Source: Streptomyces sp. NBC_01754
GTDB lineage: Bacteria; Actinomycetota; Actinomycetes; Streptomycetales; Streptomycetaceae
Assembly (NCBI RefSeq): GCF_035918015.1
Contig: NZ_CP109132.1
Coordinates: 1,426,001 to 1,490,000, forward strand
Length of the DNA stretch: 64,000 bases
Direction: 5' to 3'
The translations under genes were made by a program, and so were the position numbers. The notes below the pieces were generated by a model. The model saw nothing but the letters and a program-made list of their open reading frames with translations. It did no database searches and was not told the DNA's origin. Numbering within the stretch: the first letter of the stretch is position 1; each line of letters opens with the position of its first letter. Positions 1 to 64,000 of the stretch are shown here, piece by piece.

Positions 1-154
1 AGGCATGGGAAGCCGGGTCAGCCGTACCTGAGTACGCCTCGGTCTCCGTGATGGCGATGCTCACGGTGCCCTCGGGGGTCTTGCAGGTGAGAACGCTCCC
101 GAGCAGCTTGGGGGCGATCTCTTCAGCAGGATGGGCGAGGAGGCCGACGTTCAT
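1..154 (-). CDS. DNA-3-methyladenine glycosylase (AAG/MPG family), N-terminal part
   Basis: Only the first 51 codons are inside the window; the gene runs off the left edge. The visible protein reads through 'IAPKLLGSVLT' and then 'ITETEAYSGTADPASHA', which is the start of the alkyladenine glycosylase fold; the ETEAY block holds the glutamate that activates water for base removal in this family. Such enzymes excise alkylated purines in base-excision repair. The ATG at 154 was chosen because GAGGAGG lies just upstream. It is divergent from spo0M. Family assignment rests on the N-terminal motifs only. Confidence 0.85.
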   Translation of the reverse strand, partial: MNVGLLAHPAEEIAPKLLGSVLTCKTPEGTVSIAITETEAYSGTADPASHA

Positions 155-372
155 GCCGCCCTCCTCGACGTCCCGTACGTCAAGTGGGCGTACGAGTGGC
201 CCGGCGGGCCGGGGGCCATCTCCATGACGGATCGGTCGGAGAAGTCCCGCGTCGGCGGCGTACGGTCCATGCGCTCTTCCATGCTGTCCGAGGGTACTGG
301 GAGGCATGGAGGGAACCGGCTACGGTCACCACGCGTATGTAGGGGGCAGGGGCGGGACCAAGGAGGAAGAAC

Positions 373-1155
373 ATGGGCTTCAAGCGGCTGCTCGCGAGCA
401 TGGGTGCCGGCGGTGCCTCGGTGGAGACCGAGCTCACCGAACTCAACGTCGTCCCCGGCGGAGTCGTCCAGGGCGAGGTGCGCATCCAGGGCGGTTCCGT
501 GGCCCAGCAGATCGAAGGCCTCTCGGTCGGTCTGCGAGCACGTGTCGAGGTCGAGAGCGGGGACCAGGAGACCAAGCAGGACATCGAGTTCACCAAGCTG
601 CGCCTCGGTGGTGCCTTCCAGGTCCAGGCGGGCGCCGTGCACGTCGTCCCCTTCGGGCTGGAGATCCCCTGGGAGACGCCGATCACGATGTTCGGCGGAC
701 AGCACCTGCGGGGCATGGACATAGGGGTGACCACGGAACTGGAGATCGCCCGCGCCCTGGACTCCGGCGACCTCGACGCCGTCAACGTGCACCCGCTCCC
801 GGCGCAGCAGGCCGTCCTCGACGCCTTCGGACAGCTGGGCTTCGGCTTCCGCAGCGCGGACATGGAGCGCGGCCACATCCGGGGCACGCGCCAGCGGCTG
901 CCCTTCTACCAGGAGATCGAGTTCTTCCCGCCGCAGCGGTACCGCGGGCTGAACCAGGTCGAGCTGACCTTCGTCGCCGACGACCGTGAGATGGACGTCG
1001 TGCTGGAGATGGACAAGAAGCCTGGCCTCTTCAGCGAGGGCAGCGACTCCTACCGCGCCTTCACGGTCGGGCTGCACGACTACCGGAACACGGACTGGGC
1101 CGCCTACCTCAACCAGTGGCTCTCCCAGGTCGGCGGCCGGCGCAGCTGGCTGTGA
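373..1155 (+). CDS. Spo0M-like sporulation-control protein
   Basis: A 260-residue cytoplasmic protein with the SpoOM/arrestin-like beta-sandwich pattern: an N-terminal 'GGVVQGEVRI' strand region, the conserved 'VPFGLEIPWETP' segment near residue 100, and 'HDYRNTDWAAYLNQWL' at the C-terminus. In Bacillus, Spo0M affects entry into sporulation; its biochemical role is not settled, and in Streptomyces a developmental role is inferred from family alone. The ATG is preceded by AAGGAGGAAG at good spacing. It stands alone, divergent from the glycosylase gene; a short tandem-repeat tract follows the stop codon. Confidence 0.9.
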   Translation: MGFKRLLASMGAGGASVETELTELNVVPGGVVQGEVRIQGGSVAQQIEGLSVGLRARVEVESGDQETKQDIEFTKLRLGGAFQVQAGAVHVVPFGLEIPWETPITMFGGQHLRGMDIGVTTELEIARALDSGDLDAVNVHPLPAQQAVLDAFGQLGFGFRSADMERGHIRGTRQRLPFYQEIEFFPPQRYRGLNQVELTFVADDREMDVVLEMDKKPGLFSEGSDSYRAFTVGLHDYRNTDWAAYLNQWLSQVGGRRSWL

Positions 1156-1189
1156 GGCGCCGCGGTGGGGCACCCCGCACCGGCGGCCC

Positions 1190-1238
1190 GCACCCACCGC
1201 ACCCACCGCACCCGGCCACCCGGCCACCCGGCCACCCG
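1190..1238. repeat. short tandem repeats after spo0M
   Basis: Just downstream of spo0M there are about two and a half copies of a 9-base unit (GCACCCACC) followed by three to four copies of an 8-base unit (CCGGCCAC). No hairpin or coding function is apparent. The tract lies between spo0M and the end of the decayed gene at 1295-1956. Confidence 0.7.
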
Positions 1239-1294
1239 CACCGCTCGGACCGGCCCACCGGCCCGGCTATGGCCGCGGCCGGGCCGGTGCCCGC

Positions 1295-1956
1295 TCATAC
1301 CGGGGAAGACCGCTCCTGCTCCGCCTCGGCGGCCCGCTCCATGAGTCGCCGCCGGTCCGTCTTGCGGTTGGCGTTGAGCGGGAACGCGTCCAGGCGGTGG
1401 ATCCGGTGCGGGAGGAGATACGCCGGGAAGACCCGCCGCAGCTCCTCCTTGAACGCTGCCTCGGGCGGTGGGGAGCCGTGACGAAGGCGTGCAGGGCGCC
1501 CTCGACGGCGACCGCCACCGCGTCCTGGACGCCCGTGCACCGGCGCAGGCCCCATTCGACCTCGGCGAGTTCCACGCGCACTCCACGGATCTGCACCTGG
1601 TGGTCGGTGCGGCCCAGACAGGCGAGCGAGCCGTCGTCGAGCAGCCTGACGGGCAGGGGATGGTCGGGCGTCGAGGTGGCGAGCAGCACGGTGTCCACCG
1701 GCCCGGTGCCGGCGAGCGCGCGGGCCGCCGCCTCCGCGGCCAGGTCCGACGTGCTCACACCGGGGCCCGCCCGGTGCCGGCCGGCCACGCCCGTACGCGA
1801 CCGCACCCAGGCGTCGGTGACGTCCCAGTCGGCCGGCAGCGCGCTGTTGACCACCCGGGTCGGGGGCACGTATCCGGCGATCCGTTCCACCACACACGCC
1901 CGTGCGGGTACGCGACCACGGGAACCTCCGGGACCTTGTGGTGCTGCCTCGCTCAC
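1295..1956 (-). pseudogene. KASIII / AMP-ligase adenylation-domain chimera, frameshifted remnant
   Basis: The gene starts at a GTG (1956) behind a perfect GAGGAGG and first encodes about 102 residues of a FabH-like ketoacyl synthase III: '[14 protein letters not shown]', '[12 protein letters not shown]' and '[12 protein letters not shown]'. Near position 1650 the frame passes straight into the C-terminal part of an adenylation domain (A8 motif '[17 protein letters not shown]'). Near 1470 a frameshift moves the rest to another frame, where the A10 motif '[13 protein letters not shown]' and a stop (1295) follow. The KASIII catalytic residues and nearly all of the AMP-ligase are missing. I read it as the scar of a deletion that joined two genes of a lost biosynthetic locus, then decayed. 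Confidence 0.8.
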
Positions 1957-2213
1957 CAGACCTCCTCACGCTGCGGGGCGGGCTGACGCCGCACAGGCGG
2001 CGATGCCCGCCGCAGCGGCGGTCAGCTGCGTCGCCGTCACCCATACTCGGCGGCGTACCCGGCCGCCACCAGGCACTTCGGCGGCAGACCCGCACGACGT
2101 GCCCACCGCCCCCGCCCACGTCCCCCGGGTGCGGGGCGGTACGTTGCGGACACGATCCCGGTGGCGGGGGCGCCCCGCTCCCGCCACCGGCCGGACAGAG
2201 AAAGGGTGCTGAC

Positions 2214-2747
2214 GTGACCCAGCCGAAGAAGGCGCCGCTGCCGCACGACTTCCATCCCGAGGTCCCCTCGTTCACCGTGGTGAGCGAGGACCTCGCGCCC
2301 GGCGCGGTACTCGCCGACGCCCAGGCGCGGTCCGGGGGGAACACCTCGCCGGAACTGCGGTGGGAGGGTTTCCCCGCGGAGACGAAGAGCTTCGCCGTGA
2401 CCTGCTTCGACCCCGACGCCCCCACCGGCAGCGGGTTCTGGCACTGGGTTCTCTTCGACATCCCCGCGACCGTCACCGGGCTTCCGGCCGGTGCGGGCGG
2501 CGGCACGTCCGCGGGCCTGCCTCCGGGAGCCGTCCACGCCCGCAACGACTACGGCTCGAAGGACTTCGGGGGCGCCGCTCCCCCGGCCGGCGAGAGCCAC
2601 CGCTACGTATTCACCGTGTACGCGGTGGACAGCGAGAAGCTCGGCCCCGACAGCGACGCCTCGCCCGCGGTGGTCGGCTTCAACCTGCGCTTCCACACCC
2701 TGGGCCGCGCCCAGTTGATCGGTGAGTACGCCACGCCCGAGGGCTGA
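2214..2747 (+). CDS. YbhB/YbcL-type PEBP (phosphatidylethanolamine-binding) protein
   Basis: A 177-residue protein with the PEBP signature '[20 protein letters not shown]', the later '[14 protein letters not shown]' ligand-pocket region and '[13 protein letters not shown]'. Bacterial members of this Raf-kinase-inhibitor-like family bind small phosphorylated or anionic ligands; cellular roles are poorly known. No signal peptide is seen, so a cytoplasmic location is likely. The GTG at 2214 follows AGAAAGGG; reading upstream in frame gives only low-complexity residues. The gene ends just before a strong intrinsic terminator. Confidence 0.88.
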
Positions 2748-2778
2748 TTCCCGGGAGCCGGCGGTTCACCCGCTGTTT

Positions 2779-2820
2779 GCCCTGTCCTGGTCTTGGAGAG
2801 ATCAGGACAGGGCACTTTTA
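2779..2820 (+). terminator. intrinsic terminator after the PEBP gene
   Basis: A perfect 11-bp stem (2779-2789 with 2803-2813) with a 13-nt loop is followed by ACTTTTATT, an unusually T-rich tail for this genome. Confidence 0.85.
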
Positions 2821-2901
2821 TTGCGTTGTCCCTCACGGCTCCCCCGGCCAGAGTTGTCCCGGGCCCGCCGGCCGGCGGGCAGCACACGGAAGGTGGGCGG
2901 G

Positions 2902-3408
2902 ATGCGCGACACACTGCTACTCAACGCGAGCTTCGAGCCGCTGTCGACGGTGACGCTGCACCGCGCGGTGGTGCTGATCCTTCAGGACAAGGCCGTCGTC
3001 GAGCAGTCGCATCCCGGACTCCGCATGCGGGGTGCCGCCGTCGACATACCGGTGCCGCGGATCATCAGGCTCTGCCGGTACGTACGGGTGCCGTTCCGAA
3101 GACAGGCGCCCTGGTCCCGCAGGGGGGTGCTCGTACGGGACCAGCACCGGTGCGCGTACTGCGGGCGGCGGGCGAGCACCGTCGACCATGTGGTGCCGCG
3201 CGCCCAGGGCGGCCAGGACACCTGGCTGAACACCGTGGCCTCCTGTGCCGAGGACAACCACCGCAAAGCGGCCCGGACTCCGGAGCAGGCGGGCATGCCG
3301 CTGCTGCGGCAGCCGTTCGTCCCCTCGCCGGCGGACGCGATGCTGCTCGCGCTGGGGGCCGGTGACCGGTCCTCGCTGCCCGAGTGGCTGGCCAGGTCCG
3401 CCGCCTGA
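2902..3408 (+). CDS. HNH endonuclease domain protein
   Basis: A 168-residue protein with an N-terminal 'LLNASFEPLSTV' block typical of a widespread actinobacterial HNH family, then the nuclease core: 'RCAYCGRRASTVDHVVPRAQGG' region around residues 85-110 (CxxC zinc knuckle and DH pair) and 'NTVASCAEDNHRKAART'. Such stand-alone HNH proteins are predicted DNA nucleases of unknown role. The ATG at 2902 follows AAGGTGGGCGGG. It converges on the TauE-type gene with a hairpin between them. Confidence 0.88.
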   Translation: MRDTLLLNASFEPLSTVTLHRAVVLILQDKAVVEQSHPGLRMRGAAVDIPVPRIIRLCRYVRVPFRRQAPWSRRGVLVRDQHRCAYCGRRASTVDHVVPRAQGGQDTWLNTVASCAEDNHRKAARTPEQAGMPLLRQPFVPSPADAMLLALGAGDRSSLPEWLARSAA

Positions 3409-3426
3409 CGGCCGGGACGGTGCGAG

Positions 3427-3463
3427 CGGCCCGCCCGCGGCACTCCGGGGGCCGGGCGGGCCG
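3427..3463. terminator. bidirectional hairpin between HNH and TauE genes
   Basis: A perfect 11-bp GC stem (3427-3437 with 3453-3463) with a 15-nt loop fills the space between two convergent genes; no T tract is present, as is common in Streptomyces. Confidence 0.65.
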
Positions 3464-3465
3464 GT

Positions 3466-4239
3466 TCAGCGCAGCAGCAGTTGGACGATGGCCGCGGTGC
3501 CGACCACGACGACGAGCCCGCGCAGCAGCGTCGGACTGAGGCGCCGGCCGACCTTGGCGCCCACCTGGCCGCCGATCGAGGAGCCCACCGCGATGAGCAC
3601 GACGGCCGTCCAGTCGAAGTCCGCGACGAAGAGGAAGAAGAGCGCGGCGATGGTGTTGACGAGGGCCGCGAGGACGTTCTTGACCGCGTTGAGGCGCTGC
3701 ATCGTGTCGTCGAGCAGCATGCCCATCAGGGAGAGGTAGACGATGCCCTGGGCCGCGGTGAAGTAGCCGCCGTAGACGCTGGCGAGCGCCAGTCCGGTGG
3801 ACAGGAGCGGTCCGCCGTCGGGGCGGGCCACGGTGCCGGTCCGCGCACGGCGGCGCTGGACCGCCTTGCTGATCCTCGGCTGGAGGACGACCAGGACCAG
3901 GGCGAGTGCCACCAGGACGGGGACGATCGTCTCGAACGCCGTGGACGGCAGGGAGAGCAGCAGGGTGGCGCCGGTGAGGCCGCCGAGCACCGCGCCGACG
4001 CCCAGTTTGAGGATGCGGCGGCGCTGGCCCGCGAGTTCCTTGCGGTAGCCGATGGCGCCGCTGACCGATCCGGGGATCAGGCCGAGCGCGTTGGAGACGG
4101 TCGCGGTGACCGGCGGCAGGCCGGTGGCGAGAAGCACGGGGAAGGTGATCAGCGTGCCGGAGCCGACGATGGTGTTGATCGTGCCGGCGCCGAGCCCGGC
4201 CGCGAACACGGCGAGCATTTCCCAGATGGTCAAGGCCAT
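3466..4239 (-). CDS. TauE/SafE-family permease
   Basis: A 257-residue integral membrane protein with the TauE/SafE repeat pattern: 'GLGAGTINTIVGSGTLITFP' at the N-terminus and a second, related half from about residue 145 ('ASVYGGYFTAAQGIVYLSLMG'). About eight membrane helices separated by short loops can be drawn. The family is linked to export of sulfite or organosulfur anions, but the substrate cannot be told here. ATG at 4239 is preceded by GAAGGGG. The gene is followed by the hairpin at 3427-3463. Confidence 0.9.
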   Translation of the reverse strand: MALTIWEMLAVFAAGLGAGTINTIVGSGTLITFPVLLATGLPPVTATVSNALGLIPGSVSGAIGYRKELAGQRRRILKLGVGAVLGGLTGATLLLSLPSTAFETIVPVLVALALVLVVLQPRISKAVQRRRARTGTVARPDGGPLLSTGLALASVYGGYFTAAQGIVYLSLMGMLLDDTMQRLNAVKNVLAALVNTIAALFFLFVADFDWTAVVLIAVGSSIGGQVGAKVGRRLSPTLLRGLVVVVGTAAIVQLLLR

Positions 4240-4317
4240 CCCCTTCGGTGGTCAGTGACGCCTCCCCGCCATCGAGGTCGAGGGGCCGCACCGATCTTGC
4301 ACGAAGGGGTGACCGGG

Positions 4318-5247
4318 TCATTCCACGGGGGGCTGCTCCCTGCGCTCGGCCCCGGTGTTGAAGCCGGGGACGCCGCCGCCGAGGTTGCCGAAGGCGCCGC
4401 TGAGGCCCTTGAGCGCGTCGCCGATCTCGCTGGGCACGATCCAGAGCTTGTTGGCGTCGCCCTCGGCGATCTTCGGGAGCATCTGGAGGTACTGGTAGGA
4501 GAGGAGCTTCTGGTCCGGGTCCCCGGCGTGGATGGACTCGAAGACCGTGCGGATGGCCTGGGCCTCACCCTCGGCGCGCAGGGCGGACGCCTTGGCCTCG
4601 CCCTCGGCGCGCAGGATCGCGGACTGCTTCTCGCCCTCCGCGGTGAGGATCGCGGACTGCCTGATGCCCTCGGCGGTGAGGATGGCGGCGCGCTTGTCAC
4701 GGTCGGCGCGCATCTGCTTCTCCATCGAGTCCTGGATGGAGGTGGGCGGTTCGATGGCCTTGAGCTCGACGCGGTTGACGCGGATGCCCCACTTGCCGGT
4801 GGCCTCGTCGAGGACTCCGCGCAGGGCCGCGTTGATCTCCTCGCGGGAGGTCAGGGTCCGCTCCAGGTCCATGCCGCCGATGATGTTGCGCAGCGTGGTG
4901 ACGGTGAGCTGCTCGATCGCCTGGATGTAGCTGGCGACTTCGTACGTCGCGGCCCGGGCGTCGGTCACCTGGTAGTAGATGACGGTGTCGATGTTGACGA
5001 CGAGGTTGTCCTGGGTGATCACCGGCTGCGGCGGGAAGGGGACGACCTGTTCACGGAGGTCGATCCGGTTGCGGATCGTGTCGATGAACGGGACGACGAT
5101 GTTCAGCCCGGCGTTGAGGGTGCGGGTGTAGCGGCCGAAGCGCTCCACGATGGCCGCACTGGCCTGCGGGATGACCTGGATCGTCTTGATCAGGGCGATG
5201 AAGACGAGCACCACCAGAATGATCAGGACGATGATGATCGGTTGCAT
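4318..5247 (-). CDS. SPFH/Band 7 paraslipin
   Basis: A 309-residue protein with one N-terminal membrane helix (residues 2-20), then the SPFH domain beginning 'VIPQASAAIVERFGRYTRTL' and a long charged alanine/glutamate-rich coiled coil near residues 175-230 that carries imperfect repeats of 'AEGxKQSAILxAEGE'. SPFH proteins form ring assemblies organising membrane microdomains and protease access. It lies upstream of nothing else on this strand, but the gene before it (5376-5804) is an NfeD protein, the usual partner. ATG follows a GAGGAA ribosome site. Confidence 0.93.
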   Translation of the reverse strand: MQPIIIVLIILVVLVFIALIKTIQVIPQASAAIVERFGRYTRTLNAGLNIVVPFIDTIRNRIDLREQVVPFPPQPVITQDNLVVNIDTVIYYQVTDARAATYEVASYIQAIEQLTVTTLRNIIGGMDLERTLTSREEINAALRGVLDEATGKWGIRVNRVELKAIEPPTSIQDSMEKQMRADRDKRAAILTAEGIRQSAILTAEGEKQSAILRAEGEAKASALRAEGEAQAIRTVFESIHAGDPDQKLLSYQYLQMLPKIAEGDANKLWIVPSEIGDALKGLSGAFGNLGGGVPGFNTGAERREQPPVE

Positions 5248-5375
5248 CGTGTTCCTCGAGCCCTTCGTTTGCCGGCGGATCGCGATGATCGCGGTCGCGT
5301 GGTCAGGACGATCGCATTCTCATGATGATCGACTTCGAGTGTGGCAGACCCCGGCCTGCCGTGTGACCGGTTCGC

Positions 5376-5804
5376 TCACATGACCACGGCCGTCGCGCCG
5401 TCGATGTCCACGACGTCCACCTGCCTACCGGGTTCGAAGCTCTGGCCGCCGTCGAGCGCGCGGGCGGACCAGACCTCCCCGGCCAGCTTGACGCGGCCAC
5501 CGCTGCCGTCCACCCGTTCCAGGACGACGGCCTGACGGCCTTTCAGGGCGTCGATGCCGCTGGCGTGCCCGGACCGGCCGGCTCGGTGCCTGGCGGCGAT
5601 CGGGCGTACGACGGCGATCAGCGCCACCGACACCCCGACGAAGACCAGGACCTGGGCGACGACTCCACCGCCGAGTGCGGCGACGACGGCCGCGGCCACC
5701 GCTCCGACGGCGAGCATTCCGAATTCGGGCATCGCGGTCAGGACGAGGGGGATGCCCAGTCCCACCGCGCCGATCAGCCACCACACCCACGCGTCGATGT
5801 CCAC
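5376..5804 (-). CDS. NfeD-family membrane protein
   Basis: A 142-residue short-form NfeD protein: two to three membrane helices in residues 5-65, then a C-terminal OB-fold domain ('RQAVVLERVDGSGGRVKLAGEVWSA' area, residues 85-140). NfeD OB domains pair with stomatin-like SPFH proteins, matching the paraslipin gene 128 bp downstream on the same strand. The start is a GTG (5804) with no convincing Shine-Dalgarno; a -10-like TACGAT ends 6 nt before it, so the transcript is probably leaderless. Confidence 0.88.
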   Translation of the reverse strand: MDIDAWVWWLIGAVGLGIPLVLTAMPEFGMLAVGAVAAAVVAALGGGVVAQVLVFVGVSVALIAVVRPIAARHRAGRSGHASGIDALKGRQAVVLERVDGSGGRVKLAGEVWSARALDGGQSFEPGRQVDVVDIDGATAVVM

Positions 5805-5810
5805 GCCGTC

Positions 5811-5816
5811 ATCGTA
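5811..5816 (-). promoter_or_regulatory. -10 box for leaderless nfeD-type gene
   Basis: TACGAT on the minus strand, ending 6 nt before the GTG at 5804, puts the expected transcription start at the start codon. No clear -35 element. Confidence 0.5.
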
Positions 5817-5868
5817 GGACCGCGGAGGGCTTCGCCGACAGGGCGCCGGGGGGACGACTGTGCGTGGA

Positions 5869-6669
5869 CTACGAGCCGAGGGGCAGTCCGCGGGCGCTGT
5901 AGCGGTCGCCCTGGTGCTCGACGACGAGCGGCAGACCGAAGCAGAGGGAGAGGTTGCGGGAGGTGAGTTCGGTCTCCATGGGGCCCGCGGCGAGCACCTT
6001 GCCCTGGCGGATCATCAGGACGTGGGTGAAGCCCGGGGCGATCTCCTCGACGTGGTGGGTCACCATGATCATGGAGGGGGCGTACGGGTCCCGGGCGAGC
6101 CGGCCGAGCCGGCGGACCAGGTCCTCGCGGCCTCCGAGGTCGAGCCCGGCGGCGGGCTCGTCGAGCAGGAGCAGCTCGGGGTCGGTCATCATGGCACGGG
6201 CGATGAGGGTGCGCTTGCGCTCCCCCTCGGAGAGGGTGCCGAACCTCCGGTCGAGGTATTCGGTCATGCCGAGCCGGTCGAGGAAGGCGCGGGCCCGCTC
6301 CTCGTCGACGGCCTCGTAGTTCTCGTTCCAGGTGGCGGTCATGCCGTACGCGGCGGTGAGCACCGTCTGCAGGACGGTCTGGCGCTTGGGCAGCTTCTCG
6401 GCCATCGCGACACCGGCCATGCCGATGCGGGGCCGGAGCTCGAAGACGTCGGTGCCGACGCCGCCGAGCCGCTCGCCGAGGACCGTGGCCGTGCCGGTGC
6501 TCGGGAAGAGGTAGCTGGAGGCGAGGTTGAGCAGGGTGGTCTTCCCGGCGCCGTTGGGGCCGAGGATGACCCAGCGCTCCCCCTCCTTGACCGACCAGGA
6601 GACGTCGTCCACCAGAGCGCGTCCGTCGCGGACCACGGATACGTCCACCAGCTCCAGTACATCGCTCAT
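5869..6669 (-). CDS. stand-alone ABC transporter ATP-binding protein
   Basis: A 266-residue nucleotide-binding protein with Walker A 'GPNGAGKTT' near residue 40, signature 'LSEGERKR' and Walker B 'PELLLLDEPAAGLDLGG', plus a switch histidine in 'MVTHHVEEI'. No membrane-spanning gene lies beside it. It resembles the soluble single-domain ATPases of unknown substrate common in Actinobacteria. The ATG at 6669 (MSDVLELVDV) is chosen because this is where homology to ABC proteins begins; a longer in-frame reading upstream is not gene-like. Confidence 0.88.
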   Translation of the reverse strand: MSDVLELVDVSVVRDGRALVDDVSWSVKEGERWVILGPNGAGKTTLLNLASSYLFPSTGTATVLGERLGGVGTDVFELRPRIGMAGVAMAEKLPKRQTVLQTVLTAAYGMTATWNENYEAVDEERARAFLDRLGMTEYLDRRFGTLSEGERKRTLIARAMMTDPELLLLDEPAAGLDLGGREDLVRRLGRLARDPYAPSMIMVTHHVEEIAPGFTHVLMIRQGKVLAAGPMETELTSRNLSLCFGLPLVVEHQGDRYSARGLPLGS

Positions 6670-6836
6670 GGCGCGTTGTCTCCCCATGCAGTGTCGAGAT
6701 CGTCGCGTGCCTGTGGGCACAGCTCCCAAGGAAAACCTACGCCACCCGGAGAGTGCTCCGGCTCCTAGGGCCTGTTCCGGGTCCCCCGGTGGAGGAACCC
6801 GGAAGAGGTTCCACCGCCCGCCCGTGATCCGTTCCC

Positions 6837-6842
6837 TAGGCT
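6837..6842 (+). promoter_or_regulatory. -10 box for leaderless gene at 6849
   Basis: TAGGCT ends 6 nt before the ATG at 6849, and there is no Shine-Dalgarno between them. Confidence 0.5.
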
Positions 6843-6848
6843 GGGGGC

Positions 6849-7628
6849 ATGCATTCGGAACCACGTTCAGGCCGGCTGGCCGCATGGGGAAACGCGCTTC
6901 TCGCCGGACTCGTCCCGCCGGACGACGCCGCGCACGCGATCGTCGGCGAGGACGCGGCGCACCGCGTCGAGGGGCTGCCGGGTGAGACGGGGCGGGTCGG
7001 GCTCACGCTGGCGCTCGGGCGGCTGCGGGCGCTCGGCGCCACCGGTTTCCGGGTGGCACTGCCGGCGCCCGGCCATCCGCTGGGGCTCAGCGGACCGCCG
7101 GACTTCAACGTGCGGGCGCTGGAGGCGGAGGAGGCCGTGGTCGTCTTCGGGGCCCCGTACGGCCTGGTGCCGGAGGTGAGCGAGGCGGGACCCGAGGGGG
7201 ACGTGCACGTCGAGGTGGTCTGGCACTGCCTGCCGGTGCGGGAGGCGCCGCCGGCCGACGTGCCGTCGCTGGGTGAGGCCGAGCGGGAACTGGCGGAGGC
7301 GCTGCGGGACGCGACGGCGGTGCTGTCGCGGCTGGACGTCGCCGCCTCGGGGCCGGTGGCGGAGGCCGCGCTGGACGCGTACCGGGCGCGGGCGGAGGGG
7401 GACGGCGAGGTGCTGGCCCCGGGATACCCGCCCCGGGCGGTACGGGTGCTGGAGCTGGCCCGGCGGGTGGGGCTGATGGTGGCGCTCGCCCAGGGGTACG
7501 GCCACGGGGGCGCGGTGAGTGCCTCGGAGATCGCGGCCCGGAGTGAGGCGCTGCGGCCGGTGGAGCGGGTGGCCAGGCGGGCGCGGGTCGCGGCGTACAA
7601 CGCGTGTCTGGAGGAGCGGGGGCGCTGA
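6849..7628 (+). CDS. conserved actinobacterial hypothetical protein
   Basis: A 259-residue soluble protein rich in Ala, Arg, Glu and Gly. I do not recognise a named domain. Segments such as 'GETGRVGLTLALGRLRALG', 'FRVALPAPGHPLGLSGPPDF' and the C-terminal 'RVARRARVAAYNACLEERGR' look like a conserved fold, and codon bias is strong throughout, so the gene is real. The ATG is most likely leaderless. It converges on the response-regulator gene, with an imperfect hairpin between. Confidence 0.75.
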   Translation: MHSEPRSGRLAAWGNALLAGLVPPDDAAHAIVGEDAAHRVEGLPGETGRVGLTLALGRLRALGATGFRVALPAPGHPLGLSGPPDFNVRALEAEEAVVVFGAPYGLVPEVSEAGPEGDVHVEVVWHCLPVREAPPADVPSLGEAERELAEALRDATAVLSRLDVAASGPVAEAALDAYRARAEGDGEVLAPGYPPRAVRVLELARRVGLMVALAQGYGHGGAVSASEIAARSEALRPVERVARRARVAAYNACLEERGR

Positions 7629-7634
7629 CGGGGG

Positions 7635-7665
7635 CCTGGGCGGCCCGGGGCCGGGACCGCCCAGG
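7635..7665. terminator. hairpin between convergent genes
   Basis: A 9-bp perfect stem (7635-7643 with 7657-7665), extended by GGG/CCC with one bulge, lies just after the 6849 gene and before the end of the response regulator. No T run. Confidence 0.55.
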
Positions 7666-7724
7666 GCCCGTGGGCCGCCCCCTGAGGCCCGGGGCGGCGG
7701 AAGGCCCGGGGCGCGGGCGGAGGC

Positions 7725-8369
7725 TCAGCCCGCCGCCCCGTGCCGGACGGCCCAGAGGGCCGCCTGGGTCCGGTCGGACAGGTCGAGCTTCATGAGGATG
7801 TTCGACACGTGGGTCTTGACGGTCTTCTCGGACAGGACCAGCGCCCGGGCGATCTCGCGGTTGGAGCGGCCGTCGGCGATCAGGCCCAGCACCTCCCGCT
7901 CCCGCTCGGTCAGGGTGCTCCCCCGGCCCGTGCCGCCGCCGGTGTCCTCCTGGGACAGGAGCGCCCCGGCGACCTCGGGCTGCAACAGGACGTGGCCGGC
8001 GTGGACGGAGCGGATCGCCCCCGCCAGGGCGTCCGGGTCGACGTCCTTGTACACGTAGCCGGAGGCGCCGGCGCGCAGGGCGGGGACGACCGTGCGCTGC
8101 TCGGTGAAGCTCGTGACGATCAGCACCTTGGCGGGGTTGTCCAGCTCACGGAGCCGGCGCAGGGCCTCGATGCCGTCGGTGCCCGGCATCTTGACGTCCA
8201 TCAGGACCACGTCGGGCCGCAAGGCCTCCGCCTCGGCGACCCCCTGGGCCCCGTCGGCGGCCTCGCCCACCACCTCGATGTCGTCCTGGACCTCCAGGAA
8301 CGTACGAAGGCCGCGGCGGACGACCTGGTGGTCGTCGACCAGCAGGACCTTGATGACCTTGTCAGCCAC
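7725..8369 (-). CDS. NarL/FixJ-family response regulator (LuxR-type HTH)
   Basis: A 214-residue regulator: receiver domain residues 5-120 with acidic pair D12-D13, phospho-acceptor D58 in 'VVLMDVKMPG', and the conserved lysine in 'GYVYKD'; LuxR-type helix-turn-helix at about 150-210 ('LTEREREVLGLIADGRSNREIARAL'). It overlaps the 3' end of the histidine kinase gene by 8 nt, so the two form one operon and a phosphorelay pair. The GTG at 8369 is behind GGAGGT. DevR/LiaR-like by overall form; target genes are unknown. Confidence 0.94.
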   Translation of the reverse strand: MADKVIKVLLVDDHQVVRRGLRTFLEVQDDIEVVGEAADGAQGVAEAEALRPDVVLMDVKMPGTDGIEALRRLRELDNPAKVLIVTSFTEQRTVVPALRAGASGYVYKDVDPDALAGAIRSVHAGHVLLQPEVAGALLSQEDTGGGTGRGSTLTEREREVLGLIADGRSNREIARALVLSEKTVKTHVSNILMKLDLSDRTQAALWAVRHGAAG

Positions 8370-9507
8370 CGGGGACCTCCATGTGGATCGTGGTGCCCTT
8401 GCCGGGCTCGGATACGACGGTGAGCCTGCCGCCGACGCCGCCGGCCCGGTGGCGCATCGAGACCAGGCCGAGGTGGCGGCCCTCGTTCCGGATGGCACCG
8501 GCGTCGAAGCCGCTCCCGTCGTCCGTGATCCGCAGGACCGTCGTGGTGCCCTGCCGGGCGAGGCGCACCGAGACGTGTCCCGCGCCCGAGTGGCGCAGGG
8601 CGTTGTGCAGGGCTTCCTGGGCGACGCGGAGCAGCGCCTCCTCCTGTGCGGAGGGCAGCGCCCGCACCCCTGTGCTCCTGAAGGTGACCCGGGCGGTGTG
8701 GGCCCGGTCCAGGACCTGGATCTGGTTGCGCAGGGTGGCGATCAGGCCGTCCTCGTCCAGGGCCGCGGGACGCAGTTCCACGACGGCTGCGCGCAGCTCG
8801 TCCACGGCTTCGGCCGCCAGGGCGGCGACCTGCTGGAGCTCGCCCTTGGCGCGGACGGGGTCGCGGTCGACGAGGGCGGCGGCGGCCTGTGCGGTCAGCC
8901 GGAGCGAGAAGAGTTTCTGGCTGACGGCGTCGTGCAGCTCGTGGGCCAGGCGGGAGCGTTCCTCGGCGATGGTGAGCTCGCGGCTGCGCTCGTACAGCCG
9001 GGCGTTGGTGAGGGCGATCGCCGCGTGCTGGGCGAGGATGCCCAGCAGTTCCTCGTCGGCCTCGGTGAATCCGCAGCCGCCGGCCGGCTTGGGGCAGCGC
9101 TTGTTGGCGAGGAAGAGCGCGCCGATGGTCTCCTCGCCGTCCTGGATCGGCAGGCCGAGGAAGTCGGACATGTCGGGGTGGGCGTCGGGCCAGCCCTCGA
9201 ACCGGGGGTCCTCGCGGACGTCGGCGAGCCGCTGGGGGGTGGCCTCGTGCAGCATCGCGGCGAGGATGCCGTGCTGCCGCGGCAGCGGCCCGATGGCCTT
9301 CCACTGCTCGTCGCTGACCCCGTCGACGACGAACTGGGCGAAGCCTCCGTGGTCGTCCGGGACGCCCAGGGCCGCGTACTCGGCGTCCAGGAGTTCGCGC
9401 GCGGAGGCGACGATCGTCTTGAGGACGTCCCGCATCTCCAGGTGCCGGCTCATGGCGAGCAGCGCGGCGCTGACCGCGGCGAGGCCCGACGGTGGGCGAT
9501 GACTCAT
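8362..9507 (-). CDS. GAF-domain sensor histidine kinase (HisKA_3 type)
   Basis: A 381-residue soluble kinase: GAF domain in residues 25-170, dimerisation/phospho-acceptor helix 'EERSRLAHELHDAVSQKL' with H192 as the likely phosphorylated histidine, then an HATPase domain with 'EALHNALRHSGAG' (N box) and 'ITDDGSGFD' (G1 box). No membrane helices, so it should sense a cytoplasmic signal through the GAF pocket (DevS-like, though only one GAF is present). It is cotranscribed with, and overlaps, the response regulator. Confidence 0.93.
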   Translation of the reverse strand: MSHRPPSGLAAVSAALLAMSRHLEMRDVLKTIVASARELLDAEYAALGVPDDHGGFAQFVVDGVSDEQWKAIGPLPRQHGILAAMLHEATPQRLADVREDPRFEGWPDAHPDMSDFLGLPIQDGEETIGALFLANKRCPKPAGGCGFTEADEELLGILAQHAAIALTNARLYERSRELTIAEERSRLAHELHDAVSQKLFSLRLTAQAAAALVDRDPVRAKGELQQVAALAAEAVDELRAAVVELRPAALDEDGLIATLRNQIQVLDRAHTARVTFRSTGVRALPSAQEEALLRVAQEALHNALRHSGAGHVSVRLARQGTTTVLRITDDGSGFDAGAIRNEGRHLGLVSMRHRAGGVGGRLTVVSEPGKGTTIHMEVPGG

Positions 9508-10121
9508 GCGCTCACCGTACCGGCGGGATCACGGCGGCCGTATCGGCCTGAGGACCCCTGCCGCATGCGGCATTGGTAGTAGGCCGAAGCCCCCGAGCCC
9601 GGGGCCGCACCGGCCCGGAGGCGTTCCGGTTCCGGATCCGCGCCGCCCGGAAGGCTCCGGGGCGGGCGCGCCCGCCGTGCGCGCTCCCCTTCTACCGGGA
9701 GTGGCGCGGGTGCGCGCAGGACGCCCCGGCGGTCCGGCGGGAAGCGGCGCGGCGAGGGCCGTTCCCCAGGCGCGGAAGCGGCCGTGCCCCTCTCCGTCCA
9801 CCCCCCTCCCGGAACGTAACACTCCGCATTACAGGAGCAACGCATCGTAAGCCGAAGGGCCTCCCCGTGTGAGCCCAGGCATAGGAGCCACGTCACTTAC
9901 GAAGACGGATAGTTGCACCAAAACGGTCATTAGGGCTGTTCTCAAAACGGACAGGAGGGCATGAACTCCACTCGCCTCCACTATTCAGCTTCGTACGTCA
10001 CACCTTTGCCAGGCCATTTTGCTGGCGCTAAGAATTGCAAGCGTCCCCGACGGAGATGTGCTTCGGCGCTCCCGTCCACGTCCTCGCCGAGGGCCCCTGC
10101 TATTCGAAGAGGTACGACTGC
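9508..10121. other. 614-bp intergenic region with long 5' leader of the SLT gene
   Basis: The left part (to about 9830) is GC-rich and shows no gene-like reading. The right part (about 9860-10060) is distinctly AT-richer than the rest of the window. It holds two near-identical 11-mers, CAAAACGGTCA at 9919 and CAAAACGGACA at 9943, and a GGAGG/CCTCC pairing (9954-9958 with 9975-9979). I looked for the c-di-AMP (ydaO) riboswitch core that precedes many Streptomyces cell-wall hydrolase genes and did not find it. Confidence 0.5.
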
Positions 10122-10853
10122 ATGTCCATCTCCCGCATCACCAGCCGTAGCCGTCGTCTGAACAAGGCGCAGAAGCTCTCCGTAGCGGGGGTCTCCACCC
10201 TGGCCGCCGCCGCTCTCACGTTCTCCCTGGTCCCCGACGACGCGTCGGCGACCGCCGAGCCGCAGGCCGTGTCCGGTGCGCCGGTCGCGTTCACCGGCAA
10301 GCAGACCGACTCCGTCCAGGCCGGCGTCATAGAGAAGAACTCCACCGCCGAGCAGCTGGTGAAGGCCGCCGACGCCGCCAAGAAGAAGGACGCCGACGCC
10401 AAGAAGAAGGCCGCCGCGAAGGCCAAGGCCGCCGCCGAGGCCAAGAGCAAGGCCGCCGCGAAGGCCGAGACGGACGCGCAGAAGCGTTCCTCCGAGAAGT
10501 CGAGCCGTGCGGCCGAGCGCAAGCCGGTCTACGCGAACAACCTCGACGGCTGGATCCGCGAGGCCCTGTCGATCATGCACGAGAAGAAGATCCCCGGTAC
10601 GTACGAGGGCCTGCACCGCAACATCATCCGTGAGTCCAGCGGTGACCCGCGTGCCATCAACAACTGGGACATCAACGCGATCAACGGCATCCCGTCCAAG
10701 GGCCTGCTTCAGGTCGTCAAGCCGACGTTCGACTTCTACCACGTCAACGGCACCAAGCACGACCAGTACGACCCGGTCGCCAACATCACCGCCGCGGCCA
10801 ACTACGCCGCCGACAAGTACGGCTCGATCGACAACGTCGACAGCGCGTACTGA
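10122..10853 (+). CDS. secreted transglycosylase SLT-domain protein
   Basis: A 243-residue protein with a signal peptide (positively charged start, hydrophobic run 'VAGVSTLAAAALTFSLV', cleavage after about residue 45). Residues 80-130 form an Ala/Lys/Glu-rich helical spacer, and residues 145-243 a lytic-transglycosylase-like SLT domain with the catalytic-type glutamate in 'NIIRESSGDPRAINNWDINA' and 'SKGLLQVVKPTF'. It should act on peptidoglycan outside the cell. The ATG at 10122 follows AAGAGG and begins the signal peptide. No LysM module is present. Confidence 0.9.
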   Translation: MSISRITSRSRRLNKAQKLSVAGVSTLAAAALTFSLVPDDASATAEPQAVSGAPVAFTGKQTDSVQAGVIEKNSTAEQLVKAADAAKKKDADAKKKAAAKAKAAAEAKSKAAAKAETDAQKRSSEKSSRAAERKPVYANNLDGWIREALSIMHEKKIPGTYEGLHRNIIRESSGDPRAINNWDINAINGIPSKGLLQVVKPTFDFYHVNGTKHDQYDPVANITAAANYAADKYGSIDNVDSAY

Positions 10854-10929
10854 GCCACGCACCGAGCAAGGCCCGGCAGAGCCGGACCACCGGTCCGCAG
10901 CGTCGCGTGACCGGCCGGCGCGAGCCGAA

Positions 10930-10955
10930 GGGCGGCACCCCGCGGGGTGCCGCCC
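10930..10955. terminator. bidirectional terminator hairpin
   Basis: A near-perfect inverted repeat (10930-10941 with 10944-10955; the usable stem is about 10 bp) lies between the convergent SLT and FHA-ABC genes. Confidence 0.7.
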
Positions 10956-10994
10956 TCGGGCGTTTCCGGTCCGGTACCGGACCGGCGCGGCCCC

Positions 10995-13604
10995 CTACTT
11001 GCGCATCACCTCGGGCTCGTGGCGGCGCAGCAGCCGCGAGACCGCGACGAAGAGGACGACGGCCATGAGCAGCAGGACCGCGATGTTCATCCCCCACTGA
11101 CCGGCCGAGTGCTCCCAGAGCGGGTCCAGGTCGGTCGGGTTCGCCGTGTCCCACGGCGGCATCAGGTGGGCGAGGTCCAGCGTGGTCCCGGCCGCGGCGA
11201 GCGCCCAGCGCGAGGGCATCAGCCAGGCGAACTGCTCCAGGCCGGGTGATCCGTAGAGCTGGAAGAGCACGCCGGTGAAGACGACCTGGACGATGGCGAA
11301 CATGACGAGCAGCGGCATGGTCTTCTCGGCGGTCTTCACCAGCGAGGAGATCATCAGGCCCACCATCATCGAGGTGATCCCGAGCGCGGTGATCGACAGG
11401 CAGATCTCCGCGGCCGGGGCCATGAACAGTCCCTCGTCGGGGAGCTCACGGGTGGAGAAGCCGATACCGCAGATGATCACGCCCTGGACGGCGGTGATCA
11501 CGCCGAGAACGATCACCTTGGAGAGCAGGTACGCGGACCGGGAGAGGCCGGTGGCCCGTTCCCGTTCGTAGATCACCCGTTCCTTGATCAGTTCTCGCAC
11601 GGAGTTGGCCGAACCGGCGAAGCACATGCCGACCGAGAGGATCAGCATGATCGTCCCGGCCTTGCTGTTGAACCGGGCGGGCGGTTCCGGCTCCGCCAGG
11701 CCGAACTCCGCCGGGATGACCACGCTCACCACACCGAGCACCGCCGGCAGGATCAGCATCAGGGCCAGGAAGCCCTTGTCGGACGCGATCACCGAGATGT
11801 ACCGGCGTATCAGCGTCAGCAACTGGGCCGTCCAGCCCTGCGGTTTCCGCGCGCGGATCTGCTGCGGCTGGGGCATGTGCGCCGGCTGGACGTCGACGGC
11901 GTCGATGTCCGCGGCGTACATCTGGTAGTGCTGCGAGCCGCGCCAGCGGCCCGCCCAGTCGTAGTCGCGGTAGTTCTCGAAGGCGGAGAAGACGTCGGCC
12001 CAGCTGGTGTAGCCGAAGAAGTTCAGCGCCTCCTCGGGCGGGCCGAAGTAGGCGACGGATCCGCCGGGCGCCATCACCAGCAGCTTGTCGCAGATCGCCA
12101 GCTCGGCGACGGAGTGCGTGACGACCAGGACCGTACGCCCGTCGTCGGCCAGGCCGCGCAGCAGCTGCATGACGTCGCGGTCCATGCCCGGGTCGAGACC
12201 GGAGGTCGGCTCGTCCAGGAAGATCAGCGAGGGCTTGGTCAGCAGCTCCAGGGCCACCGAGACGCGCTTGCGCTGGCCGCCGGAGAGGGAGGTGACCTTC
12301 TTGTCCTTGTGGACGTCGAGCTTGAGCTCGGCGAGGACCTCGTGGATCCGGGCGGTGCGCTCGGCCTCGGTGGTGTCCGCGGGGAAGCGGAGCTTGGCCG
12401 CGTATCCGAGGGCTTTGCTGACCGTGAGTTCCTTGTGCAGGATGTCGTCCTGCGGGACCAGGCCGATGCGCTGCCGCAGCTCGGCGAACTGCTTGTACAG
12501 GTTCCGGTTGTCGTAGAGGACGTCGCCCTGGTTGGCGGGCCGGTAGCCGGTGAGCGCCTTGAGCAGGGTGGACTTGCCGGAGCCCGACGGGCCGATGACC
12601 CCGACCAGGGACTTCTCCGGGACACCGAAGGAGACGTCCTTGAGGATGTTCTTGCCGCCGTCGACCGTCACCGTGAGGTGGCGGGCGGAGAAGGAGACCT
12701 CACCGGTGTCGACGAACTCTTCCAGCCGGTCCCCGACCAGCCGGAACGTCGAGTGGCCGACACCGACGATGTCGTGGGGGCCCAGGAGCGCCGAGCCGGA
12801 CTTGCTGAGCGGCAGACCGTTGACGTACGTGCCGTTGTGCGAGCCGAGGTCGCGGATCTCGAAGCGGCCGTCGGGCGTCGCCCGGAACTCGGCGTGCAGC
12901 CGGGAGACCTGGAGGTCGGAGACGACCAGCTCGTTCTCCAGGGCACGGCCGATGCGCATGACCCGGCCGAGGTCCAGCTGGTGGAAGGTGGTGGGGCTGC
13001 GGTCGCCGTAGCCCTGCGGGGCGGTCCACGCCGGGCCGCCGGTCCCGCCCGCTCCCGGCGTCGGCCCCGGGCCCTGCTGGTAGGGGACCTGCTGCTGGGC
13101 CTCGGGGGGCTGGGCCTGCTGGTGCTGAGCCGCCGGGTACGGGGCCTGCTGCTGCGGGACGACCGGAGGGGCGTACCGCATCTGCTGCGGGGCGGCGGCC
13201 TGCTGCGGTTGCTGCCCGTGCGCCGCGTCCGGCCACCCGGGCGCGCCCTGCTGCGGGCCCGCCGGGGCGGCCTGCTGCCCGCTGTGCGCGCCGGCGCCCG
13301 CGGGGGCGGTGAAGCCCAGCCGCGGCCCGTCGGTGGCGTTGCCCAGGTTGACGACGGTGCCGGGACCGATCTCCGTCTGCTGGATCCGCCGGCCCTGTAC
13401 ATAGGTGCCGTTGGTGCTCTCATGGTCCTCGATGGACCAGCTCCGCCCGTTCCAGCTGATCGTGGCATGGCGCCACGACACCCTGGCGTCGTCGGCCGTC
13501 ATGTCTCCCTGCGGATCCCGCCCGAGGGTGTACGGCCTGGACGGATCGAGCGTCCAGGACCTTCCGTTGAATTCCAGTACGAGTTCCGGCACTCCGCGCC
13601 CCAC
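10995..13604 (-). CDS. FHA-FHA-ABC transporter fusion (Rv1747-like)
   Basis: An 869-residue fusion. FHA domain 1 covers about residues 20-95 ('TLGRD', 'SWRHA', 'STNGTYV'); a Gln/Pro/Ala-rich flexible linker 100-200; FHA domain 2 about 215-290 ('RIGRALENELVV', 'SRLHAEF', 'SHNGTYVNG'); an ABC ATPase with Walker A at 338-345, signature SGGQ at 441-444 and Walker B IFLDEP at 461-466; and an ABC-2 membrane domain from about 605 with six helices. Both FHA domains keep the Arg/Ser/Asn residues that bind phosphothreonine, so control by a Ser/Thr kinase is expected. The GTG at 13604 (a second GTG lies at 13592) is preferred for its upstream purine tract. Confidence 0.92.
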   Translation of the reverse strand: MGRGVPELVLEFNGRSWTLDPSRPYTLGRDPQGDMTADDARVSWRHATISWNGRSWSIEDHESTNGTYVQGRRIQQTEIGPGTVVNLGNATDGPRLGFTAPAGAGAHSGQQAAPAGPQQGAPGWPDAAHGQQPQQAAAPQQMRYAPPVVPQQQAPYPAAQHQQAQPPEAQQQVPYQQGPGPTPGAGGTGGPAWTAPQGYGDRSPTTFHQLDLGRVMRIGRALENELVVSDLQVSRLHAEFRATPDGRFEIRDLGSHNGTYVNGLPLSKSGSALLGPHDIVGVGHSTFRLVGDRLEEFVDTGEVSFSARHLTVTVDGGKNILKDVSFGVPEKSLVGVIGPSGSGKSTLLKALTGYRPANQGDVLYDNRNLYKQFAELRQRIGLVPQDDILHKELTVSKALGYAAKLRFPADTTEAERTARIHEVLAELKLDVHKDKKVTSLSGGQRKRVSVALELLTKPSLIFLDEPTSGLDPGMDRDVMQLLRGLADDGRTVLVVTHSVAELAICDKLLVMAPGGSVAYFGPPEEALNFFGYTSWADVFSAFENYRDYDWAGRWRGSQHYQMYAADIDAVDVQPAHMPQPQQIRARKPQGWTAQLLTLIRRYISVIASDKGFLALMLILPAVLGVVSVVIPAEFGLAEPEPPARFNSKAGTIMLILSVGMCFAGSANSVRELIKERVIYERERATGLSRSAYLLSKVIVLGVITAVQGVIICGIGFSTRELPDEGLFMAPAAEICLSITALGITSMMVGLMISSLVKTAEKTMPLLVMFAIVQVVFTGVLFQLYGSPGLEQFAWLMPSRWALAAAGTTLDLAHLMPPWDTANPTDLDPLWEHSAGQWGMNIAVLLLMAVVLFVAVSRLLRRHEPEVMRK

Positions 13605-13914
13605 TAGTCGTCCCCCGTGTCGCCCCCGTCGAGGGGGGCCTAGGGATGCTGAACATCGTGGGGAACTATTCCAGGACCGGTGCCCGAACGGAAAGCCGGG
13701 CGGTGTGAGGACCGCGGCGCCGTCCCGCGCGCACTCGGCCGACTCGGGAGGAATCGGCCGCGGCGGGATATCCGGCCCTCCGGCAGCGGGGCCACCGCCG
13801 CCCGCCTCCTGCCCGCCCGGCCCGGCGGCCCGCTCTCCGCCCCGGTGCCGCGCGTGTCCGCCACTCGGGACAGGCGTGGGAGCGGCCGGGCGCGCCCTAT
13901 ACGGTGGTGCCACC
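13605..13914. other. 310-bp divergent promoter region
   Basis: This GC-rich region separates the FHA-ABC gene from serB and must hold both promoters. A TACGGT at 13900-13905 fits serB. For the ABC gene nothing better than weak TA-containing hexamers near 13640-13670 could be seen. No gene-like reading was found. Confidence 0.5.
13900..13905 (+). promoter_or_regulatory. -10 box for serB
   Basis: TACGGT ends 9 nt before the serB ATG; with no Shine-Dalgarno in the gap, a leaderless or nearly leaderless mRNA is likely. Confidence 0.5.
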
Positions 13915-15171
13915 ATGAGCGCATCTGAGCCCCCTCGGTCACCCCGGTCTCCTGAGCTTCCCGATTCCCCGCGGGACACGGGCACGCCGACACTCCTCGT
14001 CAAGATCTTCGGCAAGGACCGGCCCGGCATCACCGCCGGTCTCTTCGACACCCTCGCCGCCTTCTCCGTCGACGTCGTCGACATCGAGCAGGTCGTCACC
14101 CGTGGCCGCATCGTGCTGTGCGCGCTGGTGACCGACCCGGCGGCGGGCGGCGCGATCGAGGGCGACCTGCGGTCCACGGTCCACAGCTGGGCGGAGTCGC
14201 TGAAGCTCCAGGCGGAGATCATCTCGGGGACCGGAGACAACCGTCCGCGCGGCTACGGCCGTTCCCACGTGACCGTGCTGGGCAACCCGCTGACGGCGGA
14301 GTCGACGGCGGCCATAGCGGCCAGGATCACCTCCACCGGCGGCAACATCGACCGCGTCTTCCGGCTGGCCAAGTATCCGGTCACGGCGGTCGAGTTCGCG
14401 GTGTCCGGCACCGCCACGGAGGAACTGCGCACCGCGCTGGCGACCGAGGCCGCCGGCATCGGCGTCGACATCGCCGTCATGTCGGCCGGGCTGAGCCGCC
14501 GGGCCCAGCGGCTGGTCGTGATGGACGTGGACTCCACGCTCATCCAGGACGAGGTCATCGAGCTCTTCGCGGCGCACGCCGGCTGTGAGGACGAGGTCGC
14601 CGAGGTGACCGGGCGGGCGATGCGCGGCGAGCTCGACTTCGAGCAGTCGCTGCACGCGCGGGTGGCGCTGCTGGCCGGGCTCGACGAGTCGGTGGTGGAC
14701 AAGGTGCGGGCCGAGGTCCGGCTGACCCCCGGCGCCCGCACACTGATCCGTACCCTCAAACGCCTCGGCTACCAGGTGGGCGTGGTCTCGGGCGGTTTCA
14801 CCCAGGTCACGGACGACCTCAAGGAGCGGCTCGGGCTCGACTTCGCCTCCGCCAACACGTTGGAGGTCGTCGACGGCAAGCTCACCGGCCGGGTCGTCGG
14901 TGAGGTCGTGGACCGGGCGGGCAAGGCGCGGCTGCTGCGGAGCTTCGCCGGGCAGGCCGGGGTGCCGCTGGCGCAGACGGTGGCGATCGGTGACGGTGCC
15001 AACGACCTGGACATGCTGAACACCGCCGGGCTGGGAGTCGCGTTCAACGCCAAACCGGTCGTCCGGCAGGCGGCCCACACGGCGGTGAACGTGCCGTTCC
15101 TGGACACCGTGCTGTACCTGCTGGGCATCACCCGCGAGGAGGTCGAGGCCGCCGACGGTCTCGTCGACTGA
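13915..15171 (+). CDS. serB: phosphoserine phosphatase SerB with tandem ACT domains
   Basis: A 418-residue enzyme of the actinobacterial SerB2 type: two ACT-like regulatory domains (about residues 25-105 and 115-190) followed by an HAD phosphatase domain with the nucleophile motif 'DVDSTLIQDE' (D204 nucleophile, D206 acid/base), the lysine region and 'AIGDGANDLDML' as motif IV. It makes L-serine from O-phospho-L-serine, the last step of the phosphorylated pathway; the ACT domains usually bind serine for feedback control. A long hairpin follows the stop codon. Confidence 0.95.
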   Translation: MSASEPPRSPRSPELPDSPRDTGTPTLLVKIFGKDRPGITAGLFDTLAAFSVDVVDIEQVVTRGRIVLCALVTDPAAGGAIEGDLRSTVHSWAESLKLQAEIISGTGDNRPRGYGRSHVTVLGNPLTAESTAAIAARITSTGGNIDRVFRLAKYPVTAVEFAVSGTATEELRTALATEAAGIGVDIAVMSAGLSRRAQRLVVMDVDSTLIQDEVIELFAAHAGCEDEVAEVTGRAMRGELDFEQSLHARVALLAGLDESVVDKVRAEVRLTPGARTLIRTLKRLGYQVGVVSGGFTQVTDDLKERLGLDFASANTLEVVDGKLTGRVVGEVVDRAGKARLLRSFAGQAGVPLAQTVAIGDGANDLDMLNTAGLGVAFNAKPVVRQAAHTAVNVPFLDTVLYLLGITREEVEAADGLVD

Positions 15172-15204
15172 CCCTCCGGACCCGGCGGGACCCCGGACGT
15201 ACGA

Positions 15205-15239
15205 GAGGGCCCCGGCACAGTGACCGTGCCGGGGCCCTC
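15205..15239. terminator. bidirectional terminator between serB and sixA-like genes
   Basis: A perfect 14-bp stem (15205-15218 with 15226-15239) with a 7-nt loop lies between two convergent genes. Confidence 0.85.
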
Positions 15240-15249
15240 GTGCGTCCGC

Positions 15250-15768
15250 TCAGTCGTTCGGCGTCGCGTACCCGACGAGCTTGCCGGCACCCGGCTCCAG
15301 GCTCTTCCAGGGGCCCTGGAAGTCGATGACCGCGTAGGCGGCGGTGGAGAAGCCGTCCCTGGTCATCCGGGTGAGCGCGTCCCCCTCGGCCTGACCGGCC
15401 AGGACGTCCGACACCCCGTGCATACCCGGGTTGTGGCCGATGACCAGGACCGTGCGGACGTCGTCGGGGAGCTCTCCGAACAGGGCGATCAGCTCGCCGA
15501 CGGAGGCTTCGTACAGCCTCTCCTCGTACACGGTCCTGGGGCGCTGCGGCAACGCCTGAACCGCGAGCTTCCAGGTCTCACGGGTCCTGGTGGCGGTCGA
15601 GCACAGAGCCAGATCGAAGTCGATACCGGAATCGGCGAGCCGGCGGCCGGCGACGGGGGCTTCCTTGCGTCCCCGTTCGGCGAGAGGCCGCTCGTGGTCG
15701 GACTGCTGCGACCACTCCGCCTTTGCGTGCCTGAGAAAGACGATCCTGCGAGGTGTTTCGGCGCTCAT
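15250..15768 (-). CDS. SixA-like histidine phosphatase
   Basis: A 172-residue member of the histidine phosphatase (phosphoglycerate mutase-like) superfamily, branch 1. The catalytic block is 'RIVFLRHAKAEWS' (RH with the phosphorylated histidine), with 'STATRTRETW' and the second histidine in 'VLVIGHNPGMH'. SixA in E. coli removes phosphate from histidine of phosphotransfer domains; the Streptomyces substrate is unknown. The ATG at 15768 starts directly before the conserved core; longer upstream reading is not gene-like. It converges on serB. Confidence 0.88.
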   Translation of the reverse strand: MSAETPRRIVFLRHAKAEWSQQSDHERPLAERGRKEAPVAGRRLADSGIDFDLALCSTATRTRETWKLAVQALPQRPRTVYEERLYEASVGELIALFGELPDDVRTVLVIGHNPGMHGVSDVLAGQAEGDALTRMTRDGFSTAAYAVIDFQGPWKSLEPGAGKLVGYATPND

Positions 15769-15853
15769 ACCTCTCAGCTTCGCATGAAACGCACGCCTGG
15801 GCGCAGGGTGTTGGGATGCTCCCCGGTACGCGGGAGGGGCGGCCGCGCCCCCG

Positions 15854-16063
15854 TCACCCGGAGAGCAGCGACAGCACCAGCCCGAGCAGCCGCCCGACCG
15901 CCGGATCACCGGTGGCGGCCTGTGCCTGTCCGGGTCCCGCGATCAGCAGGAGGAGCGCGGCGAAGGCCAGGGCGGGCAGCACGACGGCCCACCAGGGCAG
16001 CCTGACCTCGACGGCGTCGTCCGTGGGGACACGGCGGCTCCGGGTCTGTGTACGGGCCGTCAT
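15854..16063 (-). CDS. small single-pass membrane protein
   Basis: A 69-residue protein with a basic N-terminus, one hydrophobic segment ('WWAVVLPALAFAALLLLIAG', residues 24-43) and a short C-terminal hydrophobic stretch. I do not recognise a family. The ATG at 16063 is preceded by CAGGAGG at ideal spacing, which supports translation. It sits between the SixA-like gene and the MFS-linked small protein, on the same strand. Confidence 0.7.
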   Translation of the reverse strand: MTARTQTRSRRVPTDDAVEVRLPWWAVVLPALAFAALLLLIAGPGQAQAATGDPAVGRLLGLVLSLLSG

Positions 16064-16220
16064 GTCCGCCTCCTGGGTCTTCGGTACCGATACCGAGAAC
16101 CTACGGAACCGCCGGGGGCGGGCCCATCCGGCGACCCACCCACTCGACCCTGAACCTGGCCCCCTAGGGGATGGTGGGGCCAGCCCCACCCCCCTCGCGG
16201 CCGGCAGGGCGGGTCAGGGT

Positions 16221-16337
16221 CTAGGGAGAGGCGATCGTCGCGATCACTCCGATGACCACCGTGATGAGCAGCATCGCCCCGAGCACGAGGAGAAGCTTCT
16301 TCTGACCGTTGCGGGGATGCGGATCGAGCACTGGCAT
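16221..16337 (-). CDS. 38-residue transporter-associated microprotein
   Basis: The gene encodes 38 residues starting MPVLDPHPRNGQKK, followed by one hydrophobic helix of about 20 residues (LLLVLGAMLLITVVIGVI) and a short tail. From memory this matches the SGM_5486 family of transporter-associated proteins found beside CynX/NimT-type MFS genes in Streptomyces. It begins 17 nt after the MFS stop codon, so it is the second gene of that operon. A subunit or stability role for the carrier is inference. Confidence 0.8.
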   Translation of the reverse strand: MPVLDPHPRNGQKKLLLVLGAMLLITVVIGVIATIASP

Positions 16338-16354
16338 GGGATCAGTCTCGCATC

Positions 16355-17641
16355 TCAGCACTCGTCCTCGATCACCCGGTTCCGCCCGGCGAGCAGTCCG
16401 GCCACCGTCTGGGGCACCAGGAGCCCGGCCATCAGGGCGAGCGGCAGGCCCCAGCCGCCGCTGTGCTCGTACAGCACGCCGACGAGCAGCGGTCCGGGGA
16501 TCGAGAGGAGGTAGCCGGTGGACTGGGCGAAGGCGGAGAGCCGGACCACCCCGGCCCCTGAGCGGGCGCGCATGCCGATCATGGTGAGGGCGAGCGGGAA
16601 GGCGCAGTTGGAGATGCCCAGCAGCAGCGCCCAGGCCCAGGCGCCGCCGACCGGGGCCAGGTGGAGGCCGAGGTAGCCGAGGAGTCCGCAGCCGCTCAGG
16701 ACGAGGACGATCGGGCCCTGGTTCCGCAGCCGGGCGGCGAGCCGGGGGATGACGAAGGCGAGGGGCACGCCCATGGCCATGGTCACGGCGAGCAGGACGC
16801 CCGCGGTGCCGGCCGAGACCCCCGCGTCCCGGAAGATCTGCGGGATCCAGCCCATGGTGATGTAGGCGGCGGTGGCCTGGAGGCCGAAGAAGCAGGCGAG
16901 CGCCCAGGAGGTGCGGCTGCGGGTGATCCTCAGCGCGGGGGCGGGCTCCGAGGTGGCCGCGGGCCGTGTGCCGCGCTGTCCGGCCGCCCCCTCGCCGCCC
17001 CGTAGGAGCGCGACCAGCCAGGGCAGTACGGCGATGACGGCCGGCGCCGCCCAGACGGCGAGGCCGGTCCTCCAGTTGCCGCCCAGCGCCTGCGTCACGG
17101 GCACGGTGAGGGCGGCCGCGAACGACGTGCCGAGGGCGAGCGCCATCGAGTAGAGGCCGGTCATGCTGCCGACGCGGTCGGGGAACCAGCGCTTGACGAT
17201 GACGGGCATCAGGACGTTGCTGACGGCGATGCCCATCAGGGCGAGGGCGCTGGCGGCGAGGAATCCGGCGGTGCCGCCGGTGTAGGGCCGGATCAGCAGC
17301 CCGGCCGCGATGGCCGCCATGCCCGCGCAGACGACGGCGCCGGGACCGAACCGGCGGGCCAGCCGCGGCGCCATGAACCCGAACAGGGCGAAGCAGAACG
17401 GCGGCACCGAGGTGAGTACCCCGGCGACGCTGCCGTTCATGTGGAGCCCGTCACGGACCTCCTCCAGGAGCGGGCCGAGGCTGGTGATGGCGGGACGCAG
17501 GTTGAGCGCGGCGAGGACGAGGCCGACGGTGACCATGCGCAGCAGCCAGGGGGACGGCCGGGAGGCCGTTTCCTCGCCGCCGCCGGCGGCCGTGGGCGGG
17601 GCGGAGGCGGGGTTCAGGGTCGGAGACTCGTCATGACGCAT
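16355..17641 (-). CDS. CynX/NimT-family MFS transporter
   Basis: A 428-residue major facilitator carrier with twelve predicted membrane helices, an early 'LNLRPAITSLGPLLEEV' motif typical of the cyanate/2-nitroimidazole (CynX/NimT) family, and a charged central loop near residue 215-235. The substrate is unknown; relatives move small organic anions. I prefer the ATG at 17641 (MRHDESPTL): a minus-strand -10 box TATGAT (17649-17654) ends 7 nt upstream, which would make starts at 17650 and 17653 lie inside the promoter. Divergent from a FadR-type regulator and followed by the microprotein gene. Confidence 0.88.
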   Translation of the reverse strand: MRHDESPTLNPASAPPTAAGGGEETASRPSPWLLRMVTVGLVLAALNLRPAITSLGPLLEEVRDGLHMNGSVAGVLTSVPPFCFALFGFMAPRLARRFGPGAVVCAGMAAIAAGLLIRPYTGGTAGFLAASALALMGIAVSNVLMPVIVKRWFPDRVGSMTGLYSMALALGTSFAAALTVPVTQALGGNWRTGLAVWAAPAVIAVLPWLVALLRGGEGAAGQRGTRPAATSEPAPALRITRSRTSWALACFFGLQATAAYITMGWIPQIFRDAGVSAGTAGVLLAVTMAMGVPLAFVIPRLAARLRNQGPIVLVLSGCGLLGYLGLHLAPVGGAWAWALLLGISNCAFPLALTMIGMRARSGAGVVRLSAFAQSTGYLLSIPGPLLVGVLYEHSGGWGLPLALMAGLLVPQTVAGLLAGRNRVIEDEC

Positions 17642-17648
17642 GGAAACC

Positions 17649-17661
17649 ATCATAGAATCAT
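17649..17661. promoter_or_regulatory. ATCAT-N3-ATCAT element over the MFS -10 box
   Basis: Two direct copies of ATCAT separated by AGA lie in the divergent space. The first copy overlaps the minus-strand -10 TATGAT of the MFS gene. This is a good candidate operator for the adjacent FadR-type repressor, but binding is inferred from position only. Confidence 0.5.
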
Positions 17662-17761
17662 GGGATGAATTGCTGTCCAGCTCGGCTTACCCGCCGAGAC
17701 AGCCGGACAGCCGGGCCGCACGCTCCGGAACGCCCTTCCGGAGCCACGAGCAAGGAGCACC

Positions 17762-18436
17762 ATGGCGCTGACGTCTCCACGGCGTTCGGCTCTCGCCGAC
17801 CAGGTGATCGCCCAGCTGAGGAACCAGATCACGACGGGCGAGTGGCCGGTGGGTTCCCGGATCCCCACCGAGCCCGAGCTGGTCGAGCGGCTGGGGGTCG
17901 CCCGCAACACGGTGCGCGAGGCCGTGCGCGCCCTGGCTCACAACGGGCTGCTGGACATCCGCCAGGGCTCCGGCACGTACGTGGTCGCCACGAGCGAGCT
18001 GGCGGGCGTGATGCAGCGCCGGTTCGCGGACGCCGACCCCCGGCACATCGCCGAGCTGCGCTCCACGCTGGAGTCGTCGGCGGCCCGGCTGGCCGCGCTC
18101 CGGCGCACCGACCGGGACCTGCGGCAGCTGGACACGCTGATGGCGCGGCGCGAGGAGACGTGGGCCGCGGGGGACGCGGAGGCCTTCGTCGCCGCGGACG
18201 CGACCCTGCACCTCGCTGTCGTGGGCGCCTCCCACAACGACGTACTGACCGAGCTCTACGCCGACCTGAACGACCTGCTCCGCGACCGTCTGCGCGGCGA
18301 CGTGGGCACGGAGCTGCGCCCCGAGGACCACGTGGACCACGCCCGGCTCGTCGAGGCGATCCGGGCGGGAGACGCGGAGACGGCCGCGGCGGAGGCGGCC
18401 GGTCACGCGCTGAACTGCCTGCGGGACCGGGTCTGA
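17762..18436 (+). CDS. FadR/GntR-family transcriptional regulator (FCD domain)
   Basis: A 224-residue regulator: winged-helix domain residues 8-75 ('LADQVIAQLRNQITTGEWPVGSRIPTEPEL' region and 'RNTVREAVRALAHNGLLDIRQGSGTYV'), then an all-helical FCD ligand domain residues 95-220 with metal-type histidines in 'DATLHLAVVGASHN' and 'HVDHARLVEAI'. ATG follows AAGGAG. It is divergent from the MFS carrier and most likely controls it, with a small organic acid as inducer. Confidence 0.92.
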   Translation: MALTSPRRSALADQVIAQLRNQITTGEWPVGSRIPTEPELVERLGVARNTVREAVRALAHNGLLDIRQGSGTYVVATSELAGVMQRRFADADPRHIAELRSTLESSAARLAALRRTDRDLRQLDTLMARREETWAAGDAEAFVAADATLHLAVVGASHNDVLTELYADLNDLLRDRLRGDVGTELRPEDHVDHARLVEAIRAGDAETAAAEAAGHALNCLRDRV

Positions 18437-18452
18437 GGACCACCGGCGTCAC

Positions 18453-18490
18453 GACGCGCCGGCCTCGCACCCCTCCCCTCCCGGCGCGTC
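18453..18490. terminator. hairpin between FadR-type gene and secreted-protein gene
   Basis: A 10-bp stem (18453-18462 with 18481-18490) separates the convergent genes; its right arm touches the last bases of the gene at 18489. Confidence 0.45.
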
Positions 18491-18860
18491 AGGACACCCG
18501 GTGGCTGACCCAGGCCCGCTCGACCTCTTTCCAGCAGCGGTCCTCCAGCCGTACGGTGCGGCCCGGCTGCACCGCGACCGCCTCGCTGTCGGCGTCGACG
18601 TCCCACCAGCGGGCGCACTCGGTGTGGAGCTGGACGAGGTCCGTCGTGGGATAGGGGTTGTGGCAGTAGGCGACGACCCGGGAGCCGTCGACCGACGTAC
18701 GGCATTCGGCGCCCGAGGGTTCCGGCTGCGGCGCCGCGGGGGCCGCAGCCCCGCTCCCGGCCGCCCGGCTCGCCGCGCTGACGGCGACGGGGGTGAGGAG
18801 ACCGGCGACGGCCACTGCCGCGGCCACCAGGGCCCAGGTTCGGCGACGTGTGGAGCGCAC
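18489..18860 (-). CDS. secreted protein of unknown function
   Basis: A 123-residue protein with a clear signal peptide ('RRRTWALVAAAVAVAGLLTPVAVSAAS') and a mature part holding three cysteines ('GAECRTSV', 'VAYCHNPYP', 'TECARWW', 'EDRCW' give four in total), suitable for two disulfides outside the cell. No named family recognised. The GTG at 18860 is chosen because GGGGAGGAG precedes it at good spacing and it places the basic n-region first; longer upstream reading (to 18971) is possible but has no better ribosome site. Confidence 0.72.
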   Translation of the reverse strand: MRSTRRRTWALVAAAVAVAGLLTPVAVSAASRAAGSGAAAPAAPQPEPSGAECRTSVDGSRVVAYCHNPYPTTDLVQLHTECARWWDVDADSEAVAVQPGRTVRLEDRCWKEVERAWVSHRVS

Positions 18861-18980
18861 CACGGTCTCCTCCCCACAGCCTGACGAAAAGTCCGGTTCC
18901 TCCACATTCTGCGGTGAGACGGTCATCTTTTCGACCCGAGACACGGGTACACCGGTGACCAGGCCCCTCACGGACGCACG

Positions 18981-19025
18981 ACGGCCGCGTACCGCTCCTC
19001 GCAGGAAGGAGCGGTACGCGGCCGT
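18981..19025. terminator. terminator after fabI
   Basis: A perfect 19-bp stem (18981-18999 with 19007-19025) and 7-nt loop lie immediately downstream of fabI. Confidence 0.85.
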
Positions 19026-19038
19026 GAGCGGTCGGGGC

Positions 19039-19806
19039 TCAGGCGCCCATCATGTGCACGCCACCGTCGACGTGGATGATCTCACCCGTCGTCTTCGGGA
19101 AGAAGTCCGACAGGAGCGCGACGATGCCGAGACCGGCCGGCTCCGGGTCGGCCATGTCCCACGCCAGCGGCGAGCGGTGGTTCCAGACGTCCGCGAGCTC
19201 GTCGAAGCCCGGGATGGACTTGGCGGCCATCGAGCGGAGCGGCCCGGCGGAGACCAGGTTGCAGCGCAGACCGTCCTTGCCCAGGTCACGGGCGAGGTAG
19301 CGGGAGGTGGCCTCCAGGGCCGCCTTGGCGGGGCCCATCCAGTCGTACTGCGGCCAGGCGAACTGCGCGTCGAAGGTGAGGCCGACGATCGACCCGCCCT
19401 CGCCCATCAGCGGCTTGCAGGCCATGGCGAGCGACTTCAGCGAGAACGCCGAGACGTGCATCGCCGTGGCGACCGACTCGAACGGCGTGTTCAGGAAGTT
19501 GCCGCCCAGCGCGTCCTGCGGCGCGAAGCCGATGGAGTGCACGACCCCGTCCAGCGACCCGAGTTCGTCCCGGACCAGGCCGGCGAGCCGGTCCAGGTGC
19601 TCGTCGTTGGTGACGTCCAACTCGATGACCTTGGCCGGCTTGGGCAGCTTCTTGGCGATGCGCTCGGTCAGTGTCGGCCGGGGGAAGGCCGTCAGGATGA
19701 CCTCCGCGCCCTGCTCCTGGGCCACCTTCGCGACGTGGAACGCGATGGACGACTCCATCAGCACCCCTGTGACGAGGATGCGCTTGCCGTCGAGGATTCC
19801 GCTCAT
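19039..19806 (-). CDS. fabI: enoyl-ACP reductase (NADH), FabI/InhA type
   Basis: A 255-residue short-chain dehydrogenase with the FabI-type nucleotide site 'ILVTGVLMESSIAF', 'HSIGFAPQDALGG' and catalytic Y154-x6-K161 in 'YDWMGPAKAAL', a spacing typical of the InhA branch rather than ordinary SDRs. It catalyses the last reduction in each round of type II fatty acid elongation and is the isoniazid/triclosan-target family. It follows fabG with a 5-nt gap in the same operon and ends at a strong hairpin. Confidence 0.95.
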   Translation of the reverse strand: MSGILDGKRILVTGVLMESSIAFHVAKVAQEQGAEVILTAFPRPTLTERIAKKLPKPAKVIELDVTNDEHLDRLAGLVRDELGSLDGVVHSIGFAPQDALGGNFLNTPFESVATAMHVSAFSLKSLAMACKPLMGEGGSIVGLTFDAQFAWPQYDWMGPAKAALEATSRYLARDLGKDGLRCNLVSAGPLRSMAAKSIPGFDELADVWNHRSPLAWDMADPEPAGLGIVALLSDFFPKTTGEIIHVDGGVHMMGA

Positions 19807-19811
19807 GGTGA

Positions 19812-20531
19812 TCAGTGACCCATGCCCAATCCGCCGTCAACGGGAATGACGGCTCCAGTGATGTACGACGCGTCGTCGGACGCCAGGAAGCGCACCGCCG
19901 CGGCGATCTCGGCGGGCTGCGCGTAACGGCCCAGCGGCACCTGCGACACGATGTTCTTGCGCTGCTCGTCGGTGAGCACCTGGGTCATGTCGGTGTCGAC
20001 GAACCCGGGCGCGACGACGTTGAACGTGATGTTCCGCGAGCCGAGCTCACGGGCCAGCGACCGCGCGAAACCGACCAGGCCCGCCTTGGACGCCGCGTAG
20101 TTGGCCTGTCCGGCCGACCCCAGCAGACCGACGACGGAGGAGATCAGGACGACGCGGCCCTTCTTCGCGCGCAGCATCGGGCGGTTGGCGCGCTTGACGA
20201 CGCGGAAGGTGCCGGTGAGGTTGGTCTCGAGGACGGAGGTGAAGTCGTCCTCCGACATCCGCATCAGCAACTGGTCCTTGGTGATACCGGCGTTGGCCAC
20301 CAGCACCTCCACGGGACCGTGCTTCTCCTCGATCTCCTTGTAGGCCTGCTCCACCTGTTCGGTGTCGGTGATGTCGCATCGGACCGCCAGGCAGCCCGCG
20401 TCGGTGAGCGCCTGGGGCGGCTCGCCGGAGCGGTAGGTGATCGCGACCTTGTCGCCGTTGTCGGCGAAGGCGCGGGCGATGGCGAGGCCGATGCCCCGGT
20501 TTCCTCCGGTGACGAGAACCGAGCGGCTCAA
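19812..20531 (-). CDS. fabG: 3-oxoacyl-ACP reductase FabG
   Basis: A 239-residue SDR with cofactor motif 'VTGGNRGIGLAIA', 'NAGIT', and catalytic S132, Y145 and K149 ('GQANYAASKA'). It reduces 3-ketoacyl-ACP with NADPH. The start is a rare TTG at 20531, set by AAGGAAAGGG upstream and by the immediately following cofactor motif. fabI follows 5 nt after its stop, so both elongation reductases are made from one transcript, as in other actinomycetes (compare mabA-inhA). Confidence 0.94.
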   Translation of the reverse strand: MSRSVLVTGGNRGIGLAIARAFADNGDKVAITYRSGEPPQALTDAGCLAVRCDITDTEQVEQAYKEIEEKHGPVEVLVANAGITKDQLLMRMSEDDFTSVLETNLTGTFRVVKRANRPMLRAKKGRVVLISSVVGLLGSAGQANYAASKAGLVGFARSLARELGSRNITFNVVAPGFVDTDMTQVLTDEQRKNIVSQVPLGRYAQPAEIAAAVRFLASDDASYITGAVIPVDGGLGMGH

Positions 20532-20818
20532 CGGATCACCCTTTCCTTGGCGGTCTGGTACCTCGAAAACCTATCGGTACCAGGACGCGTGAGAAGACTC
20601 GGCCCCTGACAGCGCCTTCGGCACGGCACTGTCGGGTTCCTACAGCCGGGGCGCCCGGGCCGCCCCTGGTTCCCCGTTCCCGGCTCGTACGCCGCCGGCC
20701 CTCTTCCCCGGCCGGCCGCGGCACGCGTTCGCCGTACGCCGGCAGGCCGTCGAGGGCGCCGCTGAGGACGAGGGCACTGTGATTCACTGCCAGGACCGTA
20801 CGAGAAGGGGAGGCCCGC

Positions 20819-22342
20819 GTGGCCCACGAGGTAGATCAGTCGTTCCTGGCCCTGCCACTGCGGGCCCTCGCCGACGCGGCGCTCGCGCGGGCCCGCGCGC
20901 TGGGCGCGGCGCACGCCGACTTCCGGTTCGAGCGGGTCCGTGCCGGCTCCTGGCGGCTGCGGGACGCCCGGCCCTCGGGCACGTCGGACACCACCGATCT
21001 CGGCTACGCGGTCCGGGTCGTGCACGGCGGCGCGTGGGGGTTCGCGGCCGGGGTGGACCTGACGATGGACGCGGCGGCCAAGGTGGCCTCGCAGGCCGTC
21101 GCCATGGCCAAGCTGTCGGCGAAGGTGATCGCGGCGGCCGGCTCCGACGAGCGTGTGGAACTGGCGGACGAGCCGGTGCACGGCGAACGGACCTGGGTGT
21201 CGGCCTACGACGTCGACCCGTTCTCCGTGCCGGACGAGGAGAAGACCGGACTGCTCGCGGAGTGGAGCGGGCGGCTGCTGGCGTCCGCCGGGGTCGCCCA
21301 CGTGGACGCCTCGCTCATGACCGTCCACGAGAACAAGTTCTACGCGGACACGGCCGGCACCGTCACCACACAGCAGCGGGTGCGGATCCAGCCACAGCTG
21401 ACCGCCGTGGCCGTGGACTCCGCGACCGGCGGGTTCGACTCGATGCGGACGCTCGCGCCGCCCGTCGGCCGCGGCTGGGAGTACCTCACCGGCACCGGCT
21501 GGGACTGGGACGCCGAGCTGGAGCGGATCCCGGAACTGCTGGCCGAGAAGATGCGGGCGCCGAGCGTCGAGGCGGGCCGTCACGACCTGGTCGTCGACCC
21601 GTCCAACCTCTGGCTCACCATCCACGAGTCGGTCGGCCACGCCACCGAGCTGGACCGCGCGCTGGGGTACGAGGCGGCGTACGCGGGGACCTCGTTCGCC
21701 ACCTTCGACCAGCTGGGCAGGCTGACGTACGGCTCCCCCGTGATGAACGTGACGGGCGACCGCACCGCCGAGCACGGGCTCGCGACCATCGGGTACGACG
21801 ACGAGGGCGTCGAGGCGCAGTCCTGGGACCTGATCAGGGACGGCACGCTGGTGGGCTACCAGACGGACCGGCGGATCGCGAAGCTGACCGGCCTGGGCCG
21901 GTCCAACGGGTGCGCGTACGCGGACTCCCCGGGCCACGTGCCCGTCCAGCGCATGGCGAACGTGTCCCTGCGGCCGGACCCCGGCGGGGTGTCCACGAAG
22001 GACCTGATCGGCGGGGTGGAGCGCGGGATCTACGTGGTCGGCGACCGCTCCTGGTCGATCGACATGCAGCGGTACAACTTCCAGTTCACCGGTCAGCGGG
22101 CCTACAGGATCCGCGACGGCCGCCTCGACGGACAGCTCCGGGACTTCGCCTACCAGGGGGTCACCCCCGAGTTCTGGCAGTCCCTGGAGGCCGTCGGAGG
22201 GCCGTCGACCTACGTACTGGGTGGGGCCTTCAACTGCGGAAAGGCCCAGCCGGGCCAGGTCGCGGCCGTCTCGCACGGCTGCCCGTCCGCCCTCTTCCGG
22301 GGCGTCAGCATCCTCAACACGGCGCAGGAGGCCGGACGATGA
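20819..22342 (+). CDS. tldD: TldD-type metallopeptidase subunit
   Basis: A 507-residue TldD protein with the zinc motif HExxxH in 'TIHESVGHATELDR' (near residue 270) and the C-terminal cysteine-containing segment ('GGAFNCGKAQPGQ', 'SHGCPSA') that supplies further ligands. TldD and TldE form a heterodimeric protease that degrades unfolded peptides or trims RiPP precursors. The GTG follows GAAGGGGAGG. It overlaps tldE by ATGA. No recognisable precursor-peptide gene is beside it, so a housekeeping role is more likely than natural-product maturation. Confidence 0.92.
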   Translation: MAHEVDQSFLALPLRALADAALARARALGAAHADFRFERVRAGSWRLRDARPSGTSDTTDLGYAVRVVHGGAWGFAAGVDLTMDAAAKVASQAVAMAKLSAKVIAAAGSDERVELADEPVHGERTWVSAYDVDPFSVPDEEKTGLLAEWSGRLLASAGVAHVDASLMTVHENKFYADTAGTVTTQQRVRIQPQLTAVAVDSATGGFDSMRTLAPPVGRGWEYLTGTGWDWDAELERIPELLAEKMRAPSVEAGRHDLVVDPSNLWLTIHESVGHATELDRALGYEAAYAGTSFATFDQLGRLTYGSPVMNVTGDRTAEHGLATIGYDDEGVEAQSWDLIRDGTLVGYQTDRRIAKLTGLGRSNGCAYADSPGHVPVQRMANVSLRPDPGGVSTKDLIGGVERGIYVVGDRSWSIDMQRYNFQFTGQRAYRIRDGRLDGQLRDFAYQGVTPEFWQSLEAVGGPSTYVLGGAFNCGKAQPGQVAAVSHGCPSALFRGVSILNTAQEAGR

Positions 22343-23733
22343 GCCGCGTCAGCAAGCCGCACGAGACCGTCGAGCGGGCGCTCGAACTGTCCACCGCCGA
22401 CGACTGTGTGGTCATCGCGGAGGAGAACTCCTCCGCGCATCTGCGCTGGGCCGGCAACGCGCTCACCACGAACGGGGTCACACGGGGCAGGACCCTGACC
22501 GTGATCGCGACGGTGGACGGCGCCCGGGGGACGGCGTCCGGCGTGGTGACGCGCTCGGCCGTCACCCCGGACGACCTGGAACCGCTCGTCCGGGCCGCCG
22601 AGGCCGCGGCCCGCGGCGCCGGGCCGGCCGAGGACGCCCGGCCGCTCCCCTCCGGCGTCCCGGCGTCGGCCGGCTTCACGGACGCCCCGGCCGAGACGGG
22701 CTCCGGCGTCTTCGCCGACTTCGCGCCCGCCCTCGGCGACGCCTTCGCCCGGGCGCGTTCCGGCGGCCGCGGACTGTACGGCTTCGCCCACCACGAGATG
22801 ACCTCCACCTACCTCGGGACGTCGACGGGACTGCGGCTGCGCCACGACCAGCCGAACGGCACGCTGGAGCTGAACGCCAAGTCCCCCGACCGCACCCGGT
22901 CCGCCTGGGCGGGGCGGGCCACCCGGGACTTCGGGGACGTGGACCCGGCGGCGCTGGACGCGGAGCTCGCGCTGCGGCTGCGCTGGGCCGAGCGCCGCAC
23001 CGAACTCCCGGCCGGCCGGTACGAGACGCTGCTGCCGCCGACCGCGGTGGCCGATCTGCTGATCTACCAGTACTGGTCGGCGGCGGCACGGGACGCCGCC
23101 GAGGGCCGTACGGTCTTCTCCCGGCCGGGGGGCGGGACACGGCTCGGCGAGAAGCTGTCCGGGCTGCCGCTGACCCTGCGCAGCGACCCCCACGAACCCG
23201 GTCTGGAGTGTGCGCCGTTCGTGATCGCCCACTCCTCCGGCGACGACGCCTCCGTCTTCGACAACGGGCTGCCGCTGGAGCCGACCCGGTGGATCGAGGA
23301 CGGCCGCCTGGAGCGGCTGACCACGACCCGGCACTCGGCCGGACTGACGGGTCTGCCGGTGGCGCCCACGGTGGACAATCTCGTCCTGGACGGGGGCGGC
23401 GAGCGGTCGCTGGAGGAGATGGTGGCCGCGACGACCGGGCGGGCCCTGCTGCTGACCTCCCTCTGGTACATCCGCGAGGTGGACCCGGCGACGCTGCTGC
23501 TGACGGGGCTGACCCGGGACGGCGTGTACCTGGTGGAGGACGGCGAGGTCGTCGGCGAGGTGAACAACTTCCGGTTCAACGAGTCGCCGGTCGGCCTGCT
23601 GTCCCGGGCCTCGGAGGCGGGCCGTACGGAGCGGACGCTGCCCCGCGAGTGGGGCGACTACTTCACCCGGGCCGCCATGCCCGCGCTGCGCGTCCCGGAC
23701 TTCCACATGAGCTCGGTCAGCCGGGGCGTGTGA
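22339..23733 (+). CDS. tldE: TldE/PmbA-type metallopeptidase partner
   Basis: A 464-residue PmbA/TldE protein lacking the HExxxH motif, as expected for the non-catalytic subunit. Recognisable blocks are 'ENSSAHLRWAGNALTTNG' near the N-terminus, 'AHSSGDDASVFDNG' and 'REVDPATLLLTGLTRDGVYLVEDGEV' near the C-terminus. The start overlaps the tldD stop (ATGA), implying balanced production of the two subunits. tyrS follows 53 bp downstream from its own promoter. Confidence 0.92.
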   Translation: MSRVSKPHETVERALELSTADDCVVIAEENSSAHLRWAGNALTTNGVTRGRTLTVIATVDGARGTASGVVTRSAVTPDDLEPLVRAAEAAARGAGPAEDARPLPSGVPASAGFTDAPAETGSGVFADFAPALGDAFARARSGGRGLYGFAHHEMTSTYLGTSTGLRLRHDQPNGTLELNAKSPDRTRSAWAGRATRDFGDVDPAALDAELALRLRWAERRTELPAGRYETLLPPTAVADLLIYQYWSAAARDAAEGRTVFSRPGGGTRLGEKLSGLPLTLRSDPHEPGLECAPFVIAHSSGDDASVFDNGLPLEPTRWIEDGRLERLTTTRHSAGLTGLPVAPTVDNLVLDGGGERSLEEMVAATTGRALLLTSLWYIREVDPATLLLTGLTRDGVYLVEDGEVVGEVNNFRFNESPVGLLSRASEAGRTERTLPREWGDYFTRAAMPALRVPDFHMSSVSRGV

Positions 23734-23739
23734 CCGGCC

Positions 23740-23745
23740 TAGACT
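23740..23745 (+). promoter_or_regulatory. -10 box upstream of tyrS
   Basis: TAGACT lies 41 nt before the tyrS GTG, giving a leader of about 35 nt. No T-box structure is possible in so short a leader. Confidence 0.45.
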
Positions 23746-23786
23746 GACCGGGCAATCAGCCGAACCCCACGAGGAGAGAAACGACC

Positions 23787-25055
23787 GTGACGGACATCGT
23801 CGACGAGCTGAAGTGGCGCGGGCTGTTCGCCCAGTCCACCGACGAAGACGCCCTGCGCAAGGCTCTCGCGGACGGCCCGGTCACGTTCTATTGCGGTTTC
23901 GACCCGACCGCGGCCAGCCTCCACGTCGGCCACCTGGTCCAGGTGCTCACCATGCGCCGGCTCCAGCTCGCGGGACTCAGGCCGCTCGCCCTGGTCGGCG
24001 GGGCCACCGGACAGATCGGCGACCCGCGGCCGACCGCGGAGCGCACGCTGAACGACCCGGAGACCATCGCGGCCTGGGTGCACCGGCTGCGCGGGCAGAT
24101 CGAGCCCTTCCTCACCTTCGAGGGCCCGAACGCCGCCACGATGGTGAACAACCTGGACTGGACGGCGGGCCTCTCCGCGATCGAGTTCCTCCGGGACGTC
24201 GGCAAGCACTTCCGCGTCAACAAGATGCTCACGAAGGACTCCGTCGCCCGCCGGCTGGAGTCCCAGGAGGGCATCAGCTACACCGAGTTCAGCTACCAGC
24301 TGCTCCAGGGCATGGACTTCCTGGAGCTGTACCGCCGGCACGGCTGCACCCTCCAGCAGGGCGGCAGCGACCAGTGGGGCAACCTCACGGCGGGCATCGA
24401 CCTGATCCACCGCCTGGAGCCGGGCGCCGAGGTCCACGCACTGGCGACGCCGCTGATGGTCAAGGCCGACGGCACCAAGTTCGGCAAGTCCGAGAGCGGC
24501 GCGGTCTGGCTGGACCCGGAGATGACCACCCCGTACGCGTTCTACCAGTTCTGGCTGAACGTGGACGACCGGGACATCTCGACGTACATGCGCATCCTCA
24601 GCTTCAGGAGCCGTGAGGAGCTGGAGGAGCTGGAACAGCTCACCCAGGAGCGTCCGCAGGCCCGCTCGGCGCAGCGCGCGCTGGCCGAGGAGCTGACGAC
24701 GCTGGTGCACGGCGGCGCGCAGTGCGCGGCGGTCGTCGCCGCCTCCAAGGCACTCTTCGGCCAGGGCGATCTGGCCGAGCTGGACGAGGCGACGCTCGGC
24801 GCGGCACTCTCCGAGGTCCCCCACGCCCGGGTCGCCGAGCTGGGCCCGGTGGTGGACCTCCTGGTGGAGGTCGGCCTGTCGGCCAGCAAGTCGGCCGCCC
24901 GCCGCACGGTCAAGGAGGGCGGGGCCTACGTGAACAACGCGAAGGTCACGGACGGCGAGGCGGCCCCGGCCCGCGCGGAGTTGCTGCACGGGCGCTGGCT
25001 GGTCCTGCGCCGGGGCAAGAAGAACCTGGCGGCCGTCGAGGTCACCGCCGGCTGA
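23787..25055 (+). CDS. tyrS: tyrosyl-tRNA synthetase
   Basis: A 422-residue class I aminoacyl-tRNA synthetase of the bacterial TyrRS type. The HIGH-equivalent is HVGH (46-49), the KMSKS-equivalent is KFGKS (231-235), with 'GGSDQWGN' between them, and an S4 RNA-binding domain occupies about residues 355-415 ('[20 protein letters not shown]'). It charges tRNA-Tyr with tyrosine. The GTG is preceded by GAGGAGA. A very long hairpin lies downstream. Confidence 0.97.
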
Positions 25056-25077
25056 CCGGCCCCGGGATCCCGTCGCA

Positions 25078-25128
25078 CGGCGCGCCGCGGCCGGTCACGC
25101 CAGACGCGTGACCGGCCGCGGCGCGCCG
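25078..25128. terminator. exceptionally long bidirectional terminator after tyrS
   Basis: A perfect 23-bp stem (25078-25100 with 25106-25128) with a 5-nt loop CAGAC lies between tyrS and the convergent GlsB-type gene. Confidence 0.85.
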
Positions 25129-25137
25129 CCCTCCGGG

Positions 25138-25422
25138 TCAGGTTCTCTGCCGGTCGCCCCGGTTGCCCCTGATCGCCTGCCAGAGCATGTCACCGACCCC
25201 GACGACGGCGATGGCGCCGATCAGCTGGAGCACATGGCGCGTCCAGTCGATGCCCTTGGTGTCGCGTACGCCGAGCCAGCCGGCCACGGCGTTACCGAGG
25301 ATGCCGCCCAGGATGCCGAACACCACCGTCAGCCACAGGGGGATGTTCTGCTTGCCCGGCAGGATCGCCCGGGCGATGACACCCAGTACGAGCCCCACGA
25401 TGATTGCCCACAGCCATCCCAT
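25138..25422 (-). CDS. GlsB/YeaQ/YmgE-family small membrane protein
   Basis: A 94-residue protein with three membrane helices and the family's glycine pattern ('IIVGLVLGVIARAILPGKQ' and 'FGILGGILGNAVAGWLG'). These transglycosylase-associated/stress membrane proteins are widespread; their function is unclear. The ATG at 25422 is preceded by GAGGAGG. It converges on tyrS across the 23-bp hairpin. Confidence 0.88.
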   Translation of the reverse strand: MGWLWAIIVGLVLGVIARAILPGKQNIPLWLTVVFGILGGILGNAVAGWLGVRDTKGIDWTRHVLQLIGAIAVVGVGDMLWQAIRGNRGDRQRT

Positions 25423-25613
25423 GTCGCCTCCTCGTGCTGCGCGGTGTGCGCACGTTGGACCAGTCTCGGCCCGCCGGGTGTACGGCGCATGCCGGACGGG
25501 GCCGTACGTGGCCGGGCGGGGCGCCCCGGTCACGAACCGGGCGGATACCGGGCGTACCGTAGGAGCGGCCCGGTACGGAGATGGCCGGCGGAGCGATCTG
25601 GTGGTGGGACACG

Positions 25614-25988
25614 ATGCGGAATCAGCGGGGCGCGGGGGTCTTCCGGATCACGGGTGCCCGGCAGTCACTCGCCGACGACGTGCGGGGCAGACAGCGGCGC
25701 TACATCATCTCGATGTCCGTGCGGACCGTCTCCGTGGTGCTGGCCGCCGCGCTGTGGAACGTCGAGAGGCATGTGGCGGTGGTGGCCCTCGTGCTGGGTG
25801 CCCTGCTCCCCTACGTCGCGGTGGTCGTCGCCAACGCGGGCCGCGAGAACTCCCCTTCCCTTCCCCCGACGTACGTGTCCGCCCCCGTGCGGCCCGCCCT
25901 GGACGCGGCCGCGGCGGCGGGTCCGACGGCGCCCGTACCGGAATCCGGGACCGGGGGTCCCGGCGGAGGTGCGCCCGGCGCCGTGTGA
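25614..25988 (+). CDS. DUF3099 membrane protein
   Basis: A 124-residue actinobacterial protein with the DUF3099 core 'FRITGARQSLADDVRGRQRRY' region followed by two adjacent membrane helices ('SVRTVSVVLAAALW' and 'VALVLGALLPYVAVVVANAG') and a proline/glycine-rich tail. Function unknown. I chose the ATG at 25614, which begins the conserved part; an in-frame ATG at 25581 would add eleven residues. Confidence 0.78.
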   Translation: MRNQRGAGVFRITGARQSLADDVRGRQRRYIISMSVRTVSVVLAAALWNVERHVAVVALVLGALLPYVAVVVANAGRENSPSLPPTYVSAPVRPALDAAAAAGPTAPVPESGTGGPGGGAPGAV

Positions 25989-26231
25989 CCCCCCGTCGGA
26001 TCCGGCCGGGCCGGGAAAGCTCAAGAAAAGCTCAAATCAATCATCCGGTCCGGTGCACCTGACCCAGGTGCCCGTGACATACTTCGTACACGCTCCGCAT
26101 CCCCCGTCGGAGCGAGAGACCGACGCCGGGCAGCTCCCCCCGTGGCTGCCCGGCGTCGACTTTTTCTCCGGCCCGGTGCGTGGTGGGAGCCCGCGAGGGG
26201 ACGCGCCTGCCCCCGGGGACACCGGACTCAC

Positions 26232-26237
26232 TAGGGT
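26232..26237 (+). promoter_or_regulatory. -10 box for leaderless gene at 26245
   Basis: TAGGGT ends 7 nt before the GTG start and no Shine-Dalgarno lies between. Confidence 0.5.
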
Positions 26238-26244
26238 TGAGGGC

Positions 26245-26493
26245 GTGATCCTCCCCGATATTTCCGCCGAGAGCGCCACCGGCGCACCCCTCTGCTCCGC
26301 GAAGGGCTGCCGTGCCGACGCGGTATGGGTGCTCGCCTGGAACAACCCGAAGGTGCACACCCCAGAGCGCCGCAAGACGTGGCTGGCCTGCGAGGAGCAC
26401 CGCGAGCACCTCTCCTCGTTCCTCGGGGTGCGCGGATTCCTGAAGGACGTCGTACCGCTGGCCGAGTGGGAGTCCTCAGCCGCCGATCGCTGA
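26245..26493 (+). CDS. small zinc-binding conserved protein
   Basis: An 82-residue protein with C17-x4-C22 and C49-x2-H52-x2-H55, a likely zinc site ('CSAKGCRADAVWVLAWNNP' and 'LACEEHREHL'). It is a conserved Streptomyces protein of unknown role as far as I can recall. The GTG at 26245 appears leaderless. Its last 18 nt overlap the 3' end of the convergent moaA. Confidence 0.75.
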   Translation: MILPDISAESATGAPLCSAKGCRADAVWVLAWNNPKVHTPERRKTWLACEEHREHLSSFLGVRGFLKDVVPLAEWESSAADR

Positions 26494-27465
26494 CATCGGG
26501 CGGTCGGGTTGCAGGAAGGCGGGGTCGTCGAGTCCGGAGCCCGCCTTCTTGCCCCACATCGCGAGCTTCCAGATCCTGGCGATCTCCTCGTCGGGCGCGC
26601 CCGAGCGCAGGGCTCCGCGCAGGTCCGTCTCCTCGCGGGCGAACAGGCAGGTGCGGACCTGGCCGTCGGCCGTGAGCCGGGTACGGTCGCAGGCCCCGCA
26701 GAAGGGCCGGGTCACGGAGGCGATGACGCCGACACCGTGCGGTCCGCCGTCCACCGTCCAGCGCTCGGCGGGTGCGGACCCACGCGCCTCCTCGCCCTGA
26801 GGGGTGAGGGTGAAGCGGGTGCTCAGCGAGGCGAGGATGTCACCGGCGGTGATCATCCCGTCGCGCTTCCAGCCGTGCTGGGCGTCGAGGGGCATCTGCT
26901 CGATGAAGCGGAGTTCGTAGCCGTGGTCCACGGCCCAGGCGAGCAGCTCGGGTGCCTCGTCGTCGTTGAGTCCGCGCATGAGGACGGAGTTGACCTTGAC
27001 GGGGGTGAGTCCGGCGTCGCGGGCGGCCAGGAGCCCGTCCAGGACGTCCTTGTGGCGGTCACGGCGGGTGAGCGTCTTGAAGACGTCGGGGCGCAGGGTG
27101 TCCAGGGAGACGTTGACGCGGTCGAGACCCGCCGCCTTCAGTGCGGCGGCGGTGCGCTTGAGCCCGATGCCGTTGGTGGTGAGCGACATCCGGGGACGGG
27201 GCTCCAGGGCGGCGCACTGCCCGACGACGGAGACGAGCCCCGGGCGCAGCAGCGGCTCGCCGCCGGTGAAGCGGACCTCGGTGATCCCGAGCGAGGTGAC
27301 GGCGACGCGGACGAGCCGGACGATCTCCTCGTCGCTCAGCAGGTCCGGCTTGGCCAGCCACTGGAGGCCCTCTTCGGGCATGCAGTAGGTGCAGCGCAGA
27401 TTGCACCGGTCGGTCAGTGAGACCCGCAGGTCGGTGGCGACCCGGCCGTAGGTGTCGATGAGCAC
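26476..27465 (-). CDS. moaA: GTP 3',8-cyclase MoaA
   Basis: A 329-residue radical-SAM enzyme that turns GTP into 3',8-cyclo-GTP in the first step of molybdenum cofactor synthesis. The SAM cluster motif is C21-x3-C25-x2-C28; the second 4Fe-4S site is in 'CGACDRTRLTADGQVRTC' near residue 260; and the protein ends in the Gly-Gly pair essential in MoaA. The ATG at 27465 opens 'MLIDTYGRVATDLRVSLTDR'. The gene is monocistronic here and overlaps the convergent small zinc protein by 18 nt. Confidence 0.96.
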   Translation of the reverse strand: MLIDTYGRVATDLRVSLTDRCNLRCTYCMPEEGLQWLAKPDLLSDEEIVRLVRVAVTSLGITEVRFTGGEPLLRPGLVSVVGQCAALEPRPRMSLTTNGIGLKRTAAALKAAGLDRVNVSLDTLRPDVFKTLTRRDRHKDVLDGLLAARDAGLTPVKVNSVLMRGLNDDEAPELLAWAVDHGYELRFIEQMPLDAQHGWKRDGMITAGDILASLSTRFTLTPQGEEARGSAPAERWTVDGGPHGVGVIASVTRPFCGACDRTRLTADGQVRTCLFAREETDLRGALRSGAPDEEIARIWKLAMWGKKAGSGLDDPAFLQPDRPMSAIGG

Positions 27466-27565
27466 GTGGCCTCCTCCCTGGTGGTGTCCGCGGTGGTTCC
27501 GGGACCTTCGACACTACGCGAGAGCGGTGACAGCGGGAGTGGCCGGTTGACACGAGGTGTGACGG

Positions 27566-27595
27566 GGCCCCGTCGTAGGTCCCTACGACGGGGCC
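27566..27595. terminator. terminator after actP
   Basis: A perfect 13-bp stem (27566-27578 with 27583-27595) with a 4-nt loop lies just downstream of the acetate permease operon. Confidence 0.8.
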
Positions 27596-27612
27596 GGGCC
27601 GCGCGGTGGGTG

Positions 27613-29241
27613 TCAGTGGGCCCCGGTGCCGGTGAGGGACTTGACCTCGAGTTCGGCGTACTTGCCGGCGTCCGGCTCCTCCTTGGAGACGACGGAACCG
27701 ATCCAGCCGAGCAGGAAGCCCAGCGGGATGGAGATGAGGCCCGGGTTCTCCAGGGGGAACCAGGCGAAGTCGACGTCCGGGAACATCGAGCTGGCCTTCC
27801 CGGAGACGACCGGGGAGAAGAGCACGAGGATGACGGACGAGGCGAGACCGCCGTAGATGGACCAGAGGGCGCCCTGGGTGGTGAAGCGCTTCCAGAAGAG
27901 GCTGTAGAGGATGGTCGGCAGGTTGGCCGACGCGGCGACGGCGAAGGCCAGGGCGACGAGTCCGGCGACGTTGAGGTCGCGGGCCATGGCGCCGAGCGCG
28001 ATGGAGACGATGCCGATCGCGACGGTCGCCCAGCGGGCTGCGCGCATCTCCTCCTTCTCGGTGGCCTTCCCCCTGCGGATGACGTTGGCGTAGATGTCGT
28101 GGGCGAAGGAGGACGAGGAGGCGAGGGTGAGTCCGGCGACCACGGCGAGGATCGTCGCGAAGGCGACCGCCGAGATCACGGCGAGCAGGATGGCGCCGCC
28201 GGTGGTGCCGACTCCGCCGAGGTACTCCGCGAGCTGGGGTGCCGCAGCGTTGCCCGCCGGGTTCTTCGCCTTGATCTCGTCCGGTCCGATGAGCGCCGCG
28301 GCGCCGAAGCCGAGGGCGATCGTCATCAGGTAGAAGGCGCCGATGATGCCGATGGCCCAGTTCACCGACTTACGGGCGGCCTTGGCGGTGGGCACGGTGT
28401 AGAAGCGGATCAGGATGTGCGGCAGACCGGCGGTGCCGAGAACCAGTGCGATGCCCAGGGAGATGAAGTCCAGCTTGGAGACCCCGGTGGCGCCGTACTT
28501 GAGCCCGGGCTCCAGGAAGGCCTTGCCGTGGCCGCTCTTCTCGGCGGCGGTGCCCAGCAGGTCGGAGACGTTGAAGTCGAACTTCCACAGCACCATGAAG
28601 GTCATCAGCAGGGCGCCCACGATGAGCAGCACGGCCTTGACCATCTGCACCCAGGTGGTGCCCTTCATTCCCCCGATGGTGACGTAGAGGATCATGAGGA
28701 CGCCGACCAGCGCCACGATGAGGATCTTGCCCGTGTCGCCGGTGATGCCGAGCAGCAGGGCGACGAGGACGCCCGCGCCGGCCATCTGCGCCAGCAGGTA
28801 GAAGATCGACACCACGATGGTGGACACGCCGGCGGCGGTACGGACCGGCCGCTGCCGCATCCGGTAGGCGAGGACGTCGCCCATGGTGTAGCGGCCGGAG
28901 TTGCGCAGCGGCTCGGCGACGAGCAGCAGGGCCACGAGCCAGGCGACGAGGAAACCGATGGAGTAGAGGAAGCCGTCGTATCCGAAGAGCGCGATGGCAC
29001 CGGCGATCCCGAGGAAGGACGCCGCGGACATGTAGTCGCCGGAGACGGCGAGGCCGTTCTGGAAGCCGGTGAACTGGCGGCCGCCCGCGTAGAAGTCCGA
29101 GGCGCTCTTGGTCTGGCGTCCGGCCCAGACGGTGATGGCCAGGGTCGCGGCGACGAAGACGGCGAAGAGGCTGATGATCAGCGGCCGGTGCTCGGTGGTG
29201 GACGAGGCGGCGAGTACGGCGGAGCTGGCTACGGCGCTCAT
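27613..29241 (-). CDS. cation/acetate symporter ActP-like (SSS family)
   Basis: A 542-residue sodium:solute symporter with about thirteen membrane helices and typical segments 'SDFYAGGRQFTGFQNGLAVSG', 'DYMSAASFLGIAGAIALFGYDG' and 'IGGMKGTTWVQMVKAVLL'. The closest functional group is ActP, which takes up acetate and other short monocarboxylates. Start overlaps the stop of the DUF485 gene (ATGA), the standard pairing for this transporter. Ends before a 13-bp terminator. Confidence 0.92.
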   Translation of the reverse strand: MSAVASSAVLAASSTTEHRPLIISLFAVFVAATLAITVWAGRQTKSASDFYAGGRQFTGFQNGLAVSGDYMSAASFLGIAGAIALFGYDGFLYSIGFLVAWLVALLLVAEPLRNSGRYTMGDVLAYRMRQRPVRTAAGVSTIVVSIFYLLAQMAGAGVLVALLLGITGDTGKILIVALVGVLMILYVTIGGMKGTTWVQMVKAVLLIVGALLMTFMVLWKFDFNVSDLLGTAAEKSGHGKAFLEPGLKYGATGVSKLDFISLGIALVLGTAGLPHILIRFYTVPTAKAARKSVNWAIGIIGAFYLMTIALGFGAAALIGPDEIKAKNPAGNAAAPQLAEYLGGVGTTGGAILLAVISAVAFATILAVVAGLTLASSSSFAHDIYANVIRRGKATEKEEMRAARWATVAIGIVSIALGAMARDLNVAGLVALAFAVAASANLPTILYSLFWKRFTTQGALWSIYGGLASSVILVLFSPVVSGKASSMFPDVDFAWFPLENPGLISIPLGFLLGWIGSVVSKEEPDAGKYAELEVKSLTGTGAH

Positions 29242-29603
29242 GCGTCGGCCTCCAGACGGGACTTGATGGCCTCCGCCTTGGGGTCGAGCTTCCGCGCGGC
29301 GTGGCGCGAGTAGAACCAGGCGATGAGGAACGTGGTGAGGAACTGGGCGAGGCCGAAGACGAAGGCCACGTTGAAGTTTGCGACGACGGTGGCCCCCATG
29401 AAGTCGCCGGCGTAGCTGGACAGCAGCACGTACAGCAGGTACCAGGCGATGAAGCCGACGGTCAGCGGAAAGGCGAACGAACGGTGGGTGCGGCGCAGTT
29501 CGGCGAACTCCGCACTCTTCTGCGTCTCGACGAACGCCTCGGTCGTCGGTCGGGCGGGACTGCTGTCCGTACTGCCCGGGGGCGGCGGTGCTTCGGTGGC
29601 CAC
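29238..29603 (-). CDS. DUF485 membrane protein, symporter partner
   Basis: A 121-residue protein with a disordered acidic/proline N-terminus, then the DUF485 block 'SAEFAELRRTHRSFAFPLTV' and two membrane helices. YjcH-like DUF485 proteins are nearly always encoded directly before ActP symporters and may help assemble them. I chose the GTG at 29603, preceded by GAGGAG at good spacing; an in-frame ATG at 29651 would add sixteen residues and is an alternative. Confidence 0.85.
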   Translation of the reverse strand: MATEAPPPPGSTDSSPARPTTEAFVETQKSAEFAELRRTHRSFAFPLTVGFIAWYLLYVLLSSYAGDFMGATVVANFNVAFVFGLAQFLTTFLIAWFYSRHAARKLDPKAEAIKSRLEADA

Positions 29604-29908
29604 GGATTCTCCTCGCGACGCGGGTGCGGTGGTCTTGGCGGTGGTTTTCATGGGGGGAGTCCTCTGCGCGTCGGGGGTTGGCGTGTGACTCCCTGACAAC
29701 GGCACGGAGCGCGCCGCGAAGCGGTTCACCACCCGCCCACTCTTTTCGAACCCCCGTACGGCGTATCCGCCTCCCCGACATCACGCCTCGAACTCACTTG
29801 CCCGCTTTCATTGATGCGCGGGCATGATCAGCGATAGCTTCACTGGTCATGTACAGGTCCGGACGCACTCGTGTCCGGATCCACGGGCACGGATGATGTG
29901 GAGAACCC

Positions 29909-31438
29909 ATGGCTCATCTGGCATCCAGACGGACACGCGCACTCACGCTGACCGTCGGACTGGCGCTCACGGCCTCGGTCGGCTTCCTCCCCGGAACCGC
30001 GGCGGCCGCCCCGGCGGACGCGCCGTCGGCCACGGTCCGGACCGACGGCCCGGAGCTGTCGTACGTCGTGAACACGAGCGGCGGTCTCGTCACGGCGAAG
30101 CTGGTGGAGAAGGCGATAGCCAAGGCCGGCGGCACCGTCGTCGCGTCGTACGACCGCATAGGCGTGGTCGTCGTCCACTCGAAGAACCCGGGCTTCGGGC
30201 CGGCGATACGCAAGGCCTGGGGTGTGCGGTCGGCCGGGGCGACCCGTACCAATCCCATCGTCCCGCAGGCCACCAAGGACATCGGGGTCGCGCAGCCCCT
30301 CACCGCCGCGCAGGCCGAGGCGGCGGCCGCGGGCGCGAAGGCCGGCCAGGACGAGCTGGAGCCGCTCCAGTGGGACCTGCCCGCGATCAAGGCGGACAAG
30401 GCGCACGAGAAGTCGCTCGGGAGCAGTCGGGTGACGGTCGGCGTCATCGACACGGGCGTGGACGACACCCACCCGGACCTCGCCCCGAACTTCGACCGCG
30501 GCGCGTCGGTGAACTGCGTGTCCGGGGCACCGGACACCACCGCGGGCGCCTGGCGTCCGGCCGCCGGCGAGAGCGACCACGGCACGCACGTGGCGGGCAC
30601 GATAGCCGCGGCGAAGAACGGCACCGGCATCACCGGGGTCGCGCCCGGGGTGAAGGTGTCGGGCATCAAGGTGTCGAACCCGGACGGATTCTTCTACACC
30701 GAGGCGGTCGTCTGCGGCTTCGTCTGGGCGGCGGAGCACGGCGTCGACGTGACCAACAACAGCTATTACACCGACCCGTGGATGTACAACTGCAAGAACG
30801 ACCCGGACCAGGGCGCCCTGGTCGAGGCGGTCACCCGTGCCTCCCGCTACGCGGAGAGCAGGGGCGTCGTCAACGTCGCCGCGGCGGGCAACTCCGACCA
30901 GGACCTCGCTCTGCGCGCGATCGAGGACACCACCAGCCCCAACGACTCGGCGACGGTGACCCGCACGGTCGACCCGCGTCTGTGCCCCGACATCCCGACG
31001 ATGCTGCCCGGCGTCGTGACGGTCTCGGCGACGGGTGCCAAGGGCCTCAAGTCCTCGTACTCCAACTACGGTCGCGGCGTCATCGACGTGGCGGCCCCCG
31101 GCGGCGACTCCACCGTCTACCAGACGCCCGAGGCACCGGCCACCAACGGTCTGATCCTGTCGACGCTGCCCGGCGGGCAGTTCGGCTACAAGGCCGGTAC
31201 GTCCATGGCGTCCCCGCACGTGGCGGGCGTCGCGGCCCTGATCAAGTCGACCCACCCGTACGCCTCGGCGGCGATGGTGAAGGCGCTGCTGACGCACCAG
31301 GCGGACGCCACGGCGTGCGGCGCTCCGTACGACATCGACGGTGACGGCATCGTCGACGCGGTCTGCCAGGGCGGCAAGAACCTCAACGGCTTCTACGGAG
31401 CCGGTGTCGTGAACGCGCTGAACGCGGTCCGCAAGTAG
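29909..31438 (+). CDS. secreted subtilisin-like serine protease (S8 family)
   Basis: A 509-residue pre-pro-enzyme. A Sec/Tat-like signal peptide (residues 1-35) is followed by a propeptide to about 170 and the peptidase domain with catalytic D181 ('VGVIDTGVDDTHPDL'), H224 ('DHGTHVAGTIAA'), oxyanion N328 ('AAAGNSD') and S432 ('GTSMASPHVAGVAAL'). Cysteines near 203, 269, 295, 359 and in the tail suggest disulfides. It should digest extracellular protein. A 7-bp stem lies in the leader (29858-29879) and a perfect terminator follows the gene. Confidence 0.93.
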   Translation: MAHLASRRTRALTLTVGLALTASVGFLPGTAAAAPADAPSATVRTDGPELSYVVNTSGGLVTAKLVEKAIAKAGGTVVASYDRIGVVVVHSKNPGFGPAIRKAWGVRSAGATRTNPIVPQATKDIGVAQPLTAAQAEAAAAGAKAGQDELEPLQWDLPAIKADKAHEKSLGSSRVTVGVIDTGVDDTHPDLAPNFDRGASVNCVSGAPDTTAGAWRPAAGESDHGTHVAGTIAAAKNGTGITGVAPGVKVSGIKVSNPDGFFYTEAVVCGFVWAAEHGVDVTNNSYYTDPWMYNCKNDPDQGALVEAVTRASRYAESRGVVNVAAAGNSDQDLALRAIEDTTSPNDSATVTRTVDPRLCPDIPTMLPGVVTVSATGAKGLKSSYSNYGRGVIDVAAPGGDSTVYQTPEAPATNGLILSTLPGGQFGYKAGTSMASPHVAGVAALIKSTHPYASAAMVKALLTHQADATACGAPYDIDGDGIVDAVCQGGKNLNGFYGAGVVNALNAVRK

Positions 31439-31448
31439 GTACGCGGCA

Positions 31449-31488
31449 CACGTGAGGGGCCGGGGCCCTGGCCCCGGCCCCTCACGTG
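31449..31488. terminator. terminator after the S8 protease gene
   Basis: A perfect 18-bp stem (31449-31466 with 31471-31488) and 4-nt loop separate the protease from the convergent lysoplasmalogenase gene. Confidence 0.85.
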
Positions 31489-31515
31489 TCCCCGCGGGCG
31501 GGCCCGCCCGCGGTC

Positions 31516-32196
31516 TCAGACCCGGACGCCGCCCTCCGGGTACCCGGAGGCGTCCGCCCCGGAGGAGTCGTCACGGCGCGCGAGCACCCCGGCCGTGAGC
31601 AGGAACTGCGCGGCCGCGTAGGTCAGCATGACCCAGAAGTCGTGGGCGGGCAGCAGCGGCCACTCCGCGATGCCGGTGGCGATGAGCGCGTCGGAGAGCA
31701 GGAAGAGCGCCCCGCCGGCGGCGGCGTACCGGCCGAGGGCCCCGGCCCGCCAGGCCATGGTGGTCAGCAGCAGGCTGTAGCAGGCCAGCGGGGCGCGCAG
31801 CCCGCCCGGCAGGTCCGGCCACATGAGGACGAGGAGGACGGCGAGGGCCGCCCCGTACCCGAGGCCCGCGGGCACGGACGCGCGGGCCCGCCCGAAGATC
31901 CACAGGTAGCAGACGTGGCCCACGGCGAAGGACCCCATCCCGGCCAGGAACGCGGCGTCCGCGTCGGGCATCAGCAGTACGTCCCCGCCCCAGCCGCACA
32001 GCAGCGCGGCGACGAGCAGCCGGGGACCCCCACGGGCCGCCGCGTAGGCGGCGAGCAGCGGCAGCAGCAGCGGTTTGGCGGCCAGGTGGGCGGCGTGCAC
32101 CCCGGCGAGGAGGCCGGCCAGGTCCACCACTGCGACGGCGAGGAAGGCGACGAGCAGCGGCCGGACGAGCCGGGGCGCCCGCGGGCGCGGACTCAT
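31516..32196 (-). CDS. YhhN/TMEM86-family lysoplasmalogenase-like protein
   Basis: A 226-residue integral membrane protein with about eight helices and the YhhN motifs 'LAAKPLLLPLLAAY', 'CGWGGDVLLM' and 'FAVGHVCYLWIFG', the Asp and His residues of which are conserved in TMEM86/YhhN enzymes that hydrolyse the vinyl-ether bond of lysoplasmalogens. The ATG at 32196 overlaps the stop of the hydroxylase gene (ATGA), so the two are translationally coupled. Activity in this organism is inferred from family. Confidence 0.88.
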   Translation of the reverse strand: MSPRPRAPRLVRPLLVAFLAVAVVDLAGLLAGVHAAHLAAKPLLLPLLAAYAAARGGPRLLVAALLCGWGGDVLLMPDADAAFLAGMGSFAVGHVCYLWIFGRARASVPAGLGYGAALAVLLVLMWPDLPGGLRAPLACYSLLLTTMAWRAGALGRYAAAGGALFLLSDALIATGIAEWPLLPAHDFWVMLTYAAAQFLLTAGVLARRDDSSGADASGYPEGGVRV

Positions 32197-33086
32197 CGGG
32201 CCTGCCCGGCGGTGGACCGTGCGGAGGCTTCGGCGGGAACGGACGCGCCGGTGCCCGGGGGCTGCCATCCCGGACCGCGGAAGACCCGCCCGGCCCGCTC
32301 GCTCCAGCTGCCGGCGGCCCGTACGTCGCGGGCGATGGCGGCGTACTCGTGGGTGGCGACGCGGAACGGGTTGTAGGTGGTGATGTTCTTGGTGAGGCCG
32401 TAGACGGGCCGCTCGCCCTCGGCGGCGAAGGACCCGAAGACCCGGTCCCAGAGGATGAGGATGCCGCCGAAGTTCCGGTCGAGGTAGCCGCCCTGCGACG
32501 CGTGGTGCACCCGGTGGTGCGCGGGCGTGTTGAGGACGTACTCGAAGGGACGGGGCAGTGTGCCGATCCGTTCGGTGTGCACCCAGAACTGGTAGACGAG
32601 GTTGGCCGAGGAGCAGAAGGCGAGCGCGGCCGGGTGGACGCCGAGGACGATCAGCGGGAGGTAGAACGGCCAGGAGGTCAGCGAGGTCCAGGGCTGGCGG
32701 AGCGCCGTGGTGAGGTTGAAGTTCCGGCTGGAGTGGTGGACCACGTGGCAGGCCCACAGGATCCGGATCACGTGGTGGCCCCGGTGCGACCAGTAGTAGA
32801 AGAAGTCCTGGGCGAGGAGCATCAGCGGGACCGTCCACCACAGCACGGGGACGCGCAGCGGGGTCAGCTCGTACAGGGCGGTGTAGACCGCCACGACGGG
32901 TATCTTCCACAGCAGGTCGAAGACCAGGCTGCCCAGCCCCATGGTGACGCTGGTGGCGGCGTCCTTGGCCTCGTAGCCGGCCGCCTCCTCGTCCGGGTGA
33001 AGCCGGTAGGACACCATTTCCAGGACGGTCAGCAGGACGAAGGCCGGAATGGACCACAGCACGACATCGGGCAGGTTCGGCTCCAT
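32193..33086 (-). CDS. sterol-desaturase-superfamily hydroxylase, alkylglycerol monooxygenase-like
   Basis: A 297-residue membrane di-iron enzyme. Histidine clusters lie at H101-H105 ('YYWSHRGHH'), H114-H118 ('HVVHHSSRNFNL'), H170 and H190-H195 ('NTPAHHRVHH'). Beyond these shared motifs, 'LTTALRQPW', 'NLVYQFWVHTERI', 'ILILWDRVFGSF' and 'VYGLTKNITTYNP' closely resemble, from memory, vertebrate alkylglycerol monooxygenase (AGMO), which cleaves ether lipids. Four or five helices anchor it. The ATG has no ribosome site; TACGGT ends 6 nt upstream, so it looks leaderless. It overlaps the YhhN gene. Confidence 0.88.
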   Translation of the reverse strand: MEPNLPDVVLWSIPAFVLLTVLEMVSYRLHPDEEAAGYEAKDAATSVTMGLGSLVFDLLWKIPVVAVYTALYELTPLRVPVLWWTVPLMLLAQDFFYYWSHRGHHVIRILWACHVVHHSSRNFNLTTALRQPWTSLTSWPFYLPLIVLGVHPAALAFCSSANLVYQFWVHTERIGTLPRPFEYVLNTPAHHRVHHASQGGYLDRNFGGILILWDRVFGSFAAEGERPVYGLTKNITTYNPFRVATHEYAAIARDVRAAGSWSERAGRVFRGPGWQPPGTGASVPAEASARSTAGQAR

Positions 33087-33092
33087 GCGAGC

Positions 33093-33098
33093 ACCGTA
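33093..33098 (-). promoter_or_regulatory. -10 box for leaderless hydroxylase gene
   Basis: TACGGT on the minus strand ends 6 nt before the ATG at 33086. Confidence 0.5.
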
Positions 33099-33434
33099 GG
33101 GCCGTCGGCGGGCGGAGGATAGACGTTGTTACCGACAAGTATGTGAGACACGGAGTCACCGGTGTTTGGCGGGTTCCGCCAACGGGCGCCCTCGGGGGAT
33201 ACCGGCGTGCCCGGACCGCGGGCGGAACACACGTGCCCGTACGGGTGTTGTCTCACCGTCACCGAAGCGGGGCGCGGACCCGGCCAGGACCTCTCACGCC
33301 CCCAGGCGTCTCCGTCGGCAGGGACCCGGCGAGCAGCCCGGCCGGACCGGCCGGCCTCCCGCCCAACGGCGCGCGGACCCCTGCCGGTTCACGGACCGGG
33401 GACGCCCGGGCAGAACGCTGTCGGTCGAGGCCCG

Positions 33435-33440
33435 TATTCT
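33435..33440 (+). promoter_or_regulatory. -10 box for leaderless exonuclease gene
   Basis: TATTCT ends 8 nt before the ATG at 33449, with no Shine-Dalgarno in the gap. Confidence 0.5.
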
Positions 33441-33448
33441 CTGTGACC

Positions 33449-34450
33449 ATGCTCGACGACCGTCAGACCGCAGCGCCGTGGCCGACCGCCTACCCCCAGG
33501 GGTACGCGGTCGTCGACGTGGAGACCACCGGACTCGCCCGCGACGACCGGATAGTGTCCGCGGCGGTCTACCGTCTGGACGCGCTGGGCGACGTCGAGGA
33601 CCACTGGTACACACTGGTCAACCCCCAGCGGGATCCGGGCCCCGTCTGGATCCACGGGCTGACCAGCGACGCCCTGGAAGGGGCTCCGCTCTTCCCGGAG
33701 GTCGCCGCCCAGCTGTCCGAGCGGCTCGACGGCCGGGTGCTCGTCGCCCACAACGCGGCGTTCGACTGGTCGATGCTCGCCCGGGAGTACGCACGCGCGG
33801 CGGTCGCCGCGCCGGTGCGGCAGCGGCTCTGCACGATCGCCCTCGCCAAGGAGCTCCGGCTTCCGCTGCCCAACCACAAGCTGGAGTCGCTCGCCGCGCA
33901 CTTCGGCGTGGTGCAGCAGCGTGCCCACCACGCCCTGGACGACGCGCGGGTGCTGGCCGAGGCCTTCCGGCCGAGCCTGCACGCGGCGGCCCGGGGCGGG
34001 ATGCGGCTGCCGCTGCTGGAGTGCCGGCCGCTGACGGAGTGGACCGACTCACCGGTCACCCCGCGCGTCGGCCACCGGCCTCCGCGCGGCCAGGAGACCT
34101 GGCGTGCCTCCCGTAAGCGCCCCGCGTGCCCGTACCCGAACCCCGGCCGGTACGAGTCGGACAAACCCCTCATGCAGGGTATGCGGGTGGCGTTCTCCGG
34201 GGACACCTCCGTCGACCGTGAGCTCCTGGAGGACCGCGCCGTGGAGGCCGGTCTGCACGTGGCGACCAGCGTCTCCCGGCTGACGAGCCTGCTCGTCACC
34301 AACGACCCGGACGCGGCCACGTCCAAGACGGTCAAGGCGAGGTCGTTCGGCACCCCGATCCTGGAGGAGAGCGCCTTCACCCATCTGCTGCGGGACGTCG
34401 CCCCGGCCCGGACCCTCGCCGTACCGCCCCCGTCACGGTCATCGGAGTGA
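33449..34450 (+). CDS. DEDDh exonuclease with C-terminal BRCT domain
   Basis: A 333-residue protein. Residues 18-185 form a DnaQ-like 3'-5' exonuclease with metal residues in 'VVDVETTGL' (D, E), 'HNAAFDWSML' (D) and 'HHALDDARVL' (H, D), so the DEDDh set is complete. After a basic linker, residues 245-320 form a BRCT domain ('MRVAFSGDTSVDRELLEDRAVEAG'). This architecture is common in Actinobacteria and suggests a DNA repair or proofreading exonuclease recruited through BRCT; it is not a Pol III epsilon in a core operon. Confidence 0.92.
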   Translation: MLDDRQTAAPWPTAYPQGYAVVDVETTGLARDDRIVSAAVYRLDALGDVEDHWYTLVNPQRDPGPVWIHGLTSDALEGAPLFPEVAAQLSERLDGRVLVAHNAAFDWSMLAREYARAAVAAPVRQRLCTIALAKELRLPLPNHKLESLAAHFGVVQQRAHHALDDARVLAEAFRPSLHAAARGGMRLPLLECRPLTEWTDSPVTPRVGHRPPRGQETWRASRKRPACPYPNPGRYESDKPLMQGMRVAFSGDTSVDRELLEDRAVEAGLHVATSVSRLTSLLVTNDPDAATSKTVKARSFGTPILEESAFTHLLRDVAPARTLAVPPPSRSSE

Positions 34451-34513
34451 ACCGGCCACGACTCGCCCGGCACCCGCTCGCCCCCCGCCGCCCGGCATCC
34501 CACCCTGTGGCGC

Positions 34514-34747
34514 ATGGCACGTTGCGAGGTATGCGGAAACGACTACGGGATGTCCTTCGAGGTGCACGCGCAGGGCGCGGTGCACGTCTTCGACTGCTTC
34601 TCCTGCGCCATCCACCGCATGGCGCCCATCTGTGAGCACTGCCGGGTCCAGGTCATCGGCCAGGGCGTCGAGGTCGACGGCCACTGGTACTGCGGCGGCC
34701 ACTGCGCCCGGGCCGAGGGAAGGACGGGCATCGTGGACAAAGTATGA
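34514..34747 (+). CDS. LIM-like double zinc-finger mini-protein
   Basis: A 77-residue protein with cysteines at 4, 7, 28, 31, 40, 43, 60 and 64 and histidines at 24, 34 and 57. The spacing C-x2-C-x16-H-x3-C-x2-C ... C-x2-C-x16-C-x3-C is close to a eukaryotic LIM domain, i.e. two treble-clef zinc sites in tandem. No other domain is present. It is conserved in Streptomyces as far as I can recall but has no assigned role. It lies between the exonuclease and SURF1 genes on the same strand. Confidence 0.8.
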   Translation: MARCEVCGNDYGMSFEVHAQGAVHVFDCFSCAIHRMAPICEHCRVQVIGQGVEVDGHWYCGGHCARAEGRTGIVDKV

Positions 34748-34804
34748 CGGCCCCGTCCGGCCTCGACGGGGGACCCTCCGTACCGCGCCCCATGACCCCG
34801 GCTG

Positions 34805-34810
34805 TACGGT
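34805..34810 (+). promoter_or_regulatory. -10 box for leaderless SURF1 gene
   Basis: TACGGT ends 6 nt before the GTG at 34817. Confidence 0.5.
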
Positions 34811-34816
34811 CATGGG

Positions 34817-35611
34817 GTGTACCGCTTCCTGTTGACCCGGCAGTGGGTGATCCTCACCCTCGTCGCCCTCGTCCTGGTTCCCACGATGGTCGAACTGGGT
34901 TTCTGGCAGTTCCACCGCCACGAGCACCGGGTCGCGCAGAACGAGCTGATCACGAAGAACCTCGCGGCCGCCCCGGCCCCCGTCTCGCGGCTGACCTCCC
35001 CCGGTCACACGGTCCCGCGATCGGACTACTGGCGGACGGTGACGGCCACCGGCACCTTCGACACCGGCCACGAGGTCGTCGTACGCCGCCGCACCTCCCG
35101 GGACGACCGCATCGGCTTCCTGGTGCTGACCCCGCTGGACCTCAAGGGCGGCGGCACCGTCCTGGTCAACCGCGGCTGGGTCCCCGCGGCCGCCACCCAG
35201 GAGGCGTACCCCGAGATCCCCGCCCCGCCCCGGGGCGAGGTCACCGTCACCGGCCGGCTCAAGGCCGACGAGACGACGGGCGCCAGCGGCATCAAGGACC
35301 TGGCGGGCCTGCCGGACCGCCAGGTCATGCTGATCAACAGCGCCCAGCAGGCACATCTGCTCGCCCGTCCCGTCCTCGGCGGATACCTCGAACTGACCGG
35401 CCCCGCGCCGGCGGACGGCAGCCCCGAGACCATCGCGGCCCCCGACGACAGCTCCATCGGCCCGCACATGGCCTACGCCGTCCAGTGGTGGCTCTTCGCC
35501 GCGGGCGTCCCGGTCGGCTGGGTGGTCCTGCTGCGCCGCGAGAAGCGCGACCGTGAAGAGGCCGCGAAGGCGAGCGGGAGCGCCGCGGAGCCCCAGCCCG
35601 CCTCCGCCTGA
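34817..35611 (+). CDS. SURF1-family cytochrome oxidase biogenesis protein
   Basis: A 264-residue protein with the SURF1 layout: an N-terminal membrane helix (about residues 11-30), the motif 'ELGFWQFHRHEHR', a periplasmic-side domain including 'VLVNRGWVPA', and a C-terminal helix ('YAVQWWLFAAGVPVGWVVLL', residues 215-238). SURF1 proteins help insert haem a into cytochrome aa3 oxidase. The GTG start appears leaderless (TACGGT just upstream). GH15 gene begins 59 bp downstream. Confidence 0.9.
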   Translation: MYRFLLTRQWVILTLVALVLVPTMVELGFWQFHRHEHRVAQNELITKNLAAAPAPVSRLTSPGHTVPRSDYWRTVTATGTFDTGHEVVVRRRTSRDDRIGFLVLTPLDLKGGGTVLVNRGWVPAAATQEAYPEIPAPPRGEVTVTGRLKADETTGASGIKDLAGLPDRQVMLINSAQQAHLLARPVLGGYLELTGPAPADGSPETIAAPDDSSIGPHMAYAVQWWLFAAGVPVGWVVLLRREKRDREEAAKASGSAAEPQPASA

Positions 35612-35670
35612 ATCCTCTTCACCCCGCCCCCGCTGCTTAGCGGGGCCGCGGTTCGGGAAGACGCCGATAC

Positions 35671-37464
35671 GTGACACCACCTATCGAGGACTACGCGCTC
35701 ATCGGCGATCTCCAGACCGGCGCCCTGGTCGGCAGGAACGGCTCGATCGACTGGCTGTGCCTGCCCCGCTTCGACTCGGGCGCCTGCTTCGCGGCGCTGC
35801 TGGGCGACGAGGACAACGGCCACTGGCGGATCTCGCCCCGGGGCGCCGGCACCGCCGACACCTGCACCCGACGCGCCTACCTGGACGACTCCCTGGTCCT
35901 GGAGACCGTCTGGGAGACCCGGACCGGCACGGTCAAGGTCATCGACTTCATGCCGCAGCGCGACAAGGCGCCCGACGTGATGCGGATCGTCGAAGGCGTC
36001 AGCGGCAGCGTCGACATGAGCTCCGTCCTCCGGCTGCGCTTCGACTTCGGCAACGTGGTGCCGTGGATGCGCCGCTCCCACGGCCACCGGGTGGCCGTCG
36101 CCGGCCCCGACTCCGTCTGGCTGCGCAGCGAACCGCCGGTCAAGACCTGGGGTCAGCAGTTCAGCACCTGTTCCTCCTTCACGGTGAGGGAGGGCGAGAC
36201 CGTGGCGTTCGTCCTCACCTGGCACGCCTCCCACTCCCCGCGGCCGAAGCTGATCGATCCGCACAAGGCACTGAGGCACACCCTGGCCGACTGGGCGAAG
36301 TGGGCGGAGCGGTGCACGTACCACGGCCCGCACCGGCAGGCCGTGCTGCGCTCCCTGATCACCCTGAAGGCCCTCACCTACGCCCCCACCGGCGGCATCG
36401 TCGCGGCCCTGACCACCTCCCTGCCGGAGGAGATCGGCGGCGTACGCAACTGGGACTACCGCTACTGCTGGCTGCGGGACTCCACCCTGACGCTCGGCGC
36501 CATGATCTCGGCCGGCTATCTGGAGGAGGCCCGCGCGTGGCGGGACTGGCTGCTCCGTGCCGTCGCGGGCGACCCGGCGGACCTCCAGATCATGTACGGG
36601 CTCGCCGGTGAACGCCGGCTCCCCGAGACGGAGCTGCCCTGGCTCGACGGCTACGAGCACTCCCGCCCCGTCCGCACCGGCAACGAGGCCGTGAAGCAGC
36701 GCCAGCTCGACGTGTACGGCGAGGTCATCGACTCGCTCAGGGTGGCCCGCGAGGCGGGGCTCGACGACAAGCCGCACGCCTGGAACCTCCAGCTCAGCCT
36801 GCTCGGCTTCCTGGAGTCCGCCTGGCGCGAACCGGACGAGGGCCTGTGGGAGATCCGCGGGGAGCGCCGCCACTTCGTGCACTCCAAGGTGATGGCCTGG
36901 GTCGCCGCCGACCGGGCGGTACGCACCCTGGAGGAGAACCCCGCGCTGCCGGGCGACGCCGACCGCTGGCGGACGATGCGGGACGCGGTCCACGCGGAGG
37001 TCTGCGAGCGGGGTTACGACCCCGAGCGGAACACCTTCACCCAGTCCTACGGCTCCCGGGAACTGGACGCCTCGGTCCTGCTCATCGTGCGGACCGGTTT
37101 CCTGCCGACCGACGACCCCCGGGTCGTCGGCACGGTCGACGCCGTGCGCGCCGAGCTCGCCTCGGACGGGCTGGTCCGCCGCTACAGCACGGAGGGCTCC
37201 TCCGTGGACGGACTGCCCGGCGAGGAGGGCACGTTCGTCGTCTGCTCCTTCTGGCTGGTCGACGCGCTGCTGCGGACGGGCCGCCAGGAGGAGGCCGAGG
37301 AGCTCTTCGAGAAGTTGCTCACCCTGCGCAACGACGTGGGACTGCTCGCCGAGGAGTACGACACGGTGGCCGGACGTCAGCTGGGCAACTTCCCGCAGGC
37401 CTTCAGCCACATCGGTCTGGTGAACAGCGCGGTCGACCTCGCAGTGCACGAAGCGGCAGGATAG
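35671..37464 (+). CDS. GH15-family glycoside hydrolase (glucoamylase/trehalase-like)
   Basis: A 597-residue cytoplasmic enzyme: N-terminal beta-domain beginning 'IEDYALIGDLQTGALVGRNGSIDWLCLPRF', then an (alpha/alpha)6 barrel with 'RNWDYRYCWLRDSTLTLGAM' and the acidic region 'EPDEGLWEIRGERRHFVHSKVM' that carries a catalytic glutamate. In mycobacteria and Streptomyces proteins of this form include trehalases, so trehalose or a maltooligosaccharide is the likely substrate. The GTG follows GGGAAG. The SDR gene starts 4 nt after its stop. Confidence 0.9.
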   Translation: MTPPIEDYALIGDLQTGALVGRNGSIDWLCLPRFDSGACFAALLGDEDNGHWRISPRGAGTADTCTRRAYLDDSLVLETVWETRTGTVKVIDFMPQRDKAPDVMRIVEGVSGSVDMSSVLRLRFDFGNVVPWMRRSHGHRVAVAGPDSVWLRSEPPVKTWGQQFSTCSSFTVREGETVAFVLTWHASHSPRPKLIDPHKALRHTLADWAKWAERCTYHGPHRQAVLRSLITLKALTYAPTGGIVAALTTSLPEEIGGVRNWDYRYCWLRDSTLTLGAMISAGYLEEARAWRDWLLRAVAGDPADLQIMYGLAGERRLPETELPWLDGYEHSRPVRTGNEAVKQRQLDVYGEVIDSLRVAREAGLDDKPHAWNLQLSLLGFLESAWREPDEGLWEIRGERRHFVHSKVMAWVAADRAVRTLEENPALPGDADRWRTMRDAVHAEVCERGYDPERNTFTQSYGSRELDASVLLIVRTGFLPTDDPRVVGTVDAVRAELASDGLVRRYSTEGSSVDGLPGEEGTFVVCSFWLVDALLRTGRQEEAEELFEKLLTLRNDVGLLAEEYDTVAGRQLGNFPQAFSHIGLVNSAVDLAVHEAAG

Positions 37465-37468
37465 GGCC

Positions 37469-38227
37469 ATGGATCTCGGACTGAAGGACCGTGTGTACGT
37501 CGTCACCGGTGCGAGCCGCGGGCTGGGCAACGCCGCGGCGGCCGCCCTCGCTGCGGACGGCGCGAAGGTGATCATCTCCGGACGGGACGAGAAGGGGGTG
37601 GCGGCGGCCGCCGGAGAGCTCGGTGAGGACACCGCCGTCGGTGTCGTCGCCGACAACGCCGACCCGTCGGCCGCGCGGCGCCTGGTGGACACCGCGAAGG
37701 AGCGCTTCGGCCGGCTGGACGGCATCCTCATCAGCGTCGGCGGCCCCGCCCCCGGTTTCGTCGCCGACAACACGGACGACCAGTGGCAGTCCGCCTTCGA
37801 GTCGGTCTTCCTCGGTGCCGTCCGGCTGGCCCGCACGGCCGCCGCCGCGCTCCAGGAGGGCGGTGTCATCGGCTTCGTCCTGTCCGGGTCCGTGCACGAG
37901 CCGATCGCCGGTCTGACCATCTCCAACGGACTGCGCCCCGGGCTCGCCGGCTTCGCCAAATCCCTCGCCGACGAGCTGGGCCCGCTCGGCATCCGGGTCG
38001 TCGGGGTCCTGCCGGCCCGTATCGACACCGACCGGGTCCGTGAGCTGGACGCCCTGTCCGGCGACGCGGAGGCGGCCCGTACGGCCAACGAGGCGCGCAT
38101 CCCGCTGCGCCGCTACGGCACCCCGGACGAGTTCGGGAGGACCGCGGCCTTCCTGCTCTCCCCCGCGGCGTCGTATCTGACAGGCGTCATGGTGCCGGTG
38201 GACGGCGGCGCCCGGCACGGTTTCTGA
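37469..38227 (+). CDS. SDR-fold oxidoreductase without the YxxxK pair
   Basis: A 252-residue SDR with an intact cofactor loop 'VTGASRGLG' (13-20) and 'ILISVGGPAPG' in place of NNAG. At the active site S139 is present, but where Y-x3-K is expected the protein has S152-x3-R156 ('TISNGLRPGLAGF'). The C-terminal 'VMVPVDGGARHGF' is normal. From memory other actinobacterial members of this branch share the change, so it is probably a family trait, but ordinary SDR catalysis is doubtful. It is coupled to the GH15 gene (4-nt gap). Confidence 0.88.
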   Translation: MDLGLKDRVYVVTGASRGLGNAAAAALAADGAKVIISGRDEKGVAAAAGELGEDTAVGVVADNADPSAARRLVDTAKERFGRLDGILISVGGPAPGFVADNTDDQWQSAFESVFLGAVRLARTAAAALQEGGVIGFVLSGSVHEPIAGLTISNGLRPGLAGFAKSLADELGPLGIRVVGVLPARIDTDRVRELDALSGDAEAARTANEARIPLRRYGTPDEFGRTAAFLLSPAASYLTGVMVPVDGGARHGF

Positions 38228-38250
38228 CGTCCCGTGCGGGGCGGACGCCG

Positions 38251-38838
38251 TCAGATCACCCGCTCCGCACGGTGCTTGACCGCCTTGAGCCGTACCTCGG
38301 CCGGCAGTTCGTCCAGGCCGGCCGAGTCCCGTGCGTGGGCCAGCGCCTGGTCGGACAGCTCACGCACCACGCGCGCCGGTGCTCCGTGCGGTTCCATCCG
38401 CAGCCGGATCCGGGCCTTGGGTGCCGTCCGCCGGCCGGCCAGGCGGACCTTGGAGTCGGCCACCCCGTCCAGAGCGGCCGTCTCGTCGCCGAGCGCGCCC
38501 TCCAGGGCCTTGCCCCGCAGCACCGCGCCCTCGCCGTCACCGCTGTCGATCAGCATCTCGGAGAGCCGCGCGCGGCTCAGCTGGGACAGCAGCCACCACA
38601 GGCCCAGGAGCGCCAGGACGGCGAGGACCGCGATCACCGTCGGCCACCACCAGCCCTCGTCCCGCCACCGGTCGCGGTCCCCCTTGCCGAGCAGGACGTC
38701 CCCCTTTCCGTCGAACGGCCACCAGGACGGAACGGACACCCCGAGCCCGGTGACGAGAACTCCGCCGCCGACGGCCAGGAGGATCAGCCCGGCCAGGCCG
38801 AGCAGTACCCGGTTGACCCTTCCGATCACGCGGCTCAC
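38251..38838 (-). CDS. AmaP-type Asp23 membrane anchor protein
   Basis: A 195-residue membrane protein with two helices (residues 8-32 and 64-86) joined by a short tryptophan-rich loop, followed by a cytoplasmic domain containing 'LSEMLIDSGDGEGAVLRGKALEGAL'. This matches AmaP, which tethers Asp23/Gls24 proteins to the membrane. It is the last gene of a series in which each start overlaps the previous stop. Role in envelope stress is inferred from the family. Confidence 0.85.
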   Translation of the reverse strand: MSRVIGRVNRVLLGLAGLILLAVGGGVLVTGLGVSVPSWWPFDGKGDVLLGKGDRDRWRDEGWWWPTVIAVLAVLALLGLWWLLSQLSRARLSEMLIDSGDGEGAVLRGKALEGALGDETAALDGVADSKVRLAGRRTAPKARIRLRMEPHGAPARVVRELSDQALAHARDSAGLDELPAEVRLKAVKHRAERVI

Positions 38839-39524
38839 CCCTTCTTCGGCCGGCGGACACGCACGGACGGCCGGGGTGGCCTGGCCAGCCCCAGCTCCCT
38901 GATGCCCGTGCCCAGTACGGTGTCCAGGTCGCCCCGGACGTCGTCGAGTTCACGGAAGTGCGACACCGCCGCCACCTTCGCCTTGCGGCGGCGCACCTTC
39001 ACCCGCACGGACTGCACCCCGGCGACCTCCGCCGCCCGGTCGCGCAGCACCAGTGCGGCGGCGTCCCGGTAGAGCGCCGCCCGTACCCCGGCGTGTTCAC
39101 GCCGCATCGGCAGCAGCGCGCGCAGCCCGGGGGTGAGCGCCAGCAGCAGCAGCCAGAGGCCGACGGCGGCCGCCGCCGCGGACCCGGCGAGCACCCACAC
39201 GTCGTCGAGATGACGGGTCGCCAGCTCGTCGGCGAGCGAGCGCCGCCACGCCATGGCCGGACGGCCGGCCCGTACCGCGGCGATGTCGTAGAGCAGGAGG
39301 CCCGAGCCGCCGAAGAGCAGCAGGGCCACCACCGCGGCGGAGACCCGCCGTCCGGAACGGAAACGGCCGGCCCGGCCGCCGGGCCGCTCCGGTGCCGCCT
39401 CGTCCGCCCGGCCGGGCTCGGAACGGTCCGCCTCGAGTACGCCGCCGGAGGCCGCGGGCGGCTCCTCGGACCCGGCGGTGGGCAGGCGCCGCGTCGTGTT
39501 CAGCGGGTCCTGGGGCTCGCTCAT
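38835..39524 (-). CDS. DUF6286-type membrane protein of the Asp23 cluster
   Basis: A 229-residue protein with a disordered acidic N-terminus (to about 55), two membrane helices ('VSAAVVALLLFGGSGLLLYD' and 'VLAGSAAAAAVGLWLLLLAL'), and a basic C-terminal domain ('SVRVKVRRRKAKVAAVSHFREL'). It is built like the neighbouring AmaP protein and may be a divergent second anchor. It overlaps both neighbours by ATGA. Confidence 0.8.
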   Translation of the reverse strand: MSEPQDPLNTTRRLPTAGSEEPPAASGGVLEADRSEPGRADEAAPERPGGRAGRFRSGRRVSAAVVALLLFGGSGLLLYDIAAVRAGRPAMAWRRSLADELATRHLDDVWVLAGSAAAAAVGLWLLLLALTPGLRALLPMRREHAGVRAALYRDAAALVLRDRAAEVAGVQSVRVKVRRRKAKVAAVSHFRELDDVRGDLDTVLGTGIRELGLARPPRPSVRVRRPKKG

Positions 39525-39874
39525 CGGATGCCGCCCTCCGCTCCGGCGCCCGCTTCCGCACGGTGCAACCGTTCGACCTGCACCGCCACTTCGGGCACCT
39601 CCATCCCGGCCAGGTTCTCCACTCGCTCGGCCACCCGGCGACGCACCGCCCCGCACCGGCGGCCGATGTCACCCGGATAGCCGAGTTCGAGACTGATGTG
39701 CACCCGGGCGGTGTTCCGGTGCACCGTGACCGTCGCCTGCGGCGACTTGGCGTCCCCGGCCCGTGGGCCGGCGGCCTCCTTCGCGGCCTGGGCGGCGATC
39801 TTCGCGACGACCCGGTCGGCGATCCGGGTCTGTCCGCGCTCCGCCGCCGTGACCCGGCCGTTCGTCGCGGTCAC
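39521..39874 (-). CDS. Asp23/Gls24 family envelope-stress protein (second copy)
   Basis: A 117-residue protein with the Asp23 pattern: 'TRIADRVVAKIAAQAAKEAAG', a central basic strand region ending 'ISLELGYPGDIG', and 'VAERVENLAGMEVPEVAVQVERL'. It starts with a GTG that overlaps the stop of the 63-residue gene and its own stop overlaps the next start. It probably binds the AmaP-like anchors at the inner face of the membrane. Confidence 0.88.
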   Translation of the reverse strand: MTATNGRVTAAERGQTRIADRVVAKIAAQAAKEAAGPRAGDAKSPQATVTVHRNTARVHISLELGYPGDIGRRCGAVRRRVAERVENLAGMEVPEVAVQVERLHRAEAGAGAEGGIR

Positions 39875-40062
39875 CGCCGCTGGTCGCCGCGCTCGCGACT
39901 CCGGAAGAAGTCGCCGGGCTCCAGGTCACCGTCGAGGAAGCGGCCGGCGACGAAGCCGACCGCGCCCAGTGCGGCGACCAGAAGGAATGCGCCGAATCCG
40001 CCGAAATAACCGGCGAAGCCGAGCGCCATGCCGGCGATCAAGCCGACCACAGCCATGCTCAT
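39871..40062 (-). CDS. 63-residue membrane protein of the Asp23 cluster
   Basis: A 63-residue protein with two hydrophobic helices rich in Gly and Ala and a charged tail ('DLEPGDFFRSRERGDQRR'). It resembles in size and form the DUF2273-type proteins found with Asp23 genes in Firmicutes, though similarity is only general. GAGGAG lies upstream of the ATG at 40062. Confidence 0.8.
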   Translation of the reverse strand: MSMAVVGLIAGMALGFAGYFGGFGAFLLVAALGAVGFVAGRFLDGDLEPGDFFRSRERGDQRR

Positions 40063-40092
40063 CTGTGCTCCTCAACTGCCTAGGACCGACGT

Positions 40093-40587
40093 CTACTGGA
40101 CGCGCGACTCGGACTCGTCGTCGTCATCGTCCTCATCGGGAAGCTTGACGTCGCTGACGGCGATGTTGACCTCGACGACCTCCAGGCCCGTCATGCGCTC
40201 GACCGCGGCGACGACGTTCTCCCGGACGTCGGCGGCGACGTCGGCGATCGCCACGCCGTACTCGACGACGATCTCCAGGTCGAGGGCGGCCTGGGACTCC
40301 CCGACCTCCGCGTTGACGCCGCGGGTGACGGACTTGCCGCCCCCGGGGACACGGTCCCGCATCGCACCGAACGTGCGGGAGATCCCGCTGCCCATCGCGT
40401 GGACGCCCGAGACGTCACGTGCCGCCATTCCGGCGATCTTCTCGACCACGCCGTCGGCGATGGTGGTGCGGCCCCGGCTCGCGGGGGACCCACCACCTCG
40501 TTTGCTCAGGGAGCTCCCCCTGCTGTCGTCCCCGCCGGACATGCTGCCGGGGCTGTCGGGCCGGTTGCGCTGCGGGCTCTCGGTCAT
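40093..40587 (-). CDS. Asp23/Gls24 family envelope-stress protein (first copy)
   Basis: A 164-residue protein: a disordered N-terminus of about 40 residues, the Asp23 domain from 'RTTIADGVVEKIAGMAARDVSGV' through 'ALDLEIVVEYGVAIADVAADV' and 'VERMTGLEVVEVNIAVSDV', and a strongly acidic tail with five consecutive aspartates. It is the first gene of the operon reaching to 38251. Asp23 proteins coat the membrane and respond to alkaline or cell-wall stress in other bacteria. Confidence 0.92.
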   Translation of the reverse strand: MTESPQRNRPDSPGSMSGGDDSRGSSLSKRGGGSPASRGRTTIADGVVEKIAGMAARDVSGVHAMGSGISRTFGAMRDRVPGGGKSVTRGVNAEVGESQAALDLEIVVEYGVAIADVAADVRENVVAAVERMTGLEVVEVNIAVSDVKLPDEDDDDDESESRVQ

Positions 40588-40680
40588 CGCCGCTCTTCCC
40601 TTCGGGGCAGGGTTGGACTTCTGTCGCCACCGTAAGTGCGCTTGCCGGGTCCCGCGCCGTGGATACGGCAGGCTGGGGGA

Positions 40681-41403
40681 ATGACAACGGCTGACGGCCC
40701 CCAGCGGGCCGACGGATGGACCGCGGCGGTACGCCAGAAGCTCGCCCTGGGCCGGCTGCTGCCTCTGGGTGGACCCGGCGACGGGGCGTGGATCGCCGAG
40801 AGCGCCGCCGCGGCGGTGCTGAGGGAGGCGGCGGTGGAGACGGGCGCGGTGCTGGGCAGGCTGAGGGTCGGCCCGGCCGGCACGGACGGCACGGACGGCA
40901 CGGACGGCACGGACGGCACCCGCACCCCCGCCGTACCGGTTCCGCCCAGTGCGCTGCCCTCCGGACCGCTGCGCATCGAGGCCGGTTTCGCCGCCACGGC
41001 GCGGCGCCCGCTGCCCACGACGGCCGACGCGCTGCGAGCGGCGCTCCTGAAGGCGGCGTCCGCCCGGCTCGGCCTGGTGGTCGAGGAGGTGGACCTGACG
41101 GTGACGGAGCTGCTGGAGGAGGAACCTCCACGAGAGCCACGGGAGCCGGCCGGCCTCCGTACGGCCGAGCCGGAGGGGGCCGCCGGGGAGGCCGCCGCAC
41201 GGGTGCCCGGGGTCGTGTCACTGACCCGGGTGCTGGGCAGCGCGGTGCACACCGGGGAGGGGCACGTCCGGGTGGAACTCGCGACGGCGGCGGACCACCG
41301 GACGCTCGACGTGGTCCGGGCGGTACGGGGAGCGGTGGCCCGGGCGGCGGAGGGCGACCCGACGGTCGCCGTACTGGTCACGGCCGTGGTGGACCGGGGC
41401 TGA
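40681..41403 (+). CDS. Asp23-cluster conserved protein (P10-like annotation)
   Basis: A 240-residue soluble protein divergent from the Asp23 operon. Two repeated-looking halves, 'WIAESAAAAVLREAAVETGAVLGRLRV' and 'AARVPGVVSLTRVLGSAVHTGEGHVRVELA', have the helix-strand rhythm of Asp23 domains, so it may be a divergent relative. From memory such genes are often labelled nucleopolyhedrovirus P10 family in Streptomyces, a name that says nothing about function. A GTD tripeptide repeat occupies residues 67-80. The ATG at 40681 has a GGGGG tract upstream. Confidence 0.78.
   Translation: MTTADGPQRADGWTAAVRQKLALGRLLPLGGPGDGAWIAESAAAAVLREAAVETGAVLGRLRVGPAGTDGTDGTDGTDGTRTPAVPVPPSALPSGPLRIEAGFAATARRPLPTTADALRAALLKAASARLGLVVEEVDLTVTELLEEEPPREPREPAGLRTAEPEGAAGEAAARVPGVVSLTRVLGSAVHTGEGHVRVELATAADHRTLDVVRAVRGAVARAAEGDPTVAVLVTAVVDRG
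40879..40920 (+). repeat. 9-bp coding tandem repeat (GTD)n
   Basis: The unit GGCACGGAC is repeated 4.7 times inside the gene at 40681, encoding Gly-Thr-Asp repeats; the length is likely to vary between strains without changing frame. Confidence 0.9.
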
Positions 41404-41441
41404 CCGGCCCCCGCCCCGGGGCGGGGCAGGGGTGGGGCGGA

Positions 41442-42233
41442 TCAGTCGGCGAGGCCCGCCAGGTCGCGGAGCCGGCGGCCCTGCGCGGCGCGCTCGGCGC
41501 CGCGCTGCTCCTCGTAGGTACGGGAGAGGGCACCGGCGAGCAGGGCCTTGGTCTCCACGACGGCGTCACGCGGGGCGGCGAGCAGGGCGGCGGCCAGGTC
41601 GCGGGCCGCCGCGTCGAGCTGGTCGGCCGGGACCACGAGGTTGGCCAGACCGGTGCGCTCGGCCTCCTCGGCGTGCACGAAGCGGCCGGTGGCGCAGATC
41701 TCCAGCGCGCGGGCGTAGCCCACCAGGTTCACCAGCGGGTGGGTACCCGTGAGGTCGGGCACGAGACCCAGGCTGGTCTCGCGCATGGCGAACTGCACGT
41801 CCTCGGCGGCGATCCGCAGATCACAGGCGAGGGCGAGCTGGAAGCCGGCGCCGATGGCGTGGCCCTGGACGGCCGCGATCGACACCAGGTCGTTGCGCCG
41901 CCACCAGGTGAACGCCTCCTGGTACACGGCGATGGTCGCGTCGAGCTCGTCCTGCGGCCCGCGCGCCATGTCGAGGAAGGACGGCTCACCGTCGAAACCC
42001 TCCGGGGTGAACGCCTGCCGGTCGAGCCCCGCGGAGAAGGAGGCGCCCTCGCCACGCAGCACGACCACCCGGACGCTGCCGGGCAGCGCCCGTCCGGCCT
42101 CCGTCAACGCCCGCCACAGAGCGGGAGACTGAGCGTTGCGCTTGGCCGGGTTGGTGAGCGTCACGGTGGCCACCGCGTCGTCGACGGTGAGCCGTACGCC
42201 GTCCTTGTCGAGCACTGGGTCGTGCGAGGTCAT
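41442..42233 (-). CDS. enoyl-CoA hydratase/isomerase family protein
   Basis: A 263-residue crotonase-fold protein: N-terminal 'VATVTLTNPAKRNAQS', oxyanion-hole segments 'GASFSAGLDR' and 'GHAIGAGFQLALACDLRIA', and 'LVPDLTGTHPLVNLVG' where the second acidic catalytic residue of hydratases would be (Asp in place of Glu). It probably acts on an acyl-CoA in fatty-acid or amino-acid breakdown; the exact reaction cannot be told. It converges on the 40681 gene with a short GC palindrome between. Confidence 0.9.
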   Translation of the reverse strand: MTSHDPVLDKDGVRLTVDDAVATVTLTNPAKRNAQSPALWRALTEAGRALPGSVRVVVLRGEGASFSAGLDRQAFTPEGFDGEPSFLDMARGPQDELDATIAVYQEAFTWWRRNDLVSIAAVQGHAIGAGFQLALACDLRIAAEDVQFAMRETSLGLVPDLTGTHPLVNLVGYARALEICATGRFVHAEEAERTGLANLVVPADQLDAAARDLAAALLAAPRDAVVETKALLAGALSRTYEEQRGAERAAQGRRLRDLAGLAD

Positions 42234-42380
42234 GGGGCGCCTCCGGAGCGGGTGCAGTCAGCACGTACTGATAAGTGACTGAACAGTAACCACCCGGACG
42301 GCCTCACGGCCGACCGGGTGGCCACCCGGTGTTCCGGCGAGCCCTCGGGGCCTGCCTGCGCCCGCCCCGGACCACCACCG

Positions 42381-42602
42381 TCAGGCCGAAGCGGCCTTCT
42401 TGCCTCGTGTCGCCCCGCCGCGTCCCCGCAGCGTGACACCGGATTCGCTGAGCATCCGGTGGACGAATCCGTAGGAGCGGCCCGTTTCCTCGGCCAGCGC
42501 CCGGATGCTCGCACCGGAGTCGTACTTCTTCTTCAGGTCTGCCGCGAGCTTGTCGCGCGCGGCGCCGGTCACCCGGCTGCCCTTCTTCAGAGTCTCGGCC
42601 AC
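42381..42602 (-). CDS. small helix-turn-helix protein
   Basis: A 73-residue basic protein with a lysine-rich start ('MAETLKKGSRVTG'), a homeodomain-like HTH ('YDSGASIRALAEETGRSYGFVHRMLSESG', residues 28-56) and an Arg/Lys/Ala-rich tail. Small size and high charge suggest a nucleoid-associated or stand-alone DNA-binding protein. The GTG at 42602 is preceded by GAGGAGG at 6 nt. Confidence 0.88.
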   Translation of the reverse strand: MAETLKKGSRVTGAARDKLAADLKKKYDSGASIRALAEETGRSYGFVHRMLSESGVTLRGRGGATRGKKAASA

Positions 42603-42959
42603 CCGTGCCTCCTCAAGGAAGTGCGCTCTGGACTCTCATGATCACCCCTGGCGCGCTTCCTGGCCACCCATTCGGCAAGGTCCATACGCCCCGATTCAGC
42701 GTACGGAACGCGGCTACCACAAACGGAACCCGGTGCTCCAGGCGCCGCCGGAGGGCCGTGGTACGAGCGCGGGAGAGAACGGGCAGGTCAGGGCCGTACG
42801 GGTGGGGCACACCGATACGGGTGCGCCCGGCAGGTATCTGCCGGGCGCTACTTCGGGGTACGAGACGTCCTCACTCAGATGACGGATCCCCGGTGGGCCG
42901 AATGATCCAGAGGCGGTGGATCACCGGGCGCCGCGGGGACTCGCCACGGGCTCGGGGCC
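42603..42959. other. 357-bp intergenic region with two hairpins
   Basis: Between the ABC-F gene and the HTH gene (same strand) there is an 11-bp perfect hairpin at 42823-42848 (likely the ABC-F terminator) and a 7-bp hairpin at 42903-42923. The part near 42700, rich in TTCCGT repeats on the minus strand, probably carries the HTH promoter. No gene seen. Confidence 0.55.
42823..42848 (-). terminator. terminator hairpin downstream of the ABC-F gene
   Basis: A perfect 11-bp stem (42823-42833 with 42838-42848), loop GTAT. Confidence 0.65.
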
Positions 42960-44558
42960 TCAGGCGAGGGCGACCAGGTCCCGGTAGTCCGGGCCCCACA
43001 GGTCCTCGACACCGTCCGGCAGCAGGATGATCCGCTCCGGCTGGAGCGCCTCGACCGCGCCCTCGTCATGGGTGACGAGGACGACCGCGCCCTTGTAGGT
43101 GCGCAGGGCCCCGAGGATCTCCTCGCGGCTGGCCGGGTCGAGGTTGTTGGTGGGCTCGTCGAGGAGGAGCACGTTGGCGGACGAGACGACCAGGGTGGCC
43201 AGGGCGAGCCGGGTCTTCTCGCCGCCGGAGAGCACCCCGGCGGGCTTGTCCACGTCGTCGCCGGAGAAGAGGAACGAGCCGAGCGTCTTGCGGACCTCGA
43301 CCAGGTCGAGGTCGGGCGCCGCCGAGCGCATGTTCTCCAGGACCGTGCGCTCGGGGTCCAGGGTCTCGTGCTCCTGCGCGTAGTAGCCGAGCTTCAGTCC
43401 GTGGCCCTCGATGACCTGGCCGGTGTCCGGCTTCTCGGCGCCGCCCAGGAGACGCAGCAGGGTGGTCTTGCCCGCGCCGTTGAGGCCGAGGATGACGACG
43501 CGGGAGCCCTTGTCGATGGCCAGGTCGACGTCGGTGAAGATCTCCAGGGAGCCGTAGGACTTGGAGAGGCCCTCGGCCATCAGCGGGGTCTTGCCGCACG
43601 GGGAGGGCTCGGGGAAGCGCAGCTTGGCGACCTTGTCGGAGACCCGGACCGCCTCCAGGCCGGAGAGCAGGCGCTCGGCCCGCTTGGCCATGTTCTGGGC
43701 GGCGACGGTCTTGGTGGCCTTGGCACGCATCTTGTCGGCCTGCGAGTTGAGGGCCGCGGCCTTCTTCTCGGCGTTCTGGCGCTCGCGCTTGCGGCGCTTC
43801 TCGTCGGCCTCGCGCTGCTGCTGGTAGAGCTTCCAGCCCATGTTGTAGATGTCGATCTGCGCGCGGTTGGCGTCCAGGTAGAACACCTTGTTGACGACCG
43901 TCTCGACGAGTTCGACGTCGTGGGAGATGACCACGAAGCCACCGCGGTAGTTCCGGAGGTAGTCGCGCAGCCAGACGATCGAGTCGGCGTCCAGGTGGTT
44001 GGTCGGCTCGTCCAGGAGCAGGGTGTCGGCGTCGGAGAAGAGGATGCGGGCGAGCTCCACACGGCGGCGCTGACCGCCGGAGAGTGTGTGCAGCGGCTGG
44101 CCGAGCACCCGGTCGGGCAGGCTGAGCGCGGCGGCGATGGTGGCGGCCTCGGCCTCGGCCGCGTATCCGCCCTTGGTGAGGAACTCCGTCTCCAGGCGCT
44201 CGTACCGCTTCATGGCCTTCTCACGGGTGGCGCCCTTGCCGTTCGCCATCCGCTCCTCGTTCTCCCGCATCTTGCGCAGGATCTCGTCGAGGCCGCGGGC
44301 CGAGAGGATCCGGTCGCGGGCCAGGATGTCGAGGTCGCCGGTGCGCGGGTCCTGCGGGAGGTAGCCGACCTCGCCGGAGCGCGTGACGGTGCCGCCGGCC
44401 GGGGTGCCCTCACCGGCGAGGCACTTGGTGAGCGTGGTCTTGCCCGCGCCGTTGCGGCCGACGAGGCCGATGCGGTCGCCCTTGGCGATGCGGAAGGAGG
44501 CGGACTCGATGAGGATGCGGGCGCCGGCGCGCAGCTCGATGCCGGAAGCGGTGATCAC
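42960..44558 (-). CDS. ABC-F family ATPase
   Basis: A 532-residue protein with two ABC ATPase domains and no membrane part: first Walker A 'GRNGAGKT' (34-41) and signature 'LSGGQRRRVELARIL'; a charged P-site-tRNA-interaction-like linker (about 240-305, Lys/Arg/Glu-rich); second Walker A 'GLNGAGKTT' and signature 'LSGGEKTRLALATL'. ABC-F proteins act on the ribosome as translation factors or in antibiotic protection; this housekeeping-like copy has no drug cluster near it. GTG start after CTGGAG. Confidence 0.93.
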   Translation of the reverse strand: MITASGIELRAGARILIESASFRIAKGDRIGLVGRNGAGKTTLTKCLAGEGTPAGGTVTRSGEVGYLPQDPRTGDLDILARDRILSARGLDEILRKMRENEERMANGKGATREKAMKRYERLETEFLTKGGYAAEAEAATIAAALSLPDRVLGQPLHTLSGGQRRRVELARILFSDADTLLLDEPTNHLDADSIVWLRDYLRNYRGGFVVISHDVELVETVVNKVFYLDANRAQIDIYNMGWKLYQQQREADEKRRKRERQNAEKKAAALNSQADKMRAKATKTVAAQNMAKRAERLLSGLEAVRVSDKVAKLRFPEPSPCGKTPLMAEGLSKSYGSLEIFTDVDLAIDKGSRVVILGLNGAGKTTLLRLLGGAEKPDTGQVIEGHGLKLGYYAQEHETLDPERTVLENMRSAAPDLDLVEVRKTLGSFLFSGDDVDKPAGVLSGGEKTRLALATLVVSSANVLLLDEPTNNLDPASREEILGALRTYKGAVVLVTHDEGAVEALQPERIILLPDGVEDLWGPDYRDLVALA

Positions 44559-44753
44559 GGAAAACTCCAGAGCGGTATGGACGGCGGAACGGGTGGTTGC
44601 GGACTCACGACTCGACGCCGTTACTCAATGCACTGGGAGAAATGCCATGGGGTTCATCCTACCGGCGCCGTCCATCCGATTTTCCGCGCCACCGGACCCG
44701 CCCGCGCCTCACCCGGCGGCGCGGGACGGGAGGACCCGCCACCGAGGACGGTG

Positions 44754-46127
44754 TCACGCGCCGCCGGTGTGCACCTGGAAGGCTGCACGGCGTACGGCTT
44801 TGGCGAGGGCCGGGTCGGGGTGGGCCGCCGCCAGGGCCACCAGCACCTGCACGGTACGGGGGTGCCCGACGGCCCGGACCTCGTCCAGGAGCGCCGGGAC
44901 CGTCCCCTGGACGGCGGAGTCGAGGTGGCGGACCAGGAGCCCGGTCTCGCCGTGGTCGGCGACGGCCGCCGCGGTGTCCACCCAGAGCCAGGTCGCCTCC
45001 TCGCGGCTGAGGACGTCCTGGGCCTCGTCCGGGTCCGCCCCTTCGTACTCGGCGAGCCAGAGCAGGGCGTAGGGGCGCAGCGGCACCTCGGTGACCACGG
45101 AGCGGACCACCGGCTCGGCCGGGGCGCCGACGACGCGCAGCGCCTCGAAGGCGAGGCCGCGCAGCAGGGCGTCCTCACCCCGGGCGACGGCCAGCAGCTC
45201 GGTCACGGCGCTGCCGACGGGCCGGGCGGCGAGCCAGGCCCGGTATTCGGCGCGGGCCGGTCCCGGGGTGAGCCGGGCGCAGCCGTGCAGCATGTCGGCG
45301 GCGGACTGCTCGATGTTGCCGGCCGGGCTCTGGGCGGCCACGCAGATCTGTTCGAGCTTGACCCAGACCGCCCAGTTGCCGAGGGGGGTGAGGGTGGCGT
45401 GGCCGGTGCCCAGGGTGAGGGCGCCGACCGCGGCGAGCCCTTCCAGGGCCCAGTCGAGCAGCAGCGCGTTGAGGTCCGCCGGGTTCTCGGTGGCGGGAGC
45501 GGGCTGTTCCGGTGGCCCGTAGGGCACCTCGCACCGCTCCTCGTGGAGTTCCGCGACGCGCTGGCCGAGGAGGTCGAGGAGGGCGGGCATCGGGACGGGG
45601 CCCGCGGAGAGCTGGAGGAGGGAGAGGACCTGGGGGACGGCCTCGACCGCTTCGGCGACGGCGGTGGCCTCGATGCCCTCGGGCGAGGGGTGCACCAGCG
45701 ACCAGGCGTCGAAGAGGGCCACCCAGCCGCGCAGTACGGCGGAGTCGTCGCGGTTCCACGCGCGCAGCCGCCAGCCGGGGCGTGCGGTGTCGCCGTGCAG
45801 TTCGATCAGCCCGGCGAGCCTGGCCCGGTCCCAGCCGGCCCGTACCTGGGCGGGGGGCAGTTCCATGGCGGCCGCGGCCCGTTCCAGGGCCCTGGCCGCG
45901 AGGGAGGCGGTGCCCGGGCCCTCGCCGTCGGCGGCCCAGCGGGCGATCCGTACGGCGTCGGCCAGCAGCGCTCTGGCCTGACGGGCCAGTTCGGCGGGTG
46001 CCGGGGTGCCCTCGGGCGGGCGGGGGGCCGGCCTGGTACGCCGGGTGGTCACGGCCTTGCGGGCGGTGGCAAGGGGTCGCGGGCGGACAAGTCGCAGCCT
46101 GGAGTCGCGCGGAGTACGGGACGTCAC
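44754..46127 (-). CDS. large conserved hypothetical protein, helical-repeat type
   Basis: A 457-residue protein, very rich in Ala, Leu, Glu and Arg, mostly alpha-helical. An N-terminal basic segment is followed by a winged-helix-like region ('MELPPAQVRAGWDRARLAGLIEL') and, from about residue 290, HEAT-like pairs of helices ('LLRGLAFEALRVVG', 'VQVLVALAAAHPDPALAKAVRRAAF'). Function is unknown. The GTG at 46127 (MTSRTPRDSR) is my choice; an in-frame TTG at 46163 is possible, and neither has a strong ribosome site. Confidence 0.75.
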   Translation of the reverse strand: MTSRTPRDSRLRLVRPRPLATARKAVTTRRTRPAPRPPEGTPAPAELARQARALLADAVRIARWAADGEGPGTASLAARALERAAAAMELPPAQVRAGWDRARLAGLIELHGDTARPGWRLRAWNRDDSAVLRGWVALFDAWSLVHPSPEGIEATAVAEAVEAVPQVLSLLQLSAGPVPMPALLDLLGQRVAELHEERCEVPYGPPEQPAPATENPADLNALLLDWALEGLAAVGALTLGTGHATLTPLGNWAVWVKLEQICVAAQSPAGNIEQSAADMLHGCARLTPGPARAEYRAWLAARPVGSAVTELLAVARGEDALLRGLAFEALRVVGAPAEPVVRSVVTEVPLRPYALLWLAEYEGADPDEAQDVLSREEATWLWVDTAAAVADHGETGLLVRHLDSAVQGTVPALLDEVRAVGHPRTVQVLVALAAAHPDPALAKAVRRAAFQVHTGGA

Positions 46128-46235
46128 GGGAGCAGTCTTGCCTCTGACGGCCCGAAAGCCCAAACGGAGGCCCGATCCGGGGGTACCCGCCGGTCCGCGG
46201 GCCCGTCACCAACCGGGCCGTTCCGTCCCATCCGC

Positions 46236-47363
46236 TCACATCAGGGGCGTGAGGAAGCGCCGGAGGGCCTCCTCGTAGCCGGCCGGGTCGACGTTCCACA
46301 TCGCCCCGTGCGGTGCCTGCGGCACGGTGTGCAGGGTGACGAGGTCGGGGCGCCGGGCGGCGAGGTCCCGGGACGGCTGCCAGGGCGCGAGGGTGTCCTC
46401 GGGGCCGTGGATGATCAGGGTCGGCGCGCGCAGGTCGGTCGGCACCGAGGTGTCCATCAGCCGCACCCCGTGCAGGCCGGTCCGGCCCTGCGCGGCGCGG
46501 ACGGCGAGGGGCAGCAGTGCGGCGGGGACTCCGCGGGCGCCCGCCAGGGCGCGCAGGGTCACCTGCCAGTCCATGACCGGGGAGTCCAGGACGAGACCCG
46601 CGATGCGGTCGCGGAGCGCGGAGTTGACGGCCGCGTGCAGGGCCATCGAGGCGCCCGTGGACCAGCCGTGGACGATGACGCTCCTGGCTCCGCGGCGCAC
46701 GGCGTAGCGGATGGCGGCGTCCAGGTCGCGCCACTCGGACTCGCCGAGGTGGGCCAGCCCGTCCGGCGGGCGGGGGGCGCCGGCGTCCCCCCGGTAGGCC
46801 AGGTCCAGCACCGGGAGCCGCTGGGACGCGAGGAAGTCCAGCACGTTCATCGGCTGTTCCCGGGTGGCCCCCAGCCCGTGCACGGTGATGACCCAGGTGT
46901 CCCGGTCACCGGGCAGGTACCAGGCGGGGAGGGCTCCCAGCTCGCCGGGGACCTCGGCGTCCTCGTAGGCGAGTCCGAGGCCGTCGAGGGGGTCGCCGCA
47001 GTGCAGCTGGGGCGTGAGGCGGACCTTGGCGCCCGGTTCCAGGCTGCCCCGGGTGACGCGTTCCAGGCGGCGCACGACGGTGTCGGCGGAGCCCTCGGGC
47101 CCATGGTCGAGGACCGGGCCGACGATGGCGTGGACGTCGCGGCCGGCCAGGCCGTACGTGCCGGGGCGCAGGGCCGCGAAGGAGCGGGTCAGGGCGACCT
47201 GTCCGGCGGCGGTGGCGTGCACCGTGAGTCTGCGGTCGCCGGGGAAGGGGCGCTGCCGCCCCGAGAGGGCGATGTCGCTGGCGTAGCGGCCGGCCGCGAC
47301 CGCTGCCGTGCCGATGCCGAGGATCGTGGTGACGGCCGCTGCCGTCGCTGTTGCCGGGCGCAT
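46236..47363 (-). CDS. alpha/beta hydrolase, membrane-anchored or secreted
   Basis: A 375-residue alpha/beta-hydrolase: an N-terminal hydrophobic segment (residues 5-24, signal anchor), a beta-rich domain, then the hydrolase core with 'VITVHGLGATREQPM' (oxyanion region), nucleophile elbow 'GWSTGASMA', 'IIHGPEDTLAPW' (acid) and 'APHGAMWN' (catalytic His). Substrate unknown; an esterase or peptidase of the S9-like group is likely. It is codirectional with the class II aldolase gene upstream. Confidence 0.87.
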   Translation of the reverse strand: MRPATATAAAVTTILGIGTAAVAAGRYASDIALSGRQRPFPGDRRLTVHATAAGQVALTRSFAALRPGTYGLAGRDVHAIVGPVLDHGPEGSADTVVRRLERVTRGSLEPGAKVRLTPQLHCGDPLDGLGLAYEDAEVPGELGALPAWYLPGDRDTWVITVHGLGATREQPMNVLDFLASQRLPVLDLAYRGDAGAPRPPDGLAHLGESEWRDLDAAIRYAVRRGARSVIVHGWSTGASMALHAAVNSALRDRIAGLVLDSPVMDWQVTLRALAGARGVPAALLPLAVRAAQGRTGLHGVRLMDTSVPTDLRAPTLIIHGPEDTLAPWQPSRDLAARRPDLVTLHTVPQAPHGAMWNVDPAGYEEALRRFLTPLM

Positions 47364-47442
47364 CGCCCCAGTGTCGCGGCCCGGGAGCCGCGTTGCCAGC
47401 GGACCGGGCCGTCCGGTGCCCCGGCTTCTTCCGGGCGGGGGC

Positions 47443-48102
47443 TCAGCCGGGCTGTCCGTAGTCCTCGAGGGCGTCCTGGACCTCGCGCAGCTGGGCCGGG
47501 GAGAGCAGGGACGGGCGGTGGCCGGGTACGGAGCTCGCGGTGAGCCAGAGCCGGCACAGCCATTCCAGCTGGGCGGTGCGCTCGTAGGCCTGGTCGAGGG
47601 TGTCGCCGTAGGTGACGGTCCCGTGGTTCCGCAGGAGGCAGCCGGTGCGGTCGCGGAGGGCGTCGAGCATGTGGGCGGCGAGTTCGGGGGTGCCGTAGCG
47701 GGCGTAGGGGGCGGTGCGGACGGGGCCGCCGAGCAGGGCGGTGGCGTAGTGCACCGCCGGGACCTCGCTGACCAGGGTGGAGACGGCGGTGGCGTGGACC
47801 GCGTGGGTGTGTACGACGGCGGCGGCCGAGGTGGCGCGGTACACCGCGAGGTGGAGGGGGAGTTCGCTGGTGGGGGCGAGGCGGCCGAGGACCTGGCGGC
47901 CGTCGAGGCCGACGCCGACCGCGTCCGGTGGACCGAGCCGGTCGTAGGGCACTCCGCTGGGGGTGACCAGGACGACCGTGCCGACCCGGGCCGAGACGTT
48001 GCCCGAGGTGCCGACGACCAGTCCTTCCGCGGCCGTCCTGCGGGCCGTCGCGACGACGCCCTCCCATGCCTGTGCGATCGCGTCCTGCCGTCGGTCCGTC
48101 AT
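47443..48102 (-). CDS. class II aldolase/adducin family protein
   Basis: A 219-residue metal-dependent aldolase-like protein with 'GLVVGTSGNVSARV' (phosphate loop), the acidic 'TSELPLHLAVYR', zinc ligands in 'VVHTHAVHATAVS' and a third histidine in 'LLRNHGTVTYG'. Relatives include L-fuculose-1-phosphate aldolase and methylthioribulose-phosphate dehydratase; the substrate is not clear. The ATG has no ribosome site and TACGAT ends 6 nt upstream, so it looks leaderless. It is divergent from the PiT gene. Confidence 0.88.
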   Translation of the reverse strand: MTDRRQDAIAQAWEGVVATARRTAAEGLVVGTSGNVSARVGTVVLVTPSGVPYDRLGPPDAVGVGLDGRQVLGRLAPTSELPLHLAVYRATSAAAVVHTHAVHATAVSTLVSEVPAVHYATALLGGPVRTAPYARYGTPELAAHMLDALRDRTGCLLRNHGTVTYGDTLDQAYERTAQLEWLCRLWLTASSVPGHRPSLLSPAQLREVQDALEDYGQPG

Positions 48103-48108
48103 GCGGGG

Positions 48109-48114
48109 ATCGTA
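48109..48114 (-). promoter_or_regulatory. -10 box for leaderless aldolase gene
   Basis: TACGAT on the minus strand ends 6 nt before the ATG at 48102. Confidence 0.5.
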
Positions 48115-48290
48115 GCCAGGAGGTGAGAGAAGTCTCCCCGTCGGTCTCGAACGGGGTGGAACGCCTCGCCGGAGCTCACCGGGAGCGGGTGGAGGCCGGG
48201 CCCCGCACCGCCCCAGGGGGGCCCGGCCGCCACCCGGGCGGACAAGCGGAACGCCCGCACACGCTTGGAGTCACCACAGCGCCCTGTCCA

Positions 48291-48312
48291 GTTCACCTTC
48301 CGTTCACCCAGC
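48291..48312 (+). promoter_or_regulatory. PHO box (PhoP site) upstream of pit
   Basis: Two adjacent 11-nt direct repeat units, GTTCACCTTCC and GTTCACCCAGC, match the Streptomyces PhoP direct-repeat unit (GTTCACC core). A -10-like TACGTT follows at 48318-48323, so PhoP would activate from the -35 position during phosphate limitation. Confidence 0.8.
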
Positions 48313-48359
48313 TTCCCTACGTTCCAACTGCCAATGACGTCGAACGATTGCCTGGGTAA

Positions 48360-49640
48360 ATGGAACACATCACCCTGCTGCTTGCGATTGTGGTCGTAAC
48401 AGCTCTCGTGTTCGATTTCACGAACGGTTTCCATGACACCGCCAACGCGATGGCCACCACCATCTCGACCGGTGCCCTCAAGCCGAAGACCGCGGTGGCC
48501 ATGTCCGCCGTTCTCAACCTGATCGGCGCGTTCCTGTCGGTGGAGGTCGCCAAGACGATCTCCGGCGGCATCATCAACGAGAACGGCCTCAGAACCGAGG
48601 TCATCTTCGCGGCGCTCGTCGGCGCCATCCTGTGGAACCTGGTCACCTGGCTGGTCGGCCTGCCGTCCAGTTCCTCCCACGCACTCTTCGGCGGCCTCAT
48701 CGGCGCCGCCGTCATGTCGGCCGGCTGGTCCTCGATCAACGGCGGCACCGTCGTCACCAAGGTCCTGCTCCCCGCGATCGCCGCCCCGGTCGTCGCCGGT
48801 GTGGCCGCGCTGCTGGCCACGAAGCTGACGTACCGCATCAACCGGACGATCACGGACGAGGCGCAGCTGAAGTCGACGGCCAAGGGCTACCGGGCCGGAC
48901 AGATCGCCTCGGCCGGGCTGGTCTCGCTCGCCCACGGCACGAACGACGCGCAGAAGACGATGGGCATCATCACCCTGGCCCTGGTCACCGGAGGCGTCCT
49001 CGCCCCCGGTTCCAACCCGCCGGTGTGGGTCATCGCCTCGGCCGGTCTCGCCATCGCGATGGGCACCTACCTCGGCGGCTGGCGCATCATCCGCACCATG
49101 GGCAGCGGCCTCACCGAACTCCGGCCGCCGCAGGGCTTCGCCGCCCAGACCAGTGCGGCCACGGTCATCCTGGCCTCCTCGCACCTCGGCTTCTCCCTCT
49201 CCACCACGCAGTCCTGCTCCGGCGCCGTGATGGGCGCGGGTCTCGGACGCGCGGGGGGCGTGGTCCGCTGGTCCACCGCCACCCGGATGTTCGTCGCCTG
49301 GGGACTGACGCTGCCGGCCGCCGGACTGGTCGGCGCCGGCGCGGAGTTCCTGACCAAGCAGGGTCCCTGGGGGGTCGCGGTGGTGGCGGTACTGCTCATC
49401 ACCGGCTCCGCCGCCATCTGGATGCTGTCGCGCCGCAAGCCGGTCGACCACACCAACGTCACCGAGACCGGCGCCGAGCCCGCGGGCGTCGTCACCACCG
49501 CCGTCGCGGCCGTCACCCCGCCGCCCATCGGCGTGGGCATCCCGGAACTCAAGACCACCATCCCCGCCCCGGTCCCGGTCCCGGTCCCGGTCCCGGTCCC
49601 GGAGGCTCCCGCCGACCCGGCCCGACCGGCCACGGTGTAA
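48360..49640 (+). CDS. PiT-family inorganic phosphate transporter (PitH2-like)
   Basis: A 426-residue permease with about eleven helices and the duplicated PiT signatures 'FTNGFHDTANAMATTIS' (near residue 25) and 'SLAHGTNDAQKTMGII' (near 185). The C-terminal tail has a Pro-Val repeat ('APVPVPVPVPVPEAP'). It takes up phosphate with protons as a metal-phosphate complex. The upstream PHO box predicts induction by PhoP under phosphate starvation, as I recall for pitH2 of S. coelicolor. A small membrane protein follows 12 nt downstream. Confidence 0.93.
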   Translation: MEHITLLLAIVVVTALVFDFTNGFHDTANAMATTISTGALKPKTAVAMSAVLNLIGAFLSVEVAKTISGGIINENGLRTEVIFAALVGAILWNLVTWLVGLPSSSSHALFGGLIGAAVMSAGWSSINGGTVVTKVLLPAIAAPVVAGVAALLATKLTYRINRTITDEAQLKSTAKGYRAGQIASAGLVSLAHGTNDAQKTMGIITLALVTGGVLAPGSNPPVWVIASAGLAIAMGTYLGGWRIIRTMGSGLTELRPPQGFAAQTSAATVILASSHLGFSLSTTQSCSGAVMGAGLGRAGGVVRWSTATRMFVAWGLTLPAAGLVGAGAEFLTKQGPWGVAVVAVLLITGSAAIWMLSRRKPVDHTNVTETGAEPAGVVTTAVAAVTPPPIGVGIPELKTTIPAPVPVPVPVPVPEAPADPARPATV

Positions 49641-49652
49641 GGACGGATTCCT

Positions 49653-49874
49653 GTGAACATCGACTGGGCAGCACTCGCCTCCGTCTTCGGCGTCAGTCTC
49701 GTGATCACCGTCGCGCTGGTCGGACTCTTCAGCCTCGGCGTCGTCGCCCTCGCCAAGCAGGCGTCGCCCGCGCGGGGCGGGGCCTCCCCGGTGCGGGCGC
49801 GCGCCGGCGCGTACGCCTGTTTCGGACTGTGCGCGGCGGCGGTCGCGTACGGGATCTACCTGATCGTCGCCTGA
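49653..49874 (+). CDS. small membrane protein downstream of pit
   Basis: A 73-residue protein with two membrane helices ('SLVITVALVGLFSLGVVALA' and 'AYACFGLCAAAVAYGIYLIV') and a short basic loop. It begins 12 nt after the PiT stop, so it shares the phosphate-regulated transcript. No function assigned; a transporter accessory role is inference. Confidence 0.82.
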   Translation: MNIDWAALASVFGVSLVITVALVGLFSLGVVALAKQASPARGGASPVRARAGAYACFGLCAAAVAYGIYLIVA

Positions 49875-49961
49875 CACCCCGCCCCCGCACACCCGGGCCG
49901 GACGCACCCGCCGTGCGCCCGGCCCGGTGTGCGTCTGCGCACACTGCGCCCGCGCAGGTCA

Positions 49962-50170
49962 ACGGCAGGTTGACTGGTGTTCGCGGGGCGTGGTGGACTG
50001 CCGGGGCCAACTACGGCGGCAGCAGAGGAAGCCGGTGCGAATCCGGCGCGGTCCCGCCACTGTCACCGGGGAGCGGCCCCCATCACGGACGTCACGGCCC
50101 GCCATCGCGGACCGGAAGGCCGGGGAGACCGCGGATCCGGAAGCCAGGAGACTCTCGTCGCCGGTCACGT
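49962..50170 (+). ncRNA. cobalamin riboswitch
   Basis: The leader of the cob operon carries the B12-box core: GAGGAAGCCGGTGCGAAT at about 50025, then a GC-rich step and GTCCCGCCACTGTCA at about 50051, followed some 75 nt later by the conserved AAGCCAGGAGACT (about 50141). This is the adenosylcobalamin-sensing aptamer; binding is expected to shut off cobD and following genes. Outer edges are estimated. A 5-bp hairpin (50176-50191) and the leader ORF at 50208 lie between the aptamer and cobD. Confidence 0.92.
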
Positions 50171-50207
50171 CGAACCAGGGCGCGGACCCTGAGTGAGGAC
50201 ATCTGCC

Positions 50208-50279
50208 ATGCCCGGCCGCCGTGCGTCGGTTCCCCCGCCCCCTGTTCCGTCCCCCCTCCGAGGCGCGACGGCCGGCTGA
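50208..50279 (+). CDS. 23-residue proline-rich leader peptide upstream of cobD
   Basis: A short ORF encoding MPGRRASVPPPPVPSPLRG and four more residues, with GAGGA eight nt before its ATG, lies between the B12 aptamer and cobD. It contains four consecutive prolines, a ribosome-stalling motif relieved by EF-P. It stops with TGA three nt before the cobD GTG, in the same frame as cobD, and cobD itself has no good ribosome site, so reinitiation or coupling is plausible. Translation is inferred, not shown. Confidence 0.5.
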   Translation: MPGRRASVPPPPVPSPLRGATAG

Positions 50280-50282
50280 ACC

Positions 50283-51251
50283 GTGCGAGCCGACCGCATC
50301 TTCGCGTACGGCGCCGCCGCCGGACTGATCGGCGACCTGCTGCTCGGTGACCCCCGACGGGGCCATCCGGTGGCCGCCTTCGGGCGGGCCGCCGCGGGCG
50401 TCGAGGACCGGCTGTGGCGTGACCACCGCGGCTGGGGCGCCCTGCACACGCTGCTCTGCGCCGGAGGCGCCGCCGGTGGTGCCGCGCTGGCCGCCCGTGC
50501 GGTGCGCGGCCGTCCGGCCGCGGCCGTGGCGCTGACCGCCGCCGCCACCTGGTCCGTCGTCGGGGGCACCTCGCTGGGCCGTGAGGCCCGGGCCGTCGGG
50601 GACGCGCTCGCCGCCGGGGACGTCGGCCTGGCACGCGAGCGGCTGCCGCACCTGTGCGGCCGGGACCCGCACTCCCTGGACGCGCCCGCGATCGCCCGCG
50701 CGGTGGTGGAGTCCGTCGCCGAGAACACCTCCGACGCGGTCGTGGGCGCCCTGGTGTGGGGCGCCGTGGGAGGCGTGCCCGGGCTGGTCGGTTTCCGGGC
50801 GGTCAACACGCTGGACGCCATGGTCGGCCACAGGTCGGCGCGGCACCGCCGTTACGGCTGGGCCTCGGCCCGGCTCGACGACCTGGCCGGCTGGCCCGGC
50901 GCCCGGCTCACCGCCGCGCTCGCCGTGGCCGCCGGGGGACGCCCCGCTGCGGCCGTACGGGCCTGGCGGGCCGACGCGGGGAGGCATCCGAGCCCCAACG
51001 CGGGCCCGGTGGAGGCCTCCTTCGCCGGTGCGCTGGGCGTACGGCTGGGCGGGACCCTGACGTACGGCGGGCGGGTCGAGCACCGGCCCGTACTCAACGG
51101 GGAGACCGGCCGGGAGGTCCGGGTCGCGGACATCGAACGCGCGGTGCGGCTGTCGCGCCGGGTGGGTGTGCTGGCCCTCGGGGTGTGTGTCGCCGGGCGG
51201 CTGGCGTGGGGGCGCGCGGGGCGCGCCGTCGTACGGAGGGGGCGGACATGA
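50283..51251 (+). CDS. cobD: adenosylcobinamide-phosphate synthase (CobD/CbiB)
   Basis: A 322-residue membrane protein with '[21 protein letters not shown]' at the start, '[24 protein letters not shown]' and '[26 protein letters not shown]' in the middle, and '[19 protein letters not shown]'. It attaches aminopropanol (or its phosphate) to adenosylcobyric acid. It is the first enzyme gene after the riboswitch. The GTG start lacks a strong Shine-Dalgarno; a 7-bp hairpin (50212-50218 with 50269-50275) lies just upstream. It overlaps cobQ by ATGA. Confidence 0.94.
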
Positions 51252-52849
51252 GCGGCGGGCTGCTGGTGGCGGGGACCACCTCGGACGCGGGCAAGAGCGT
51301 CGTCACGGCCGGGATCTGCCGGTGGCTGGTGCGCCAGGGGGTGAGGGTCGCGCCGTTCAAGGCGCAGAACATGTCGCTGAACTCCTTCGTCACCCGGGAG
51401 GCCGCGGAGATCGGCCGCGCCCAGGCGATGCAGGCGCAGGCCGCCCGGGTGGAGCCGACCGCCCTGATGAACCCGGTGCTGCTCAAGCCCGGCGGCGACC
51501 GGTCGAGCCAGGTGGTCCTGATGGGCAGGCCGGTCGGCGAGATGAGTGCGCGGGGCTACCACGGCGGGCGCCAGGAGGCGTTGTTCGGGACGGTCGTGGA
51601 GTGCCTGGAGCGGCTGCGGAGCACGTACGACGCGGTGATCTGCGAGGGGGCGGGGTCGCCGGCCGAGATCAATCTGCGGCGCACCGACATCGTGAACATG
51701 GGTGTCGCACGGGCCGCCGGCTTCCCCGTGCTGGTCGTCGGGGACATCGACCGGGGCGGGGTGTTCGCCTCGTTCTTCGGCACGACGGCCCTGCTGAGCG
51801 CCGAGGACCAGTCGCTGGTCGCCGGGTACCTCGTCAACAAGTTCCGTGGCGACGTGTCGCTGCTGGAGCCGGGGCTGGACATGCTGTACGGGCTCACCGG
51901 GCGGCGTACGTACGGGGTGCTGCCGTACGCCCACGGGCTGGGCATCGACGAGGAGGACGGGCTGCGGGTGTCGATGCGGGGCACCGTGCGCGAGTCGGTC
52001 GTGGCGCCTCCGCACGGCGAGGACGTGCTGCGGGTCGCGGTGTGCGCGGTGCCGCTGATGTCGAACTTCACCGATGTGGACGCGCTGGCCGCCGAACCGG
52101 GTGTGGTGGTGCGGTTCGTGGACCGGGCGGAGGAGCTGTCCGACGCGGACCTGGTGGTGGTGCCCGGTACCCGGGGCACGGTCAGGGCACTGGCGTGGCT
52201 GCGGGAGCGGGGGCTGGCCGACGCGTTGCGCCGTCGGGCCGCCGAGGGGCGTCCGGTGCTGGGCGTCTGCGGTGGGTTCCAGGTGCTGGGCGAGTCGATC
52301 GAGGACGAGGTGGAGTCCCGGGCGGGGCTGGTCGAGGGGCTGGGCCTGCTGCCGGTGCGCGTCCGCTTCGGACGGGAGAAGGTGCTGGCCAGGCCGGTGG
52401 GTTCGGCCCTCGGTGAGGCGGTGGAGGGGTACGAGATCCACCACGGGGTCGCCGAGGTGCTCGGCGGTGAGCCCTTCCTGGACGGGTGCCGGGTCGGCGC
52501 GGTCTGGGGGACGCACTGGCACGGGTCCCTGGAGAGCGACGCGTTCCGGCGGGCGTTCCTGGGAGAGGTCGCGCGGGCGGCGGGGCGGCGGTTCCGGGCC
52601 GCCCCGGACACGAGTTTCGCGGCGCTGCGGGAGGAGCAGCTGGACCGGCTGGGGGATCTGGTCGAGGAGCACGCGGACACGGACGCGCTGTGGCGGTTGA
52701 TCGAGACGGGGGCGCCGAAGGGGCTGCCGTTCGTACCGCCGGGGGCGCCGGCCGCGCGCGTGCCTGTCGCGGGTGACGGGAGTGGGACCGGTCTGCCCCG
52801 GGATCCGGGCGCCGGGAGTGATGTTTCTGTGAACGAGGAGGCCCTGTGA
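51248..52849 (+). CDS. cobQ: cobyric acid synthase CobQ
   Basis: A 533-residue amidotransferase: an N-terminal dethiobiotin-synthetase-like ATPase with P-loop 'GTTSDAGKS' (9-17) and '[17 protein letters not shown]', and a C-terminal glutaminase with nucleophile C341 ('[10 protein letters not shown]') and H423/H425 ('HWHGSLE'). It amidates four side chains of adenosylcobyrinic acid a,c-diamide. A glycine/proline tail of about 40 residues at the C-terminus is longer than usual. Overlaps both cobD and the chelatase gene. Confidence 0.95.
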
Positions 52850-54885
52850 GTACGCCGTACCCCTTCACCGCCATCGTCGGGCAGGACGATCTACGGCTCG
52901 GACTGTTGCTCAACGCCGTCAGTCCCGCCGTGGGCGGTGTCCTCGTACGCGGGGAGAAGGGCACCGCCAAGTCCACGGCCGTGCGGGCGCTCGCCGCGCT
53001 CATGCCGGAGGTCCCGGTGGTGTCCGGGTGCCGGTTCTCGTGTGATCCGGCGGCACCCGATCCGGCGTGTCCGGACGGCCCCCACGAGGCGGGGCCGGGC
53101 GTGTCGCGGCCCGCGCGGACCGTCGAACTGCCCGTCGGCGCGTCGGAGGACCGGCTCGTGGGCGCGCTCGACATCGAACGGGCCCTCTCGGAGGGCGTCA
53201 AGGCCTTCGAGCCGGGGCTGCTGGCGGACGCCCACCGCGGGATCCTGTACGTGGACGAGGTCAACCTCCTCCACGACCACCTGGTGGACCTGCTGCTCGA
53301 CGCGGCGGCCATGGGAGCCTCCTACGTCGAACGTGAGGGCGTGTCCGTACGGCATGCCGCGCGGTTCCTGCTCGTCGGGACGATGAACCCCGAAGAGGGC
53401 GAGCTGCGGCCCCAGTTGCTGGACCGGTTCGGGCTGACCGTCGAGGTCGCCGCGTCGCGGGACACCGACCAGCGGGTGGAGGTCGTGCGGCGCAGGCTGG
53501 CGTACGACGACGATCCGGCGGGGTTCGGCGCCCGGTGGGCCGAGGAGGAGGGCGCGTTGCGCGAGCGGATCGCCGCCGCGCGCCTCCTGCTGCCCCGGGT
53601 GGTGCTGGGCGACGGGGTGCTGCGGCAGATCGCCGCCACCTGCGCGGCGTTCGAGGTCGACGGGATGCGGGCCGACATCGTCATGGCCCGTACCGCGACC
53701 GCGCTGGCCGCGTGGGCGGGACGTGAGGAGGTCACCGCCGAGGACGTGCGGCAGGCCGCGCTCCTGGCGCTCCCCCACCGGCGCCGGCGCAATCCCTTCG
53801 ACGCGCCCGGGCTGGACGAGGAGAAGCTCGACGACACCCTCCGGGAGGCGGAGGGCGACCCGGACGGCGGCGACGGCGACGACGACGGGCCCGGCGGAGG
53901 CGGGGGCGGCGTGCCGCCGCAGGGCGGCGGTCCCGACGCGCCGGACCGGGGCGAGGCACCGGGCGACGACACGTCCGACTCCGCGCCGGCCGGAGACGGG
54001 GGCCCGGAGTCCGGGCAGCAGCCCGCACCGGCCCGGGGGTCGAGCCCCGAACAGCGGCCCGTGGGGGCGTCGGAGCCCTTCCGGGCGAAGATGCTCAGCG
54101 TGCCCGGACTGGGCGAGGGTGCGGCCGGGCGACGGTCGAGGGCCCGTACCGAGCACGGGCGGACCACCGGGGCGCGGCGTCCCGAGGGCGCGCTGACGAA
54201 GCTGCATCTGGCGGCGACCGTGCAGGCGGCGGCGCCGCACCAGCGGGCGCGTGGACGGTCCGGGCGCGGGCTCGTCGTACGCCGTGACGACCTGCGGCAG
54301 GCCACGCGGGAGGGGCGCGAGGGCAACCTCGTGCTGTTCGTGGTGGACGCCTCCGGGTCGATGGCGGCCCGTCAGCGGATGGGCGCGGTCAAGGGTGCCG
54401 TGCTGTCGCTGCTGCTGGACGCCTATCAGCGGCGGGACAAGGTGGGGCTGGTGACGTTCCGCGGCAGGGACGCCGAGGTGGCGCTGCCGCCGACCTCGTC
54501 GGTGGACGCGGCGGCGGCCCGGCTGGAGTCGCTGCCGACGGGCGGGCGTACCCCGTTGGCCGCGGGGCTGCTGAAGGCGCACGACGTGCTGCGGGTGGAG
54601 CGGCTGCGTGATCCGTCGCGGCGTCCGCTGCTCGTCGTGGTGACGGACGGACGGGCGACCGGCGGCCCCGACCCGGTGGCGCTGGCGGCGCGGGCCGGCC
54701 GGCTGCACTCCGCCGAGGGCACGGCGTCCGTCGTCGTGGACTGCGAGACGGGCGTCGTACGCCTGGGGCTCGCCGCACAGCTCGCCCGGGAACTGGGAGG
54801 CAGCGCGGTCACGCTCGACGAGCTGCGCGCCGACTCGATCGCCGGACTGGTCAAGGACGTCACCGCAGCGGGAAGGGCCGCGTAA
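52846..54885 (+). CDS. magnesium/cobalt chelatase-like AAA+/VWA protein (ChlI-ChlD fusion)
   Basis: A 679-residue protein combining an AAA+ domain (Walker A 'GEKGTAKST', 36-44; '[11 protein letters not shown]' as Walker B) of the ChlI/CobS type, an acidic Gly/Pro-rich linker (about 335-410), and a C-terminal von Willebrand A domain with MIDAS 'DASGSM' near residue 500. It should drive metal insertion together with a large CobN/ChlH subunit. No cobN is next to it. GTG start overlaps the cobQ stop. Cobalt is likely from context, not proven. Confidence 0.92.
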
Positions 54886-55484
54886 TGCCGAAGGGACAGC
54901 CGGTATCGGTACCGGACGATGGACTGACGACACGTCAGAGGCGCAACAGGCCCCTGCTGTTCGTCCACACGGGCATCGGCAAGGGCAAGTCGACGGCCGC
55001 GTTCGGGCTCGCGCTGCGCGCCTGGAACCAGGGCTGGCCGATCGGGGTCTTCCAGTTCGTGAAGTCGGCGAAGTGGAAGGTCGGCGAGGAGAACGCGCTG
55101 AAGGTGCTCGGGGCGAGCGGCGAGGGCGGCACGGTCGACTGGCACAAGATGGGCGAGGGCTGGTCCTGGGTCCAGCGCGACAATCAGCTGGACAACGAGG
55201 AGAAGGCGCGGGAGGGCTGGGAGCAGGTCAAGCGCGACCTGGCCGCCGAGACGTACAAGCTGTACGTGCTCGACGAGTTCGCCTACCCGATGCACTGGGG
55301 CTGGATCGACACCGACGAGGTGGTCGAGGTGATGCGGAACCGTCCGGGCACCCAGCACGTGGTGATCACCGGGCGCAACGCCCCCGCGAAGCTGGTCGAG
55401 GCCGCCGATCTGGTGACCGACATGTCGAAGGTCAAGCACCCGATGGACGCCGGCCAGAAGGGCCAGAGGGGCATCGAGTGGTGA
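54885..55484 (+). CDS. cobO: cob(I)yrinic acid a,c-diamide adenosyltransferase CobO
   Basis: A 199-residue CobA/CobO-type adenosyltransferase with P-loop 'GIGKGKSTAAFGLA' (30-43), 'GVFQFVKSAKWKVGEE' and 'YVLDEFAYPMHWGW'. It transfers the adenosyl group of ATP to Co(I). Its ATG shares a base with the chelatase stop (TAATG), and its stop overlaps the cobB GTG, so expression is tightly coupled. Confidence 0.95.
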   Translation: MPKGQPVSVPDDGLTTRQRRNRPLLFVHTGIGKGKSTAAFGLALRAWNQGWPIGVFQFVKSAKWKVGEENALKVLGASGEGGTVDWHKMGEGWSWVQRDNQLDNEEKAREGWEQVKRDLAAETYKLYVLDEFAYPMHWGWIDTDEVVEVMRNRPGTQHVVITGRNAPAKLVEAADLVTDMSKVKHPMDAGQKGQRGIEW

Positions 55485-56836
55485 GTGTCCCCCGTCTGGT
55501 CATCGCCGCGCCCGCCTCCAACAGCGGCAAGACCACCGTCGCCACCGGTCTGATGGCGGCGTTCGCGGAGCGCGGGCTCGCGGTGTCCCCCCACAAGGTG
55601 GGACCCGACTACATCGACCCGGGCTACCACGCGCTGGCCACCGGCCGCCCGGGGCGCAACCTCGACGCCTACATGTGCGGTACGGAACTGATCGCCCCGC
55701 TGTTCGGGCACGGGTCCGCCGGATGTGACCTGGCGGTCGTCGAGGGGGTGATGGGGCTGTACGACGGGGCGTCCGGGCAGGGCGAGCTGGCGTCCACCGC
55801 GCAGGTGTCGAAGCTGCTGCGGGCGCCGGTGGTGCTCGTCGTCGACGCCTCCTCGCAGTCCCGTTCGGTCGCGGCGCTGGTGCACGGTTTCGCGTCCTGG
55901 GACCCACGGGTGCGGATGGGCGGGGTGATCCTGAACAAGGTGGCCTCCGACCGCCACGAGGCGCTGCTGCGGGAGGCCCTGGACGAGACGGGCCTGCCGG
56001 TGCTGGGCGCGTTGCGGCGGGCGCCCCAGGTGGCGACCCCGTCCCGTCATCTGGGCCTGGTCCCGGTGGCCGAGCGGCAGTCCGACGCGGTGGGGGCCGT
56101 GGCGGCGATGGCGGAGCGGGTGCGGGCGGGCTGCGATCTGGACGCCCTGCTGGCCCTGGCCCGTACGGCTCCGGCGCTGCCGGGCGCGGTGTGGGAGCCG
56201 CAGCGGTGTGCCGTGGAGGGGAAGGCGCGGCCGGTGGTGGCCGTGGCGGGCGGGGCGGCGTTCACGTTCGCGTACGCCGAACACACCGAACTGCTGACGG
56301 CGGCCGGTGCGGACGTGGCCGTCTTCGATCCGCTGCGCGACGAGAAGCTGCCCGCGGACACGGCGGGCCTGGTGATCGGTGGCGGCTTCCCGGAGGTGTA
56401 CGCCCCTGAGCTGTCGGCGAACGAGCCGCTGCGCCGGGCCGTCACGGAGCTGGCCGCCGCGGGTGCGCCGGTGGCGGCGGAGTGCGCGGGGCTGCTCTAT
56501 CTGGCGCGTGAGCTGGACGGACGGCCGATGTGCGGGGTGCTGGACGCCTCGGCCCGGATGTCGCGGCGGCTGACTCTCGGCTACCGGTCGGCGGTGGCGG
56601 TGTCGGACAGTGTGCTGGCGGAGGCGGGCACCCGGCTGCGGGGGCACGAGTTCCACCGGACGGTACTGGAACCCGGCGCCGGGGCCGTGCCCGCCTGGGG
56701 GCTGCATCAGCCTGAGCGGCGGGTGGAGGGGTTCGTCCAGCGGGGCGTGCACGCGAGTTATGTGCACACGCACTGGGCGGCCGAGCCCGGGGTGGCCCGG
56801 CGCTTCGTGGAGCACTGCCGCCGGCGGGCGGCGTGA
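55481..56836 (+). CDS. cobB: cobyrinic acid a,c-diamide synthase CobB/CbiA
   Basis: A 451-residue amidotransferase: dethiobiotin-synthetase-like domain with 'APASNSGKTTVATGLM' and 'HKVGPDYIDPGYH', then a glutaminase-type domain with nucleophile C335 ('AAECAGLLYL') and 'VGGGFPEVYAPEL'-like block (GGGFPE). It amidates positions a and c of (hydrogeno)cobyrinic acid. The GTG overlaps the cobO stop. It ends 2 nt from the convergent ZIP transporter gene. Confidence 0.94.
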   Translation: MSVPRLVIAAPASNSGKTTVATGLMAAFAERGLAVSPHKVGPDYIDPGYHALATGRPGRNLDAYMCGTELIAPLFGHGSAGCDLAVVEGVMGLYDGASGQGELASTAQVSKLLRAPVVLVVDASSQSRSVAALVHGFASWDPRVRMGGVILNKVASDRHEALLREALDETGLPVLGALRRAPQVATPSRHLGLVPVAERQSDAVGAVAAMAERVRAGCDLDALLALARTAPALPGAVWEPQRCAVEGKARPVVAVAGGAAFTFAYAEHTELLTAAGADVAVFDPLRDEKLPADTAGLVIGGGFPEVYAPELSANEPLRRAVTELAAAGAPVAAECAGLLYLARELDGRPMCGVLDASARMSRRLTLGYRSAVAVSDSVLAEAGTRLRGHEFHRTVLEPGAGAVPAWGLHQPERRVEGFVQRGVHASYVHTHWAAEPGVARRFVEHCRRRAA

Positions 56837-56838
56837 CC

Positions 56839-57564
56839 TCACCTCCCCGCGAAGCCGACCACCAGCCAGATGAAGCCCACCCCGACGACGGTGCAGAGCA
56901 GGGTCGAACGGGCCGGGTGGTCGTGGTGCGCCTCGGGCAGGATCTCGGCCGCGGCCAGATAGAGGAGCGCCCCGCCGAAGAACCCGATGTAGCAGCCGAG
57001 CAGTTGCTCCGGAAGGGTGAAGAGCAGCGTGGTCGCCGCCCCCACGACCGGGGCCAGGGCGTCGGCGAACAGCATCAGGAGGGCCTTGCGGCGGGCGTTG
57101 CCGTAGAGGCTGGTGATCGTGTACGTGTTGAAGCCGTCGGCGAAGTCGTGGGTGATGACGGCGAGCGCGACCGCCGCTCCCATCCCGCCGCCGATCTGGA
57201 ACGCGGCGCCGAGCGCGACACCGTCCATCAGGCTGTGGCCCACCATCGCGGCCGCCGCCGTCAGCCCGACCTGCGGCACACGTTCCTCTCCCGCGCCGTG
57301 TGCCGCCTGGCGTACCGCCAGCGAACGCTCCACGAGGTGGGCCGTCAGGAAGCCGCCCACGAAGAGCAGCAGGGCGGCCGGTACGCCGAAGATCTCCTCA
57401 CCCGCGGCGTCCAGTGCCTCGGGCAGCAGGTCGAGGCCGACGACGCCCAGCATCAGCCCGCCGGCGAATCCCAGGACCAGGTGCCTGCGGTCGCTGACGT
57501 GCTGCGCCACCCAGCCGCCCGCCAGGGTCATCAGGAACGCGCCGAGCGCGACGAATACCGCCAT
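56839..57564 (-). CDS. ZIP-family divalent metal transporter
   Basis: A 241-residue membrane protein with about eight helices and the ZIP metal-path motifs 'MVGHSLMDGVALG' (helix IV) and 'ITHDFADGFNTYTI' (helix V). An early 'HVSDRRHLVLGFAGGLMLGVV' and a histidine-rich loop near the C-terminus ('PEAHHDHPARS') are present. Placed between cobB and the cobE-cobC fusion on the opposite strand, it could bring in cobalt, zinc or another divalent ion; specificity is not readable. Confidence 0.88.
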   Translation of the reverse strand: MAVFVALGAFLMTLAGGWVAQHVSDRRHLVLGFAGGLMLGVVGLDLLPEALDAAGEEIFGVPAALLLFVGGFLTAHLVERSLAVRQAAHGAGEERVPQVGLTAAAAMVGHSLMDGVALGAAFQIGGGMGAAVALAVITHDFADGFNTYTITSLYGNARRKALLMLFADALAPVVGAATTLLFTLPEQLLGCYIGFFGGALLYLAAAEILPEAHHDHPARSTLLCTVVGVGFIWLVVGFAGR

Positions 57565-57701
57565 GGGCTCTTGCTAACGGATTGACCCCGCCGCACGCAC
57601 CTCAGGGGCGGCCCTGGACCGGTGTGTCGCCCTGTCACCCTCCGTCCGCGCCGCCCCGCTGCCCGTGTCCCTGCCTCACGCTTCTCAAAAGGACGTCCCC
57701 C

Positions 57702-59270
57702 ATGACCCGTGCCGCGCTCGTCGTCGGGGTCGGCGCACGCCCCGGCGTACCGGCCGAGGAGGTGCTGGGCCTGGTCCTCGGGGTGCTGGGGGCGGCCGGG
57801 CTGCGGGCCGGGGACGTGATCGCCCTGGCGACGCTGGACGCGCGGGCGGACGAGCCGGGGATCACCGGCGCGGCGGCGCGGCTCGGGGTGCCGGTGCGGT
57901 CGTATCCGGCGGAGGTACTGGCGCGGGTACGGGTGCCGAACCCGTCACGGCTGCCACGGGCCGCCGTGGCCACCGGTTCGGTGGCCGAGGCCGCGGCGCT
58001 GGCGGGCGCGGGTGCGGGTGCGGCGGGTACGGGCGGGACTCCGGAGCCGGGCGGGACGGCGGGCGCCGCCGAACTCCTGGTCACCAAGCGGAAGTCGGCG
58101 TCGGCGACCTGTGCGGTGGCCTCCGCGGTCCCGTCGAACGGCACCCCGGCATCGACGAACGGCCCCGCGCCGTTCACCATGGCTGCCATGCTGCCCCCCA
58201 CGAAGCACATCGACAGCGCCGGGCCCGATCTGCGGCACCACGGCGACGCCGAGGTACGCGGGCTGGATCTGACCGATCTCGCCGTGAACGTACGGACCGG
58301 TACACCGCCCGCCTGGCTGCGGGAGCGGATAGCCGCGTCGCTGGGTTCGCTGGCCGCCTATCCGGACGGGGGGCCGGCGCGGGCGGCGGTCGCCGCGCGC
58401 CACGGGCTGCCCGGGGAACGGGTACTGCTGACCGCGGGTGCGGCGGAGGCGTTCGTCCTGATCGCGCGTGCGCTGCCGGCGCGGCGGCCGGTCGTCGTGC
58501 ATCCGCAGTTCACCGAGCCGGAGGCGGCGTTGCGGGCAGCCGGGCACGAGGTCGGACGGGTGGTGCTGCGCGCGGAGGACGGCTTCCGGCTGGATCCGGC
58601 GGCGGTGCCGGAGGAAGCGGATCTGGTGGTGGTCGGCAACCCGACCAACCCGACGTCCGTGCTCCACCCCGCCGGGGTGCTGGAACGGCTCGCGCGGCCC
58701 GGACGGACGCTGGTGGTCGACGAGGCGTTCATGGACGCCTGCCCCGGGGAGCCCGAGGCTCTGTGCGGGCGTACGGACGTGCCCGGGCTGGTCGTACTGC
58801 GGAGCCTGACGAAGACCTGGGGGCTGGCGGGGCTTCGGATCGGCTACGTCCTGGCCGAACCGGCGACGGTCTCGGTGCTCCAGGAGGCGCAGCCGTTGTG
58901 GCCGGTCTCCTCCCCGGCGCTGGCGGCGGCCGAGGCGTGCATGGAGCCGCGCGCGCTGGCCGAGGAGGCGGACGCGGCGCACCGGGTGGCGGTGGACCGG
59001 GCGCATCTGCTGGCCGGGCTGGCCGAGTTCGGTGAGATACGCGTGGTGGAGCCGGCCGCCGGGCCGTTCGTACTGGTGCGGCTGGAGCGGGCCGACGAGG
59101 TGCGGCAGAGGCTGCGGTCGCTGGGGTTCGCGGCCCGGCGCGGGGACACGTTCCCGGGACTGGGGTCCCAGTGGCTGCGGCTGGCCGTACGCGACCGGAC
59201 CACGACCAACCGTTTCCTCCAGGCGCTCGACCTCGCGTTGCAGGGGCTGCCACGGAGACCGGCCGGCTGA
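57702..59270 (+). CDS. CobE-CobC fusion (CbiG-C domain plus threonine-phosphate decarboxylase-like)
   Basis: A 522-residue fusion. Residues 1-135 are a CobE/CbiG C-terminal domain ('VVGVGARPGVPAEEVLGLV', 'ATLDARADEPGITGAAARLGVPV', 'LVTKRKSASATCAVA'). After an Ala/Gly/Pro-rich linker, residues 170-522 are a fold-type I aminotransferase of the CobC/CobD decarboxylase kind with 'NPTNPTSV' and PLP lysine K371 ('SLTKTWGLAGLRIGYV'). CobC supplies (R)-1-aminopropan-2-ol phosphate for cobD. In-frame ATGs at 58179 and 58188 could give CobC alone. The ATG at 57702 follows AAAAGGA. Confidence 0.9.
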   Translation: MTRAALVVGVGARPGVPAEEVLGLVLGVLGAAGLRAGDVIALATLDARADEPGITGAAARLGVPVRSYPAEVLARVRVPNPSRLPRAAVATGSVAEAAALAGAGAGAAGTGGTPEPGGTAGAAELLVTKRKSASATCAVASAVPSNGTPASTNGPAPFTMAAMLPPTKHIDSAGPDLRHHGDAEVRGLDLTDLAVNVRTGTPPAWLRERIAASLGSLAAYPDGGPARAAVAARHGLPGERVLLTAGAAEAFVLIARALPARRPVVVHPQFTEPEAALRAAGHEVGRVVLRAEDGFRLDPAAVPEEADLVVVGNPTNPTSVLHPAGVLERLARPGRTLVVDEAFMDACPGEPEALCGRTDVPGLVVLRSLTKTWGLAGLRIGYVLAEPATVSVLQEAQPLWPVSSPALAAAEACMEPRALAEEADAAHRVAVDRAHLLAGLAEFGEIRVVEPAAGPFVLVRLERADEVRQRLRSLGFAARRGDTFPGLGSQWLRLAVRDRTTTNRFLQALDLALQGLPRRPAG

Positions 59271-59286
59271 GGGGCGCTCCGAAGCG

Positions 59287-59318
59287 GGAGCGGTGCTCGT
59301 GCGGGGGAGCACCGCTCC
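59287..59318. terminator. terminator after the cobE-cobC gene
   Basis: A 12-bp perfect stem (59287-59298 with 59307-59318) with an 8-nt loop. Confidence 0.7.
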
Positions 59319-59450
59319 GCGGCCCTCCCCCGCCTGGCGGGCCGCGATCCCAGGCCCCGCTGCCCGTCCCGTCTCCCCGCTCCCGCCTGGCTCCGGATCA
59401 GTTCTGGGCGCGTCCGCGCGTGATGACCACGGCTCCGGCTCCGGGCTCCG

Positions 59451-60551
59451 TCAGCCGATGACGCGCCCGTTCAGCACCACCCGCCGGGGACCCGCCAGCA
59501 CACGTACGTCGGCGCGCGGGTCCTCGTCGTACACCACCAGGTCCGCCGGGGCCCCCTCCTCCAGTACCGGGCGGCCCAGCCAGCGCCGGGCTCCCCAGGT
59601 CGTCGCGGAGAGCGCTTCCAGCGGCGGTATGCCGGCCTTCACCAGTTCGGCGACCTCGGCGGCGACCAGGCCGTGGGCCAGCGAGCCGCCCGCGTCGGTC
59701 CCGACGTAGACGGGGACACCCGCGTCGTACGCCGCCCGCACCGTGTCGTAGCGGCGCTCGTGCAACCGCCGCATATGGGCCGACCAGCGGGGGAACTTGG
59801 CCTCGCCCCCGGCCGCGAGGTCCGGGAAGGTGGCGATGTTGACCAGCGTCGGGACGATCGCCACCCCGCGCTCGGCGAAGAGCGGGATCGTGTCCTCGGT
59901 GAGCCCCGTCGCGTGCTCGACGCAGTCGATCCCGGCCTCCACCAGGTCGCGCAGGGCGTCCTCGGCGAAGCAGTGCGCGGTGACCCGGGCGCCGAGGCGG
60001 TGCGCCTCGGCGATGGCGGCCTCGACCTCACCGCGCGGCCAGCAGGCGGTCAGGTCGCCGGCGTCGCGGTCGATCCAGTCGCCGACCAGCTTCACCCAGC
60101 CGTCGCCGCGCCGCGCCTCCCGGGCGACGTGGGCGACCAGGTCCCCGGGTTCGATCTCGTGGGCGTAGTTGCGGATGTACCGGCGGGTCCGGGCGATGTG
60201 CCGGCCCGCCCGGACGATCTTCGGCAGGTCCTCCCGGTCGTCGATCCACCGGGTGTCGGAGGGCGATCCCGCGTCCCGGACGAGCAGGGCCCCCGCGTCC
60301 CGCTCGGTGAGCGCCTGCTTCTCGGCGGTCGCCGCGTCCACCGGCCCGTGCCCGTCGAGCCCCACATGGCAGTGCGCGTCGACGAGGCCGGGCAGGGCCC
60401 AGCCGGTGAGGGTCACCGCGTCGTCCGCGCCCGGCGGCCGCTCATGGGTGATCCGCCCGCCCACGGCCCAGACCTCGTCCCTCACGTCGTCGGGGCCGAG
60501 CAGCACCCGCCCCTTGATCCGCAGTACCCGCGCCGCCTCGTGATCGCTCAT
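59451..60551 (-). CDS. amidohydrolase family protein
   Basis: A 366-residue metal-dependent hydrolase with the HxH zinc pair in 'PGLVDAHCHVGLDGHG', a likely carbamylated or bridging lysine in 'DGWVKLVGDWID', 'RVTAHCFAEDALRD', 'GIDCVEHATGL' and the final aspartate in 'YVGTDAGGSL'. It resembles imidazolonepropionase/prolidase-like bacterial amidohydrolases; the substrate is not known. The ATG at 60551 has TACAGT ending 7 nt upstream and no ribosome site, so it looks leaderless. Divergent from the class V aminotransferase. Confidence 0.9.
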   Translation of the reverse strand: MSDHEAARVLRIKGRVLLGPDDVRDEVWAVGGRITHERPPGADDAVTLTGWALPGLVDAHCHVGLDGHGPVDAATAEKQALTERDAGALLVRDAGSPSDTRWIDDREDLPKIVRAGRHIARTRRYIRNYAHEIEPGDLVAHVAREARRGDGWVKLVGDWIDRDAGDLTACWPRGEVEAAIAEAHRLGARVTAHCFAEDALRDLVEAGIDCVEHATGLTEDTIPLFAERGVAIVPTLVNIATFPDLAAGGEAKFPRWSAHMRRLHERRYDTVRAAYDAGVPVYVGTDAGGSLAHGLVAAEVAELVKAGIPPLEALSATTWGARRWLGRPVLEEGAPADLVVYDEDPRADVRVLAGPRRVVLNGRVIG

Positions 60552-60558
60552 GCGCAGC

Positions 60559-60564
60559 ACTGTA
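60559..60564 (-). promoter_or_regulatory. -10 box for leaderless amidohydrolase gene
   Basis: TACAGT on the minus strand ends 7 nt before the ATG at 60551. Confidence 0.5.
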
Positions 60565-60686
60565 CGAGGCACCGCGCCCGTGGCCGCCAGGGGTGTCCGG
60601 GGACCGCCCGGCGTGCTCGGTACCCTCGGACGCACGCGCTCCCGAGCGCCGCCGACCGCGAACGACACACCTGAAGAGAGCCCCCC

Positions 60687-61793
60687 GTGACGCACCCCTT
60701 CCTCGACCTCCCGCCGCTGACCGCCGACCGCTTCGCGGCGATCGAACGGAGGGTGGCCGGACTCCTCGCCACCGAGCAGGACGTCGTCATCACCCAGGGC
60801 GAGGCGCTGCTGCCGCTCGAAGGCTGCGTCCGGGGCGGCGCCCGGCCCGGTTCGACCGCGCTGAACGTGGTGACCGGCCCGTACGGCCAGACCTTCGGCG
60901 GCTGGCTGCGGGACTGCGGCGCCGAGGTCGTCGACCTCGTGGTGCCCTTCCACACGGCGGTCCGCGCGGACCAGGTCGCCGAGGCGCTGGCCGCGCACCC
61001 GGAGACCGACTTCGTGTCACTGGTGCACGCGGAGGCGGCGACCGGCAACACCAATCCGGTCGCGGAGATCGGCGAGGTGGTCCGGGCACACGGCGCCCTG
61101 TTCATGCTGGACGCCGTGGCGTCGGTGGGCGCCGAGCCGCTGCTGCCGGACGTCTGGGGCGTGGACCTCTGTGTGATCGGGGCGCAGAAGGCGATGGGCG
61201 GACCGGCCGGTGTCTCGGCGGTGTCGGTGAGCGCGCGGGCGTGGGAGCGGATGGCGGACAACCCCCGGGCACCCCGCCGGTCCTACCTCTCGCTGCTGGA
61301 CTGGAAGGACCGGTGGATCGACGCGGGCCGCACGGCGCTTCCGCACGCCCCGGCACAGTTGGAGATGCTGGCGCTGGAGGCCTGTGTGGAGCGGATCGAG
61401 GCGGAGGGCCTGGACACGGTGACGGCCCGCCACGCCTCGGCGGCGGCCGCCACCCGGGCGGGCGCGGTGGCCCTCGGCGGTGGTCTGGAGCCGTACGTCC
61501 ACGAGGCCCGGGACGCCGCCCCCGTCGCCACCACGCTGCGCGTGCCGGCCGGGACCGACGCCGCCGCCCTCGTCCGGATCGCCCTCGCGGCCGACCCCAC
61601 GCTGCCGCTGGTGGCGGGCGGTGGCGCGCTCGCCCAGGAGATGATCCGGGTCAACCACTACGGCGCGGACGCGACGCACGGTGCCGTGCTCGCGTCACTG
61701 GCCGCCCTGGGCTCCGCGCTCGCGGACACGGGCCGGGCGACCGATCCGGACGCCGCCCGCGAGGCCGTTACGAAAACGTGGCCGCACATCTGA
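60687..61793 (+). CDS. class V aminotransferase (alanine-glyoxylate aminotransferase-like)
   Basis: A 368-residue PLP enzyme of the small class V group: 'VITQGEALLPLEGCVRG', 'HAEAATGNTNPVAEIGEVVRAHGALFMLDAV' region with the cofactor aspartate, and PLP lysine K168 in 'VIGAQKAMGGPAGVS'. Relatives include alanine-glyoxylate and pyridoxamine-pyruvate transaminases. The GTG is preceded by GAAGAGAG. It precedes the ectoine genes but is cut off from them by a strong terminator. Confidence 0.9.
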   Translation: MTHPFLDLPPLTADRFAAIERRVAGLLATEQDVVITQGEALLPLEGCVRGGARPGSTALNVVTGPYGQTFGGWLRDCGAEVVDLVVPFHTAVRADQVAEALAAHPETDFVSLVHAEAATGNTNPVAEIGEVVRAHGALFMLDAVASVGAEPLLPDVWGVDLCVIGAQKAMGGPAGVSAVSVSARAWERMADNPRAPRRSYLSLLDWKDRWIDAGRTALPHAPAQLEMLALEACVERIEAEGLDTVTARHASAAAATRAGAVALGGGLEPYVHEARDAAPVATTLRVPAGTDAAALVRIALAADPTLPLVAGGGALAQEMIRVNHYGADATHGAVLASLAALGSALADTGRATDPDAAREAVTKTWPHI

Positions 61794-61831
61794 TCGGAAT
61801 ATGCCGGGCCAGACCGGCCACATATTCCGAC

Positions 61832-61877
61832 AATGCGGGGAGCTGTCTTTATCGGAAGCAGCTCCCCGCATTCTTTT
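61832..61877 (+). terminator. intrinsic terminator after class V aminotransferase
   Basis: A perfect 14-bp stem (61832-61845 with 61859-61872) followed by CTTTTG. A second inverted repeat, 61795-61803 with 61821-61829, lies just before it. Confidence 0.85.
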
Positions 61878-62119
61878 GCCCGCAATCATCAGACCTAAAC
61901 GCCCTACTTTCGAGGGACACCGGATCTACGTAATCCGGACACGTGCCAGGAGAGTTACAACCCTGTGACCGACTCCACAGGGAGCCCGTTATGCCAGGTA
62001 AATTCCGGTCAAAGCATGAGAAAGCGCCGCCCGTTTCGGCTCGGCTCACGCCCGCGTGATAGCACAGACACGTGCGCCACCCAACCCTTCGCGGCGATGC
62101 AATTTCGATTTTTGCTGGG

Positions 62120-62125
62120 TAAATT
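62120..62125 (+). promoter_or_regulatory. -10 box for ectA
   Basis: TAAATT ends 8 nt before the ectA ATG and lies in the second GGTAAATTC copy. No Shine-Dalgarno is present, so the ect mRNA may be leaderless. Confidence 0.45.
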
Positions 62126-62133
62126 CAATTCGC

Positions 62134-62664
62134 ATGACCGCCGCACCAGCAGATTTTGCACGTGCCCGAAGTGAATTCCTTACAATCGACGCCCCGCGAG
62201 TGGAGGACGGAGCCGCGATCTGGCGCATCGCCCGCGACTCCGAGGTCCTGGACCTCAACTCCTCGTACAGTTACCTGCTGTGGTGCCGTGACTTCGCGGC
62301 GACCTCCGTGGTCGCCCGCGACGAGAAGGGCGAAGCCGTCGCCTTCGTGACGGGGTACATCCGGCCCGACCGCCCCGAGACGCTCGTCGTCTGGCAGGTG
62401 GCCGTGGACGCCGCCCACCGCGGGAAGGGTCTGGCCGCCGAGTTGCTGGACGCCCTGACCACGCGCGTCTCGGCCGAGCAGGGCCTGAGGTCCGTGGAGA
62501 CGACCATCACCCCGGACAACACCGCGTCCGACCGGCTGTTCACCTCCTACGCACAGCGCCACGACGTGGCCCTGGAGCGCGAGGTGCTCTTCGAGGGCGG
62601 GCTGTTCCCCGAGGGGACACACCTGCCGGAGGTGCTGTACCGCATCGGCCCCTTCGACGCGTAG
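62134..62664 (+). CDS. ectA: L-2,4-diaminobutyrate acetyltransferase EctA
   Basis: A 176-residue GNAT-family acetyltransferase: '[29 protein letters not shown]' (the EctA-specific N-terminal block), '[21 protein letters not shown]', acetyl-CoA motif '[15 protein letters not shown]', and '[14 protein letters not shown]'. It makes N-gamma-acetyl-diaminobutyrate, the second step of ectoine synthesis, an osmoprotectant pathway. The ATG at 62134 starts just before the conserved region. EctB follows after 143 bp, an unusually wide gap for this operon. Confidence 0.95.
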
Positions 62665-62704
62665 GCCGTCGCCGCCCCGTCCGGGGTGGCGCGTACCGAT
62701 CCCC

Positions 62705-62763
62705 GCCCGGCCCCGCCCCACCCGGGGCGCGTACACGGCCCGGCCCCGCCCCGCACGGGGCGC
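62705..62763 (+). repeat. 26-bp direct repeats in the ectA-ectB spacer
   Basis: Two 26-nt units (62705-62730 and 62738-62763), 33 bp apart from start to start, differ at two positions; a third, more degenerate unit precedes them from about 62678. Each unit can form a small CCCC/GGGG stem. Confidence 0.75.
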
Positions 62764-62807
62764 ACACCTCATTCTCTCCGTCACCCCCCTCAAGCAGGAG
62801 ATCCGCT

Positions 62808-64000
62808 GTGACCATCACCCCGCCCGCCCTGAGTGTCTTCGAGAGCCTCGAGTCGGAAGTACGCAGCTACTGCCGCGGCTGGCCCGCCGTGTTCGACCGC
62901 GCGCAGGGCGCCCGCCTGACCGACGAGGACGGCCACTCCTACCTCGACTTCTTCGCCGGTGCCGGATCACTCAACTACGGCCACAACAACCCGGTACTCA
63001 AACGCGCGCTGATCGACTACATCGAGCGCGACGGCATCACCCACGCCCTCGACATGGCGACGACGGCCAAACGCGCGTTCCTGGAGACGTTCGAGAACGT
63101 GATCCTGCGCCCGCGTGACCTGCCGTACAAGGTGATGTTCCCCGGCCCGACCGGCACCAACGCGGTCGAGTCGGCACTGAAGCTCGCCCGCAAGGTCAAG
63201 GGCCGCGAGTCCGTCGTCTCCTTCACCAACGCCTTCCACGGCATGTCGCTGGGGTCGCTCGCGGTGACCGGCAACGCCTTCAAGCGCGCCGGTGCCGGCA
63301 TCCCGCTGGTGCACGGCACCCCGATGCCGTTCGACAACTACTTCGACGGCACGGTCCCCGACTTCCTCTGGTTCGAGCGGCTCCTGGAGGACCAGGGCTC
63401 CGGTCTCAACAAGCCCGCCGCGGTGATCGTGGAGACCGTGCAGGGCGAGGGCGGCATCAACGTGGCCCGCGCCGAGTGGCTGCGCGCGCTCCAGGACCTG
63501 TGCCACCGCCAGGACATGCTGCTGATCGTCGACGACATCCAGATGGGCTGCGGCCGTACCGGCGGCTTCTTCTCCTTCGAGGAGGCCGGCATCGTCCCGG
63601 ACATCGTCACGCTGTCGAAGTCCATCAGCGGCTACGGTCTGCCGATGTCGCTCTGCCTCTTCAAGGGTGAGCTGGACATCTGGGAGCCGGGCGAGCACAA
63701 CGGCACCTTCCGCGGCAACAACCCGGCGTTCGTCACCGCCGCCGCCACGCTCGACGCCTACTGGGCGGACGGGCAGATGGAGAAGCAGACCCTGGCCCGC
63801 GGTGAGCAGGTGGAGCAGACGCTGCTGGCTATCTGCGCCGAGGAGGCCACCGCGCAGTTCCGCGGCCGCGGTCTCGTCTGGGGCCTGGAGTTCACCGACC
63901 CGGCGCGCGCCTCCGCCGTCTGCGCGCGCGCCTTCGAACTGGGCCTGCTGCTCGAGACCTCGGGCCCGCAGAGCGAGGTCGTGAAGCTGCTGCCGCCGCT
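62808..64000 (+). CDS. ectB: diaminobutyrate-2-oxoglutarate transaminase EctB, 3' end outside window
   Basis: The first 397 codons of a class III aminotransferase are visible; about 25 residues appear to be missing at the right edge. It begins [20 protein letters not shown] and has '[15 protein letters not shown]', '[20 protein letters not shown]', '[15 protein letters not shown]' (cofactor aspartate) and PLP lysine K271 ('[14 protein letters not shown]'). It makes L-2,4-diaminobutyrate from aspartate semialdehyde, the first step of ectoine synthesis. The GTG is preceded by CAGGAG at good spacing. Confidence 0.96.

Follow-up and report, generated by a model that had tools for sequence, protein, structure and literature searches.

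A recurrent pairing of an AGMO-group membrane hydroxylase with a YhhN-family protein in Streptomyces and other bacteria suggests a module for ether-lipid cleavage

Two overlapping genes of Streptomyces sp. NBC_01754 raise the question of whether this bacterium carries a dedicated route for taking ether lipids apart. The genes lie in the window analysed here, a continuous stretch of 64,000 nucleotides, and their features are collected in Table 1. A sequence-only reading had taken the upstream product for a relative of vertebrate alkylglycerol monooxygenase (AGMO) and the downstream one for a lysoplasmalogenase, and had proposed that together they could dispose of both kinds of ether lipid. The AGMO–YhhN module is real and recurrent, with a function that we infer from the families to which its two members belong.

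Table 1. Positions in the window of the gene pair and of the sequence features discussed in the text
Feature	Position	Strand	Basis or remark
AGMO-group membrane hydroxylase	32193..33086	(-)	ATG start, 297 aa, PF04116
YhhN/TMEM86-family protein (putative lysoplasmalogenase)	31516..32196	(-)	226 aa, PF07947
ATGA shared by the stop of the hydroxylase gene and the start of the YhhN gene	32193..32196	(-)	sequence; similar pairs in relatives
Val106 codon, aligning with human AGMO E137	32769..32771	(-)	alignments and sequence
Two strong GC-rich hairpins separating the pair from the converging subtilase gene	31440..31520	(-)	fold energy

The overlap was correctly described before: bases 32196-32193 read ATGA on the minus strand, and through them the hydroxylase and YhhN genes are presumably coupled in translation. 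Overlapping or abutting hydroxylase/YhhN pairs recur in relatives of the window pair. The hairpin region downstream folds at -70.3 kcal/mol (z -6.35) and has no T run; transcription of the pair probably ends there. Neither a T-tailed terminator pattern nor a sigma-70-type promoter pattern was found in 31400-33200. Upstream of the pair lies a divergent exonuclease (RNase_T) gene with a C-terminal BRCT domain (33143-34450). Since the pair is thus bounded by the hairpins and the converging subtilase gene on one side and by the divergent exonuclease/BRCT gene on the other, it would seem to form a two-gene unit. The host genome of 7.77 Mb contains a single match to PF07947 and three to PF04116.

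The hydroxylase matches PF04116 (Pfam, E 2.3e-29) and possesses all eight histidines of the di-iron pattern seen by the sequence-only reading, in the clusters HRGHH (101-105), HVVHH (114-118) and HHRVHH (190-195), the eight being assigned by the family pattern. The likeness to vertebrate AGMO noted by the sequence-only reading holds against database sequences: the search with an AGMO query returned named vertebrate AGMO proteins, and AGMO of the gibbon Nomascus (P0122) aligns with the window hydroxylase at 189 bits, with 38% identity over 315 residues (BLASTP). The two PF04116 paralogs encoded elsewhere in this genome, by contrast, reach no more than 44 and 31 bits against it (phmmer). Besides PF04116 and the eight histidines, the window protein shares with AGMO (AGMO/TMEM195, EC 1.14.16.5) the GPGW motif and the essential residues Q162, H201, D233, N235, W243 and D244, all of which are kept (human numbering, from PMC3617469). 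On the other hand, it is shorter (297 residues against 445), carries Val in place of E137 and Phe in place of the essential Y236, Phe being found there in the vertebrate AGMO rows P0181 and P0241 too, and is devoid of the AGMO C-terminal domain PF24858, which is present in P0122. Scans of four bacterial relatives (L066, L136, L139 and L143) did not call this domain either; many of the long bacterial relatives, a set that includes L066 and L136, align about 100 residues to it. The predicted structure of the window hydroxylase (pLDDT 89.3) found no match in the PDB with Foldseek at E 0.001, and PDB sequence searches with both window proteins gave no relevant match. The SCS7 fatty-acid 2-hydroxylase (4zr0, 4zr1) is 16-18% identical to the window hydroxylase, and neither phmmer at E 10 nor Foldseek at E 0.001 recovered it.

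PF04116 spans many hydroxylases, and the protein could instead act on some other lipid, such as a fatty acyl chain, an ornithine lipid, or a hopanoid or other terpenoid, with YhhN remodelling or removing a related lysolipid and no ether lipid involved. The missing E137 and C-terminal domain would fit such a role, as would a weak match to the OlsE ornithine-lipid hydroxylase model (NF052566), which at 41.4 bits falls far below the NCBIfam equivalog cut-off of 475. To our knowledge, moreover, no ether lipid has been reported from Streptomyces. The kept AGMO residues point the other way, the position of Q162 being occupied by V in the nearest outgroup of the tree described below (L159/L163), and so does the placement of the hydroxylase with AGMO in that tree.

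In a quick tree, the outgroups of which were the two same-genome paralogs and other unnamed actinobacterial PF04116 proteins, several of them on long branches, an 89-row group comprising vertebrate AGMO, longer bacterial relatives and short proteins separated with an SH-aLRT of 95, the program warning that long outgroup branches met. A careful tree of 91 rows, built without seven long-branch outgroups of the quick one, sets the AGMO group apart from the nearest outgroup, L159/L163, at 100/100. Within this group, a short clade (97/99) unites 40 actinobacterial rows with four from Bacteroidota and Acidobacteriota, and vertebrate AGMO joins this 44-row clade at 90/90. Of the 80 profile-fetched loci considered below, 42 contribute 44 rows to this tree; four PF04116 loci (L167, L168, L170 and L171) have no open reading frame with the motif pattern and are in no tree. 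Judged by these trees, the window hydroxylase is inside the AGMO group, in its short subclade and off the animal branch. The grouping with AGMO expected by the sequence-only reading is seen against outgroups that are actinobacterial PF04116 proteins rather than named sterol or carotenoid enzymes. Two Bacteroidota loci, L120 (5977-8113) and L138 (3540-5688), have tandem AGMO-group genes, the first long and the second short, and the short member groups with the actinobacterial short clade.

The sequence-only reading had also asked about the electron donor, and for the window protein the question is a real one: Val106 replaces the glutamate, E137, that binds tetrahydrobiopterin in human AGMO (PMC3617469). 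It is made sharper by the fact that most sampled non-actinobacterial relatives keep this residue, the position being occupied in 82 bacterial rows from 80 AGMO-profile loci by 71 Glu, 7 Gln, 2 Arg, 1 Gly and 1 Thr. In the tree set, Glu stands there in 46 of 84 bacterial AGMO-group rows (hand count), and the 14-row clade of the window protein has V, M, R or L. Relatives from other Streptomycetaceae genera with an adjacent YhhN gene (L175-L177) keep Glu, which makes an ancestral glutamate, with loss in the lineage of the window protein, the probable history. Members of the window protein's clade would draw on an electron donor other than tetrahydrobiopterin. Pterin chemistry is still conceivable, since a pterin-4a-carbinolamine dehydratase is present in the host genome; PF00351 had no match in that genome, and one control gave a match. 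A 2013 review states that no other protein with the fatty-acid-hydroxylase motif has the pterin glutamate of AGMO (PMC3617469), a statement that does not hold for the bacterial sequences aligned here, if these are counted as non-AGMO. Whether loss of E137 marks YhhN linkage was also considered; the 80-locus set was encouraging, and the idea was abandoned when independent pairs on the tree gave it no support (median p 1).

As the sequence-only reading had it, the downstream product belongs to the TMEM86/YhhN family: it matches PF07947 (Pfam) with E 5.5e-36 and 124.4 bits against a curated cut-off of 25.6, and it keeps K41, G71, D72, H94, G161, S168, D169 and Y193. These were paired, by order and motif rather than by an alignment to TMEM86A, with the conserved residues mutated in TMEM86A/B, namely K43, G81, D82, H104, G182, S189, D190 and Y213 of TMEM86A (PMC11994398). 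Each of the eight is kept in at least 61 of 70 aligned YhhN sequences from our own-profile collection. Family members from Mycobacterium tuberculosis (Mtb) and Legionella are reported to be lysoplasmalogenases (PMC9052158; PMC5095149). In PF07947 and the eight residues, the window YhhN resembles these lysoplasmalogenases (TMEM86A/B, Legionella YhhN and Mtb Rv1401); it differs from them in adjoining an AGMO-type gene, and the available excerpts of the Mtb and TMEM86 papers mention no such partner.

How constant is the association? Within Streptomycetaceae, the hydroxylase was found in 100 of 150 genomes (E 1e-20). YhhN was searched for in 80 of these 150, a hand-picked set in which 63 genomes have the hydroxylase, and was found in 58; both genes are present in 56 of the 80, the hydroxylase only in 7 (in G203 as a partial match), YhhN only in 2 and neither in 15. 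Same-strand adjacency was recorded in 52 of the 56 two-gene genomes (a hand tally from coordinates in this hand-picked subset), the two genes lying apart in G162, G238, G241 and G330. G215, G235 and G239 have one gene of the pair, hydroxylase or YhhN, in partial or split form beside its partner, which suggests decay (or else contig ends) in part of the Streptomycetaceae. In a class sample of 197 genomes, again tallied by hand, 12 of the 20 same-genus genomes have both genes (11 adjacent) and 8 have neither. Among the other families of this sample, 23 genomes have both, adjacent in 2 (G373 and G475, from two families) and apart in 21, while 10 have the hydroxylase alone and 21 have YhhN alone; each gene, therefore, can work without the other. 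A phylum sample of 197 genomes, many of them drafts and with any PF04116 match counted, contains 15 genomes outside Streptomycetaceae with both genes, none shown adjacent; in several of these, which are drafts, the two genes lie on separate contigs.

Such a scatter of both genes in actinobacteria, mostly unlinked outside Streptomycetaceae, is what would be expected if they were mere neighbours co-travelling in Streptomyces, with no joint function. It is harder to reconcile that idea with the overlapping or abutting pairs across Streptomycetaceae and the joint absence from 8 of 20 same-genus genomes, and the situation in other phyla makes it highly unlikely. The loci examined there are the best 80 of at least 593 confirmed relatives of animal AGMO obtained by a profile search of genome contigs. 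YhhN is present in 16 of the 80, abutting or fused in 15, and 64 have no YhhN in the stretch of contig examined; among the 69 loci whose flanks reach 1.5 kb or more on each side, it is present in 14. It lies directly downstream in ten (L064, L066-L069, L071, L073, L075, L089 and L128), 2 kb downstream of the AGMO relative in L070, and directly upstream in three (L106, which shows only the end of YhhN in that frame, L127 and L141), and is fused to the AGMO part in L136 and L139; several of the YhhN-bearing loci are close relatives (Pedobacter). The downstream position is that of Bacteroidota, the upstream one that of Rhodanobacteraceae and Oxalobacteraceae, and the fusion that of Comamonadaceae. 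In a control, YhhN was absent within about 1.5 kb on each side of 13 non-AGMO PF04116 loci, which also speaks against mere neighbourhood, as do the different gene orders; the fusions by themselves already make it improbable.

On the tree, the linkage state changes at least ten times (78 labelled rows of 91, the labelling omitting the vertebrate rows, of which there are five, the two of the outgroup, and six near contig ends or with a doubtful partner), and one old linkage with many losses may be an alternative history. Since gene orders differ and fusion occurs, selection for co-production can be proposed; linkage or fusion in unrelated bacteria argues that the hydroxylase and YhhN probably work together. 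The conserved adjacency on which the sequence-only reading had staked its proposal thus extends beyond Streptomyces, fusions included. In the open-access literature searched, no paper on AGMO–YhhN linkage was found, and as far as that literature goes the module is undescribed.

The Comamonadaceae fusions match the window pair in their two domains and in the order of these, and differ from it in being one polypeptide with a longer AGMO part, in which E137 is kept in both L136 and L139. Both Pfam domains occur in each of the best 120 of 7980 proteins that match the Hydrogenophaga fusion; the organisms named among them belong to Hydrogenophaga, Ramlibacter and Polaromonas, besides one Burkholderiales bacterium. 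The fusions are annotated as 'lysoplasmalogenase family protein' (NCBI) and in some cases as 'alkylglycerol monooxygenase' (JGI). Those at L136:5776-7698 (Hydrogenophaga) and L139:5950-7779 (Acidovorax) are candidates for structure work. A model of fusion P0244, intended for domain geometry, was discarded, as its AGMO half had a mean pLDDT of 73.5 with many blocks below 60. An apparent Streptomyces fusion, P0004 (439 aa, one member), was likewise set aside: its YhhN part stops early, and it is probably a product of a frameshift or of gene calling. The repeated occurrence of fusion to YhhN, a family of which the tested members are reported to hydrolyse vinyl ethers, also counts against action on some other, non-ether lipid, an explanation that we regard as unlikely, though still a serious contender.

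We consider it moderately probable that the pair constitutes a two-gene membrane module that breaks the sn-1 ether bonds of alkyl and vinyl-ether lysolipids, its reactions and substrates being those predicted from the two families. In this scheme, an AGMO-type di-iron oxygenase would hydroxylate O-alkyl glycerols or lyso-alkyl-phospholipids at the carbon beside the ether oxygen, and the resulting hemiacetal would break down to a fatty aldehyde and a glycerol derivative. The same products are given for AGMO in the 2013 review, which left open whether the breakdown is spontaneous or enzyme-aided (PMC3617469). YhhN, for its part, would hydrate the vinyl ether of lysoplasmalogens to yield an aldehyde and a glycerophospho-base. 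AGMO is reported to require a free sn-2 hydroxyl and to reject vinyl ethers (PMC3617469), and YhhN to depend on a vinyl ether together with a free sn-2 hydroxyl, with the same aldehyde and glycerophospho-base as products (PMC9052158). Because the substrates of the two families are complementary and both have a free sn-2 hydroxyl, the pair would cover both ether classes. The substrates in Streptomyces would more likely be external (lipids of animals, protists or other bacteria, converted to lyso forms by phospholipases) than its own, and their supply is plausible, since a phospholipase A1 of Streptomyces converts plasmalogens into lysoplasmalogens (PMC5095149).

The earlier proposal that the pair disposes of both kinds of ether lipid is upheld in part: placement in the AGMO group and the linkage favour it, the missing E137 and C-terminal domain weigh against it, and the activity stays putative. 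We think that the Streptomyces pair works like AGMO plus a lysoplasmalogenase, yet that its hydroxylase is not AGMO in the strict sense.

The hydroxylase superfamily contains desaturases as well as hydroxylases, and the window protein might accordingly be an O-alkyl desaturase making lyso-vinyl-ether lipids that YhhN then hydrolyses, the two acting in sequence. The products would exactly match the substrates of YhhN, and the tight linkage and fusion fit a sequential pair. However, AGMO, the closest characterised relative found, is a monooxygenase, and the plasmanyl desaturase of animals is a member of a different family, PF10520; we hold a desaturase to be quite improbable. A search for this family (CarF/PEDS1) gave no match in the host genome, and the control likewise had none, so the result is uninformative.

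Returning to the hydroxylase as an ether-cleaving oxygenase, two loci show neighbours of possible relevance. In Dyella japonica (L127:3609-7236), genes for a glycerophosphodiester phosphodiesterase (GDPD), YhhN and the AGMO relative stand in a row on one strand, and in a Flavobacteriales metagenome-assembled genome (MAG; L070:3104-8601) the same is true of an aldehyde dehydrogenase, the AGMO relative, a subtilase and YhhN. GDPD and aldehyde dehydrogenase would consume the two products of the module; the cases are anecdotal, one locus each, the neighbour Pfam scans having covered 20 chosen open reading frames of 118 listed. Product-using neighbours as a rule were rejected, single-sequence searches over the loci collected finding each of the two enzymes only in its starting locus.

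A bolder idea, which we put forward as speculation and rate as doubtful, is that YhhN/TMEM86 proteins may be a partner so far missed for AGMO-type oxygenases. Because alkyl-ether hydroxylation and vinyl-ether hydration should share one hemiacetal, YhhN might take up the AGMO product and cleave it, in addition to acting on lysoplasmalogens. The pair or fusion would then be a complete 'etherase', with the Streptomyces clade running on a reductant other than tetrahydrobiopterin. If this were true, human TMEM86 and AGMO might cooperate likewise.

The 2013 review gives animals as the occurrence of AGMO and describes the enzyme as having resisted purification up to that time (PMC3617469). AGMO has so far been treated as an animal enzyme; here, most sampled non-actinobacterial relatives (71 of 82 rows) carry its pterin glutamate, and in several lineages an AGMO-type enzyme is tied to YhhN, the other family known to break ether bonds. 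This suggests an aerobic bacterial pathway for ether-lipid breakdown. The bacterial proteins and natural fusions are offered as material for such an enzyme, and whether the AGMO hemiacetal breaks down spontaneously or with the aid of an enzyme becomes a testable question.
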